Source: a virus. Taken from it: DNA of 38,926 bases. The DNA is taken from IMG/VR virus record IMGVR_UViG_3300027573_000072, positions 1 to 38,926 of that record; one strand, given 5' to 3'. Each line of letters starts with the position of its first letter. The first letter of the stretch is position 1. The position numbers and the translations under genes were made by a program. Positions 1 to 38,926 of the stretch are shown in pieces. The notes below the pieces were generated by a model. It saw only the letters and a list, made by a program, of their open reading frames with translations. It did not search any database and was not told where the DNA came from.

Positions 1-1
1 G

Positions 2-139
2 TTGTTTCGGCTCATGGGCCTCAGGGGGCCCAAGCACCCGGTATTCCGTACCGGATTCATCGGCCCCGATGGCCGACCACGACTCTGGATGAGCCACGTA
101 TCGCCTGAGAAGGGACCCATTGACGACTCCGCTAACTGA
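2..139 (+). CDS. C-terminal end of an unidentified upstream gene (partial)
   Basis: An open frame enters from the left edge and ends at TGA 137-139, giving 45 residues ending in GPIDDSAN. It overlaps the start of the reductase gene by 20 bases, an overlap size also used elsewhere in this window (terL with the next gene, 10405 gene with portal). The codons look like those of the neighbouring genes. I recognise no family from this fragment. The other two forward frames stop earlier, so this is the best candidate, but it could be an untranslated leader instead. Confidence 0.4.
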   Translation: MFRLMGLRGPKHPVFRTGFIGPDGRPRLWMSHVSPEKGPIDDSAN

Positions 140-2435
140 CCATCAGAGGACGGTGTTCCTTGACCGCTACGCCCGTAAGGGCGCCGACGGCCAGCCCGTC
201 GAATCCACTGTTGAAGAGATGTGGGATCGCGTATCCGCGGCAATCGGCCGCGGTTCCGCTGAACGGGCAGAGTTCCGTGACCTCCTTGACCGATTCAAGT
301 TCGTTCCCGGCGGACGTATCCTGTCCGGCGCCGGCGTGGACGCCGAGGTCACCTACTACAACTGCTACGTCATACCGGTGGAGACGCGACTTCGTCGCTC
401 TAAGCGTGGCATGCGAAATGACGTGGTGCTTCTCACGTTCCCCGATGACGCCACCCCCGACGAGGTTGAGTCCATGCGCGCCGATGTGCGCGACCTCACC
501 GGCGATGACAGTGGCTCCGACTCGCGTGAGGCCATCTTTGACACCATCGGCCTGATGGTGGACATCATGTCCCGTGGCGGCGGAGTGGGAATCAACTGGT
601 CCGTGCTGCGTCCGAAGGGAACCTACCTCAAGCGCGTGAACGGGACGACCTCCGGACCGGTATCGTGGATGGACGTCGCTTCCCGCGCAGTCGGCGTGGT
701 CGAGCAGGGGGGTTCACGCCGCGGGGCGGCCATGTTCATGCTGGACGATTGGCACCCGGACCTGCTAGAGTTCATTGATGCCAAGCGCAACTACGAGGCC
801 ATCACGAATGCCAACGTCTCTATCGCGATTTCAGATGAGTTCATGGATGCTGTCCGAGAGGGCGGCAACTGGGTTTTCGAGTTCCCCGAAACAAGTGACC
901 CTCAGTACAACAGTCGGTGGGACGGTGACCTTGCAGGATGGAAGGCGGGTGGAGGTCTCGTTGTCTCTCACGGTTCCCGTCCCGCACGAGAAGTATGGCG
1001 AGCAATCGTCGAGGCTGCGTGGGCTAGTGGAGAGCCCGGAGTTGTATTCCTCGGCCGCTACAATGCTCAATCAACTGGTCGAGGCGTAGAGCGGATTATC
1101 TCGGTCAACCCATGCGGTGAGCAGGGCCTTGGGGCCTACTCTGTCTGCAATCTTGGGGCGATGAACCTCGACGCCTACGTTACGGCTGAGGACTACGAGC
1201 CCCCGTGGTTCGACTGGCAGCGATTCAAGGAAGATGTCGGGTCCGCTATTCGATTCCTTGACCGCGTCGTTGACGAGAATCACTACTTCATCCCTGAGAA
1301 CGAACGGATTCAGAAGCGCCTGCGCCGTGTCGGTCTCGGCGTCATGGGCCTAGCCGATGCCCTGATGGGGCTCGGTATCAAGTATGGGTCCGATGAGGCG
1401 GTGAACTTCGTGGATACCGTGTTCTCCGACATGCGCACCGCGGCCGTGGAGTCCTCCATTGACCTCGCTAGGCGGTACGGACCGGCTCCGGACTGGTCGG
1501 AGGACATGGCGGGACGACCATTCCTCAGCGGCCTCGATGACCCGTTCCTCGATGACCAGATTCGCAAGAATGGTCTTCGGAACATCTTCCTGCTCACGCA
1601 GGCGCCCACCGGCACGACGAGCCTCCTAGCCGGCGTGAACTCCGGCATTGAACCGCTGTTCGATACCGAGTACATTAGGACGGACCGTACGGGCACCCAT
1701 AAGGTGTTCTCGCCGGCCGTCTCGAAGTACGGGAGCGCCTACGCGGTTACCGCTAATGAGGTCACCGTCGAGCAGCACATCAAGATGCAGGCTGCCGTGC
1801 AGCGCAACATCGACTCATCCGTATCGAAGACCATCAATGGTCCGAACTCGCATACTGTCGAGGACGTGGACAAGGCCTACAGGCTGGCCTACGACTCAGG
1901 CCTCAAGGGTGTGGCGTACTTCCGGGACGGGAGCGGCCGCGCTCAGGTGCTCTCGCGTGAGCCAGAGCCCGCCCCCGAACCGGATGAGTACAACTTCCTT
2001 CGTCCAGCGTCATTGGCCGGCGTGACGGTCGAGGCCGCAACACGCGCTGGTTCCGCCTTTATCACCCTGAACCATGACGCCTCGGGTCGCCCAGTTGAAC
2101 TGTTCGTCAATGTCGGCAGGTCGGGCTCCGACCTCTCATCCATGACCGAGGCCCTCGGTCGTCTGGCCTCATTGGCACTCCGTCACGGTGCGACAGTTGG
2201 CGGTGTGGCTAATCAGTTGGAGGGTGTCGGCGGTAACGGCAACCTCAACCGCGCCGTACCCCATGCCATAGGTGTCGCCCTCACGGCCCTCAACGCCGGT
2301 ACGTCGCCGGTCATCGAGGGCTCGTCGCCGGTCAATCGCGCGACCTACGACATCTGTCCGTCTTGCCATCAGGCATCGCTAAAGTACGAAGAGGGGTGTG
2401 AGAAGTGCGTGTCGTGCGACTACAGTCGGTGCTAG
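120..2435 (+). CDS. nrdJ: Class II (adenosylcobalamin-dependent) ribonucleoside-diphosphate reductase
   Basis: This 771-residue enzyme reduces ribonucleotides to deoxyribonucleotides for phage DNA synthesis. Visible landmarks are the first redox cysteine in YNCYVIP (C82), the NPCGEQ active-site motif at 330-335 (thiyl-radical C332 with N330 and E334), the partner cysteine in SVCNLG (C343), the phosphate-binding PTGTTS segment near 503, and a cysteine-rich tail (CPSC, CEKCVSC, final C) that in class II enzymes relays reducing equivalents. A TSCPD-type segment (ALGRLASLALRHGA) precedes the tail. The start is TTG at 120, with GAGAAGGGA about 5 bases upstream. Needing cobalamin rather than oxygen or an NrdB partner, it can work as a single gene, and no nrdB is seen nearby. 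It pairs functionally with thyX downstream. Confidence 0.93.
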   Translation: MTTPLTDHQRTVFLDRYARKGADGQPVESTVEEMWDRVSAAIGRGSAERAEFRDLLDRFKFVPGGRILSGAGVDAEVTYYNCYVIPVETRLRRSKRGMRNDVVLLTFPDDATPDEVESMRADVRDLTGDDSGSDSREAIFDTIGLMVDIMSRGGGVGINWSVLRPKGTYLKRVNGTTSGPVSWMDVASRAVGVVEQGGSRRGAAMFMLDDWHPDLLEFIDAKRNYEAITNANVSIAISDEFMDAVREGGNWVFEFPETSDPQYNSRWDGDLAGWKAGGGLVVSHGSRPAREVWRAIVEAAWASGEPGVVFLGRYNAQSTGRGVERIISVNPCGEQGLGAYSVCNLGAMNLDAYVTAEDYEPPWFDWQRFKEDVGSAIRFLDRVVDENHYFIPENERIQKRLRRVGLGVMGLADALMGLGIKYGSDEAVNFVDTVFSDMRTAAVESSIDLARRYGPAPDWSEDMAGRPFLSGLDDPFLDDQIRKNGLRNIFLLTQAPTGTTSLLAGVNSGIEPLFDTEYIRTDRTGTHKVFSPAVSKYGSAYAVTANEVTVEQHIKMQAAVQRNIDSSVSKTINGPNSHTVEDVDKAYRLAYDSGLKGVAYFRDGSGRAQVLSREPEPAPEPDEYNFLRPASLAGVTVEAATRAGSAFITLNHDASGRPVELFVNVGRSGSDLSSMTEALGRLASLALRHGATVGGVANQLEGVGGNGNLNRAVPHAIGVALTALNAGTSPVIEGSSPVNRATYDICPSCHQASLKYEEGCEKCVSCDYSRC

Positions 2436-2639
2436 GTGGGTAACCCCGTCCGACTTCTGCCCAGTGACCCGGTCATCTTCGCGAAGTGCCCGTCCTGCAC
2501 CGTTCGCTCTCCCGGTGACAGGATGTCCCGCTACTTCGCGAAGGCCTACTCCGAGCGGGAGTGGTTGCGTAAGCCGCTGTGCGAGAACTGTGAGAGCGAG
2601 ATGGCCTACATGTACGAGGTAGTTCGTGATGTTGTCTAG
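2436..2639 (+). CDS. Small zinc-ribbon protein, function unknown
   Basis: This 67-residue protein starts with GTG immediately after the reductase stop codon (TAG 2433-2435), so translation is probably coupled. It has two CxxC knuckles, CPSC near residue 18 and CENC near residue 49, as expected for a zinc-binding ribbon. The spacing between the knuckles is basic and aromatic. No catalytic motif is visible. Its place between the reductase and thyX suggests a role near nucleotide metabolism or regulation, but that is position only. I do not recognise a specific family. Confidence 0.7.
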   Translation: MGNPVRLLPSDPVIFAKCPSCTVRSPGDRMSRYFAKAYSEREWLRKPLCENCESEMAYMYEVVRDVV

Positions 2640-2787
2640 TCAATCAGGCCTATGGTTGGCCATAGAGAACACGCTGCTGTTCCTCGCCCGCGCGGCGTGG
2701 TTCCTTATCGTGGCACTAGTGATGACCATGGTCGCCCTGCTGGCGATAGCGTGGTTTGTTCTGGTCTTCGCGTTCCTGCTACTGTAG
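2629..2787 (+). CDS. Small single- or double-pass membrane protein (52 aa)
   Basis: ATG 2629 to TAG 2785-2787 encodes 52 residues. A polar start (MLSSQSG) is followed by almost uninterrupted hydrophobic sequence to the C terminus (LFLARAAWFLIVALVM, then LLAIAWFVLVFAFLLL). That is enough for one long or two short membrane spans. It overlaps the preceding gene by 11 bases, and its stop overlaps the thyX GTG by one base (TAGTG). The overlaps on both sides and the consistent hydrophobicity support a real gene. The function is unknown. Confidence 0.68.
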   Translation: MLSSQSGLWLAIENTLLFLARAAWFLIVALVMTMVALLAIAWFVLVFAFLLL

Positions 2788-3440
2788 TGCAGCCTCGCGT
2801 TACCCTGATAGCGCTGACGACCCCGCTATTGCCCGACTTGACCTCACCGGAGGACATCATCGAGTACTCGGGCCGTTGGGATTACGGTCCAAAGTCCATA
2901 GCCAAGATGGGTGACTCGGCCATTATCGGTCGCTGGATCGCGGCCGGCGAAGAGTCTATGCTTGAGATGGTGGATGTCGTCTTCCTGATCGAGTGTAGCC
3001 GGGTCGTGAGTCACGAACTCGTTCGACACCGGATTGCATCCTACCAGCAGGAGAGCCAGCGGTACGTCAAGTACGACGACGAGGACCCCATCGACCTGAC
3101 GTACCTGCCACCGGAAGTCTCCGCGGCCGGAGAGGACGCGCTGGTCGCCTACCGATCCGCGATGGTTGGGGCTCACGCGGCCTACCTAGAGTTGAAGCGT
3201 CTAGGGGTCAAGTCGCAGATCGCTCGATATGTCTTGCCTAACGCCACCCGTACCCGCATTATCGCGAAGATGAACCTCCGTGAGTGGCGGCACGTCCTCA
3301 GACTCCGCTGTCACACGTCGGCGCAGCCCGAAATGCGCTCGATCATGATGGAAGTCCTCGAAACCCTAGAGTCTCGGTTCCCGACGATCTTCGCGGATGT
3401 TCGTGCTCAAGTTGACGCCAATCAGCGAAGTTCGAGGTAA
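2787..3440 (+). CDS. thyX: Flavin-dependent thymidylate synthase ThyX
   Basis: ThyX methylates dUMP to dTMP using FAD, NADPH and methylenetetrahydrofolate. The diagnostic RHRxxSxxxxSxRY motif is intact at residues 80-93 (RHRIASYQQESQRY), and a C-terminal segment with RLRCHTSAQPEMR fits the family's substrate-binding end. The length of 217 residues is normal. The frame is open further upstream, but that sequence overlaps the small membrane protein and is not ThyX-like, so I chose GTG 2787, which overlaps the preceding TAG by one base. Together with the class II reductase it makes DNA precursors. Confidence 0.93.
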   Translation: MQPRVTLIALTTPLLPDLTSPEDIIEYSGRWDYGPKSIAKMGDSAIIGRWIAAGEESMLEMVDVVFLIECSRVVSHELVRHRIASYQQESQRYVKYDDEDPIDLTYLPPEVSAAGEDALVAYRSAMVGAHAAYLELKRLGVKSQIARYVLPNATRTRIIAKMNLREWRHVLRLRCHTSAQPEMRSIMMEVLETLESRFPTIFADVRAQVDANQRSSR

Positions 3441-3507
3441 AACGGGAGGATTTGGTCCCCAAGTTGGCTAGTAAGTAGGGGCACTTTACGTTTTCTGCCT
3501 TTCGATG

Positions 3508-3536
3508 TTGCAGGATTTGACATCGTGTGGTACACT
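3508..3536 (+). promoter_or_regulatory. Promoter of the tRNA array (copy A of a duplicated phage promoter)
   Basis: TTGCAG (3508-3513) lies 17 bases before TACACT (3531-3536), with TG one base upstream of the -10 (extended -10). Inside the spacer, TTGACA (3517-3522) and GTGTG are shared with a second copy before the RNase P RNA gene. The region 3441-3507 has no gene that I can see. Transcription would start near 3543 and run into the tRNA array. Confidence 0.65.
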
Positions 3537-3730
3537 AGCGGCTCCGCTCTGAGAGATAACCGGTTGGCCAACTGGGGCCTATGAAATGTATCCCGTCGAA
3601 GAGCACCGCATTCGGTAAGCGGTATTACAGCACCGGTCAGGGTGGGTTCGCAACCCGAACGGCGGTAGGTTTCCATCACGATTGGGGTCGCTCCTCGGTC
3701 CGGATGGATGTGTGGGCCGGTGCTAACTAC
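3537..3730 (+). ncRNA. Structured leader of the tRNA array, identity unknown
   Basis: These 194 bases lie between the array promoter and the first clear tRNA. They contain an interrupted palindrome CCGGTTGG/CCAACTGG (about 3560-3575), a hairpin ACCGC/GCGGT (about 3605-3623) and GGGTTCGCAACCC (about 3644-3656), which resembles a T-arm. I could not build a complete cloverleaf. It may hold a degenerate tRNA or a separate structured RNA. The open frame running through it is not protein-like. Confidence 0.4.
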
Positions 3731-3803
3731 AGGTTCGAGGCAACGGTGCTGCGGGCGTCTCCAAAACGCTTAGCCGCGAGTTCGAGTCTCGCCGGGCCTG
3801 CCA
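3731..3803 (+). tRNA. tRNA-Trp (CCA)
   Basis: The acceptor AGGTTCG pairs with CGGGCCT. The anticodon stem GGCGT/ACGCT closes loop CTCCAAA with anticodon CCA. The T-arm GCGAG TTCGAGT CTCGC is perfect. CCA is encoded (3801-3803). The D-stem has only 3 pairs. The next tRNA begins at the very next base. Confidence 0.88.
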
Positions 3804-3880
3804 TGTGCTATGGGAGGAAAGGTTTCCTCACTGGGCTCATAACCCGGAGAAGCGTGGTTCGAGTCCCGCTGGCGCACCCA
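3804..3880 (+). tRNA. tRNA-Met (CAT), initiator-like
   Basis: The acceptor TGTGCTA pairs with TGGCGCA, then C73 and encoded CCA. The anticodon arm CTGGG CTCATAA CCCGG has the three G-C pairs next to the loop that mark bacterial initiator tRNAs, and pair 1:72 is a weak T-A. The T-stem carries one extra T (bulge) on its 5' side. Zero bases separate it from tRNA-Trp. Initiator identity is an inference from the anticodon stem. Confidence 0.8.
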
Positions 3881-4058
3881 ATAATGATTGGCCTTTGGTT
3901 TCCCGAGTACGCGCGCAGGGCGTTGTGCCCGGGGTGTGCCTCAGGCCGAGTCCCTGCCCTCCGCCGTCTTCGGGTGGCGGAGTGTCCCCGGTCGATTCTG
4001 ACTATAGCGCGCGGGGGACTAGGCGGATAGGCGTGGTCAGAGACGGCCTACCGCTCCA
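3881..4058 (+). ncRNA. Multi-hairpin RNA segment between tRNA-Met and tRNA-Ser, unknown
   Basis: These 178 bases have several stems: GGCCT 3890-3894 with AGGCC 3943-3947 enclosing GGG/CCC 3918-3930, CCGCC 3961-3965 with GGCGG 3976-3980, GTCCCC 3984-3989 with GGGGAC 4014-4019, and a terminal hairpin GCGG-A-TAGGC 4023-4032 with GCCTACCGC 4046-4054. The segment ends in TCCA one base before the next tRNA, like the tRNAs do. No T-loop or anticodon arm is recognisable. No known family is assigned. Confidence 0.5.
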
Positions 4059-4059
4059 C

Positions 4060-4144
4060 GGAAGCGCCTACTGGCGCAGTAAGCCCCCTGCTAAGGGGTG
4101 ATGGGGTAACACCCGTACAGGTTCGAGTCCTGTCGCTTCCGCCA
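4060..4144 (+). tRNA. tRNA-Ser (GCT)
   Basis: The acceptor GGAAGCG pairs with CGCTTCC, followed by G73 and encoded CCA. The anticodon stem GCCCC/GGGGT closes loop CTGCTAA. It has the long variable arm expected for serine and T-arm ACAGG/CCTGT. It is the first of four adjacent serine tRNAs, each separated by one base. Confidence 0.92.
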
Positions 4145-4145
4145 C

Positions 4146-4230
4146 GGAAGGTCGTATTGGCGTACTAAGTCGCTTGGAAAGCGGTGATGACCTCAAAGTC
4201 GTACAGGTTCGAGTCCTGTACCTTCCGCCA
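4146..4230 (+). tRNA. tRNA-Ser (GGA)
   Basis: The acceptor GGAAGGT pairs with ACCTTCC. The anticodon loop is TTGGAAA. A long variable arm is present, the T-arm is ACAGG/CCTGT, and G73 plus CCA are encoded. It closely resembles the preceding tRNA-Ser, which suggests local duplication. Confidence 0.92.
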
Positions 4231-4231
4231 T

Positions 4232-4316
4232 GGATAGTCGCATTGGTGTGCTACTCCGCCTCGAAAGCGGTGAGGCCGTTACAGGTGTAGGGGTTCGAGT
4301 CCCTTACTATCCGCCA
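4232..4316 (+). tRNA. tRNA-Ser (CGA)
   Basis: The acceptor GGATAGT pairs with ACTATCC. The anticodon arm CCGC CTCGAAA GCGG carries CGA. There is a long variable arm, T-arm AGGGG/CCCTT and encoded CCA. Confidence 0.92.
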
Positions 4317-4317
4317 T

Positions 4318-4402
4318 GGATGCTCGTATAGGAGCACTTATCGGCCTTGAAAGCCGTGATGGGGTTACACCCGTAGGGGTTCGAGTCCTCTAGCATCCGC
4401 CA
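4318..4402 (+). tRNA. tRNA-Ser (TGA)
   Basis: The acceptor GGATGCT pairs with AGCATCC. The anticodon arm CGGC CTTGAAA GCCG carries TGA. There is a long variable arm, T-arm AGGGG/CCTCT and encoded CCA. It is the last of the serine block. Confidence 0.92.
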
Positions 4403-4403
4403 T

Positions 4404-4479
4404 CAGAGTGTAGGACAGTAGGTAGTCCACCCGATTTGGGATCGGGAGGTCGTGAGTTCGAGTCTCACTGCTCTGACCA
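4404..4479 (+). tRNA. tRNA-Pro (TGG)
   Basis: The acceptor CAGAGTG pairs with TGCTCTG. The anticodon arm CCCGA TTTGGGA TCGGG carries TGG. The T-arm GTGAG/CTCAC is perfect; A73 and CCA are encoded. It is the first of three adjacent proline tRNAs. Confidence 0.93.
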
Positions 4480-4480
4480 T

Positions 4481-4556
4481 CAGAAAGTAACTCAGTTGGT
4501 AGAGTCCCGCACTGGGGGTGCGGAGGTCGCAGGTTCGAGGCCTGTCTTTCTGACCA
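4481..4556 (+). tRNA. tRNA-Pro (GGG)
   Basis: The acceptor CAGAAAG pairs with CTTTCTG. The anticodon arm CCGCA CTGGGGG TGCGG carries GGG. The T-arm is GCAGG/CCTGT. CCA is encoded and one base separates it from each neighbour. Confidence 0.93.
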
Positions 4557-4557
4557 T

Positions 4558-4633
4558 CAGATTGTAGCGCAGTAGGTAGCGTGCCCGCTTCGGGAGTGGG
4601 AAGTCGAAGGTTCGAGTCCTTCCAGTCTGACCA
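4558..4633 (+). tRNA. tRNA-Pro (CGG)
   Basis: The acceptor CAGATTG pairs with CAGTCTG using one weak pair. The anticodon arm CCCGC TTCGGGA GTGGG carries CGG. The T-arm is GAAGG/CCTTC. CCA is encoded. Confidence 0.92.
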
Positions 4634-4634
4634 T

Positions 4635-4710
4635 GGGGGTGTAGTGATAGTGGGCTGCACAACTGCCTTGCAAGCAGAAAGTCAGGGTTCGATTCCCTGT
4701 ATCTCCACCA
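4635..4710 (+). tRNA. tRNA-Ala (TGC)
   Basis: The acceptor GGGGGTG pairs with TATCTCC and includes the G3:U70 wobble that specifies alanine. The anticodon arm CTGC CTTGCAA GCAG carries TGC. The T-arm is CAGGG/CCCTG. A73 and CCA are encoded. The outermost anticodon-stem pair is an A-A mismatch. Confidence 0.88.
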
Positions 4711-4711
4711 T

Positions 4712-4797
4712 GTTGACGACAGCGGGACGGTTCCCAAGCCAGTCTGTAAAACTGGCCCCTACGGGGTGAGTGAGTTCGACTCTCACTGGCAACACCA
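4712..4797 (+). tRNA. tRNA-Tyr (GTA)
   Basis: The anticodon arm CCAGT CTGTAAA ACTGG carries GTA. The long variable arm CCCC..GGGG is typical of bacterial tyrosine tRNAs. The acceptor GTTGACG/TGGCAAC has one A-G mismatch at pair 5:68. CCA is encoded. Confidence 0.88.
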
Positions 4798-4799
4798 AC

Positions 4800-4874
4800 G
4801 CCTTCCTAGCGCAATGGCAGCGCAACTGCTTCGTAAGCAGTAGGTTCTCGGTTCGAGTCCGAGGGTTGGCTCCA
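4800..4874 (+). tRNA. tRNA-Thr (CGT)
   Basis: The anticodon arm ACTGC TTCGTAA GCAGT carries CGT, and the T-arm CTCGG/CCGAG is perfect. The acceptor GCCTTCC/GGTTGGC has two consecutive T-T mismatches at pairs 4:69 and 5:68, which would weaken it. CCA is encoded. Confidence 0.85.
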
Positions 4875-4875
4875 C

Positions 4876-4951
4876 GCCTAAGTAGCACAGTCGGCAGTGC
4901 ACATCCTTGGTAAGGATGAGGTCGAGGGTTCGAGTCCCTCCTTCGGCTCCA
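4876..4951 (+). tRNA. tRNA-Thr (GGT)
   Basis: The anticodon arm CATCC TTGGTAA GGATG carries GGT. The T-arm is GAGGG/CCCTC. The acceptor GCCTAAG/CTTCGGC has one T-C mismatch (4:69). CCA is encoded. Confidence 0.9.
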
Positions 4952-4952
4952 T

Positions 4953-5029
4953 GGCGCCTTAGCCAAATCGGTCAAGGCCCCTGATTCTCAGTCAGGAGAT
5001 TACGGGTTCGAGCCCCGTAGGCGTCACCA
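4953..5029 (+). tRNA. tRNA-Glu (CTC)
   Basis: The acceptor GGCGCCT pairs with AGGCGTC. The anticodon arm CCTGA TTCTCAG TCAGG carries CTC. The T-arm is ACGGG/CCCGT. A73 and CCA are encoded. Confidence 0.91.
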
Positions 5030-5030
5030 T

Positions 5031-5107
5031 TCGCCTCTAGCATCAGTGGATAGAGCGCAGCCCTGCGAAGGCTGAGGCCGTGAGTTCGAGTCTCACGAGG
5101 CGAGCCA
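5031..5107 (+). tRNA. tRNA-Arg (GCG)
   Basis: The acceptor TCGCCTC/GAGGCGA is perfect. The anticodon arm CAGCC CTGCGAA GGCTG carries GCG. Bacteria normally read CGU/CGC with ACG (inosine at 34), so a G34 arginine tRNA is unusual. CCA is encoded. Confidence 0.92.
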
Positions 5108-5108
5108 T

Positions 5109-5184
5109 ACCGATGTAGTTCAATGGATGAACTCCTGCCTTCGAAGCAGGGAGCATGCGGGTTCGAGTCCTGTCATCGGTGCCA
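5109..5184 (+). tRNA. tRNA-Arg (TCG)
   Basis: The acceptor ACCGATG/CATCGGT is perfect. The anticodon arm CCTGC CTTCGAA GCAGG carries TCG. The T-arm is GCGGG/CCTGT. G73 and CCA are encoded. Confidence 0.92.
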
Positions 5185-5185
5185 A

Positions 5186-5261
5186 GCGTCATTGATGTTC
5201 AATGGTAGCATGTCTGCCTTCCAAGCAGAACGCGCGGGTTCAAATCCTGTATGACGCTCCA
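5186..5261 (+). tRNA. tRNA-Gly (TCC)
   Basis: The acceptor GCGTCAT/ATGACGC is perfect. The anticodon arm TCTGC CTTCCAA GCAGA carries TCC. The T-loop is TTCAAAT. T73 and CCA are encoded. Confidence 0.92.
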
Positions 5262-5262
5262 T

Positions 5263-5345
5263 GCGAGTGTGTGGGCATTACCGTCTGCGTTTTCCACGCG
5301 CTGAGCGGCCGGGGGTGGAACCCGCGGTCCACCACACTTGCAACA
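5263..5345 (+). ncRNA. tRNA-sized unit without a normal T-loop (degenerate tRNA or novel RNA)
   Basis: This 83-base unit occupies a tRNA slot. Its ends pair as GCGAGTG/CACTTGC, and it finishes in AACA where the others have NCCA, one base before tRNA-Cys. A small arm TGCG TTTTCCA CGCG resembles an anticodon arm. The expected T-arm is replaced by GGTGG/CCACC with a 10-base loop lacking TTCGA, and the D-loop lacks GG. The end helix can extend to GCGAGTGTG/CACACTTGC. Confidence 0.4.
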
Positions 5346-5346
5346 T

Positions 5347-5420
5347 GACCATTTGCCCGAGAGGCAAGGGAGCGGCTTGCAAACCCGCGGACACCGGTTC
5401 GAGTCCGGTAGTGGTCTCCA
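5347..5420 (+). tRNA. tRNA-Cys (GCA)
   Basis: The acceptor GACCATT pairs with AGTGGTC. The anticodon arm GCGGC TTGCAAA CCCGC carries GCA, with a C-C mismatch at pair 31:39. The T-arm is ACCGG/CCGGT. T73 and CCA are encoded. Confidence 0.87.
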
Positions 5421-5422
5421 TG

Positions 5423-5478
5423 GTCGGTTACTGGGGAGTGTTCGCGACACGGACGGTTCGACTCCGTCTGCCGATTCA
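5423..5478 (+). tRNA. Truncated tRNA-like unit lacking a D-arm, anticodon-like CGC (Ala)
   Basis: Between tRNA-Cys and tRNA-Arg lies a unit of only about 56 bases. It has a good T-arm (GACGG TTCGACT CCGTC) and acceptor-like ends (GTCGGTT with TGCCGAT). A short arm GTG TTCGCGA CAC would place CGC in the anticodon position. Only about 7-8 bases separate acceptor and anticodon arm, so no D-arm can form. The 3' end reads TTCA instead of NCCA. It may be a deletion remnant or a minimal tRNA. Confidence 0.45.
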
Positions 5479-5479
5479 T

Positions 5480-5554
5480 ACCTTCGTAGTTCAACGGATG
5501 AACAACGGTCTTCTAAGCCGCACGATACTGGTTCGAGTCCAGTCGAGGGTGCCA
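5480..5554 (+). tRNA. tRNA-Arg (TCT)
   Basis: The acceptor ACCTTCG pairs with CGAGGGT. The anticodon loop is CTTCTAA on stem CGGT/GCCG. The T-arm is ACTGG/CCAGT. G73 and CCA are encoded. Confidence 0.9.
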
Positions 5555-5555
5555 T

Positions 5556-5631
5556 CCCGATGTAGCGCAGTGGACAGCGCGAGTGTTTCCTAAACACTAG
5601 GCCGTCAGTTCGAGTCTGACCGTTGGGGCCA
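5556..5631 (+). tRNA. tRNA-Arg (CCT)
   Basis: The acceptor CCCGATG pairs with CGTTGGG using wobbles and one A-T. The anticodon arm AGTGT TTCCTAA ACACT carries CCT. The T-arm is GTCAG/CTGAC. CCA is encoded. Confidence 0.91.
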
Positions 5632-5633
5632 AT

Positions 5634-5708
5634 GGTGTTACAAGCCTTGTGGCGAGGCACCGGGTTGTGAGCCCGGATAGCAGAGTTCGACTCTCTGGTT
5701 CCACCCCA
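5634..5708 (+). tRNA. tRNA-His (GTG)
   Basis: The anticodon arm CCGGG TTGTGAG CCCGG carries GTG. An extra G at -1 (5634) faces C73, the hallmark of histidine tRNAs. The D-stem GCCT/AGGC and T-arm CAGAG/CTCTG are good. Acceptor pairs 4:69 and 5:68 are mismatched. CCA is encoded. Confidence 0.88.
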
Positions 5709-5709
5709 C

Positions 5710-5785
5710 GCTTCCTTAGCGCAGCGGTTAGCGCACCACCTTGACATGGTGGGGGTCGCTGGTTCGAGTCCAGCAGGATGCACCA
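5710..5785 (+). tRNA. tRNA-Val (GAC)
   Basis: The anticodon arm CCACC TTGACAT GGTGG carries GAC. The T-arm is GCTGG/CCAGC. The acceptor GCTTCCT/AGGATGC has a T-T mismatch at 3:70. CCA is encoded. Confidence 0.9.
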
Positions 5786-5786
5786 A

Positions 5787-5862
5787 GCCCGTTTAGTTCA
5801 GCGGCCAGAACACTAGTGTTACATACTAGGTGTCGGCGGTTCGAGTCCGTCATCGGGTACCA
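5787..5862 (+). tRNA. tRNA-Val (TAC)
   Basis: The anticodon arm CTAGT GTTACAT ACTAG carries TAC. The T-arm is GGCGG/CCGTC. The acceptor GCCCGTT/ATCGGGT has a T-T mismatch at 6:67. CCA is encoded. Confidence 0.9.
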
Positions 5863-5863
5863 C

Positions 5864-5941
5864 CAACCTGTAGCCCAAATGGCAGAGGCCTCCGGCTCAA
5901 ACCCGGAGCACGTGCGAGTTCGAGTCTCGCGAGGTTGACCA
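5864..5941 (+). tRNA. tRNA-Leu (CAA) with short variable loop
   Basis: The acceptor CAACCTG pairs with GAGGTTG except the innermost pair. The anticodon arm TCCGG CTCAAAC CCGGA carries CAA. The variable region is only about 6 bases, whereas leucine tRNAs are normally class II with a long arm. The D-loop resembles that of the Leu(GAG) gene at 6583. CCA is encoded. Confidence 0.82.
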
Positions 5942-5946
5942 CCAGT

Positions 5947-5975
5947 TTGCAGTCCTTGACAGGGTGTGCTATACT
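5947..5975 (+). promoter_or_regulatory. Promoter of the RNase P RNA gene (copy B)
   Basis: TTGCAG (5947-5952), a 17-base spacer containing TTGACA (5956-5961) and GTGTG, then TATACT (5970-5975) with TG one base upstream. It has the same arrangement as the array promoter at 3508-3536. The predicted start about 6 bases after the -10 coincides with the first base of the RNase P RNA P1 helix (5981). Confidence 0.7.
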
Positions 5976-5980
5976 GTAGC

Positions 5981-6316
5981 AGTAGATAGGTGGACTGTCG
6001 CGCATATCCGTTCGGTGACTTGTCCCGCGGTGAGTGAGGAAAGTCCCCGCAACCAGAGCCAGCCTACCGGCTAACGGCCGGCGCCCGCGAGGGTAGGACT
6101 AGTGCAACAGTGACGAACCGAGGTAGTGCTCGGGTGAAACGGGTAAACTCTAGGCGTTGCAAGTGCGAGTGCCCTATGACGAGGCTCGGTGGGGTGGAGA
6201 AGCACGCAAGGATTGTTCGAGCAATCGAACAGCAAGGTGGATGGCAGTCGTTCAGTTGGGAGCCGCAAGGCGCTTGAACCAAGGTCCACAGGACGGGGCT
6301 TATAGCCTATCTGCTC
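5981..6316 (+). ncRNA. rnpB: RNase P RNA (compact, type A-like)
   Basis: This is the catalytic RNA that removes 5' leaders from precursor tRNAs. P1 is formed by AGTAGATAGG (5981-5990) with CCTATCTGCT (6306-6315). The conserved core is present: GAGGAAAGTCC (6036-6046), AGTGCAACAGTGA (6101-6113), GGTGAAA (6133-6139) followed by GGTAAACTC (6142-6150), and ACAGGACGGGGCTTATAG near the 3' end. P4 forms between AAG-U-CCCC (6041-6048) and GGGGCTT (6295-6301), leaving U6044 bulged, as the universally conserved bulged U in helix P4 requires. Compared with the E. coli RNA as I recall it, the P12 hairpin and much of the P11-P14 region are missing, so the molecule is about 336 bases. It has its own promoter and sits inside the tRNA array. 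No RNase P protein gene is visible in the window. Confidence 0.88.
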
Positions 6317-6427
6317 AATGAAGCGGAGGTCTATGTTTCTCGACGGGGAAACCGGCCTCATGAAACCGGGGATGCTGCTAGCGCGAGGGCCCGGGATAGT
6401 GCGGTTGCCGAGCCCGCCATTACACAT
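6317..6427 (+). ncRNA. Structured segment between RNase P RNA and tRNA-Gln, unknown
   Basis: These 111 bases contain competing helices: ACCGG with CCGG around 6350-6368, and CCGGG (about 6366-6370) with CCCGG (about 6390-6394). They include CCCGCCA near the 3' end but no matching 5' acceptor strand. It may be the 3' trailer of the RNase P RNA or a decayed tRNA. No open frame looks coding. Confidence 0.35.
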
Positions 6428-6503
6428 TGGAATGTGGCCAAGTTGGCAAGGCTCCGGGCTCTGAACCCGGTAATCGTAGGTTCGAGCCCTACCGTTCCAG
6501 CCA
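6428..6503 (+). tRNA. tRNA-Gln (CTG)
   Basis: The acceptor TGGAATG pairs with CGTTCCA. The anticodon arm CCGGG CTCTGAA CCCGG carries CTG. The T-arm GTAGG/CCTAC is perfect. G73 and CCA are encoded. Confidence 0.92.
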
Positions 6504-6504
6504 A

Positions 6505-6580
6505 GGCGACCAATGCAAAGGGTCGAGCGGCCGTCCTTTCAAGGCGGTCCTAGCGGGTCCAAGTCCCGCGGTCGCTGCCA
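6505..6580 (+). tRNA. tRNA-Glu (TTC)
   Basis: The acceptor GGCGACC pairs with GGTCGCT. The anticodon arm CCGTC CTTTCAA GGCGG carries TTC. The T-loop is TCCAAGT rather than TTCGANT. CCA is encoded. The D-stem is weak. Confidence 0.87.
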
Positions 6581-6582
6581 AC

Positions 6583-6660
6583 GCTGTCCTACCCCAAATG
6601 GTAGAGGGACTAGGTCGAGAACCTAGTTATGTCCCGGTTCGAGTCCGGGGGATTGCACCA
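6583..6660 (+). tRNA. tRNA-Leu (GAG) with C33 and short variable loop
   Basis: The anticodon arm CTAGG TCGAGAA CCTAG puts GAG at 34-36 but C, not U, at position 33, where U is nearly universal. The variable region is about 6 bases, not a class II arm. The acceptor GCTGTCC/GGATTGC has a T-T mismatch (3:70). The T-arm CCCGG/CCGGG is perfect and CCA is encoded. Confidence 0.75.
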
Positions 6661-6662
6661 AT

Positions 6663-6749
6663 GCTCGTGTGCCGGAACTGGTATACGGACTTGCCTTAGA
6701 AGCAAGCGCCCTAGCGGGATTGTGGGTTCGACTCCCACCATGAGTACCA
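6663..6749 (+). tRNA. tRNA-Leu (TAG)
   Basis: The acceptor GCTCGTG pairs with CATGAGT. The anticodon arm CTTGC CTTAGAA GCAAG carries TAG. A proper long variable arm is present (about CGCCCTAGCGGG). The T-arm is GTGGG/CCCAC. CCA is encoded. This is the only class II leucine tRNA seen. Confidence 0.91.
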
Positions 6750-6750
6750 C

Positions 6751-6826
6751 GCAGTAGAAGCACAGTTGGAAGTGTTCCTCCTTGCCAAGGAGGAGGTCGC
6801 GAGTTCGAGTCTCGTTTACTGCTCCA
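6751..6826 (+). tRNA. tRNA-Gly (GCC)
   Basis: The acceptor GCAGTAG pairs with TTACTGC. The anticodon arm CCTCC TTGCCAA GGAGG carries GCC. The T-arm is GCGAG/CTCGT. T73 and CCA are encoded. Confidence 0.92.
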
Positions 6827-6827
6827 A

Positions 6828-6906
6828 GGATGTTGAGCACGGTTGGTATGCGTGCATCTCTCTGATAAGGAGAAGGCCGTTGGTTCGAGTCCAACAACAT
6901 TCACCA
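6828..6906 (+). tRNA. tRNA-Ile (GAT)
   Basis: The acceptor GGATGTT pairs with AACATTC. The D-stem is GCAC/GTGC. The anticodon arm TCTCT CTGATAA GGAGA carries GAT. The T-arm is GTTGG/CCAAC. CCA is encoded. Confidence 0.91.
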
Positions 6907-6907
6907 C

Positions 6908-6984
6908 GGGGATGAGGTCTAAGTGGTATTGATACCGGCTTGTCAAGCCGGAGGCAGCGAGTTCGAGTCTCGTGGTCCCCGCCA
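6908..6984 (+). tRNA. tRNA-Asp (GTC)
   Basis: The acceptor GGGGATG pairs with GGTCCCC except the innermost pair. The anticodon arm CCGGC TTGTCAA GCCGG carries GTC. The T-arm is GCGAG/CTCGT. G73 and CCA are encoded. Confidence 0.91.
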
Positions 6985-6985
6985 T

Positions 6986-7059
6986 GCACCTGTCGTCTAA
7001 GACAGGACACGCCCCTTGTAAGGGTGGAGGTCTAGGTTTGATTCCTAGCAGGTGCTCCA
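6986..7059 (+). tRNA. tRNA-Thr (TGT)
   Basis: The acceptor GCACCTG/CAGGTGC is perfect. The anticodon arm CGCCC CTTGTAA GGGTG carries TGT. The T-arm is CTAGG TTTGATT CCTAG. T73 and CCA are encoded. Confidence 0.91.
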
Positions 7060-7325
7060 ATGATTCGCGACTGCCAAGCAGCGCTGAGATTGCTCGGCCT
7101 TGATGGTGGACCGTCTGTAAACCGAGGGCTTGTCCCGCGGGGAAGAGGGACCACCCGCCCTTCGCGGGGCTGGTGGCGGTAAGTGTGGGCAGTCGCGTAC
7201 TTACAAGCCTGTACGCTAGGTGTAGAAACTCGGACTCCCTAGCGATGGTGGAGGGGACCTGTCCGGCAGGTTGGGTCGTTCCGGAAAGCGGAAGCGACGG
7301 CGTAACTCTCCTACACGCCTTACAC
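7060..7325 (+). ncRNA. Large two-domain structured RNA between tRNA-Thr and tRNA-Phe, unknown
   Basis: Domain 1 is closed by a perfect 10-bp helix, CGCGACTGCC (7066-7075) with GGCAGTCGCG (7188-7197). It contains internal hairpins CTCGG/CCGAG and CCACC..CCCGC / GCGGG..GGTGG. Domain 2 is bracketed by GTGTAG (7220-7225) with CTACAC (7311-7316) and contains ACCTG/CAGGT and GTCG-TTCCG / CGGAA-GCGAC hairpins. GCGTAC/GTACGC (7195-7216) could compete with the domain 1 helix. There is no T-arm, anticodon arm or tag-like reading frame. The density of helices suggests a functional RNA rather than spacer. Confidence 0.55.
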
Positions 7326-7401
7326 GCTATCTTAGTTCAGTAGGTAGAACGGCAGTTTGAAGCACTGCGCGTCGGGGGTTCGAGTCCCTTGGATAGCACC
7401 A
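7326..7401 (+). tRNA. tRNA-Phe (GAA)
   Basis: The acceptor GCTATCT pairs with GGATAGC. The anticodon arm GCAGT TTGAAGC ACTGC carries GAA. The T-arm is GGGGG/CCCTT with wobbles. A73 and CCA are encoded. Confidence 0.9.
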
Positions 7402-7402
7402 T

Positions 7403-7480
7403 GGACGTAGTGGTCGCCGGTAGTGGCCGTCGGGCTTATATCCCGAACAAGAGTAGGTTCAACTCCTAATACGTCTACCA
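7403..7480 (+). tRNA. tRNA-Ile (TAT)
   Basis: The acceptor GGACGTA pairs with TACGTCT. The anticodon arm TCGGG CTTATAT CCCGA carries TAT, which reads AUA directly instead of through a lysidine-modified CAT tRNA. The T-stem GTAGG/CCTAA has one mismatch. CCA is encoded. Confidence 0.88.
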
Positions 7481-7482
7481 AT

Positions 7483-7557
7483 GGCTGAGTAGTTCAGTGG
7501 CAGAACAGGCGCTTCATACGCGCCAAGTCGAAGGTTCGATTCCTTTCTCCGCTTCCA
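7483..7557 (+). tRNA. tRNA-Met (CAT), elongator type
   Basis: The anticodon arm GGCGC TTCATAC GCGCC carries CAT without the initiator triple G-C signature. The acceptor GGCTGAG/CTCCGCT has one mismatch. The T-arm is GAAGG/CCTTT. CCA is encoded. A lysidine-type Ile identity cannot be excluded, but a TAT isoleucine tRNA is already present. Confidence 0.87.
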
Positions 7558-7558
7558 T

Positions 7559-7632
7559 CGGCGTGTGGGCAAACGGTTGCCACGGGGCTTTTACCCCCAC
7601 GTATGCGAGTTCGAGTCTCGTCACGCTGTCCA
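7559..7632 (+). tRNA. tRNA-Lys (TTT)
   Basis: The acceptor CGGCGTG pairs with CACGCTG. The anticodon arm GGGG CTTTTAC CCCC carries TTT. The T-arm is GCGAG/CTCGT. CCA is encoded. Confidence 0.89.
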
Positions 7633-7633
7633 T

Positions 7634-7708
7634 TGCGGTGTAGTTCAACGGCAGAGCCGGCGGTTGTTACCCGTCTTGTTGCAGGTTCGAGTCCTGCCAT
7701 CGCAGCCA
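7634..7708 (+). tRNA. tRNA-Asn (GTT)
   Basis: The acceptor TGCGGTG pairs with CATCGCA. The anticodon arm GGCGG TTGTTAC CCGTC carries GTT. The T-arm GCAGG/CCTGC is perfect. G73 and CCA are encoded. Confidence 0.9.
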
Positions 7709-7709
7709 T

Positions 7710-7784
7710 GGGTCATTAGCACAACGGTGGTGCAGAAGGTTCTTACCCTTCCGGTTCTCAGTTCGAGCCTGAGATGACTCGCCA
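7710..7784 (+). tRNA. tRNA-Lys (CTT)
   Basis: The acceptor GGGTCAT pairs with ATGACTC. The anticodon arm GAAGG TTCTTAC CCTTC carries CTT. The T-arm is CTCAG/CTGAG. G73 and CCA are encoded. Confidence 0.91.
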
Positions 7785-7785
7785 A

Positions 7786-7861
7786 TGCGTCTTAGCCAAG
7801 CGGTAAGGCGGCTGGCCTTGAACCAGCAGATTCCAAGGTTCGATCCCTTGAGACGCAGCCA
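7786..7861 (+). tRNA. tRNA-Gln (TTG) with C33
   Basis: The acceptor TGCGTCT/AGACGCA is perfect, like known glutamine tRNAs. The anticodon arm GCTGG CCTTGAA CCAGC places TTG at 34-36 with C at position 33 instead of U. The T-arm is CAAGG/CCTTG. G73 and CCA are encoded. Confidence 0.87.
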
Positions 7862-8021
7862 TGGGCCGAAAGGTCCGATATATTCGGGTGACTGGCGGGT
7901 CACCCCACGGAACTCACTTCGGGTGAGTAGCCCGTAAATGGCCCGCTGCATTTGATAAGCGTCCCCTCGAAAGGACGTGGAGCGTGGCGGAACCCCTCCT
8001 CACGAAGGGAGGGATCGCACC
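7862..8021 (+). ncRNA. Hairpin-rich trailer of the tRNA array and leader of the next gene
   Basis: Consecutive hairpins are GGGCC/GGTCC (about 7863-7876), GGGTGAC 7886-7892 with GTCACCC 7899-7905, ACTCAC 7912-7917 with GTGAGT 7923-7928 around a TTCG-type loop, CGTCC 7960-7964 with GGACG 7973-7977, and CCCTCC 7994-7999 with GGAGGG 8008-8013. The last one covers the ribosome-binding site of the gene starting at 8022. No U-tract follows, so this does not look like an intrinsic terminator. A possible -10 (TATATT, 7879) lacks a convincing -35. Confidence 0.45.
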
Positions 8022-8198
8022 GTGGGCAGCAGTAAACGACGCGGCACCGGGCTGACAGTACGGACCGCGGCGGAGGGCCTAACGAGCCTGAACCTGTGGG
8101 TGGAACCCAACCGTGGGTCTCGGAGTCCTGACAAGGACTGTTACCGTACTTCGTACGCCGAGTGCTGGTACACGAAAGTCCAGCCGTTCACCGCCTGA
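8022..8198 (+). CDS. Small hypothetical protein (58 aa)
   Basis: GTG 8022 is preceded by GGGAGGG at a workable distance and encodes 58 residues that begin MGSSKRRGTGLTVR and are rich in W, Y and basic residues (LNLWVEP, AECWYTKV). The frame is open somewhat further upstream, but that part overlaps the structured RNA. The strong ribosome-binding site and a stop just before the terminase region support a real gene. Its ribosome-binding site can be sequestered by a 6-bp hairpin (7994-8013). It may be the first gene of the packaging operon. No family recognised. Confidence 0.5.
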   Translation: MGSSKRRGTGLTVRTAAEGLTSLNLWVEPNRGSRSPDKDCYRTSYAECWYTKVQPFTA

Positions 8199-8221
8199 GC
8201 GCGCGGATCAACCGCTCCATC

Positions 8222-8253
8222 GGACCCCCTCCCCTCGCGGGTGCAGGGGGTCC
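8222..8253 (+). promoter_or_regulatory. Strong hairpin before the small terminase candidate
   Basis: GGACCCCCT (8222-8230) pairs perfectly over 9 bp with AGGGGGTCC (8245-8253) around a 14-base loop. There is no T-run after it, so it is not a typical terminator. The 3' strand contains AGGGGG, the likely ribosome-binding site for ATG 8258, so the hairpin could restrain translation of that gene. Confidence 0.5.
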
Positions 8254-8257
8254 CACT

Positions 8258-9001
8258 ATGTCCGGAGAAATGATGCCAAGAGCCGCTGCCGCCGTTAGAG
8301 ACACCGAGGGTCGGTCGGAGAGCGCTTCACGCACTACTCATCAGGCCGGGGAGAAGTCGCTGACCACCCGTCGTGGCGGTCGCCCACCGGGCTCGAAGAA
8401 CAAGCCGAAGTCGCTGGTCCCCACTGAACTGGCCGACGCCATGCTCCTCAAGATGGAGGGCACCGTTCCGCCGGAGCACTTCACGTACCTTCGTGGTGTC
8501 ATTCGAGACGGCAAGGCAATCTCGACCAAGCGCGAGTTGGACGCCCTGATCCTCATTCTATCGCGCAACCTCATGCCGGCAATGATCGGCGAGATGACCT
8601 CGGCCGTCGGCGACGATGGCGAAATCAACGTTGAGTCTTACTTCCGCAGGGACGTAACTGACCGCATCAAGGTCCTCAACTCCCTACTTGCGCTCCGACA
8701 TCAGGTCGAGAAGCGGGAGGAAGATAAGGCAGATGGTCCAGAACCGCTTCTCAAAGTTTGGGCAAGTCGAGACCTCCGAGGACGACTTGCTGTACTTGTT
8801 GGCGACCAACCCGGCAGTCTGGTTGGAGACACTGACCTCCTTGGAGGGCGAGCCGACCAAGTTGGAGACCTACCAGATTCGGTTCCTGAACGACAAGTCA
8901 GCGTACCGGATAGTGGACAAGTCGAGGCAGATCGGGTTCTCGACGGTCCTGTCGGCGGAAGCGACCTTCCGAGCGGCGACGCAGAGGAACTACCGGGCTA
9001 A
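8258..9001 (+). CDS. Putative small terminase subunit / DNA-binding protein with AT-hook-like motif
   Basis: From ATG 8258 the frame encodes 247 residues. The first ~158 look like a real phage protein: a low-complexity N-terminus, then GRPPGSKNKPK, an AT-hook-like DNA-contacting motif common in phage packaging-region proteins, then helical segments (ALILILSRNLMPAMIG, VLNSLLALRHQVEKREED). Its position directly before terL suggests the small terminase subunit, which recognises phage DNA; this is inferred from position. ATG 8270/8273 with GGAG just upstream is an alternative start. The last ~90 codons overlap terL in another frame and are glycine/valine/aspartate-rich, like a shadow frame, so the true C terminus is uncertain. 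Confidence 0.6.
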   Translation: MSGEMMPRAAAAVRDTEGRSESASRTTHQAGEKSLTTRRGGRPPGSKNKPKSLVPTELADAMLLKMEGTVPPEHFTYLRGVIRDGKAISTKRELDALILILSRNLMPAMIGEMTSAVGDDGEINVESYFRRDVTDRIKVLNSLLALRHQVEKREEDKADGPEPLLKVWASRDLRGRLAVLVGDQPGSLVGDTDLLGGRADQVGDLPDSVPERQVSVPDSGQVEADRVLDGPVGGSDLPSGDAEELPG

Positions 9002-10223
9002 CATCGTCTCCATCAACCAGAAGGAGGCGGGCGACAAGGTTGACATCGCCCGAGCGCTGTACCACAGCATCGGCGACGAGTTCCGTGAGACCGACCCAGT
9101 CCTCAAGCCGATCCTTTGGACCGACGCGGACAACGAGATTTCGTTCCACCGCCCCCCCGACACGAGCGCCATCATCTCTCAGCCGGCCTCCTCCGCCATC
9201 CGCGGTGGCCGCAAGGACATCTACTTCGATGAGTTCGCGCACGTTCGCGATGCGAAGAAGTTGTACCGGGCCGCACTTCCCGCCATCACCCGGGGCGGCG
9301 CACGAATCACTATCGTCTCTACTCCGCTAGCGCAGTCCGGCATGTTCTTCGACATCTGGTCCGGAGAGCAGACCTACGCGAACTACTCGCGGCACCTTGT
9401 CCCGTGGTGGGAGTGTTCCGCGATGGTCCGCGAAGGTGCGCTTCCCGACGCACTAGCACTTGCCTCTGGACTCACCACCGAGGAACGCGTCCGCCAGTAC
9501 GGCACGGACAAACTCATCTCGATCTTCGAGGAGTTCGGTAACGACACCGTCGGATTCCGCACTGAGTACGAGTGCGAGTTCGAGGATGAGATGTCGGCCT
9601 ACTACACGTGGGACCTGATCCAGTCCTGCACGGACCACGACCAGAAGATTTGGCGAGACTGGAATGGCCTCTTCCGTTCCGAAGGCTCACTGTCTATCGG
9701 GGTGGACTTGGCCCGTGACCGAGACCAGACCGTGTTTACGGTGGTCGAGACCCTACCCGGTCCTGACGATTCGTCTACTCGTCGTGTCCTCTTCACGAAG
9801 GCCACGCAGGACCCGTACAACGAGCAGTTCGAGTACCTTCGTCGCTTGATCGCCGCTACGAATCCAGCACGTGTCACCATCGACCAGACCGGCGTCGGCC
9901 AGAAGTTCGTTGAGGACGCCAAGCGCGAGATAAGCGGAAACATCGAGGGCGTTGTCTTCACTAACCAGCGCAAGGAGCGATGGGCTACCACCCTCAAGGG
10001 TGACATGCAAATGGGCCTCGTAACGTGGCCCAACCATCAGGACTTGACGAGACAGATTCACGGCATACGCCGGACGAAGACCGAAGCGAACTTCTACAAG
10101 TTTGCGGGCAACAAGGACGACTACTTTTGGAGTCTCGTCCTAGCACTGTACGGAGACTCTCGGCGCCCGGTGCGCATGGGATTCTTGGGAGGGCCTTGGA
10201 GCCATGAAACCGGAACCAGTTAG
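8733..10223 (+). CDS. terL: Terminase large subunit (packaging ATPase-nuclease)
   Basis: TerL pumps DNA into the prohead and cuts it. The 496-residue product has a Walker A-like segment KSRQIGFST (about 63-71), Walker B IYFDEF (163-168), a coupling-motif region ITIVSTP (about 192-198), and a C-terminal RNase H-like nuclease with acidic motifs in SIGVDLARDRDQT and TIDQTGVGQ. The frame is open back to a TTG at 8688, but ATG 8733 is a better start, with GGAGG 12 bases and AAGG 4-7 bases upstream. The final 20 bases overlap the next gene. Confidence 0.92.
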   Translation: MVQNRFSKFGQVETSEDDLLYLLATNPAVWLETLTSLEGEPTKLETYQIRFLNDKSAYRIVDKSRQIGFSTVLSAEATFRAATQRNYRANIVSINQKEAGDKVDIARALYHSIGDEFRETDPVLKPILWTDADNEISFHRPPDTSAIISQPASSAIRGGRKDIYFDEFAHVRDAKKLYRAALPAITRGGARITIVSTPLAQSGMFFDIWSGEQTYANYSRHLVPWWECSAMVREGALPDALALASGLTTEERVRQYGTDKLISIFEEFGNDTVGFRTEYECEFEDEMSAYYTWDLIQSCTDHDQKIWRDWNGLFRSEGSLSIGVDLARDRDQTVFTVVETLPGPDDSSTRRVLFTKATQDPYNEQFEYLRRLIAATNPARVTIDQTGVGQKFVEDAKREISGNIEGVVFTNQRKERWATTLKGDMQMGLVTWPNHQDLTRQIHGIRRTKTEANFYKFAGNKDDYFWSLVLALYGDSRRPVRMGFLGGPWSHETGTS

Positions 10224-10401
10224 GTGCCAGTGTGGGTCCCTGTTCGGTTACGTGGAAGTCTCCTCGGACGGTACAGCGCGCCTAGCCATCAAGCACCGTG
10301 ACCTGTACCGTCTAGTGGTCGGCTCCGTTGAGGGACCGTGCCGCAGGTGTGGCTCTACCGTCAAGTGGCCCAATGACCCCAAGACCATCCAGAAGGCCTG
10401 A
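10204..10401 (+). CDS. Small zinc-ribbon protein (Com-like)
   Basis: This 65-residue protein has CQC near residues 8-10 and CRRC near residues 46-49, a likely zinc ribbon. It overlaps the end of terL by 20 bases, so translation is coupled. Its size and cysteine layout resemble small phage zinc-finger proteins such as Mu Com, a translational regulator, but similarity is only at pattern level. It may bind nucleic acid during late gene expression or packaging. Confidence 0.7.
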   Translation: MKPEPVRCQCGSLFGYVEVSSDGTARLAIKHRDLYRLVVGSVEGPCRRCGSTVKWPNDPKTIQKA

Positions 10402-10404
10402 TCC

Positions 10405-10623
10405 GTGGACGTTCGCGACCTCGACCGGGCGGTGTCCCGGACCGAACTTAGTCCCCTCGTCAAACTCTTCCTACGAAGAGTTCGGCGCGCGATTGATCGC
10501 GGGGACGTTGAGGGGTTCACTATTACCAAGTCAGCGTGGTCCGTCTCCGTGATGGATACAACCGGCTTCTGCTGCACGTACGTGTTCGCACTTAGGAAAG
10601 AGAATGGCAACGACAAGAACTAG
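10405..10623 (+). CDS. Hypothetical protein between terminase and portal
   Basis: GTG 10405 starts three bases after the previous stop and encodes 72 residues: a basic helical N-terminal half (LVKLFLRRVRRAIDRG) and a mixed beta-like C-terminal half with two adjacent cysteines (FCCTYVF). It overlaps the portal gene by 20 bases. No recognised family. The tight spacing on both sides argues that it is translated. Confidence 0.65.
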   Translation: MDVRDLDRAVSRTELSPLVKLFLRRVRRAIDRGDVEGFTITKSAWSVSVMDTTGFCCTYVFALRKENGNDKN

Positions 10624-11947
10624 AACCTCAAAGGCTCAGGTCGCCGTTACGCCAAAGGGCGATGTCGTCGGCAGAATCTCCGCGCTGGTCCCGTCCGGTC
10701 AGGCCACCACTACGGTGCGCGACCTGCCACGTAAGGAACGGTACGCGGTGTACTACGCGATGTACCGACAGCACCCGACGCTACGTGCGGGCATCGAGAA
10801 GATCGCTAAGGTAGCCGTCGCTAACGGATACCGCTTCGTGCCGTCGGTTGCCGACGATGAGGTCGAGGATTCCAAAGTGTCGTCGTTGCGGACGTTCTTC
10901 CGCACGTCGAACGGTAGTCAGTTGCTTCGATTGACCTACAAGGACCTTCTGATATTCGGTGAGTCCTTCTGGCTCATAGTGACCACCGGCAATGATATGC
11001 CCAACAAGGCCGTCCGACTCCACCCGCGCTACATCAATGAGCGCATGAACGGCGCCCTACTCGGCGGTTGGGACTACGGTCCGGTGTACAACGAGGATCA
11101 GGTCATCAAGTACTCGGCCGATGAGGTCGTTCAGTTCAAGTTCGACGATCCGGATAACGACATCCGCGGATTGTCATTGCTGGCGAGCCTCGAACTGTCC
11201 GTTGCCGGCGATCTGTTCTCCATGAAGTTCAACGAGAAGTACTTCGAGAACGCCGCCCATACCGGTACGATCTTCAACATGAAGAACGCGAGTACCGAGG
11301 AGGTTCAGCGCAACCGAGAGTGGATGGAGCAGAACTACGTCGGTACCGACAACGCCCACCGTCCGGTCATCCTAGAGGGTGACATCGACGTCCAGCGTTC
11401 GGTGAGTACCCGTCAGGAGATGCAGTTCATCGAACTGCGTGAGTTCTCTCGTCAAGAGATTCTATCGGTGCTCGACATTGACCCGACCAAGATCGGTGTC
11501 AACGAGGACTCGAACCGTTCGACCAGTAAGGAAGCGGATAACACCTTCCGACAGGAGAACATCGCTCCGCTCCAACTCGTCGTCGAGGAAGAGGTCAATA
11601 ACCACCTGATCCTTCGGATGTTTGGGTGGGACGACGTCCTGTTCCGACAGAACGACTCATCCCGTCGAGACATGCTCGACATGATGAAACTCTACGCCGA
11701 GGGTGAGAAGATGGGTGTCTTCTCAATCAACCAGATCGGGTCAGAGATTGGGCTGCCGCACATCAAGGGCGGCGACGTTCACTTCATCCAGACGGCCGCG
11801 GGGGCTATCCCTGTCGAGTGGCTCGACGATGTCGCATCACGGCTGATACCGCCCGTTGCCGGGCTAGTTCCGCGAATACCAGACAGTAGCGTACCAGAGG
11901 TTCCTCCGAGCGAGGAGACTGGCGGCGAGGACCAAGTAGATGGCTAA
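10604..11947 (+). CDS. Portal protein
   Basis: The portal forms the dodecameric DNA channel at one capsid vertex and docks terminase and the head-tail connectors. The 447-residue protein has the HK97-type portal pattern: an alpha-helical start, a stem and wing region around GESFWLIV and VRLHPRYINE, the characteristic IRGLSLLASLELSVAGD segment, and a long C-terminal region with KEADNTFRQENIAPL. Length is usual for siphovirus portals. It overlaps the protease gene by 8 bases, consistent with a single head operon. The C-terminal ~30 residues are proline- and acid-rich. Confidence 0.9.
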   Translation: MATTRTRTSKAQVAVTPKGDVVGRISALVPSGQATTTVRDLPRKERYAVYYAMYRQHPTLRAGIEKIAKVAVANGYRFVPSVADDEVEDSKVSSLRTFFRTSNGSQLLRLTYKDLLIFGESFWLIVTTGNDMPNKAVRLHPRYINERMNGALLGGWDYGPVYNEDQVIKYSADEVVQFKFDDPDNDIRGLSLLASLELSVAGDLFSMKFNEKYFENAAHTGTIFNMKNASTEEVQRNREWMEQNYVGTDNAHRPVILEGDIDVQRSVSTRQEMQFIELREFSRQEILSVLDIDPTKIGVNEDSNRSTSKEADNTFRQENIAPLQLVVEEEVNNHLILRMFGWDDVLFRQNDSSRRDMLDMMKLYAEGEKMGVFSINQIGSEIGLPHIKGGDVHFIQTAAGAIPVEWLDDVASRLIPPVAGLVPRIPDSSVPEVPPSEETGGEDQVDG

Positions 11948-13061
11948 CACTTCCTTCAAGTTCACGTTCCCCGTTCTCAAGGCGGAGAGTCGCGAGGACG
12001 GCCTGTACATCCTAGGATTCGCCTCCGGACCGGAGGTCGATACTGACGACGAGCGCATTGCGCCTGAGGCCATCGAGCGATTCGCCAAGCAGATCGAAGA
12101 GCGTCAGGCGATGGGTGACCCGCTGCCCTACCGGGACGCACACGCGCCCGACGGCGTCCTAAGGGACCTAGGTGTCTTGACGAAGGCGTGGATCAACGAG
12201 CACTTCCACCTAGGTGTGGAGGTTCGACTAGATTCCGACAACCCTGCCTCGGTGTACCTGTTCAATCAGGTCAGCAAGGGCAAGCAGTTCGGAATGTCAG
12301 TCTCCGGGACCGTGCTGGACTGGGCCAGCGAGTTCGTGGCCGAACTTGGCCGATCAATCAGGACCTTCAAGCACGTAGTACTTGATGAGATTAGCAACAC
12401 CACTCGTCCGGCGTGGTACCCGTCCTTGGGTACCGTGCTAGCGAAGAGCGTATCCGACGCTGATGACGGCGCGGCAACAATGGGAGAGAGCACATCTATG
12501 GATGATGAGGAACTCCACAGCGGCGAAGACGCCGTTGAGGAATCGGTAGCAGTGACGGAGCCCGTTGAGGGTGACGGCACCGAGGCGCAGTCCGAAGGGG
12601 CTGATGACGCCGGTGCGGCGGCCGATGACGACGTTGAGAAGGCCGGTCGGTCAATCAGCGCAGCGAACCGTGAGCGCTTGGGCGCTCTATATCACGACAT
12701 GACGGAGACTCTAGTGGCCCTTGGGGTCATCGAGAGCGACGCCGTCGAGGTTGAGCCCGACAAGTCGGCTCAGGACAGCGATGAGGCAGAGACCCTCGCG
12801 AAGGCGGTAGACGAGGCCGTAAAGGCCGCCGTTGCAGCGCAAGTCGCCGAGAACGAGGAACTCATCACGCTGGTCGCCGAGGCAACCGAGCGCATCGAGG
12901 CACTAGAGAACGCACCCCGTACGCAACTTCCGGGGGCAATCACCGACGCGGCTACCAAGTCCGCTGAGGAAGAGTTCAGGGCTGAGTTCGACAAGGCCAG
13001 CCCGTCCGAGAAGTTGAGGATTGCCCTTGCCGGCATGCACGGCACGGGCGTAGCAAACTGA
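11940..13061 (+). CDS. Prohead protease fused to scaffold-like domain
   Basis: The 373-residue protein starts with a phage prohead-protease-like domain of about 170 residues. Likely catalytic residues are His in RDAHAPDG (H68) and Ser in FGMSVSG (S120). A highly acidic, alanine-rich, helical C-terminal half (about 180-350, with AAVAAQVAENEELITLVAEATERIEALE) looks like an internal scaffold. In such fusions the protease removes its own scaffold after capsid assembly. It lies between portal and major capsid genes, the standard position. Confidence 0.85.
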   Translation: MANTSFKFTFPVLKAESREDGLYILGFASGPEVDTDDERIAPEAIERFAKQIEERQAMGDPLPYRDAHAPDGVLRDLGVLTKAWINEHFHLGVEVRLDSDNPASVYLFNQVSKGKQFGMSVSGTVLDWASEFVAELGRSIRTFKHVVLDEISNTTRPAWYPSLGTVLAKSVSDADDGAATMGESTSMDDEELHSGEDAVEESVAVTEPVEGDGTEAQSEGADDAGAAADDDVEKAGRSISAANRERLGALYHDMTETLVALGVIESDAVEVEPDKSAQDSDEAETLAKAVDEAVKAAVAAQVAENEELITLVAEATERIEALENAPRTQLPGAITDAATKSAEEEFRAEFDKASPSEKLRIALAGMHGTGVAN

Positions 13062-13068
13062 GGGTAAG

Positions 13069-13950
13069 ATGGAGCAGACAACCATCCGCAAGGCCCTTGA
13101 CCTAGCGTCAAGCGGCTCTTACCTGATCCCGGAGTTGGTGAACGAGGCTATCCGCGACTACGCGTCGAAGGAACCTGTTCTAGCCAACATCGTGGCTCGG
13201 GTACCGTGGGCGACGAACACGTACTTCGTACGTCGTCGAACCGCGCTCCCGACCTCCTCGTGGTCTACTGACGGTGCGGCCCTTCCGGCAGCATCCCAGT
13301 CCACCTTCGAGAAGGTCAGCAAGGCGGTCAAGTACCTCTACACCCGTGGAGAGGTCACTGGACCGATGCAGGCAGCGGCAGGCTCGCTGTACAACGCCAT
13401 GTCACTTGAGGTCGAGGCACACCAGCGCTCGCTAGTCGAGCAGTTGTCCTCCGACATCGCTGTGGCAACCGGTGGCTCCAATGACATCGAGGGTATCCTT
13501 CACCAGATCGACACCAACGATGCAATCAACTGGGGTGGCACCGGTTCCGGCGTGGTCTCAGGTGGCGCAACCACCCTGACGCTAGCCAAGATCGACGAGG
13601 CTATCGACATGACCCGCGGCGAGGCTGACATCATGGTCACCAGCCGACAGGTCCGTCGAAAGATCAACTCGCTCTTGCAGGCGACGCAGCAGTTCAACGA
13701 CACCGTTGAAGTGGGTGCAGGATTCCGCGTGCTCTCGTACGACGGCATTCCTATCGTAACGGACCTCCACTGGGAGACCGGTACGGACATCCTCTTCTTC
13801 CGTCGCGCTGACGCGAAGTTGCTCGTGCACAAGGACTTCACCTTTGAGGAGTTGGCCAAGACCAAGGACTCGGTGGACTTCATGATAAAGGGCTACTTCG
13901 GCTTCTCGCTTGAGGGTCGTCCGGCTCACCTGAACAACTTCACCCTATAG
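13069..13950 (+). CDS. Major capsid protein (HK97 fold)
   Basis: This 293-residue protein follows the protease gene and has the layout of HK97-type capsid proteins: an N-terminal helix, an E-loop-like region (FVRRRTALPTSSWSTDGAALPAASQSTFEKV), a spine helix (AMSLEVEAHQRSLVEQLSSDIA), and a C-terminal P/A-domain stretch ending FGFSLEGRPAHLNNF. No long cleavable N-terminal delta domain is present, in line with the separate scaffold. ATG 13069 is preceded by GAGGGTAAG. A hairpin follows the stop, probably relevant to its high expression. Confidence 0.9.
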   Translation: MEQTTIRKALDLASSGSYLIPELVNEAIRDYASKEPVLANIVARVPWATNTYFVRRRTALPTSSWSTDGAALPAASQSTFEKVSKAVKYLYTRGEVTGPMQAAAGSLYNAMSLEVEAHQRSLVEQLSSDIAVATGGSNDIEGILHQIDTNDAINWGGTGSGVVSGGATTLTLAKIDEAIDMTRGEADIMVTSRQVRRKINSLLQATQQFNDTVEVGAGFRVLSYDGIPIVTDLHWETGTDILFFRRADAKLLVHKDFTFEELAKTKDSVDFMIKGYFGFSLEGRPAHLNNFTL

Positions 13951-13973
13951 GCGAGGTTGGCTCAACTGTGATG

Positions 13974-14006
13974 GTGGGGGCTGGTCAGTCCGGCCAGCCC
14001 CTCCAC
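13974..14006 (+). promoter_or_regulatory. Hairpin after the major capsid gene
   Basis: GGGGCTGG pairs with CCAGCCCC (about 13977-13984 with 13994-14001), extendable with GTG/CAC. No T-run follows, so it is better explained as an mRNA-stabilising or processing hairpin, or a leaky attenuator, than as a full terminator. It lies between the capsid gene and the next coding sequence. Confidence 0.5.
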
Positions 14007-14020
14007 ACTCAGGAGACACC

Positions 14021-14464
14021 ATGAGTGTACTAAGACTGAGGACCATCGGCCGCCACGTGGCGTCCGTGATGTACTTCTACGAGGGCGAGGCGCCCGTCGA
14101 TGACGGCGTGATTACCCTTCCACTTGATCCCGACAAGGTAGTGTGGGCCCAACGGGCCTTCCTCAAGGGATTCCGACAAGACCCCGAGACCGGGGAACTG
14201 CGGTCACTGGACGAGATTCTCGCCCTGTACGCAGTCAAGAGCGCTGAGAGCGAGGGAGACGACACCGATGTCGCAGACGAGTCTAAAGGTCCTGACAGTG
14301 GGGGACAGCCCCTTGATGCCGACGGGGTTCGGTCGAGTGAACCTGATGGCAGCCCAAGCCTTCCTGAGGAAGGGCTGGCAAGTAGCGTCAGTAACGGGCC
14401 TACAGCACGAGGAACTCGAAAGCGACCTGCCAATAAGGCAGTTCGTACCAAGAACAGTCGGTGA
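14021..14464 (+). CDS. Hypothetical head-region protein (C terminus overlaps glycosyltransferase)
   Basis: ATG 14021 follows a good AGGAG site and encodes 147 residues. The first ~82 residues look folded (VASVMYFYEGEAPVDDG, VVWAQRAFLKGFRQDPETG, SLDEILALYAVKSA). The remainder is disordered and basic at the end, and it coincides with the glycosyltransferase gene in another frame from 14268. The upstream part may be a small connector or capsid-associated protein, judged only by position after the capsid gene. Whether the full frame is translated or a stop was lost is unclear. Confidence 0.6.
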   Translation: MSVLRLRTIGRHVASVMYFYEGEAPVDDGVITLPLDPDKVVWAQRAFLKGFRQDPETGELRSLDEILALYAVKSAESEGDDTDVADESKGPDSGGQPLDADGVRSSEPDGSPSLPEEGLASSVSNGPTARGTRKRPANKAVRTKNSR

Positions 14465-15593
14465 CGAACTAGGGTTCCTAGAGGTTCTCCGCGTCTTGTC
14501 GGACGAAGAGGACTACACGCCGGATGTCATCTTCATGACCGGCGATCCCGGCACGGTATCCGCGATGGCCATGGTCATCCCCGCCACCGTTCCCTTCTTC
14601 GCGTACGTTCCCATCGAGGGTGAGCCCATCGTGGAGAGCGACTGGCGGAGCATCTTGAGCAACATTGAGTTCATGACCTGCTCTGAGTACGGGGCCGGCG
14701 TTGTGCGCAGTAGCCTCGGGCGCGAGGTTGACTGGGTGTACCACGGTGTTGACCGTACCAGATTCTTCCCAATGGAGCCCGCTGAGCGCGACGAGTACCG
14801 CGAACGGCTAGGGTGGTCCAACAAGTTTGTCGTCATCAGTGTAGCGCAGAACGTCCGTCGAAAGCAACTGCCGCGCCTGATCGAGGCGGTAGCGGTCCTA
14901 GGCAGGAAGTACCATCAGGATGACGTGCTGCTCTACCTGCACACGGTCCCCTTCCAGAAGTACTGGCTTGAGGGCTGGAAACTCTTTGACATCGCTGAGG
15001 CCTTCGGTCTCACCGACAAGGTGATCTTCAACCCGCTGCTCAGTGAGCGCGGCAAGTCCGTCCCCGACGTGGGGGACATCGACGTTCCCGGAGTCCGGGA
15101 ACTGCTTGGCGCCGCGGACCTATTCGTCCTCCCTTCTCAGGTTGAGGGCTTCGGCCTTCCCATAGCGGAAGCGATGGCGTGCGGTACTCCGGTGATAGTG
15201 ACCCGCTATGGCGCCGGTTGGGAAGTAGCACGGGCCGGCGGCGGAATCGGCATCCCCGCCCACGACTGGGAGATTCACAAGAGCGGCACGCGTTACGCGA
15301 ACATTCTACCCGAGACGTTGGCCAAGGAAATCCTCGCGCTCAAGCGGAACCCTCGCCAGTTGGCGAAGATGGCCGCTCGCGGTATCGAGGCCTCCAAGGC
15401 CTTCGACTGGTCCCTGTTTGAGGAGAAGGTCTGTGGCAAGATTGAGGAGGTCGTCTCCCGGGCAGCGGCAGGGGGTGGACCCACGCCAGAGGCGGGTGAC
15501 GGGGGGACGGAAGCCGGGACGTCGTCCGGGGTTCTTCGAGAAGTTGCGGCTGGTGATGGCGCAGAAGCGCCGGGAACTACCGATCCGCAGTAA
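14268..15593 (+). CDS. GT-B glycosyltransferase (family GT4-like)
   Basis: This 441-residue enzyme transfers sugar from an activated donor. The N-terminal Rossmann domain begins KVLTVGDSPLMPTGFGRVN, with the glycine-rich acceptor loop. The C-terminal domain contains the donor-binding pattern LFVLPSQVEGFGLPIAEAMA with the E-x7-E signature and ACGTPVIVTRYGAG. WVYHGVDRTRFFP is typical of GT4 enzymes. It sits inside the head operon between a capsid-proximal gene and the head-tail connectors, so a virion protein is a plausible acceptor (inference). The last ~35 residues are low complexity. ATG 14268 overlaps the previous frame by 197 bases. Confidence 0.88.
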   Translation: MSQTSLKVLTVGDSPLMPTGFGRVNLMAAQAFLRKGWQVASVTGLQHEELESDLPIRQFVPRTVGDELGFLEVLRVLSDEEDYTPDVIFMTGDPGTVSAMAMVIPATVPFFAYVPIEGEPIVESDWRSILSNIEFMTCSEYGAGVVRSSLGREVDWVYHGVDRTRFFPMEPAERDEYRERLGWSNKFVVISVAQNVRRKQLPRLIEAVAVLGRKYHQDDVLLYLHTVPFQKYWLEGWKLFDIAEAFGLTDKVIFNPLLSERGKSVPDVGDIDVPGVRELLGAADLFVLPSQVEGFGLPIAEAMACGTPVIVTRYGAGWEVARAGGGIGIPAHDWEIHKSGTRYANILPETLAKEILALKRNPRQLAKMAARGIEASKAFDWSLFEEKVCGKIEEVVSRAAAGGGPTPEAGDGGTEAGTSSGVLREVAAGDGAEAPGTTDPQ

Positions 15594-15693
15594 GGCCAAG
15601 GTTATCGCCGGCGAGAGGCGTTCGCAGTTGCGGGCTAAGTCGCTCCTACGGCGCAAGCGAGTTCGTCGGAGCAAGTTGTTGAGAAATGCCTAA
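15556..15693 (+). CDS. Small, very basic protein
   Basis: From ATG 15556 this frame encodes 45 residues, nearly half arginine and lysine (MAQKRREL, RRSQLRAKSLLRRKRVRRSK), probably a helical nucleic-acid-binding peptide. GTG 15496 in the same frame would add 20 residues (GFFEKLRL..) that also look protein-like. It overlaps the glycosyltransferase end by 38 bases and the next gene by 8. No family recognised. Confidence 0.5.
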   Translation: MAQKRRELPIRSKAKVIAGERRSQLRAKSLLRRKRVRRSKLLRNA

Positions 15694-16234
15694 CCTAATC
15701 GACGTTGACTACTTCAACGACAACATGACGCAACTCGGCCTCAAGGCCGCCTTCACGCCACTCCCCGATGCGCTGACTGTCCTGATCGGGGATGCGTCCG
15801 ACTGGGTCCAGAACTACTGCGACCGCGCCTTCGTCGCCGGTCCGGTGGTTGAGGTTCTTCGCGGTCGAGGGTACCACCGCCTCATCCTAGACCAGTTCCC
15901 GGTCAACTCTCTGACCACCATCACGTACGAGTCCGACGCCGGCGCTACTGGTTCAGTGGACATCACCAAGGTCCGGGTCCTGACCGGCGGGATCGCCGAG
16001 TTCAAGAACCCCGTAAACGGTCCGTGGCGTAGTGACTACACGTACACGGTTACGTACAACGCGGGCTACGCGACTGTTCCGTCTGCCGTGAAGCGCGCTA
16101 CCGCCCTCAAGGTGGCGGACCTAATGAGTCCCCAGTACCGCGGTCCTCAGGATCGCGAGGTCAACATGGTCTCCGACATCGAAGAGAAGATCATTGACCT
16201 GCTAGAGCACTACCGTCGGGAACGGCTCGGGTAG
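15686..16234 (+). CDS. Head-tail connector (gp6-like adaptor)
   Basis: The 182-residue protein has the features of phage head-tail adaptors: an N-terminal helical part (LIGDASDWVQNYCDRAF), a central beta part (VVEVLRGRGYHRLILDQFPVNSLTTITY) and a C-terminal helix (ATALKVADLMSPQYRG). The xxQFPVxSxxxI motif is common in gp6-like adaptors. It would bind under the portal and recruit the tail. It is one base away from the following gene. Confidence 0.75.
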   Translation: MPNLIDVDYFNDNMTQLGLKAAFTPLPDALTVLIGDASDWVQNYCDRAFVAGPVVEVLRGRGYHRLILDQFPVNSLTTITYESDAGATGSVDITKVRVLTGGIAEFKNPVNGPWRSDYTYTVTYNAGYATVPSAVKRATALKVADLMSPQYRGPQDREVNMVSDIEEKIIDLLEHYRRERLG

Positions 16235-16235
16235 T

Positions 16236-16760
16236 ATGTCACTTCTCCGTCTGAATGTCAAGGACATGGACTCGGTCATCAAGTCGGTTGGCAAGATCGA
16301 ACGATTCCTCAAGTACGAGCGTGACGACATGGCTGTCGAGTCGCTACACGGCGTCGCGAAGGTTTGGGATCGCAACTTCATCAGCGAGGGCTCTCGCGTG
16401 GGTGGGTGGCGTGAACTCGCTGAGCGTACGGTTGAAGAGCGCGAGCGCGCCGGCTTCCCGGGCAGGCACCCGATTCTTGTGCGGTACGGCGATCTTCGTC
16501 TACTGACCACTCGTCACCTTCTCAACGTCAATCCGAACGAGACGAGGCGGATGGACCGCGGCGGCGAAATCGAAGTCCGCGTCAGCACCAAGAACGGCAC
16601 GCTGGATGTCTCCGCGCACGGCAACAAGGCCATGAACCAGTTCCGCGGCAAGAACCGCGCCCCGAGACCGTACTGGTTCGTGGACGAATCGGTGATTCGT
16701 TCCGCGCACGGCGCCCTCGTCCCGTGGATTAGCCGTAGACTAGGGGTGATCCTGCCGTGA
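16236..16760 (+). CDS. Tail completion / virion morphogenesis protein
   Basis: The 174-residue protein contains SRVGGWRELAERTVEERERAGFPG followed by LVRYGDLR, a signature of phage virion-morphogenesis and HK97 gp10-like tail-completion proteins that act at the head-tail joint. The C-terminal RAPRPYWFVDESV fits the same group. The stop codon overlaps the start of the next gene (TGATG), implying coupled translation. Confidence 0.75.
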   Translation: MSLLRLNVKDMDSVIKSVGKIERFLKYERDDMAVESLHGVAKVWDRNFISEGSRVGGWRELAERTVEERERAGFPGRHPILVRYGDLRLLTTRHLLNVNPNETRRMDRGGEIEVRVSTKNGTLDVSAHGNKAMNQFRGKNRAPRPYWFVDESVIRSAHGALVPWISRRLGVILP

Positions 16761-17242
16761 TGGAAGACGTAATCGACAAGATAGCCGCTGAGGTTACCCT
16801 GTTCACCGAGACGCCTAGTGACAACGGTGGGTGCTCCGATCTGGTGTCCATTGCGGCGATCTACTGGGGTGACCCGGGAATCCTTCCGGTCAACGCGTAC
16901 CCCGCATTCATCGTCCAGCCCGTTCAGCAACTTGAGGACATTGAGACGACGGGCTACGAAGTCCTCGACTTCGAGGTACTCGTCACGTTCCTGATCGACT
17001 CCCGCGACTACTTCGAGGCCTCCGTTCTGGATGCCTCGGGGGACAGGATGATGACGCAGGTCATGGGCCGACTGAGGAAGTGGTTCCGAAAGGACTCTAA
17101 CCGCAGTCTCGACGGCATGGCCGGCATTCGGGAGGTCAAGACGACGACGACCGATTATCTAGTTCAGGTGCGAGGCTCGGTTGTCGCTAAGTCTGCACAA
17201 ATCACGCTAACTGTCAACCAGCAGTTCCAGCGGCAGTCGTAA
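16760..17242 (+). CDS. Tail terminator-like protein
   Basis: The protein has about 160 residues: an alternating helix-strand N-terminal (VIDKIAAEVTLF, PAFIVQPVQQLEDIETTGYEVLDFEVLVTFLI) and a C-terminal strand (YLVQVRGSVVAKSAQITLTV). Gene order, just before the tail tube gene, and size are those of tail terminators that stop tube polymerisation and bind the head connector. Start ATG 16760 overlaps the previous stop; GTG one codon upstream is an alternative. Assignment rests mainly on position. Confidence 0.65.
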   Translation: MEDVIDKIAAEVTLFTETPSDNGGCSDLVSIAAIYWGDPGILPVNAYPAFIVQPVQQLEDIETTGYEVLDFEVLVTFLIDSRDYFEASVLDASGDRMMTQVMGRLRKWFRKDSNRSLDGMAGIREVKTTTTDYLVQVRGSVVAKSAQITLTVNQQFQRQS

Positions 17243-17254
17243 AAGGAAGCAAAT

Positions 17255-18208
17255 ATGAGCCTAGGTGCGCTTGGTTACGTCGGGTACGGTAAGGAAACGA
17301 CTGAGGGAACTCAGGTCGCTCCGACTAAGTACCTCCCGGTATCCTCGTTCTCGATTGAGGACAGCAACGACTACATTGTGCCTGAGCAGATCAGGCACTC
17401 GCGGGACAAGTTCATCGCCATGCCGGCGCCGTTCCAAGTGGGCGGCACCATGGAGATGGAGTTGATCCCGCTGGACATCGCGTCCATTCTCCGTTCGGCC
17501 TTCGCCGCGACGGTCATTTCCTCCGCCTACGCTGGCGGTGGTTACCAGCACACGTACACGCCGGCCTCTGCGGAGCCGACGTTCTCGTTTGAGTCCAGCG
17601 CGGCCGACATCCTCGTCATGAGGTACGGCGGTTGCCGGATCAATACCATCGAAATCAAGGCGGCCTTCGGCGAGATTGTAACGGCCTCCTTCGGTATCGA
17701 GGGAGTCAACCGAACCAAGCAGGGTAGTCCTGCTAGCCCGTCCTACTCGGACGTAACGCCTCTCCACTTCACCGGCGTAGACATCAAGGTCGCCTCCGGC
17801 ACCTTCCTGTCAACGGTCAAGGACTTCACCTTCGGTGTGAACAACAACATCGAGCGGATCGGTACTTTGCGCAAGACGCGGGCGTGGAAGCGTCTGGCCC
17901 TCGGCATGCGGGAAGTGACCCTCATGATGACGATTGACTTCACGGACACGTCGGAGTACGACCGGTTCCTGAACGAGACGATCTTCGATGTTGACCTCCA
18001 CATGGAGGGCTCGTCGGCCCTGTCGGGCATGGGCTCTAACAAGCCTCTGCTCCGCCTACAGATTCCGAACGTTCGATGGAACAAGGTGGGCGTCCCCCTA
18101 GCGGCTGGCGATTACCTTGAGCAGTCTGTCGAGGCCTTGATCGTCAAGCCACTCGCGTCAGACATCTTCACGGCCATTCTCGTCAACAACGAGCCAACCG
18201 TCGATTAG
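17255..18208 (+). CDS. Major tail tube protein
   Basis: The 317-residue protein, preceded by AAAAGGAAG, begins MSLGALGYVGYGKETTEGTQ, the typical start of phage tube proteins. Beta-rich segments include FEVGGTMEM-type strands, a segment with FTFGVNNNIERIGTLRKT and a long C-terminal strand-rich region. It polymerises into the tube that the tape measure spans. It lies directly upstream of the two frameshift-linked chaperones. A strong hairpin follows. Confidence 0.85.
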   Translation: MSLGALGYVGYGKETTEGTQVAPTKYLPVSSFSIEDSNDYIVPEQIRHSRDKFIAMPAPFQVGGTMEMELIPLDIASILRSAFAATVISSAYAGGGYQHTYTPASAEPTFSFESSAADILVMRYGGCRINTIEIKAAFGEIVTASFGIEGVNRTKQGSPASPSYSDVTPLHFTGVDIKVASGTFLSTVKDFTFGVNNNIERIGTLRKTRAWKRLALGMREVTLMMTIDFTDTSEYDRFLNETIFDVDLHMEGSSALSGMGSNKPLLRLQIPNVRWNKVGVPLAAGDYLEQSVEALIVKPLASDIFTAILVNNEPTVD

Positions 18209-18215
18209 TGTCCCC

Positions 18216-18244
18216 GGCCGGGCGGGCTAGTGTCCCGTCCGGCC
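18216..18244 (+). promoter_or_regulatory. Hairpin after the major tail protein gene
   Basis: GGCCGGGCGGG (18216-18226) pairs with CCCGTCCGGCC (18234-18244) over 11 bp with one G-T pair and a 7-base loop. No T-run follows. Like the hairpin after the capsid gene it sits just behind a gene for an abundant virion protein and may protect that part of the mRNA or reduce readthrough. Confidence 0.55.
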
Positions 18245-18276
18245 ACCCCGTATAGTCCCTAGAGGATAGGAGAACC

Positions 18277-18663
18277 ATGGGTATTTTCCGCAAGGCGTCT
18301 ACAGAGACAAAGCGTCTCTTCATCGGAGACTCGAAAGAGGATTGGGTGGAGGTCCTGAGTGACCTGAGCAAGCGCCAGTTCAATGCCATCGTTTCATCCA
18401 TTCCGGGCAAGATCGGTGACGACGTCACGTCTATGTCCGTCCAGCAGGCGACCCAGTTCCAGCACGACCTATTCGTGGCGCTGGTGACCGGATGGTCCCT
18501 CGACGAGGAACCTACTGAGGACGCCTACCTCGACCTATCGGCGGACGCGGCCAACGCCATCGACGCCGCCCTAGCCGACCACTTCTCCAACCTCAACCCG
18601 GGTGCGGCCGAGTCAAAATCGCCTTCGACCTCGCGCGCCAAAGCGCCGACGGCTACCGCGTAG
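18277..18663 (+). CDS. Tail assembly chaperone, upstream part (G-like)
   Basis: The 128-residue protein lies between tail tube and tape measure genes, the fixed position of tail assembly chaperones that coat the tape measure before tube assembly. Sequence is helical and acidic (TKRLFIGDSKEDWVEVLSDLSKRQFNAIV). ATG 18277 has AGGATAGGAG upstream. Near its end, around 18612-18620, a run of four A allows a -1 shift into a second open frame that continues to 18920. Most product should be the short form, a minority the fused form. Confidence 0.82.
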   Translation: MGIFRKASTETKRLFIGDSKEDWVEVLSDLSKRQFNAIVSSIPGKIGDDVTSMSVQQATQFQHDLFVALVTGWSLDEEPTEDAYLDLSADAANAIDAALADHFSNLNPGAAESKSPSTSRAKAPTATA

Positions 18664-18920
18664 ACGCGCTGGCCCGCCGCAATCCAAGGATCGCGCGGGC
18701 CTTCGACCTGTACTTGATGTGCCGCCTCGTTCAGGTGGTGAACGTCGAGTTGCGGAAGGATAGGGGTCGCAAGGTCGAGCATAAGTCCGCCTCCGTAGTG
18801 GTGGGGTTCGCCCAGTTGCCGGATGAGGGTGGGTTGCTCGATCAGGGGGTCTGGCTAATGTCCATGTTCGAGCAGTTCCGCAACGGCGAGAACACTAGTG
18901 CGTCTAAGAAGTTGAAGTAA
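18615..18920 (+). CDS. Tail assembly chaperone extension made by -1 frameshift (T-like)
   Basis: In the -1 frame the sequence continues AFDLARQSADGYRVDALARR.., then YLMCRLVQVVNVELRKDRGRK and FEQFRNGENTSASKKLK, clearly coding-like, but it has no good start of its own. The frame is open from about 18519, so the shift must fall between there and the 0-frame stop at 18661-18663. The AAAA at 18615-18618 (codons TCA AAA TCG) is the best slip site. As in lambda G/GT, the fused product would recruit tube subunits to the tape measure. Confidence 0.75.
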   Translation, partial: KIAFDLARQSADGYRVDALARRNPRIARAFDLYLMCRLVQVVNVELRKDRGRKVEHKSASVVVGFAQLPDEGGLLDQGVWLMSMFEQFRNGENTSASKKLK

Positions 18921-18928
18921 GGGGACCA

Positions 18929-19003
18929 ATGGGCCACGCGAACACAGTGGATACTCATAGACGGGTAATCACCACAGTGCTCGCGTGGCCCCTTTTTGAT
19001 TGA
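18929..19003 (+). CDS. 24-codon leader ORF coupled to the tape measure gene
   Basis: ATG 18929 is preceded by AAGGGG and encodes 24 residues beginning MGHANTVD and ending AWPLFD. Its stop TGA (19001-19003) overlaps the tape measure ATG (19003-19005) as TGATG. The tape measure ATG has no ribosome-binding site of its own, since a pyrimidine tract lies just upstream, so ribosomes finishing this ORF probably reinitiate there. The reading frame covers the whole inverted repeat described separately. The peptide has no recognisable function. Confidence 0.55.
   Translation: MGHANTVDTHRRVITTVLAWPLFD
18931..18997 (+). terminator. Long inverted repeat with T-run before the tape measure gene
   Basis: GGGCCACGCGA (18931-18941) is the perfect complement of TCGCGTGGCCC (18981-18991), followed by C and TTTTT (18993-18997). 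The 39-base loop is long for an intrinsic terminator, but stem and T-run are right. Translation of the leader ORF through the repeat would prevent the stem forming, which would make this a translation-controlled attenuator. Confidence 0.5.
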
Positions 19004-22000
19004 TGACCGCCACCCTTAGGAACATTCACCTTCAAATCGTCATTGACGTAAAGAACCTGCCGGCCCTCCGGACCCTATCCAGTTCGCTACAAAGCGTGCA
19101 GGGGTCCACGCAGGGCGCGACGCGGGCCTTCCAAGGCCAGACGAATAACGCGCTGCACCCGCTAGCGGCCGCGTACCGTGACCTGACCGATAACCTCACC
19201 CGAACAGAGAAGGCCATGGACGCCGTTTGGCGTGCCGCTTCCCACTACGAGCAGGTAGGCCGTCGGCTCATCGACGTGGCCCGCCAGATCGTAGACCTCG
19301 GCATGAACATCGTCAGCACTTACGCCGACTACGACTACTGGCTACGCCGCGCCGGTGTCGCACTCAACACGAATGTTGTCTGGCAGCAGAGACTTGACGA
19401 CGCTATTCAGGGCACCGCAAAGGCTGTTGGTCTGTTCAGTCCGGAAGAGGCCGCTGAGGCGTACAACATTTGGGGTGCCGCCACCGGTGTCGTTGTCGAT
19501 AACCAGAAGACACTCGCCGCCGTTACGGCTACCGTAGAGAAGATCATGATTGCCACCGCTGGCGCGGGTGGCACGCTCGAAACGAACCTCAAGGGTGTGT
19601 CGGGTATCCTTGGCATCTTCAACCTCGGCATCGAGGACGCTGGACGTGTAACTGAGGTCCTAGCGCTCATGACCGAGCGTACGCAGGCGGACTTCGGCGA
19701 CCTCATTAGCGCCTTCACCTACATTGGTCCTCAGGCTAGGTCCATGGGCATCGAGTTCGACGACGTCGCGCAGATGCTTGGTGTCCTAGCGGATGCCGGC
19801 CAGCGCGGTAGCCGCGCCGGTCGCGGACTGTCCATGATGATTGAGGGTCTGTTGGCCCCGACCGACGCAATCACCGCTAAACTCAGCGAGTTGACGCTGC
19901 GTACCAAGGGCGTAGGCAAGACGTGGGAGGAAATCGCCTTCCCGAACGACAAGTTCGCCGGGCTCGACAGCATCGTTCGCGACCTGTCAAAGACCTACAT
20001 GGGCATGACCGACTCGGAGAAGGCGTGGTTCAACGCCCGTGCGGCATCGAACAACGCTATCCGGGCCCTACTCCCGCTGGTGAACTCAACCATCGACCTT
20101 TGGAACCGGGATGCCGACGCTATGGCCCGCGGTCAGGTGGCCGTTGACAAGCAGAAGTACTCCCTAGAGAACGCCGGTGCCTTCTTCGAGAACATGAAGG
20201 TCCAGATGCTCGGCAGCATCAAGGCCATCGTCGGGTCGTTCAAGAACTCGTTCTTCCCGATCCTACAGATGGTTGCCCTCAAGATCATGGAACTGGCTCA
20301 GCCGGTGATGAACGTCATCCTTGTCGCGCTCGACAAGTTGACGGAGTACCTCAAGGACAATCCCGCCTTCGTAGACTTCATCGTGAAGATGGCGGCCATG
20401 ACGGCCGGCGTGTTCGCCGTCGGTGGCGCGATGTTCCTCATCCTCGGCAACGTGCTTGGCCTAGCCACCGCGTTCGTCATGTTTGTCTCGACCGTCCTTC
20501 CGCTCATCGGCATGTTCTCCCTGCTCGCCTCCATCGTTGGCCGGTTTGGTAAGTCCGTGGCCGACAATGCGTTCGGTATCCGTGACGCCTTCGTGCACGC
20601 CGGCGAGGCGATCCGAGACCTCATCGGCAAGTTGGCTGACAGTTTCGGTCGCTTCTTCGACAGCGTTCAGCCGCTCGTCAACGTGCTTGAGGATTTGGTA
20701 GACTCCGGGATCAAGGTCCTAGCCGAGTTCATCGAGTCTCTGGCCGACGCTATCGACCGACTGACGCCGGAGCAGGTCGATACGATCCGGGACATCGTGC
20801 TGGCTATCGCAGGGTTCCTCGCACTCCGCGTAGGTCTTGGCCTGCTAGGATCGGTCCTTCTCGGACTCGTTACGACCCTAGGCGGCCTGTTCGGCATCGC
20901 CCGCGGATCGTCCTCAATCCTCCTACTACTGACGCGCCTGCTCAACCTGACGAAGGCTGTAGCGGCGATCAGCCTCATCAAGACGGCCATTGTCGGTCTC
21001 ACGACTGCGCTCAAGGGCGGCGTCCTCGTTGGCGCCATCCGGGCCATCGGTCTGGCTATCACTGCCAGCCTGATCCCCGCCCTAATCGCCCTCGCGACTA
21101 ACCCGGTGGTGCTCGCTATCGTCGCTATCATCGCCGCTATCGCTCTGGCCGTCGCCGCCTACCAGACCAACTTCATGGGATTCAAGGACTTTGTCGATGG
21201 CGTGGTCGCGTGGATCAGTGAGAACGTCATCCCGCCGCTCATGGGCTTCATCGAGGCGGTGGCCGGATTCGTCTCTGGTGTCATCGAAGGCATCATTGGC
21301 GCGGTCACGTGGGTCGTAGAGGCCGTAGAGGGCGTCATCGACTTCTTCTCCAACCTGCCGGAGAACATCGCCGCCATCTGGACGTCCATCGTAGAGGGGA
21401 TTCAGTCCTTCATCGACTCCGTCCTGACGTTTATCGGTGACTTTCTCGCCGACTTGGGCGAGAACTGGGCCTACTACCTCGGATTCATCCTCGGCTTCGT
21501 CGTCGGCTGGTGGATCAACCTCTGGAAGTTCATAATCACGACCATTATCAACATCGTCACCGGGGTCATCGGCTGGATCGCTAAACTTCCGGGCATGATT
21601 CTCGACTGGCTCGTCGTCCTCTGGAACCTCCTAGCCGGGTGGTTCGGGGACCTGATTGAGGCCGTTGTCGGATGGGTCACGGACCTTGTCACTGGCATCG
21701 TGGACTGGTTCCTCAAGTTGCCGGGCCGTGTCCTTGACGCACTCGTCGGGCTATGGAACACCATCTCGACGTGGTTCATCACGAACGTACCGAAGATCAT
21801 TCAGTTCGTCGCCGACATGATTCCGAAGATCGTGCAGTTCTTCATTGACCTGCCGGGGAAGATCATTGACGCGGTCATTGGCCTGCCCGGGCTCCTTCGC
21901 GACTTCATCGTAGACATCGTTCCGAAGATTTGGCAGAACCTACTCAATGTAGGCAAGGACTTCGTCCGCGGCATTTGGGGAGGCATCATCTCCCTCAAGA

Positions 22001-22404
22001 ACTGGATCATTGACAAGATCATGGACTTCGCCGGCGGATTCATCGACGGTATCAAGGCCGCCCTAGGCATCGCGTCCCCGTCCAAGGTGATGGCTGCCGT
22101 TGGTGTCAATGTCGTTCAGGGTCTCGCTAGGGGTCTTCTTAGTGCGGACGATGCTCGTCGCGCCATGGCAACGATCACGAGCCAGTTGACCGACATGGCT
22201 ATCGCCGGCACGTCAGACATCGCCCTGTCCCCGGGCGCCTTCTCCTCGTCAACAACCTCCTCCGCTACCCGGGTTATCGAACTCAAGGTGACCGTTGAGT
22301 CGCCTGACGGCTCGGTAAGCGACGTAGACCTCTCATCCCTCAAGGACCTCATCACCGGCTCTGACATGGTCAGGGCCCTAGAGCACATGAGCACAGTAGC
22401 CTAA
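19003..22404 (+). CDS. Tape measure protein
   Basis: At 1133 residues this is the second-longest gene in the window, following the chaperones as expected. It contains a conserved phage tail tape measure core near the N-terminal third (FGDLISAFTYIGPQARSMGI, a segment with GLSMMIEGLLAPTDAI, and WFNARAASNNAIRALLPLV), several long hydrophobic stretches (GVFAVGGAMFLILGNVLGLA, VLAIVAIIAAIALAVAAY) and a repetitive tryptophan-rich helical part (about 720-960). It sets tail length and may help DNA cross the host membrane. A TTG one codon upstream is a less likely start. Confidence 0.9.
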   Translation: MTATLRNIHLQIVIDVKNLPALRTLSSSLQSVQGSTQGATRAFQGQTNNALHPLAAAYRDLTDNLTRTEKAMDAVWRAASHYEQVGRRLIDVARQIVDLGMNIVSTYADYDYWLRRAGVALNTNVVWQQRLDDAIQGTAKAVGLFSPEEAAEAYNIWGAATGVVVDNQKTLAAVTATVEKIMIATAGAGGTLETNLKGVSGILGIFNLGIEDAGRVTEVLALMTERTQADFGDLISAFTYIGPQARSMGIEFDDVAQMLGVLADAGQRGSRAGRGLSMMIEGLLAPTDAITAKLSELTLRTKGVGKTWEEIAFPNDKFAGLDSIVRDLSKTYMGMTDSEKAWFNARAASNNAIRALLPLVNSTIDLWNRDADAMARGQVAVDKQKYSLENAGAFFENMKVQMLGSIKAIVGSFKNSFFPILQMVALKIMELAQPVMNVILVALDKLTEYLKDNPAFVDFIVKMAAMTAGVFAVGGAMFLILGNVLGLATAFVMFVSTVLPLIGMFSLLASIVGRFGKSVADNAFGIRDAFVHAGEAIRDLIGKLADSFGRFFDSVQPLVNVLEDLVDSGIKVLAEFIESLADAIDRLTPEQVDTIRDIVLAIAGFLALRVGLGLLGSVLLGLVTTLGGLFGIARGSSSILLLLTRLLNLTKAVAAISLIKTAIVGLTTALKGGVLVGAIRAIGLAITASLIPALIALATNPVVLAIVAIIAAIALAVAAYQTNFMGFKDFVDGVVAWISENVIPPLMGFIEAVAGFVSGVIEGIIGAVTWVVEAVEGVIDFFSNLPENIAAIWTSIVEGIQSFIDSVLTFIGDFLADLGENWAYYLGFILGFVVGWWINLWKFIITTIINIVTGVIGWIAKLPGMILDWLVVLWNLLAGWFGDLIEAVVGWVTDLVTGIVDWFLKLPGRVLDALVGLWNTISTWFITNVPKIIQFVADMIPKIVQFFIDLPGKIIDAVIGLPGLLRDFIVDIVPKIWQNLLNVGKDFVRGIWGGIISLKNWIIDKIMDFAGGFIDGIKAALGIASPSKVMAAVGVNVVQGLARGLLSADDARRAMATITSQLTDMAIAGTSDIALSPGAFSSSTTSSATRVIELKVTVESPDGSVSDVDLSSLKDLITGSDMVRALEHMSTVA

Positions 22405-22406
22405 CT

Positions 22407-25400
22407 ATGGCACAGACCACGTGGAATGTCAACAAGGACGCCTTGGCGGCCTACAAATCTTCCGATGGATCGAGTTACGGGGCGGGGGTCGATGACCACC
22501 TGCCCGTCGGTTACGTCTCGTGGCTACCGGGCTACGTCCGCTCGTTCCTAGGCTTCTCGTACAGTTTCTCCGGCATGGTGGCCGTCACTGGCGCGACGCT
22601 GTACCTCAAGACTTCAACTGGCTCTCACTTGACGCACGCTTCCGACCCGGACATCTACGTTGACCGCGTAACGGCCTCATGGTCCGAGGGTAGCGCGGGC
22701 TCCGACGAGGCGTGGTCCTCTACCAACGCACTAGAGTGGTCGAACATGCCGTCCGTGACGACGGCCGAGCGGGCTTCGTGGGACGTCGGCGGTGGCGGTG
22801 CCCCGGCCGACAGCACCTTCTACAGCGTAGACATCACCGGGATCATTCAGGCAGCGAAGGCGGCCGGGACCTTCTACGGTATCCGTCTGACGTCCTCGGA
22901 CGAGCCGTCGTCCAACGAGCGCGTTGAGTTCTACTCTCGCGAGGCCGGCGCGTCGAACGATGCCTACATCGTCGTAGACTACACGACCAACACGGCGCCG
23001 AATGCCCCGACGGGCCTGAGCCCGACCGCGGATGCTATTCAGAACACGCTCACCCCCTCACTTACCGGTACGTTCAGCGATCCTGATGTCGGCGACACGC
23101 TAACTGGATTCCAGATCATCCTCTACGAGGATAACGGAACAACGGTCAAGTGGGACTCCGGAACGCTTGCCGGATCGGGAACGTCCTTCTCCAAGACGTA
23201 CAACGGCCCGGCCCTCACGGGCAACACCTTCTACAAGTGGAAGGCCCGCTGCAAGGACAACGACGGTGTGTGGGGAGCGTACTCCTCGCAGCAGAGATTC
23301 AAGGCTAACAGCGTCCCGAACGCACCTAGCATCAGCCTACAGGAATCCCCGACTACCGACGTCAAGACTCTGACGCCGACCTTCAACATCACCCACTCCG
23401 ACCCTGACACGACCGACAGTCAGATGCTCGGGTACCGAATCATCCTCGAACTGGCGAACGGTACGGCCGTGTGGGACTCCGGCGACGTGGCCGTCACTGC
23501 GACGACCTCGAAGTCAGTCGTCTACCCGGGTAGCCCTGCCCTGTCGTGGCAGACCGGCTACCGCTGGCGCGCCCGCACCAAGGACTCCAACTCCGCATGG
23601 GGTGGGTACTCCTCCAACGCGACCTTCACGACCCACACGACCGGCATCCCGATCAGCCTCAGCCCGACGGGCGGTGAGACAGTCGGTGGCCTGACGCCGA
23701 CACTGTCTGGCTCACGTGCTACCTCTGACGACCTTCTTACGAGCGCTGAAATCGAGGTCTACGAGAACGACGGTACGACCCTCAAGTGGTCATCGGGATC
23801 GTTCTCGTCCGGCGTTACCTCCTCCGCCTTCTCGAAGATTTACTCCGGTACCGCCCTGTCCTACTCGACGACCTACAAGTGGCGCGCCAAGGTAACCAGT
23901 TCGGTCGGCGGGACGTCCGCATGGTCGGCCCTACAGTCCTTCGTGACCCCCTCCGCGACGACGCCTACTCAGGTTACGCCAGTCGGCTCGCCGATCACGG
24001 ACCTAACGCCGGACTTCACCGGAACGTGGAGCGACACGCTCAAGGGTACGCAGGTCATCGTCTACAACGACGCCGCGGGCACGTCGGTCAAGTGGGATCA
24101 GGGTCAGACGGTCGAGACGACTGGGACGTCCTACAACGTCACCTACGCCGGCTCAGCCCTCGAATGGAACACGCAGTACTGGTGGAAGATCAGCGTCCAG
24201 AAGAACTCCGATAGCGTCTGGCAGCCGTTCACCGGATTGACCTCCTTCACCACGGACTCGGCCGGCATCCCGACGCCGAGCGCACCACCCTCTGACGCGT
24301 GGCTTGGTGCTCCGGACGAGGTAGACGGCTTCGAGAACATCACCAGCGTCACCAACGGTACATCATCCTCGGCCTCGCAGGACACGGCCGTCAAGCAGGT
24401 CGGACGCGCGTCAATGAAGTTGACGATCACCACCCTCTCGAACGGCTCGACGTCGGACTCCTACCGTACGGTTGCGCTCAACCTGTCGAAGTACGGCAAG
24501 AAGACGCCGATCAAGATTCAGATTCGGTACTCGTCCGCTACCAACGTCAACTACATCCGGCTTCGATTCACCTTCGCGACTGCGTCGGACTTCGACGAGT
24601 ACGACATCGAGCCGTCCACGATCAACGTGTGGGAGACCAAGACCCTCACGCTGGACACTCCGGTCGCTTCTGGCGGTACCCGTAACTGGGCGAACGTCAC
24701 GCGAATCGGTATCCGAACCAACGCGTCGGGTGGCTCGGTCACCACCAACGTCAACGTAGACAACCTACTCTTCGACGCTGTGGCTCCGTCGTTCGACGGT
24801 ACCTCCTTCGGCGGTGAGACGATCACGAACTTCCGAATCCGAGTCTACTCCGATCCGGGCGGAACCTCGCTCGTTTGGGACTCGGGGGACATAGGCGGTT
24901 CGAGCACGACCTTCACGAAACTGTACACTGGATCAGCCCTCTCCAAGGGCGTCGTGTACTACTGGCAGGCCCGGTACACCAAGAGCACCGGCCCAGTGGG
25001 TAACTACTCGGCCCTCATCCCGTTCCGGCTGAACGCCAGCCCCTCCGCTCCGAGCAACTTGGAGCCCGTGAGCGGCTTCACGAACCCGGACTCACTGATC
25101 GTCACCTTCAAGGGTACGTTTGAGGACACGGATAAGGACGCGCTCGGTGACGTCCCGCGTACGTTCGAGGTCGAGGTCACCCGTAACTCCGACTCGGCCA
25201 TCGTCTACAGCCTGCTCAAGGACGCCTCCCTTACGGGCGGTGAGAACACGGCCTACGACGGCGAGGGTGGTGTACTCAAGACCACCGGTGCGGCGAACCC
25301 GCTGGCATACGACGTCCTGTACAACCATCGCCAGCGGTACTACGACTCTAAGGGCGCCATCGGACCGTGGACCAGTTACGTCCAGTTCAATGCCAGCCAG

Positions 25401-26375
25401 TCACCGACGACGACCATCACGTCACCGTCTGACGCCGGTACCGTTACATCGCCATCGTTCAACATCACGTGGTCCATGTCCTCTCCGGGCGGCAAGGCGC
25501 AGAACTCATACCGGGTCCGCATTGTTCGCAACTCCGACTCACTTACCATATACGACAGCGGCCGCGTTTACTCATCGGCCACGCTGTTCGCATTCCCGTC
25601 GGGCTACCTTGTCAACAGCACGGTGTATCTCGTTCAGGTCCAGTTGTGGGACACCGACGATCTGCCCTCGGCCTTCGACTCTAACAGCGTGACAACCTCG
25701 TGGGTCGCACCGTCGGCGATTACCGGATTCAACGTCACGGACGACGTCTCCAACGCGAGTGTGCTTGCGACATGGGACCAATCCAACTTGAGCCCGAGCG
25801 TGTTCGACTTCTACCGCATCTACCGCAAGGAGGCCTCGGACTCCACGTGGTCAACGCTGGTAGACCTAGCGAACATCGCTACAGTCTCATACCGTGACTA
25901 CCTAGCGGCCAACAACGTCTCGTACGACTACAAGATCACTCAGTTCAAGATCGTACCGGGCGACGTTGACCTTGAGAGCGCCGATTCCGACATCTCGTCC
26001 ACCCTTCTGGACACCGACTCGTGGCAGATCGTCGGCGCTGACCGCGCGGACGCGCACATCTTCGAGTTGCCCGTTGTGAGCGCTCCGTTCCTAGAGCCTG
26101 TACAGCAGGAAGTCTTCGAGCCACTCGGCACGTCCCGCAAGGTTGTGGTCCGCGGCAAGGTGCTCGGCGCTGAGGGAACCTTGCAGTGCAAGTGGAAGGA
26201 CGACGAGGTTGCTACCGCTAAGGATCAGGTGGACTACATCAAGTCCAACGCCGGCCCTCACGTACTCAAGTCCCCGTTCGGGGACATTTGGGAAGTCGAG
26301 TTCGGCGGACCGACCAAGGACTACGAGGGCGGCGGTCACATGACCGTCTCCCTGACATGGATTGAGGTAACGTAG
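22407..26375 (+). CDS. Large tail-tip protein with fibronectin-like repeats
   Basis: This 1322-residue protein directly follows the tape measure gene. The N-terminal ~190 residues resemble a DNRLRE-type beta sandwich (SFSGMVAVTGATLYLKT.., DAYIVVDYTT). Then come several copies of a ~95-residue unit with the pattern LTPTLSG.FSDPDVGDTLTG, VWDSG, YKWRARxKD, WGxYS, which are Fn3/Ig-like domains common in phage adhesion proteins. A carbohydrate-binding-like insert lies about 640-790. The C-terminal ~110 residues (SWQIVGADRADAHIFELPVV.., HVLKSPFGDIWEVEF) look like a distal-tail ring domain. A combined distal tail and host-contact role is inferred. Confidence 0.75.
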   Translation: MAQTTWNVNKDALAAYKSSDGSSYGAGVDDHLPVGYVSWLPGYVRSFLGFSYSFSGMVAVTGATLYLKTSTGSHLTHASDPDIYVDRVTASWSEGSAGSDEAWSSTNALEWSNMPSVTTAERASWDVGGGGAPADSTFYSVDITGIIQAAKAAGTFYGIRLTSSDEPSSNERVEFYSREAGASNDAYIVVDYTTNTAPNAPTGLSPTADAIQNTLTPSLTGTFSDPDVGDTLTGFQIILYEDNGTTVKWDSGTLAGSGTSFSKTYNGPALTGNTFYKWKARCKDNDGVWGAYSSQQRFKANSVPNAPSISLQESPTTDVKTLTPTFNITHSDPDTTDSQMLGYRIILELANGTAVWDSGDVAVTATTSKSVVYPGSPALSWQTGYRWRARTKDSNSAWGGYSSNATFTTHTTGIPISLSPTGGETVGGLTPTLSGSRATSDDLLTSAEIEVYENDGTTLKWSSGSFSSGVTSSAFSKIYSGTALSYSTTYKWRAKVTSSVGGTSAWSALQSFVTPSATTPTQVTPVGSPITDLTPDFTGTWSDTLKGTQVIVYNDAAGTSVKWDQGQTVETTGTSYNVTYAGSALEWNTQYWWKISVQKNSDSVWQPFTGLTSFTTDSAGIPTPSAPPSDAWLGAPDEVDGFENITSVTNGTSSSASQDTAVKQVGRASMKLTITTLSNGSTSDSYRTVALNLSKYGKKTPIKIQIRYSSATNVNYIRLRFTFATASDFDEYDIEPSTINVWETKTLTLDTPVASGGTRNWANVTRIGIRTNASGGSVTTNVNVDNLLFDAVAPSFDGTSFGGETITNFRIRVYSDPGGTSLVWDSGDIGGSSTTFTKLYTGSALSKGVVYYWQARYTKSTGPVGNYSALIPFRLNASPSAPSNLEPVSGFTNPDSLIVTFKGTFEDTDKDALGDVPRTFEVEVTRNSDSAIVYSLLKDASLTGGENTAYDGEGGVLKTTGAANPLAYDVLYNHRQRYYDSKGAIGPWTSYVQFNASQSPTTTITSPSDAGTVTSPSFNITWSMSSPGGKAQNSYRVRIVRNSDSLTIYDSGRVYSSATLFAFPSGYLVNSTVYLVQVQLWDTDDLPSAFDSNSVTTSWVAPSAITGFNVTDDVSNASVLATWDQSNLSPSVFDFYRIYRKEASDSTWSTLVDLANIATVSYRDYLAANNVSYDYKITQFKIVPGDVDLESADSDISSTLLDTDSWQIVGADRADAHIFELPVVSAPFLEPVQQEVFEPLGTSRKVVVRGKVLGAEGTLQCKWKDDEVATAKDQVDYIKSNAGPHVLKSPFGDIWEVEFGGPTKDYEGGGHMTVSLTWIEVT

Positions 26376-26380
26376 GCCCG

Positions 26381-27556
26381 ATGTGGCCCATATCCGGTAG
26401 GTTCAAGAACGAACTGGCCAAGGAGGTCCACACCTTCCGGGCCCACATGCACGTGCTCGACACGGACTTCAACACCATTCAGGAGTTCCACGACATCGGC
26501 GATCCCGGATCGCACTTCGCCGAGGACGAGGACCTCATCATTGACGGGAACGTTGACGTTGATGTCACCCGTGCCGGACGGAGGACGTTCACCGCGAACC
26601 TGTTGAATCCGGACGGACGGTACTCACCCGGGACGGACTGGGCCGGCACCTTCTACGTCAACAGACTCATTCGCCTGTACCGCGGCCTTGACTTCGGCGA
26701 CAGCCTAGAACTCGTGCCCATCGGTACCTTCATGATTGACCACGCGGACGTGAGCGCGGAGCGGGGCATGTCCGTCGTCATCCTGTCGGGGTCGGACCTC
26801 TGGAAGAAACTAGCCAAGGCCCAGTTCACCGCACCGTTCAAGTGGGTGGCCGGCACGCCGGTCAACACGGTCATCAAGGCCATCGCCGATGCGGCGGGGG
26901 TTACTCGATACAACCTAGACCCGCTCACGGAACGCGTAACCACCGGCAAGGAACTCTGGTCCGCCTTTTACGTTGAGCGGGGCGACATCCGCGGAGAGGC
27001 AATCCGTCGCCTCTGCACGTCGTACGGGATCGACGTGTACTTTGATCCGCTCGGCGTCTTCACGACGCAGGACTTCAATACGCCGGAGGATCGGTCGGTG
27101 GTGTGGGAGTATGACTCCGACCACAGCAATAACCTCATTACCGCGCAGTCTGCCTTCACGGACGAGAAACTGTACAATGCAGTGTTGGTGGTCGGTACCG
27201 CCAACAAGGACCTCACGGTCGTCTCGCGGATGCGGAACACCGACCCGACGTCGCAAACGAACATCACCCGACTCGGGGAGCGGACCTTGAAGTTCGAGAG
27301 TGACACAATCGGAACTCAAGTGGCCGCGGATGCCGCCGCTCAGAAGTTGTTCTACGACAACGTGGTCGTGAGCGATGACATCACCCTAGAGGTCCTCTGC
27401 AATCCGGCCTACGAGGGCAACGATGTTATCCGCGTCACCGAGCCAGAGTTCACGAAACTATCCGGCGCCTACAGGCTCAAGGCCTTCACGGTACCCATGT
27501 CAACCTCTAAGCAGACCCTCCGCCTACAGGCGAACATCCAACTGGTGACCTCCTAA
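26381..27556 (+). CDS. Tail hub / minor tail protein (gp27-like)
   Basis: The 391-residue protein has hub-like beta domains: an N-terminal part with DLIIDGNVDVDVTRAGRRTF and LNPDGRYSPGTDW, a central helical part (VKAIADAAGVTRYNL, EAIRRLCTSYGIDVYFDPLG) and a C-terminal LxSGAYRLKAFTVPMS-type strand region, as in tail hub proteins of siphoviruses and T4 gp27. Gene order after the tape measure and distal-tail proteins supports this. Its stop overlaps the next start by one base. Confidence 0.75.
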   Translation: MWPISGRFKNELAKEVHTFRAHMHVLDTDFNTIQEFHDIGDPGSHFAEDEDLIIDGNVDVDVTRAGRRTFTANLLNPDGRYSPGTDWAGTFYVNRLIRLYRGLDFGDSLELVPIGTFMIDHADVSAERGMSVVILSGSDLWKKLAKAQFTAPFKWVAGTPVNTVIKAIADAAGVTRYNLDPLTERVTTGKELWSAFYVERGDIRGEAIRRLCTSYGIDVYFDPLGVFTTQDFNTPEDRSVVWEYDSDHSNNLITAQSAFTDEKLYNAVLVVGTANKDLTVVSRMRNTDPTSQTNITRLGERTLKFESDTIGTQVAADAAAQKLFYDNVVVSDDITLEVLCNPAYEGNDVIRVTEPEFTKLSGAYRLKAFTVPMSTSKQTLRLQANIQLVTS

Positions 27557-29031
27557 TGGTCAATGAGACCGAGTCCAACCGACGGCAGCCCTTTGCCGAC
27601 TCATACGCACAGAGGATCGTTACCGTCATCGACGGTCGCATCGAGCGGGATGTCCGCTCCGGCGCTCGCGTCGAGCAGACATGGGGCACGGTGGCCGGCC
27701 TAAGCGGCAACGGAATGCTCGCCAGTGTCTACCTGTACGGTGAGGACACGAATGCTTCTGAGGGATTCCGCGTCCGGCTGACGGACAAACTGTCCATCGG
27801 TGACAAGGTTATGGTGTCTACGGACGCCCGCGGAGACCGGTGGGTCACTGAGCGGTATTCGACCACCGCCTACCGCAAGGTGGAAATCGACATGGCCACC
27901 GGTGACATCCTCACTGGGGACGGGACCGCACCGCCTACGGCGCGCGTAACCGCGGCGGGTGTGTCGCTGGCCCATTCGGCCCTGACCGGCGTTACTGCTG
28001 ACCAGCACCACGCTCAGGCCCACGACCACTCAAGTGCCTCAGATGACAACACTATCGCACCCGTTGACGTAACCATCGGCTCGACGCCCGACATCAAGTT
28101 GTCACGAACGGGTACCAAGACTCTGACGATTGACGACGGTGCAGGTGGCGCTATAACTGTCGCGTTGCCGGTTACGTCAGCACTGGTATTCGGCGGGGAC
28201 GCGGTCCTTAGTCGTGGTGCGGCGAATCGTCTGGACCTAGCGAGTGGGGATAGTCTCCGGATAGTCAGCGGTGAGTTGCAGTTTGGTGCTAACACCATCG
28301 TTGACAGTTCAGCCTCGGGCCTTCTTCGTGTTCTCGCGCCGGCAGCGACAGAGAGTCGCGTCCTTATCGAGTCTCCCTCCGGTCAAAGGGCTGGACTAAA
28401 GGTTTGGATTACGGGTGACACTGTCGCGCGAGCAGTCCTGTCCGGAGACGCGACTATCACCGGCCTAGAACTAGGTCCGGGTAGCGGTGCTGCTGACACC
28501 AACCTGTACCGCTCGGCGGCGGATTCCCTCAAGACCGACGACGCCTTCATAGCGGGCAAGTCGGGAGGCGGTAAGGACCAGATTCAGATTGTATCGGGTA
28601 CTTCGGGCGCTGGCATGACCATCGGCGGCGATGTGACCCTGTACCGCTCGGCTGCCGATGTTCTGAAGACCGACGATAACTTCCATGCGACTTCAGGCAT
28701 GAAGATCGTCGGTTCGAACTACGCGTCGCTCACGGTCGGACCTGAAACCGGGCAGCGTGGTTTCATCGACCACGACACGGGCGGCAGCGGCATCTTCCGT
28801 ATCGGGCAGTTCGATAGCGGCGGGACATTCCGAATCGGAATCATCATCGACGGTCAGAGTGGACCGAAACTCGGGTTCTTCGGGAACTCCGCTGCGGCAC
28901 GAACGACCTACGGCGCGCCGACGACGACTGTGGACCGGGCCACTTTCAGCGACTCCGTAACGCTTGGTGAGTTGGCTCAACGCGTCGGAACGTTGATCGC
29001 CGACCTGCGTACACTTGGATTGTTGGGATAA
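27556..29031 (+). CDS. Minor tail protein with fibre-like C-terminal repeats
   Basis: The 491-residue protein has an N-terminal domain of about 100 residues rich in strands (RVEQTWGTVAGLSGNGMLASVYLYGE, GDKVMVSTDARGDRWVTERY), an internal His-rich turn (DQHHAQAHDHSS), then repeats containing LYRSAADxLKTDD seen at least twice, and a C-terminal tail with a short coiled-coil-like end (LGELAQRVGTLIADLRTLG). This is a usual arrangement for tail-tip fibre proteins. A 6-bp hairpin CTAGGC/GCCTAG (29036-29053) follows. Confidence 0.65.
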   Translation: MVNETESNRRQPFADSYAQRIVTVIDGRIERDVRSGARVEQTWGTVAGLSGNGMLASVYLYGEDTNASEGFRVRLTDKLSIGDKVMVSTDARGDRWVTERYSTTAYRKVEIDMATGDILTGDGTAPPTARVTAAGVSLAHSALTGVTADQHHAQAHDHSSASDDNTIAPVDVTIGSTPDIKLSRTGTKTLTIDDGAGGAITVALPVTSALVFGGDAVLSRGAANRLDLASGDSLRIVSGELQFGANTIVDSSASGLLRVLAPAATESRVLIESPSGQRAGLKVWITGDTVARAVLSGDATITGLELGPGSGAADTNLYRSAADSLKTDDAFIAGKSGGGKDQIQIVSGTSGAGMTIGGDVTLYRSAADVLKTDDNFHATSGMKIVGSNYASLTVGPETGQRGFIDHDTGGSGIFRIGQFDSGGTFRIGIIIDGQSGPKLGFFGNSAAARTTYGAPTTTVDRATFSDSVTLGELAQRVGTLIADLRTLGLLG

Positions 29032-29035
29032 ACTT

Positions 29036-29053
29036 CTAGGCATCTTCGCCTAG
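29036..29053 (+). promoter_or_regulatory. Short hairpin before the lysin gene
   Basis: CTAGGC (29036-29041) pairs perfectly with GCCTAG (29048-29053) around a 6-base loop, immediately upstream of the AGGAG ribosome-binding site of the lysin gene. There is no T-run. It may tune translation of the lysin. Confidence 0.35.
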
Positions 29054-29065
29054 TCAGGAGAGACA

Positions 29066-29902
29066 ATGTTCGCTAATCCAGTACCCGGCTACATTCACCC
29101 GATGGATTGGGTGAGGCCCACCGGAAACATCGAAATGAAGATCAACCGCGGCTGCAAGGAGCATGTTGCTGCGGGCGTCGGTTGCGCCCTTGACATCGGC
29201 AACAAGCAAACCGGAGCCCCAGTGTACTCCATGGCCGCTGGCAAGGTCACGAGCCGGTACATCCAGAACACGCCGGGACTGATCGGGCACGGTGCCCTAA
29301 TCATCCGGGTCACGCACGCCGACGGCTGGTCCACCGGATACGCCCACCTACAGGCGTTCAGCGTGGCCCTAGGGGCCATCGTTACGCGCGGGCAACAGAT
29401 CGGTGTCCTCGGTGCCACCGGCTACGGCATCACTGGACCACACCTACACACCGACGCGAAACTCAACAACGTGGCTCAGGACTTGTGGCCACTGCTAGAC
29501 CAGAATGGAGCGGACATGATCCAAGGCACGTGGGTAAGCCACATCAGTAACAAGAAGGCTACGGCCGTTGCCGGAGCACGGTTCAGGGACAAGCCGACCC
29601 TGACATCGACGGTCCTCGCTACGCTCCCGGCCGGGGCGGTGGTCCTACCGGTAGCGTCAGTCAACAGTGTGGCCGTCAACGGCTCTACGCTGTGGTACGC
29701 GGCCATCATGGATACCGCGGACGCTAACTCCACCCCCGACACGCTCGGCTACCTGCACAGTTCGACCCTTTCGGCCCTCTCGCCGATTGAGTCGTTTGGC
29801 TACACGCAGGCGCAGGTGGACGCGGCCGTAGCCAAGGCCAAGGCGGATGCTACCGCCGCTAACGAAGCCAAGTGGGAATCATGGGTTACGACCCACCCGT
29901 AA
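29066..29902 (+). CDS. M23-type peptidase with C-terminal SH3-like domain (endolysin candidate)
   Basis: This 278-residue protein would cut peptidoglycan cross-bridges. Residues 1-140 match the LytM/M23 fold: ALDIG with D43, GYAHLQ with H94, and GPHLHTD with H126 and H128. The expected first zinc ligand, the His of HxxxD, is replaced by G39, with C40 next to it, which is unusual. Residues ~150-235 look like an SH3b cell-wall-binding domain (GARFRDKPTLTSTVLATLPAG). The alanine-rich end may be a linker or coiled coil. It is followed by two membrane genes, the arrangement of a lysis cassette. Confidence 0.78.
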   Translation: MFANPVPGYIHPMDWVRPTGNIEMKINRGCKEHVAAGVGCALDIGNKQTGAPVYSMAAGKVTSRYIQNTPGLIGHGALIIRVTHADGWSTGYAHLQAFSVALGAIVTRGQQIGVLGATGYGITGPHLHTDAKLNNVAQDLWPLLDQNGADMIQGTWVSHISNKKATAVAGARFRDKPTLTSTVLATLPAGAVVLPVASVNSVAVNGSTLWYAAIMDTADANSTPDTLGYLHSSTLSALSPIESFGYTQAQVDAAVAKAKADATAANEAKWESWVTTHP

Positions 29903-29919
29903 CCGGTATAGGGGGTCCG

Positions 29920-30120
29920 ATGGACTACGGTACTCTACAGACGAGCGGCTACTACCGTCGCCGGGCCGACGAACTACTCGACGAGCGGTTCACGAGGATC
30001 GAGACCGCCCTTGAGGACATCCAATCATTTCAATGGCGCATCGCCGTCGGCCTGATTCTAGGTCTCGCGTTGTTGGCCTTTGATCTTCTTGCTCGTCTAT
30101 CGACCAATCTACCTGCTTAG
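29920..30120 (+). CDS. Small coiled-coil membrane protein (XhlA-like, lysis cassette)
   Basis: From ATG 29920, after GGGGG, 66 residues are encoded: a charged helix (RADELLDERFTRIETALEDI) followed by one membrane span (IAVGLILGLALLAFDLLARL). This layout matches XhlA-type proteins that accompany holin and endolysin. The frame is open upstream to 29872, but that part overlaps the lysin gene. It could be a holin partner or anti-holin. Confidence 0.68.
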   Translation: MDYGTLQTSGYYRRRADELLDERFTRIETALEDIQSFQWRIAVGLILGLALLAFDLLARLSTNLPA

Positions 30121-30128
30121 GAGGAACC

Positions 30129-30320
30129 ATGAAGCAGTACTTCTCATTCTCACGCATATCCCTCACGGTGGCCACGGTGGTTGCGTTCGTAACTGCGCTG
30201 GTCGCTTCGGAGAGCCTACAACTGGCCCCATTCGGCATGGCGGCCAATGAGTTCGAGCCGGCCCTTCTGGCCTTCATTGCGGGCGTTGCCGTAACGTGGT
30301 TCGGGGGCGAAGAGGTCTAA
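30129..30320 (+). CDS. Putative holin
   Basis: The 63-residue protein has a strong TAGGAGGAACC ribosome-binding site and two hydrophobic segments (SLTVATVVAFVTALVA and PALLAFIAGVAVTWFGG) separated by a short loop, with a charged C-terminal end (GEEV). Size, two-span layout and position after the lysin and XhlA-like genes fit a class II holin that forms membrane lesions to release the lysin. Confidence 0.7.
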   Translation: MKQYFSFSRISLTVATVVAFVTALVASESLQLAPFGMAANEFEPALLAFIAGVAVTWFGGEEV

Positions 30321-30322
30321 CT

Positions 30323-30484
30323 ATGGAAATCAAGGTCAGTGACCTATTCCACAAGATCGGTGTTCTCGTAGTAGAGAACGATGCCCTGCGTGAAGAGGTC
30401 GCGGCCTTGACGGCCGCTCTAATCGGTTCCAACGATGGAACCGAATCAGCCGTGCCAGAGGGCACGGGTAAGGAAAAGGACTAG
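30323..30484 (+). CDS. Small coiled-coil protein next to holin
   Basis: ATG 30323 follows the holin stop by two bases and encodes 53 residues. A leucine/valine heptad-like helix (VSDLFHKIGVLVVENDALREE, VAALTAAL when read in two parts) precedes an acidic disordered tail (ESAVPEGTGKEKD). It may be a lysis regulator or a structural trimerisation peptide. No family recognised. Confidence 0.55.
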   Translation: MEIKVSDLFHKIGVLVVENDALREEVAALTAALIGSNDGTESAVPEGTGKEKD

Positions 30485-30486
30485 GG

Positions 30487-30996
30487 ATGGCAGCAGTACT
30501 AACGCCCCGCGTCTACACCGGTGCGAGCGCCGGCACTGAGTCGGCAGCACAGACGGGAATATCGTTCCTGTCCACCGACTCAGCGGCGACCGACGCGACG
30601 ACTCGGCAGAACAACCCCGTTGTAGCGGGTACAGCGTCCTTCGAGAAGCACGTGCGACTCAAGGTCGATACATCACCGGCAGTGTCCGTCACGAACTTCA
30701 AGTTCTGGACTGATGGTGCGGGTCAGGCGAACGTCAACCTCCGCGCGAAGTTGGCGGTCGGAACCGGCGGCGCGACTCCGGGCACGGGTGACACCACCCC
30801 GACCGCAACCGCGATGACCGGCGACGTGGACGCGTACACGTACACGTCTGGCGCAAAGGGCACGTGGGACGCAGCGTCGTACGTGACGCAGAACCACGTC
30901 ACCAAGGCGGCCCTGCTACAGTTGCAGCCCACAGGATCGGCTTCGCCGGGCGCGTGGACGCAGGAAACCCTGAACTACTCGTACGACGAGGTCTAG
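30487..30996 (+). CDS. Hypothetical virion-associated protein
   Basis: ATG 30487 follows AGGGATG-type spacing two bases after the previous gene and encodes 169 residues. Composition (Ala, Thr, Gly, Ser, few charges) and strand-like segments (SFEKHVRLKVDT, VSVTNFKFWTDG, ALLQLQPTGSASPG) suggest a beta-sandwich structural protein, possibly a fibre or baseplate accessory. No family recognised. Confidence 0.6.
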   Translation: MAAVLTPRVYTGASAGTESAAQTGISFLSTDSAATDATTRQNNPVVAGTASFEKHVRLKVDTSPAVSVTNFKFWTDGAGQANVNLRAKLAVGTGGATPGTGDTTPTATAMTGDVDAYTYTSGAKGTWDAASYVTQNHVTKAALLQLQPTGSASPGAWTQETLNYSYDEV

Positions 30997-31012
30997 GACA
31001 GGGCACACAAAT

Positions 31013-31050
31013 AGGCCTAGGAGCCCGTGAGACGGGCAGGAAGGCCTTTC
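31013..31050 (+). terminator. Nested hairpin between fibre-region genes
   Basis: AGGCCT (31013-31018) pairs with AGGCCT (31042-31047), and inside it GCCCGT (31023-31028) pairs with ACGGGC (31032-31037). TTTCT follows. A second small palindrome ACCCTC/GAGGGT lies about 31052-31065. The short T-run makes this a weak or partial terminator, or a structured leader of the gene at 31093. Confidence 0.4.
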
Positions 31051-31092
31051 TAACCCTCTGAGGGTATCTGGATAGGGGTACGTGACAAGTCA

Positions 31093-31482
31093 ATGTCAGA
31101 ATACGCTTACTTCTCGGAAGTTCTACTGGACGACGGGACCTCCAAGGTCCTCGATCTTGAGGCCCCCGGTTGGGCCGATAAGGCGATGCTAGCGCGCGTC
31201 GTCCGGTGGAGCCTTCTCCCGAAGACCAACCCCGGACTGCCCATCGTGGTAGTCAACATTCCCAAGGGCGCCAAGCCAATCTTCAACTCCCGGGTCTACG
31301 GGAAGATCGGGCTCGCTGGCGGTGAGGACCTCGGTAAGTTCCGGGTATACCGCATCGGCTACAAGCAGGGCTCCGTCCACCACTGGACGTGGGTCCTACC
31401 GAATGGCTCGATAGAGTCCGGTACCTCAGATGATAGTTGGCTGGCCGACCTCCACATGAAGGCCCTTTTCCCGAAGGGCTAA
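31093..31482 (+). CDS. Hypothetical protein (129 aa)
   Basis: ATG 31093 is preceded by a 96-base untranslated stretch with hairpins. The product has mixed alpha/beta character (LDDGTSKVLDLEAPGW, LPIVVVNIPKGAKPIFN, a segment with VYRIGYKQGSVHHWTWVLPNG). It looks like a compact globular protein, not a fibre. It may be an accessory virion or tail-tip protein because of its neighbours. No family recognised. Confidence 0.6.
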   Translation: MSEYAYFSEVLLDDGTSKVLDLEAPGWADKAMLARVVRWSLLPKTNPGLPIVVVNIPKGAKPIFNSRVYGKIGLAGGEDLGKFRVYRIGYKQGSVHHWTWVLPNGSIESGTSDDSWLADLHMKALFPKG

Positions 31483-31510
31483 CCTGACTCAACAGGGCTA
31501 AGGCAACTCA

Positions 31511-31561
31511 ATGTCTGTACTCAACGGTGAACTCAATCGAATAGTTAGGCCGGTGCGCTAG
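31511..31561 (+). CDS. 16-codon ORF coupled to the repeat protein gene
   Basis: ATG 31511 follows AAGG and encodes MSVLNGELNRIVRPVR. Its stop TAG (31559-31561) overlaps the next start as TAGTG. The following GTG has only a weak ribosome-binding site, so this short ORF may deliver ribosomes by reinitiation. It resembles in arrangement the leader ORF before the tape measure gene. The peptide may have no function. Confidence 0.4.
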   Translation: MSVLNGELNRIVRPVR

Positions 31562-33411
31562 TGTCGTTCCCGACGATCCCGACAGTCGCAGCCAACCGTG
31601 TTCTGTTCAACCTGAACACCAACCCTGCCGGGACCCATACCTCACCTAGCCTAACGACCCTCGCCAATAACAACGGCGACTTGCTGCTTGCCATCGTCAT
31701 CCTCTACGACGGCAACTCGACGAACGCCGAGTTCAGCGCGTGGGGCGGCGGCTTCACCGAGTTCAAGGATCAGGCCGGCACCGCGACCATGGGTATCGGT
31801 CTTGCCTATAAGTTCTCCGACGGTACTGAGACGGGGACGTTCACCGTCACCACCGCGGATACCTCCGCCAACGACTCGTGCTTCATACTACTCTCTATCC
31901 CCGGTGCCCATCTCACCACCCCGCCGGAAGCGGGCACGATGGCCGTCGGTACGGCGCCCGACTCCGGTTCGCTCAATCCAACCGGATGGGATGCGGAAGA
32001 CACGCTCTGGATTAGCGTCGGCGCGTCGGGCGAGGACGCGACCACCGGCTCGTACACCGGTATAGGCACCGCACCAACAAACTACGGTAATCAGGCCGAC
32101 TCCGGCATCAGCGCTGACGCTGTCGGTGGCGTAGAGGGCTCAGTCGCCTTCCGTCAACTCAACGCCTCTAGTGAGGACCCCGGCACGTGGTCGATGGACA
32201 CGTCCAACGCCCGTGGCGCTTCTATTCTCATCGCCGTCCGACCGGCCGCGATCACCACCGTCGAAGCGTCCTTCACCGCCGACTCCAACATCGCGAAGAA
32301 CGACATCGCCGGTTCTGTTACGGCCGATGCTCACATCTCGAAGAATGACATTGCCGGCTCGTTCACCGCCGACTCCAACATCGCGAAGAACGACATCCCC
32401 GGCTCGTTTACCGCTGACTCGTACATCGCTGTCACTGCCGCCGGGTCATTCACCGCGGATGCGAACATCTCGCGGAACGACATAGCGGGGTCGCTAACCG
32501 CCGACGCCCACATCGCTGTAAACGGTATACCGGGATCAGTCACCGCGGACGCGTATATCCAGAGGTCCGATCAGCCCGGATCGTTCACTGCGGACGCGTA
32601 TATCGCGAATACGTTCGAGCAGTCATTCACGGCAGACGCTCATCTACAGGCGACTATCCCCGGCTCGTTTACTGCCGACGCCCATCTACAGGCTACGATA
32701 GCCGGCTCCTTCACGGCTGACGCCCATCTATCGGCGACCGTCGGTGGCTCGTTTACCGCGGATGCCGAGATTGCGGCTGGCGGTAGCACAACGGTCGAGG
32801 GGTCGTTTACCGCCAACGCCCACATCAGCCGACTCGACATCGCGGGCACCCTTACTGCCGATGCAAACATCGCACGGAATGACATCACCGGTTCATTCAC
32901 TGGCGACGCCTACATCCAGCGGACATTCAGCCAGTCGTTTACGGCCGATGCGTACATCCAACGGACCTTCGAGCAGTCGCTTACGGCGGATGCGTACGTC
33001 CAGCAGACCCTTGCCGCGTCCTTCACCGCTGATGCCCACCTACAGGGGACAGTAGCGGGCTCGCTCACCGCTGATGCGTTCCTACAGGCCACCCTACCGG
33101 GGTCCTTCACCGCTGATGCGCATATCCAGAGCACCGTCTTCGGATCGTTTACGGCGGACGCGTACCTCGCGCAGGTAGTCCTCGGGTCGTTTACGGCCGA
33201 CGCGCATCTTAGCGCGACCGTCCTATCGGCATTGACCGCCGACGCCTACGTCCAGCGGACCTTCTCTAACTCGTTTACCGCTGACGCGGAGATTACGAAT
33301 GAATCCGTCATGGCCCTCAAGGCCAGCGCAACCGTCGTCCCGACCATCGTAGCGGCACACACCGTCATACCGACCATCGTGGCCAGAATAGAGGTATCAC
33401 CCAATGGCTAA
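31561..33411 (+). CDS. Repeat-rich fibre-like protein (24 tandem SFTADA-type repeats)
   Basis: GTG 31561 encodes 616 residues. Residues ~1-235 form a beta-rich domain (AWGGGFTEFKDQAGTATMGIG, ILLSIPGAHLTTP read separately). Residues ~236-585 consist of about 24 tandem units of mostly 14-15 residues, consensus [GS]-S-[FLV]-T-A-D-A-x-[IL]-x(5-7), for example SFTADAHLQATIPG. Such regular short repeats with alternating hydrophobic residues suggest a beta-solenoid or a trimeric fibre shaft. The final ~30 residues (VPTIVAAHTVIPTIVA) differ. Codon choice varies between repeats, so the repeats are old or recoded. It overlaps the next gene by 8 bases. Confidence 0.7.
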   Translation: MSFPTIPTVAANRVLFNLNTNPAGTHTSPSLTTLANNNGDLLLAIVILYDGNSTNAEFSAWGGGFTEFKDQAGTATMGIGLAYKFSDGTETGTFTVTTADTSANDSCFILLSIPGAHLTTPPEAGTMAVGTAPDSGSLNPTGWDAEDTLWISVGASGEDATTGSYTGIGTAPTNYGNQADSGISADAVGGVEGSVAFRQLNASSEDPGTWSMDTSNARGASILIAVRPAAITTVEASFTADSNIAKNDIAGSVTADAHISKNDIAGSFTADSNIAKNDIPGSFTADSYIAVTAAGSFTADANISRNDIAGSLTADAHIAVNGIPGSVTADAYIQRSDQPGSFTADAYIANTFEQSFTADAHLQATIPGSFTADAHLQATIAGSFTADAHLSATVGGSFTADAEIAAGGSTTVEGSFTANAHISRLDIAGTLTADANIARNDITGSFTGDAYIQRTFSQSFTADAYIQRTFEQSLTADAYVQQTLAASFTADAHLQGTVAGSLTADAFLQATLPGSFTADAHIQSTVFGSFTADAYLAQVVLGSFTADAHLSATVLSALTADAYVQRTFSNSFTADAEITNESVMALKASATVVPTIVAAHTVIPTIVARIEVSPNG

Positions 33412-33739
33412 GTATCGCCTCGCGAAGGGTACTAGTCCGGCCGTGAAGTGCGTCTTCACCGATCCGGAGGACACTACGCCCCCGCTAGACTCCGTGACCG
33501 GGCGCACGCTGGTTGACCCAACCACCGTCACCGCCGAGGTCAAGCCGCCGAGCGGCGCTACGGTCACGTATACGTACCTGACCGACGCCGCCCTGACGCG
33601 CGACTCTCAGGGCCGCTTCCGGCTCATCTTCAATCTAGCGCTCGCCGGCGCATACCACATCAAGTGGACCGGCATCGCGGGATCGAGGAAGATCACGCAC
33701 TACGTCAGCATCGACAGTTACATCGAGGGCGGATTGTAA
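33404..33739 (+). CDS. Hypothetical virion protein, last gene of the late operon
   Basis: The 111-residue protein has immunoglobulin-like strand spacing (SPAVKCVFTDPEDTTPPLDS, VTAEVKPPSGATVTYTY, GRFRLIFNLALAGAYHIKWTG, THYVSIDSYIEGG). It is preceded by an 8-base overlap with the repeat protein and followed by a strong terminator. A role in fibre attachment or as a small accessory domain is possible but only by context. Confidence 0.6.
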   Translation: MAKYRLAKGTSPAVKCVFTDPEDTTPPLDSVTGRTLVDPTTVTAEVKPPSGATVTYTYLTDAALTRDSQGRFRLIFNLALAGAYHIKWTGIAGSRKITHYVSIDSYIEGGL

Positions 33740-33764
33740 CACTTCCAACCCATCATTGTACAAG

Positions 33765-33802
33765 AAGAGCCCCACTCCGGTCCGTCCGGGTGGGGCTCTT
33801 TT
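33765..33802 (+). terminator. Intrinsic terminator at the convergence of the two operons
   Basis: AAGAGCCCCAC (33765-33775) pairs perfectly with GTGGGGCTCTT (33790-33800), and the T-run continues to 33802. The loop is 14 bases. It ends the plus-strand late operon. On the minus strand the same stem lies 3' of the last gene (33806), but the T-tract there is only about two to four bases, so termination in that direction is less certain. Confidence 0.85.
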
Positions 33803-33805
33803 GTG

Positions 33806-33943
33806 CTACGTGGCGGGCTCTGGCGGGTCCCCGCCACCGCCCATGGATGGCGGGTCGTCGGGCCAGAACAGAACAGCCAGTAGGACCAGTATGTCTAGCA
33901 CGAGCAGCATAAGCGCGGTCGTGCTGTCGATTGGGAGAATCAT
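33806..33943 (-). CDS. Small membrane protein (45 aa)
   Basis: On the minus strand ATG 33943 overlaps the stop of the kinase gene by four bases (ATGA) and encodes 45 residues: one hydrophobic span (TALMLLVLDILVLLAVLFW) followed by a proline/glycine-rich acidic tail (PDDPPSMGGGGDPPEPAT). The ATGA overlap and clean membrane segment support a real gene. It is the last gene before the shared terminator. Function unknown. Confidence 0.62.
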   Translation of the reverse strand: MILPIDSTTALMLLVLDILVLLAVLFWPDDPPSMGGGGDPPEPAT

Positions 33944-34515
33944 TGCAGTAGCCTAGCGAGAGTAGTGGCCACGTCTACGGGCGACATCTCCCCGTTGACC
34001 GTGAAGTCGGCCTCAATGAGGTTCATTTCGGTCTCGGACGGGTGAGAAAGTTCCGCGGCGGTAGGTCGCAGACCGTAGGTCCGGTAGTACCGCTCTGCGC
34101 GGACCTCCTCAGGTACCTCTAGCCGGCCAATGAGGAACTGGACACCACCCGAGAGGGCGAGGGCCTCGTAGTAGAACCGGCAGTCGTCTACGACGTACGG
34201 TCCGGGCCCGTATCGTCCGGAGCGGATGTCCGAGACGAGCCAACGTACCCACAGGTTCCGGTCAAGGGCCTTGACGGACTGGCCGAGTTCCTGTAGGACC
34301 TGACGGCCGGAGATTCTCCGCTCCGCTCCGTAGAGGTCCGTCACGCCGTAGGTCGATGTCTTCTCGATTGGCCTACCGCTATTGATGGCGTCGGCCGCGA
34401 CGTCCTTCAAGTTCCTTGCGAGGCTCACTCGGGTGTATCCGTACACCTTCTCTAGTAGGTCCGCGGCCGTGGTCTTGCCGGACCCGAATCCACCAACCAG
34501 TGCGACGTTTCTCAT
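33940..34515 (-). CDS. Deoxynucleoside monophosphate kinase (P-loop)
   Basis: The 191-residue protein has Walker A GGFGSGKTT at residues 8-16 and further features of phage dNMP kinases: an NMP-binding part (SLARNLKDVAADAINSG), DDCRFYYEALAL after a strand, and a lid-like basic segment (EVRAERYYRTYG). It would phosphorylate dNMPs for phage DNA synthesis. It overlaps both neighbours by four bases, and fits with the reductase, ThyX and MazG-like enzyme in this genome. Confidence 0.85.
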   Translation of the reverse strand: MRNVALVGGFGSGKTTAADLLEKVYGYTRVSLARNLKDVAADAINSGRPIEKTSTYGVTDLYGAERRISGRQVLQELGQSVKALDRNLWVRWLVSDIRSGRYGPGPYVVDDCRFYYEALALSGGVQFLIGRLEVPEEVRAERYYRTYGLRPTAAELSHPSETEMNLIEADFTVNGEMSPVDVATTLARLLQ

Positions 34516-34898
34516 GGAGTCTCCCCGAAGAACTCTTTCGACGTTGCTTCCCAGTTCTCAAACCGGAAGGCCCTATCGTCGATGTAGGCCTCGGCCGGAA
34601 CCTTCTCGGCCGTGATGTCGTCGAACGGAATCCCGTGCCGATTGAGCCACCACTCGATGTAGTCCAACTGTTCGTATGCCCCGATGGCCGGGACACGCTC
34701 CTCATCCCTATGCCACTGCGGTGACAGGCGCGACGTGAACACGACTATCTGGAAGTCGCGTTCCCGCAACTTATCCATGAACCCCTTAGCCCCGGGAAGC
34801 GGGTCAGGGTCGTCGAATAGCCCGCCCCATGGCCTCAATGTCCCATCGAAGTCAACGCATACAACGCCCTTCGCCGAGGTCGGCAATGTCTCTGTCAC
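34512..34898 (-). CDS. HAD-superfamily phosphatase
   Basis: This 128-residue protein has the HAD nucleophile motif VDFDGT (D16, D18), a motif II-like VVFTSR near residue 51, and a late acidic motif AYIDDRAF near 107. The small size indicates a minimal HAD domain, as in phage 5'-nucleotidases or polynucleotide phosphatases. The substrate cannot be told; a nucleotide is plausible next to the kinase, a sugar phosphate next to the glycosyltransferase. It overlaps its neighbours by four bases on each side. Confidence 0.82.
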   Translation of the reverse strand: MTETLPTSAKGVVCVDFDGTLRPWGGLFDDPDPLPGAKGFMDKLRERDFQIVVFTSRLSPQWHRDEERVPAIGAYEQLDYIEWWLNRHGIPFDDITAEKVPAEAYIDDRAFRFENWEATSKEFFGETP

Positions 34899-35533
34899 CT
34901 ACTGGCTCCTTGTACGGCGTCCATGCGGTCGTAGAGTTCGTCAGCCTTGACGATGTCGTCCGCCCCCTTGCTATGGATGAGGTAGGCGCTCTTAGGCGCC
35001 TGCGGCAACTTGTTCTGATTCCGGATGGTCAACTCAGGCTCCCCGCAGACGACTACGAGTTCGTGAATGGGACGGTACAGGTAACTACCCTCCGTCTTCC
35101 AGAGGCGTGTGTGCCAGTGATAGCCCATCTCAGGGCCGAGCACGCCGGCCCACCAGTTGTAGGTGAAGTATGTCCAACCGTTCGCCTCTGGCGTGTACTT
35201 CACGCCCTCAGGGCTCGTGACGTACACGATATGCTGCAACATAGCGAGCGATGGAATCTCGTCGGGGTCTATGCCCAGTGTCCACTCGTGCTTGTGCAGG
35301 GCTAGACCCTTGTTGCGGGTGGTGGAGAAGTCCTCAAAGTACTCCGAAATGACGGTGACCGGGACGTTCTCAGGCTTAGACCACGAGGCCATCGTGTCGA
35401 TGGACGACTGGGGTGAGCCGGTGTCCACGATAACGAACTCGCTAACAATGGGCCGCAATAGCGCGACAAGGGCCGCCATACGGTCCAGTGGCGGGTCCTT
35501 CACCATGAAGTGAACGGAGATACCGGGCTCCAT
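34895..35533 (-). CDS. GT-A glycosyltransferase (family 2-like)
   Basis: The 212-residue enzyme has a nucleotide-sugar-binding start (ISVHFMVKDPPLDRMAALVA), FVIVDTGSPQSSIDT, the DFSTTRNKGL motif and a metal-binding LGIDPDE (D89-P-D91). These are GT2-type features. The aromatic-rich middle (GWTYFTYNWWAGVLG) may form the acceptor site. It lies next to a left-handed beta-helix acetyltransferase, suggesting a short sugar-modification pathway for DNA, virion or host surface. Confidence 0.8.
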   Translation of the reverse strand: MEPGISVHFMVKDPPLDRMAALVALLRPIVSEFVIVDTGSPQSSIDTMASWSKPENVPVTVISEYFEDFSTTRNKGLALHKHEWTLGIDPDEIPSLAMLQHIVYVTSPEGVKYTPEANGWTYFTYNWWAGVLGPEMGYHWHTRLWKTEGSYLYRPIHELVVVCGEPELTIRNQNKLPQAPKSAYLIHSKGADDIVKADELYDRMDAVQGASR

Positions 35534-36231
35534 CAGACCTCTTCGAGGTACCGGTGGTAGTCCTCGGCCGCTGCCCTAGCGGACAACCCTACCTCCTTGG
35601 GCCATGACTTAGCGGGAATGCCGCGTACTCTCTCACCATTGGGTACGTCGTGGGTAACCACGGAGCCGGCCGCTACGGTTGAGTCAGCGCCGATGCTAAC
35701 CCCGGGCAGGAGTAGTGCGCCGCCGCCTATCTTGGCGCTGTTGCCGACTGATGGGGGCTCAAGGTCGCCCTTGACGCTCATGGAGTTGTCGTTCATGGAC
35801 AGTACTCCGACGGACCAGAAGACATCGTCGCCGATGACGACGCCCGCCGTGACGTGGCTCAAGTCCGCAATCCGAGACCTCTCGCCGATGCTGACGTCAT
35901 TCTGAATGGTAGAGTTGCTGCCGATAACGGCATCGTCAGCGATTACGGTGTCTTCGCGGATGGTGACCCCATCGCCGATGAGTACCCTGTCGCCGATGTC
36001 CACACCGGCGTAGATGACGACGTTAGCGCCGATAACGGAACCGCGACCGATGGTGACATCAGAGTACCTAGCGCTCGGCTGTATGCGCATGGACTTCACG
36101 CCCATCGGGGGGCGCCCGATGACCGCTCCCGGGAAGATGAACGCTCCATCGCCTACGAAGACGGTGCTTAGCGGTGTGGCCCCCTCGAACGTGGTAGGAC
36201 GCCACGTCTCGTCGATGAACGCGTTACCCAC
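35533..36231 (-). CDS. Left-handed beta-helix (hexapeptide repeat) acyltransferase
   Basis: GTG 36231 encodes 232 residues dominated by hexapeptide repeats of the type [IV]-G-D/x-x-V/T (VIGANVVIYAGVDIGDRVLIGD, IREDTVIADDAVIGSN read separately), and ending with the trimeric acetyltransferase signature GGGALLLPGVSIGADSTVAAGS, VVTHDVPNGERVRGIPAK. Sugar O- or N-acetyltransferases of this fold modify nucleotide sugars. It shares a one-base boundary with the glycosyltransferase and overlaps the upstream small gene by 8 bases. Confidence 0.85.
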   Translation of the reverse strand: MGNAFIDETWRPTTFEGATPLSTVFVGDGAFIFPGAVIGRPPMGVKSMRIQPSARYSDVTIGRGSVIGANVVIYAGVDIGDRVLIGDGVTIREDTVIADDAVIGSNSTIQNDVSIGERSRIADLSHVTAGVVIGDDVFWSVGVLSMNDNSMSVKGDLEPPSVGNSAKIGGGALLLPGVSIGADSTVAAGSVVTHDVPNGERVRGIPAKSWPKEVGLSARAAAEDYHRYLEEV

Positions 36232-36388
36232 GGTACTCTACCGCCGGATTGGCTACGTTCTCGCCCACCCACACGTCTGTCGGACTAGCGCAGATGACAT
36301 CAACCGCCGCCCGGAGCAGGTCCATCTCAGCGGGCGATAGAACGCGCGCTGATGGCAACCGAATCCAGATGTTATCCGTGTCATCCAT
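36224..36388 (-). CDS. Small hypothetical protein (54 aa)
   Basis: On the minus strand ATG 36388 encodes 54 residues (starting MDDTDNIWIRLPSARVLS, ending PAVEYRG). It overlaps the upstream gene by 8 bases and the downstream acetyltransferase by 8 bases, filling what would otherwise be a gap in a gap-free operon. The sequence PAEMDLLRAAVDVICASP is amphipathic. No family recognised. Confidence 0.6.
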   Translation of the reverse strand: MDDTDNIWIRLPSARVLSPAEMDLLRAAVDVICASPTDVWVGENVANPAVEYRG

Positions 36389-36758
36389 CGTCCGACTTCC
36401 TCCGGAAAATCTCTAGTTGCATCTTGTCCGCAATCTGTTGTACCACCATCAGTAGGTTCTCCGCCGTCATGCTGTCCGTTCCGAACAGGTCCTCGACGTC
36501 TAGCCTGACCTCCGTGGTAATGACGGGCTTCTTATCGAAGAAGGTCCGCTTGGCCACCCTGACGTACACGATTGGCTTTGTGTCGCCCGAGGGGTTGAGG
36601 CCCAGTTCGTTGGACCAGTCGAGGGCTACGAACGCGTTGTCGGCGAACTCCATCCGCTCTAGGAGTTGCCCCAGTACGATCACCCCTTGGGGGGCGAAAC
36701 GACGGGCCTTTGAGGTTACCGTGCTGCGATTACCGGCCTCGATTACCTGTACGTCCAC
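36381..36758 (-). CDS. Hypothetical protein (125 aa)
   Basis: GTG 36758 encodes 125 residues. An alternating pattern (VIVLGQLLERMEFADNAFVA, KPIVYVRVAKRTFFDKKPVI, TTEVRLDVEDLFGTDSM) suggests an alpha/beta fold, and a C-terminal helix (LLMVVQQIADKMQLEIFRR) may serve in oligomerisation. It lies between the primase-associated genes and the sugar genes. No catalytic motif is evident. Confidence 0.6.
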   Translation of the reverse strand: MDVQVIEAGNRSTVTSKARRFAPQGVIVLGQLLERMEFADNAFVALDWSNELGLNPSGDTKPIVYVRVAKRTFFDKKPVITTEVRLDVEDLFGTDSMTAENLLMVVQQIADKMQLEIFRRKSDDG

Positions 36759-36760
36759 GC

Positions 36761-37081
36761 CTACTCCCTCCCTAGGGAGGACAGGACCTCTGACACTGCG
36801 TCATACCGCTGACCGTACTCGGTCTCTAGGGCGCTGACGAAGTCACGAGGGTCTGTCTTACCCCATGAGTCCCACTCGGCCGCCGATGCGGCGATGTAGT
36901 CTGTCGCGATGGCGTCGGGGTCACCGCCGAGCCGGACAACGACCCGCTTTGAGGGCGGTTCCATCATCGGTGGAATGAGGTCGTGGTTTACGAGCCACTT
37001 GAAGATGACCGTACGTCCGCCGGGCCACTTGTCGGCCTGCGCCCGTAGGTCACTCAGCGACAGGGTACTTGGCGAGTTCAT
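36761..37081 (-). CDS. Hypothetical protein (106 aa), next to primase
   Basis: ATG 37081 (minus strand) has AAGGAG about 12 bases upstream and encodes 106 residues starting MNSPSTLSLSDLRAQADKWP. It overlaps the primase end by 32 bases. Helices predominate (DAIATDYIAASAAEWDSW, RYDAVSEVLSSLG). An in-frame ATG at 37093 would coincide with the ribosome-binding site and is less likely. A replication accessory role is possible by position only. Confidence 0.6.
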   Translation of the reverse strand: MNSPSTLSLSDLRAQADKWPGGRTVIFKWLVNHDLIPPMMEPPSKRVVVRLGGDPDAIATDYIAASAAEWDSWGKTDPRDFVSALETEYGQRYDAVSEVLSSLGRE

Positions 37082-37952
37082 CGAGCAATCCAATCTCCTT
37101 GAGGGTGCCGCCCGACATCAGATGGTCGGACAGGTCGGTTCCACGAGTGGGAGTGAGGGTGGTGGCGCGCTGTCCAATCGCCTGAACGGCGATGCTGGCG
37201 CCACGGTGGCCGGCCTCGTCATTGTCGAAGATGACAATGACCTTCTTGGCCCACAGGAGGTCCACTGATAGGACTTCCCATCGCTCCGGGGAGATTGAGG
37301 CGCCTGATAGGCCACCTACCCCAACCTCTCTAACGATTGTACCACTAATCCCCATGGATGTCAAGGCGGACCACGCCGCGTGAGTGTCGGACTCGCCCTC
37401 GCAGAGGACCACGATGGGCTTCTGGCGAACGTTGTCCACGTTGTAGATGCCGTAGTGGCTACCGGGCTCGCTAAACTTCTTCCCGTCCCCGGTCCGGTAC
37501 TTGATGCCGGTTACAACGTCGCCGTCCCAGTAGGGCATCGCGACGGCGTTCTTGCCGTGGTCGTACCCCATCGAGAAGTGACGAACAGTGAGCGGTGACA
37601 GTGACCGGCCGTTGATGTAGTCCACGATTACCTGCGGGCGATGGAGGAACAGGCTGGCGGCCAGTTCCTTGCCCCTGTCGGCGAAGTCCACTGACGGCTC
37701 GGGGAGGTCCAAGGACCGGGCCCTCGACAGGGCAATGGCGTCGTCGTCGAGGGTAACGCCGAACCGCTCAGCCAGCCCGATGATGTTGCCCTTCGCTCCG
37801 CAACCGAAGCAAATCCAGAGCCCGTTGTCGAGGTTGACAGACAACGAGGGGTCCCGGTCCTCGTGGACCGGGCAACGAACCATTACGTTCTTGCCACGTC
37901 CAGCCGGACGGGACCCCACAATCGACTCAACCGCTTCCGCAAAGGTGTACAC
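37050..37952 (-). CDS. DnaG-like primase (CHC2 zinc finger and TOPRIM)
   Basis: GTG 37952 encodes 300 residues. A CHC2-type zinc finger has C27-P-V-H30 and C48-F-G-C51. The catalytic TOPRIM domain has VLCEGESD and IFDNDEAG with their conserved acidic residues. It would make RNA primers for phage DNA replication. At 300 residues it lacks a helicase domain, so a separate helicase is expected outside the window. It overlaps the downstream gene and is preceded by a MazG-like gene. Confidence 0.9.
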   Translation of the reverse strand: MYTFAEAVESIVGSRPAGRGKNVMVRCPVHEDRDPSLSVNLDNGLWICFGCGAKGNIIGLAERFGVTLDDDAIALSRARSLDLPEPSVDFADRGKELAASLFLHRPQVIVDYINGRSLSPLTVRHFSMGYDHGKNAVAMPYWDGDVVTGIKYRTGDGKKFSEPGSHYGIYNVDNVRQKPIVVLCEGESDTHAAWSALTSMGISGTIVREVGVGGLSGASISPERWEVLSVDLLWAKKVIVIFDNDEAGHRGASIAVQAIGQRATTLTPTRGTDLSDHLMSGGTLKEIGLLDELAKYPVAE

Positions 37953-37962
37953 GGGAATGCCC

Positions 37963-38265
37963 CTAGTCGTTGATTGAGTAGCGCGCCTTCAACTTGTCGA
38001 TGTTGGCGGTAGCCACTTCCGACATGCTCACCCCTAGGTAGTCGGCCATGTTGGCCACGTACCACAGGATGTCCCCCAACTCGTAGAACACCCGGTTCTC
38101 GTCCAGTTCCTCACCCTGTAGGGCAAGGCGGACCCGGTGTGCTACGCCGCCGGCACCTTCGGAGAGCCCGAGCGCGAGGACGGAGAACCGTTCCTCGGGC
38201 GTCGCATGGCTCGATGCCGTGCGAAGGGCCTCCATCTGGTACCGGTCGAGCGTAGTGATTTCCAC
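37963..38265 (-). CDS. MazG-like nucleotide pyrophosphohydrolase
   Basis: From GTG 38265, five bases after the upstream stop, 100 residues are encoded. They include ENRVFYELGDILWYVANMADYLGVS when read in two parts, the E-x-x-x-D helix pair of MazG/all-alpha NTP pyrophosphatases that binds magnesium. It could hydrolyse non-canonical dNTPs, or lower ppGpp-like signals as suggested for other phage MazG proteins. An ATG at 38289 in the same frame overlaps the upstream gene and is less likely. Confidence 0.8.
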   Translation of the reverse strand: MEITTLDRYQMEALRTASSHATPEERFSVLALGLSEGAGGVAHRVRLALQGEELDENRVFYELGDILWYVANMADYLGVSMSEVATANIDKLKARYSIND

Positions 38266-38269
38266 GGGC

Positions 38270-38839
38270 CTAGAAGGGGACCTCGGCAAAGATTTCCTCG
38301 GCCGCCACCGGTGCTGCCGGTGCCAACTTGGCCTCAGCCTCGGCCTTCACGGTCTCGTCAGTGACCTTAGGGGCCGCTGCGAGGCGCTTCCGAATCGGAC
38401 GGAAGTCGTCCGGCCGGGCCCACCCGTTCTTGTGGATGATGGTGACGTTCATCCGCTTGCCGATGAGGTCCTCAAGTGAGTTCAACTCGATGCGGTCCTC
38501 GACGTTGACGCCAAGGGCGGCCGCGAGGAACTTGCGCGTCTTGGAAGGGCGCGGAACGAGGCCACGTCGGGCAGGGTCGAGGAAGGCGAAGAACAGGCGC
38601 TCGCCATCGGGCGGGTTGCCGTCCACGTCAACGAGGTCGTCCCCGTTGGAGAAGGAGATTACCCTGAGGCGAACGTTCCAGCGGTCGCCGGGCTTCTCGT
38701 CGGGCTTGAACTGGTTGGGGACGTCGTGCTTGACCTCAATCTCCTTCACTTCGACGATGTAATCGTCCTCGGGGAGAAGGGTAAAGTCAGACCCGCGGCG
38801 GGCCTCGAACTCGTCCTTGGATTCAAAGATGTAGGTCAA
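38270..38839 (-). CDS. Putative single-stranded DNA-binding-like phage protein
   Basis: TTG 38839, preceded by AAGGAG, encodes 189 residues. The first ~140 residues are strand-rich (DYIVEVKEIEVKHDV, RWNVRLRVISFSNGDD, MNVTIIHKNGWARP), resembling the phage ssDNA-binding (DUF669-type) group. The C-terminal ~45 residues are disordered and end in EEIFAEVPF, similar to the acidic, hydrophobic-tipped tails by which SSB proteins recruit partners. As the first gene of a primase-containing operon, an SSB role is reasonable, but the fold assignment is tentative. Confidence 0.6.
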   Translation of the reverse strand: MTYIFESKDEFEARRGSDFTLLPEDDYIVEVKEIEVKHDVPNQFKPDEKPGDRWNVRLRVISFSNGDDLVDVDGNPPDGERLFFAFLDPARRGLVPRPSKTRKFLAAALGVNVEDRIELNSLEDLIGKRMNVTIIHKNGWARPDDFRPIRKRLAAAPKVTDETVKAEAEAKLAPAAPVAAEEIFAEVPF

Positions 38840-38869
38840 CCTAGGTGCTCCTTATATGCTGCTAAGGCT

Positions 38870-38910
38870 ATATTCACTCATTCGGTGAATATGCCACTTC
38901 TAGTGAATAA
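38870..38910 (-). promoter_or_regulatory. Palindromic operator candidate upstream of the replication operon
   Basis: ATATTCAC (38870-38877) and GTGAATAT (38885-38892) form a perfect 8-bp inverted repeat with a 7-base spacer. A third half-site, GTGAATAA, lies at 38903-38910. The region 38840-38926 is unusually A+T-rich for this genome and lies just before the first minus-strand gene. A repressor-binding site overlapping the operon promoter is likely. I could not place -35/-10 elements with confidence. Confidence 0.5.
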
Positions 38911-38926
38911 CTCAGTCATCAAGTAT

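Follow-up and report, generated by a model that had tools for sequence, protein, structure and literature searches.

RNase P RNA is a near-universal cellular ribozyme, and the bacterial RNA alone is catalytic at high Mg2+; in vivo, to our knowledge, RNase P requires the protein subunit RnpA in the bacteria studied so far. The canonical loop L15 (CGGGUA) supplies the GGU that pairs with the CCA of the tRNA. With E. coli M1 RNA (rnpB) and the Rfam family RF00010, the phage RNA described here has in common the conserved regions, helix P4 with its bulged U, the GNRA loops of P9 and P18 and the general layout (P1-P3, P5, P7-P12, P15-P18), whereas it differs from M1 RNA in being phage-encoded, in lying within a tRNA array without an accompanying rnpA, in the absence of P13 and P14, in a short P12 and in a hairpin between the P2 and P4 3' strands.

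Phage tRNA arrays, known from T4 and other phages (survey in PMC6409571), are, like the present one, clusters of tRNA genes that need RNase P, and the T4 tRNA dimers are substrates of the host enzyme (PMC11143913), whereas this array carries the catalytic RNA of RNase P itself. Some natural RNase P RNAs, those of CPR bacteria among them, lack P13, P14 and even P12, which are not strictly required, and low-threshold searches are needed to find them (PMC8172020); the phage RNA is alike in lacking P13 and P14. GOLLD RNA is also a structured non-coding RNA of tRNA arrays, as far as a title cited in PMC9569102 tells, but it is not an RNase P RNA, and no Rfam match to GOLLD was obtained in the analyzed DNA. 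No published description of a phage RNase P RNA was found in open-access full text (subscription journals and preprints were not covered): a survey of huge phages does not use the words RNase P (PMC7162821), and in a 2024 review of RNase P phages appear solely as a source of host-processed tRNAs (PMC11143913). Phage RNase P RNA in tRNA arrays thus appears to be unreported so far.

The RNase P RNA gene and its setting

The stretch of DNA that was analyzed (hereafter the window) spans one IMG/VR record in full (38,926 bases). Genes for ribonucleotide reductase, the large terminase subunit (TerL), portal, capsid, head-tail adaptor, tape measure and tail proteins were found on it (Table 1) and, judged by the presence of TerL, portal, capsid and tape measure, the contig is that of a tailed phage. 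The array holds about 40 viral tRNA genes in total. All 36 tRNAs called by ARAGORN have encoded CCA ends, and 28 of the 35 spacers between them are 1–3 nt long, so that each 5' cut would leave the upstream tRNA with its CCA plus 1–3 nt and the array transcript is expected to be heavily RNase P-dependent.

Table 1. Coordinates of the main features of the window
Feature	Position	Strand	Support or remark
Terminase large subunit	8688..10223	+	phrog_2 4.5e-30, PF17289, PF03237; query for relatives
Portal protein	10604..11947	+	phrog_2662 4.6e-52
Major capsid protein	13069..13950	+	phrog_212 2.2e-13; PF05065
Tail tape measure protein	19000..22404	+	phrog_1272 1.4e-56
tRNA array, all 20 amino acids by anticodon	3731..7861	+	36 ARAGORN tRNAs, more by Rfam or by eye
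tRNA-Leu(CAA), conserved upstream neighbor of RNase P RNA	5864..5941	+	ARAGORN; kept in relatives
tRNA-Gln(CTG), conserved downstream neighbor of RNase P RNA	6428..6503	+	ARAGORN; kept in relatives
RNase P RNA gene of class A, 337 nt	5982..6318	+	RF00010; 40/89 pairs compensated, 9 phage homologues
P1 5' strand, 10 bp with 6305-6314	5982..5991	+	Rfam structure projected onto window
P4 5' strand, U6044 bulged	6041..6049	+	8 standard pairs with 6294-6301
P4 3' strand	6294..6301	+	Rfam structure projection; compensated pairs in alignment
Likely RNase P RNA promoter: extended -10 TGCTATACT (5967-5975), weak -35 (TTTGCA/TTGCAG)	5947..5975	+	Consensus scan
Motif TTGACATCGTGTGGTACACT ahead of tRNA array; second copy before RNase P RNA (5956-5975)	3517..3536	+	0 expected by shuffling

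Within this array, cmscan placed the class A model RF00010 at 5982-6318 (+) with 140.5 bits (gathering score 100, E = 2.6e-43), the match spanning the full model (1-367) with 43 model positions skipped, those of P13 and P14. The covariance-model check that the earlier note on this DNA had named beforehand was therefore passed, above the cut-off and with P4 aligned. The features which that note had read from the letters were all recovered, i.e., the conserved core (GAGGAAAGTCC at 6036, AGTGCAACAGTGA at 6101, GGTAAACTC at 6142, and a 3' ACAGGACGGGGCTTATAG), a 10-bp P1 and a P4 with U6044 bulged; the latter comprises 8 bp (6041-6043 and 6045-6049 pairing with 6294-6301) when the Rfam structure is projected on the window. 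This structure gives 81 pairs, 76 of them standard and five non-standard. The conserved regions GAGGAAAGUCC, AGUGCNACAG, GGUGAAA, GGUAA and ACAGNAC...GGCUUA are all found in the window, and deviate in two relatives (G002 and G020) with compensation in P4, while GNRA loops were recognized by eye on P9 (GCGA) and P18 (GCAA).

The specificity domain (P11-P14) is incomplete. The note had held P12 and much of P11-P14 to be absent, which is right for P13 and P14 and wrong for P12, kept as a short hairpin of 4–5 bp (about 6119-6134). Its description of the RNA as miniaturised is fair at 337 nt (311 nt in some relatives), though this short stem survives. Loop L15 reads UGGAGA in the window, which keeps the GG and not the U, and GGGU, GGU or GAGU in the relatives. 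Sequence and structure identify 5982-6318 (+) as an RNase P RNA of class A in its full length, whose catalytic activity is inferred only; the RF00010 match, P4 and the syntenic relatives described below likewise support the note's main proposal that the phage encodes an RNase P RNA within its tRNA array.

A start 7 nt past the predicted -10 element would fall on 5982, the first base of P1. An extended -10 promoter-like sequence stands at the 5' end of the RNA in all nine sequences of the clade, and in the relatives the same place is occupied by TTGACA, N17/18 and TAYACT with an extended -10 TGN, the exception being G002 (variant TAGACT, no TTGACA). The sequence TTGACANNNTGTGNTAYACT occurs exactly twice in the window (3517 and 5956), with no copy expected by chance, so the RNase P RNA gene and the tRNA array probably share a promoter type, the use of which is inferred. 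In both copies TTGACA stands just 8 nt from TAYACT, compared with 17–18 nt in the relatives.

Relatives, covariation and spread across IMG/VR

Relatives were collected from IMG/VR by TerL (27 records, 45–100% identity). RF00010 was found in nine of them, seven above the cut-off and two just below it (90.5–137.2 bits); one of the nine is a near-identical longer (63-kb) contig of the window's phage, and eight are diverged. The RNA lies between tRNA-Leu(CAA) and tRNA-Gln(CTG) in 9/9 records, and this arrangement recurs in a tenth record of the same clade (L020, 7.7 kb), which a pattern search brought up. The gap to tRNA-Gln is 1–6 nt in seven of eight relatives, 109 nt in the window and 698 nt in G020. 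RNase P RNA was missing from the whole records L091, L092, L102, L103, and L111, whose TerL surroundings showed no tRNA array, the arrays of RNase P-negative relatives having been assessed in the fetched stretches around TerL only. Three further records (L093, L094, and L098) are uninformative, as they stop before the RNase P RNA site.

The window and eight relatives were aligned, using the structure from Rfam and not one derived from these sequences. Changes on both sides were present in 40 of 89 pairs, compared with 16.8 ± 2.8 in shuffled alignments (0/500 reached 40) and 5–13 in slid structures; pairing holds in 87% of the alignment cells, and the covariation score is 0.356 vs. 0.127. P4 is 100% paired in the nine sequences, with both sides changed in three of its eight pairs and the bulged U retained: most members have CCCCG/CGGGG, in contrast to CCGGG/CCCGG in E. 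coli, and G002 and G020 have AGG-U-CGGCG with CGCCGCCU. P4 belongs to the least variable parts of the ribozyme, and its changes compensate each other. Taking the syntenic relatives and the compensatory changes together, the phage RNase P RNA is inferred to be a maintained, structurally constrained RNA. Minimum free energy folding gave no significant gain over shuffled sequence (z = −0.88), a result that was counted against a functional reading and is uninformative. For structure-function studies, the array-embedded phage RNAs also provide a naturally occurring collection of rapidly evolving RNase P RNAs in which P4 pairs have changed.

The window clade is 52% identical to the E. coli RNase P RNA, and its core signature (GAGGAAAGTCCCCGC...AGNGCAACAGNGA) had no match among 84,980 GTDB genomes, which leaves it without an identified donor and makes the clade look like a lineage of its own; in this respect it is unlike the CPR RNAs, which are cellular genes.

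Outside this clade, two core patterns matched 12 and 86 IMG/VR stretches, and RF00010 was present in 44 of 50 such records tested. At 27 of the examined loci, five or more tRNAs lie no farther than 3 kb from the RNA, and the tRNAs that flank it most closely share its strand, with gaps as narrow as about −1 to 12 nt on both sides in L012, L013, L017, L023, and L037. The array-embedded copies are 274–415 nt long. Grouped at 80% identity, these 27 loci give about 13 groups, 12 of them besides the window clade, and they are dispersed across a tree built from the phage sequences; no fewer than 12 further sequence groups thus have RNase P RNA within tRNA arrays, often 0–12 nt from the flanking tRNAs. 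The records of L009 (369 kb), L010 (363 kb), L020, L028, L043, and L046 have a confirmed TerL; in other array records no TerL was detected and their phage nature therefore rests on IMG/VR. The tree has a single cellular reference (E. coli M1 RNA), and the number of independent captures is for this reason unsettled. The recurrence extends virus-borne translation functions to the catalytic RNA of tRNA maturation.

RNase P RNA without nearby tRNAs was also encountered (L002, L003, L005, L007, L024, L027, and others), in some cases on contigs of 268–481 kb with a TerL match; records of this kind may include host flanks.

Blastn searches of INPHARED with seven different phage RNase P RNAs yielded no credible cultured phage that carries one. 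The matches comprised a Salmonella chromosome contig, Acinetobacter contigs in which the match falls in a bacterial flank (coaD), and unannotated faecal contigs that provide no credible phage example. In Microcystis phage MaAM05 (MW495066.1, 111323-119473; L122) a match resembling RNase P RNA, absent from the annotation, lies close to fabI, engB, mtgA, and glyS; these neighbors look bacterial and the record was rejected. The bacterial-looking gene content of MaAM05 bears on ribosomal-protein claims made for this 'phage'.

Protein partner and competing explanations

The protein subunit (RnpA, PF00825) was detected in 0/49 RNase P-bearing phage records vs. 10/14 control genomes. Since the phage records are possibly incomplete, a phage rnpA could sit in a missing part; nevertheless, from its absence in 49 records a hybrid enzyme with host RnpA is inferred, and the suggestion that such a phage could process its tRNAs independently of the host becomes doubtful for the protein subunit. 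The host itself could not be approached through TerL, as 71 pattern matches in GTDB genomes contained no relative and the best identity to cultured phages is 29%.

We favor the reading, with a probability of roughly 0.7, that a hybrid RNase P made of the phage class A RNA and host RnpA matures the phage tRNAs. The identity, structure, conservation, and position of the RNA and the lack of a detectable phage rnpA are direct observations, while promoter use, pairing with RnpA, catalysis, and benefit are inferred. During infection the RNA would be transcribed from its own sigma-70-type promoter within the tRNA array, fold, and recruit host RnpA, and the resulting enzyme would cut the 5' ends of the densely packed, CCA-ended phage tRNAs, each cut nearly finishing the 3' end of the upstream tRNA as well, given spacers of 1–3 nt. 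In most relatives, in which the RNA ends 1–6 nt before tRNA-Gln, RNase P cleavage at this tRNA would also make the 3' end of the RNA. A phage-borne catalytic subunit may raise RNase P capacity while about 40 tRNAs are made at once, and may make the phage independent of a host rnpB that is limiting or damaged. Against the hybrid enzyme stand the UGGAGA of L15, the loss of P13 and P14, the five non-standard pairs, and the weak -35 of the window; there are no activity or expression data, and the host is unknown.

The same arrangement could instead be a self-processing module, in which the RNA cuts its own polycistronic tRNA transcript from the tRNA fused to its 3' end and has little need of RnpA. 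The short distance to tRNA-Gln in 7/8 relatives, the other phages that squeeze the RNA between tRNAs, the missing rnpA, and the generally known catalysis by the RNA alone at high Mg2+ are all compatible with this, but in the window tRNA-Gln is 109 nt away, RnpA is generally held to be needed in vivo, and that of the host would be present; we consider this explanation unlikely. Little credence is given to a decoy, i.e., an RNA that sequesters host RnpA, or binds pre-tRNA without cutting it, and so inhibits host tRNA maturation. The phage does have the RNA without the protein, and a competing RNA subunit could titrate RnpA; a decoy, however, need not keep P4, whereas the phage RNA has kept its catalytic core, with the conserved regions, P4 and the bulged U, through compensatory changes, and is located among tRNA genes that themselves need RNase P.

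Capture of a host gene as functionless cargo would fit the habit of tRNA arrays to collect cellular RNA genes, and other phage copies do score host-like (260–308 bits), as recent captures would, yet decay is expected of a passive copy, and the window clade, diverged as it is from E. coli, covaries and keeps its promoter and place, which makes this reading very improbable. Assembly chimerism or bacterial contamination, although plainly bacterial sequence does occur among the INPHARED records with RNase P RNA, was rejected for the window clade and retains next to no plausibility, with the core signature absent from the GTDB genomes and the near-identical 63-kb record and eight diverged contigs showing the same site among phage tRNAs near TerL.

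Returning to the hybrid enzyme, a broader version can be proposed tentatively, and we would sooner expect it to fail than to hold: many phage lineages would have taken up RNase P RNA independently, and their arrays would be self-processing operons, with the ribozyme excised from, and maturing, its own transcript and only RnpA borrowed. If this were true, translation supply would continue even in a host that defends itself by degrading or blocking its own RNase P RNA or tRNAs. These phages also make it possible to test if RNase P is limiting, or comes under attack, while a phage infects its host.

Other RNAs of the arrays

Several tRNA-like stretches of the window were not called by ARAGORN (5262-5345, 5421-5479, and 6319-6427). 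One of these lacks CCA and has no normal T loop, one, of only 59 nt, has a T arm and lacks another arm, and a stretch with a CAT-like anticodon is located 3' of the RNase P RNA. A tRNA with a CTA anticodon in a relative's array (L105:1979-2052) was called as tRNA-Pyl and is a possible TAG suppressor. Just past the tRNA array, at 7960-8194, there is a sub-threshold match to manA RNA (RF01745; 29.6 bits, cut-off 55.2, E = 9.5e-5).

The same arrays have another conserved non-coding RNA, located at 7060-7325 in the window (core about 7195-7320) and at L074:2968-3129, L090:8610-8814, L095:8682-8854, L096:8293-8457, and others. It has no Rfam match, and possibly represents a new RNA family. In most members it is flanked by tRNA-Thr(TGT) and tRNA-Phe(GAA), and compensatory changes were observed in 10 of its 20 predicted pairs.
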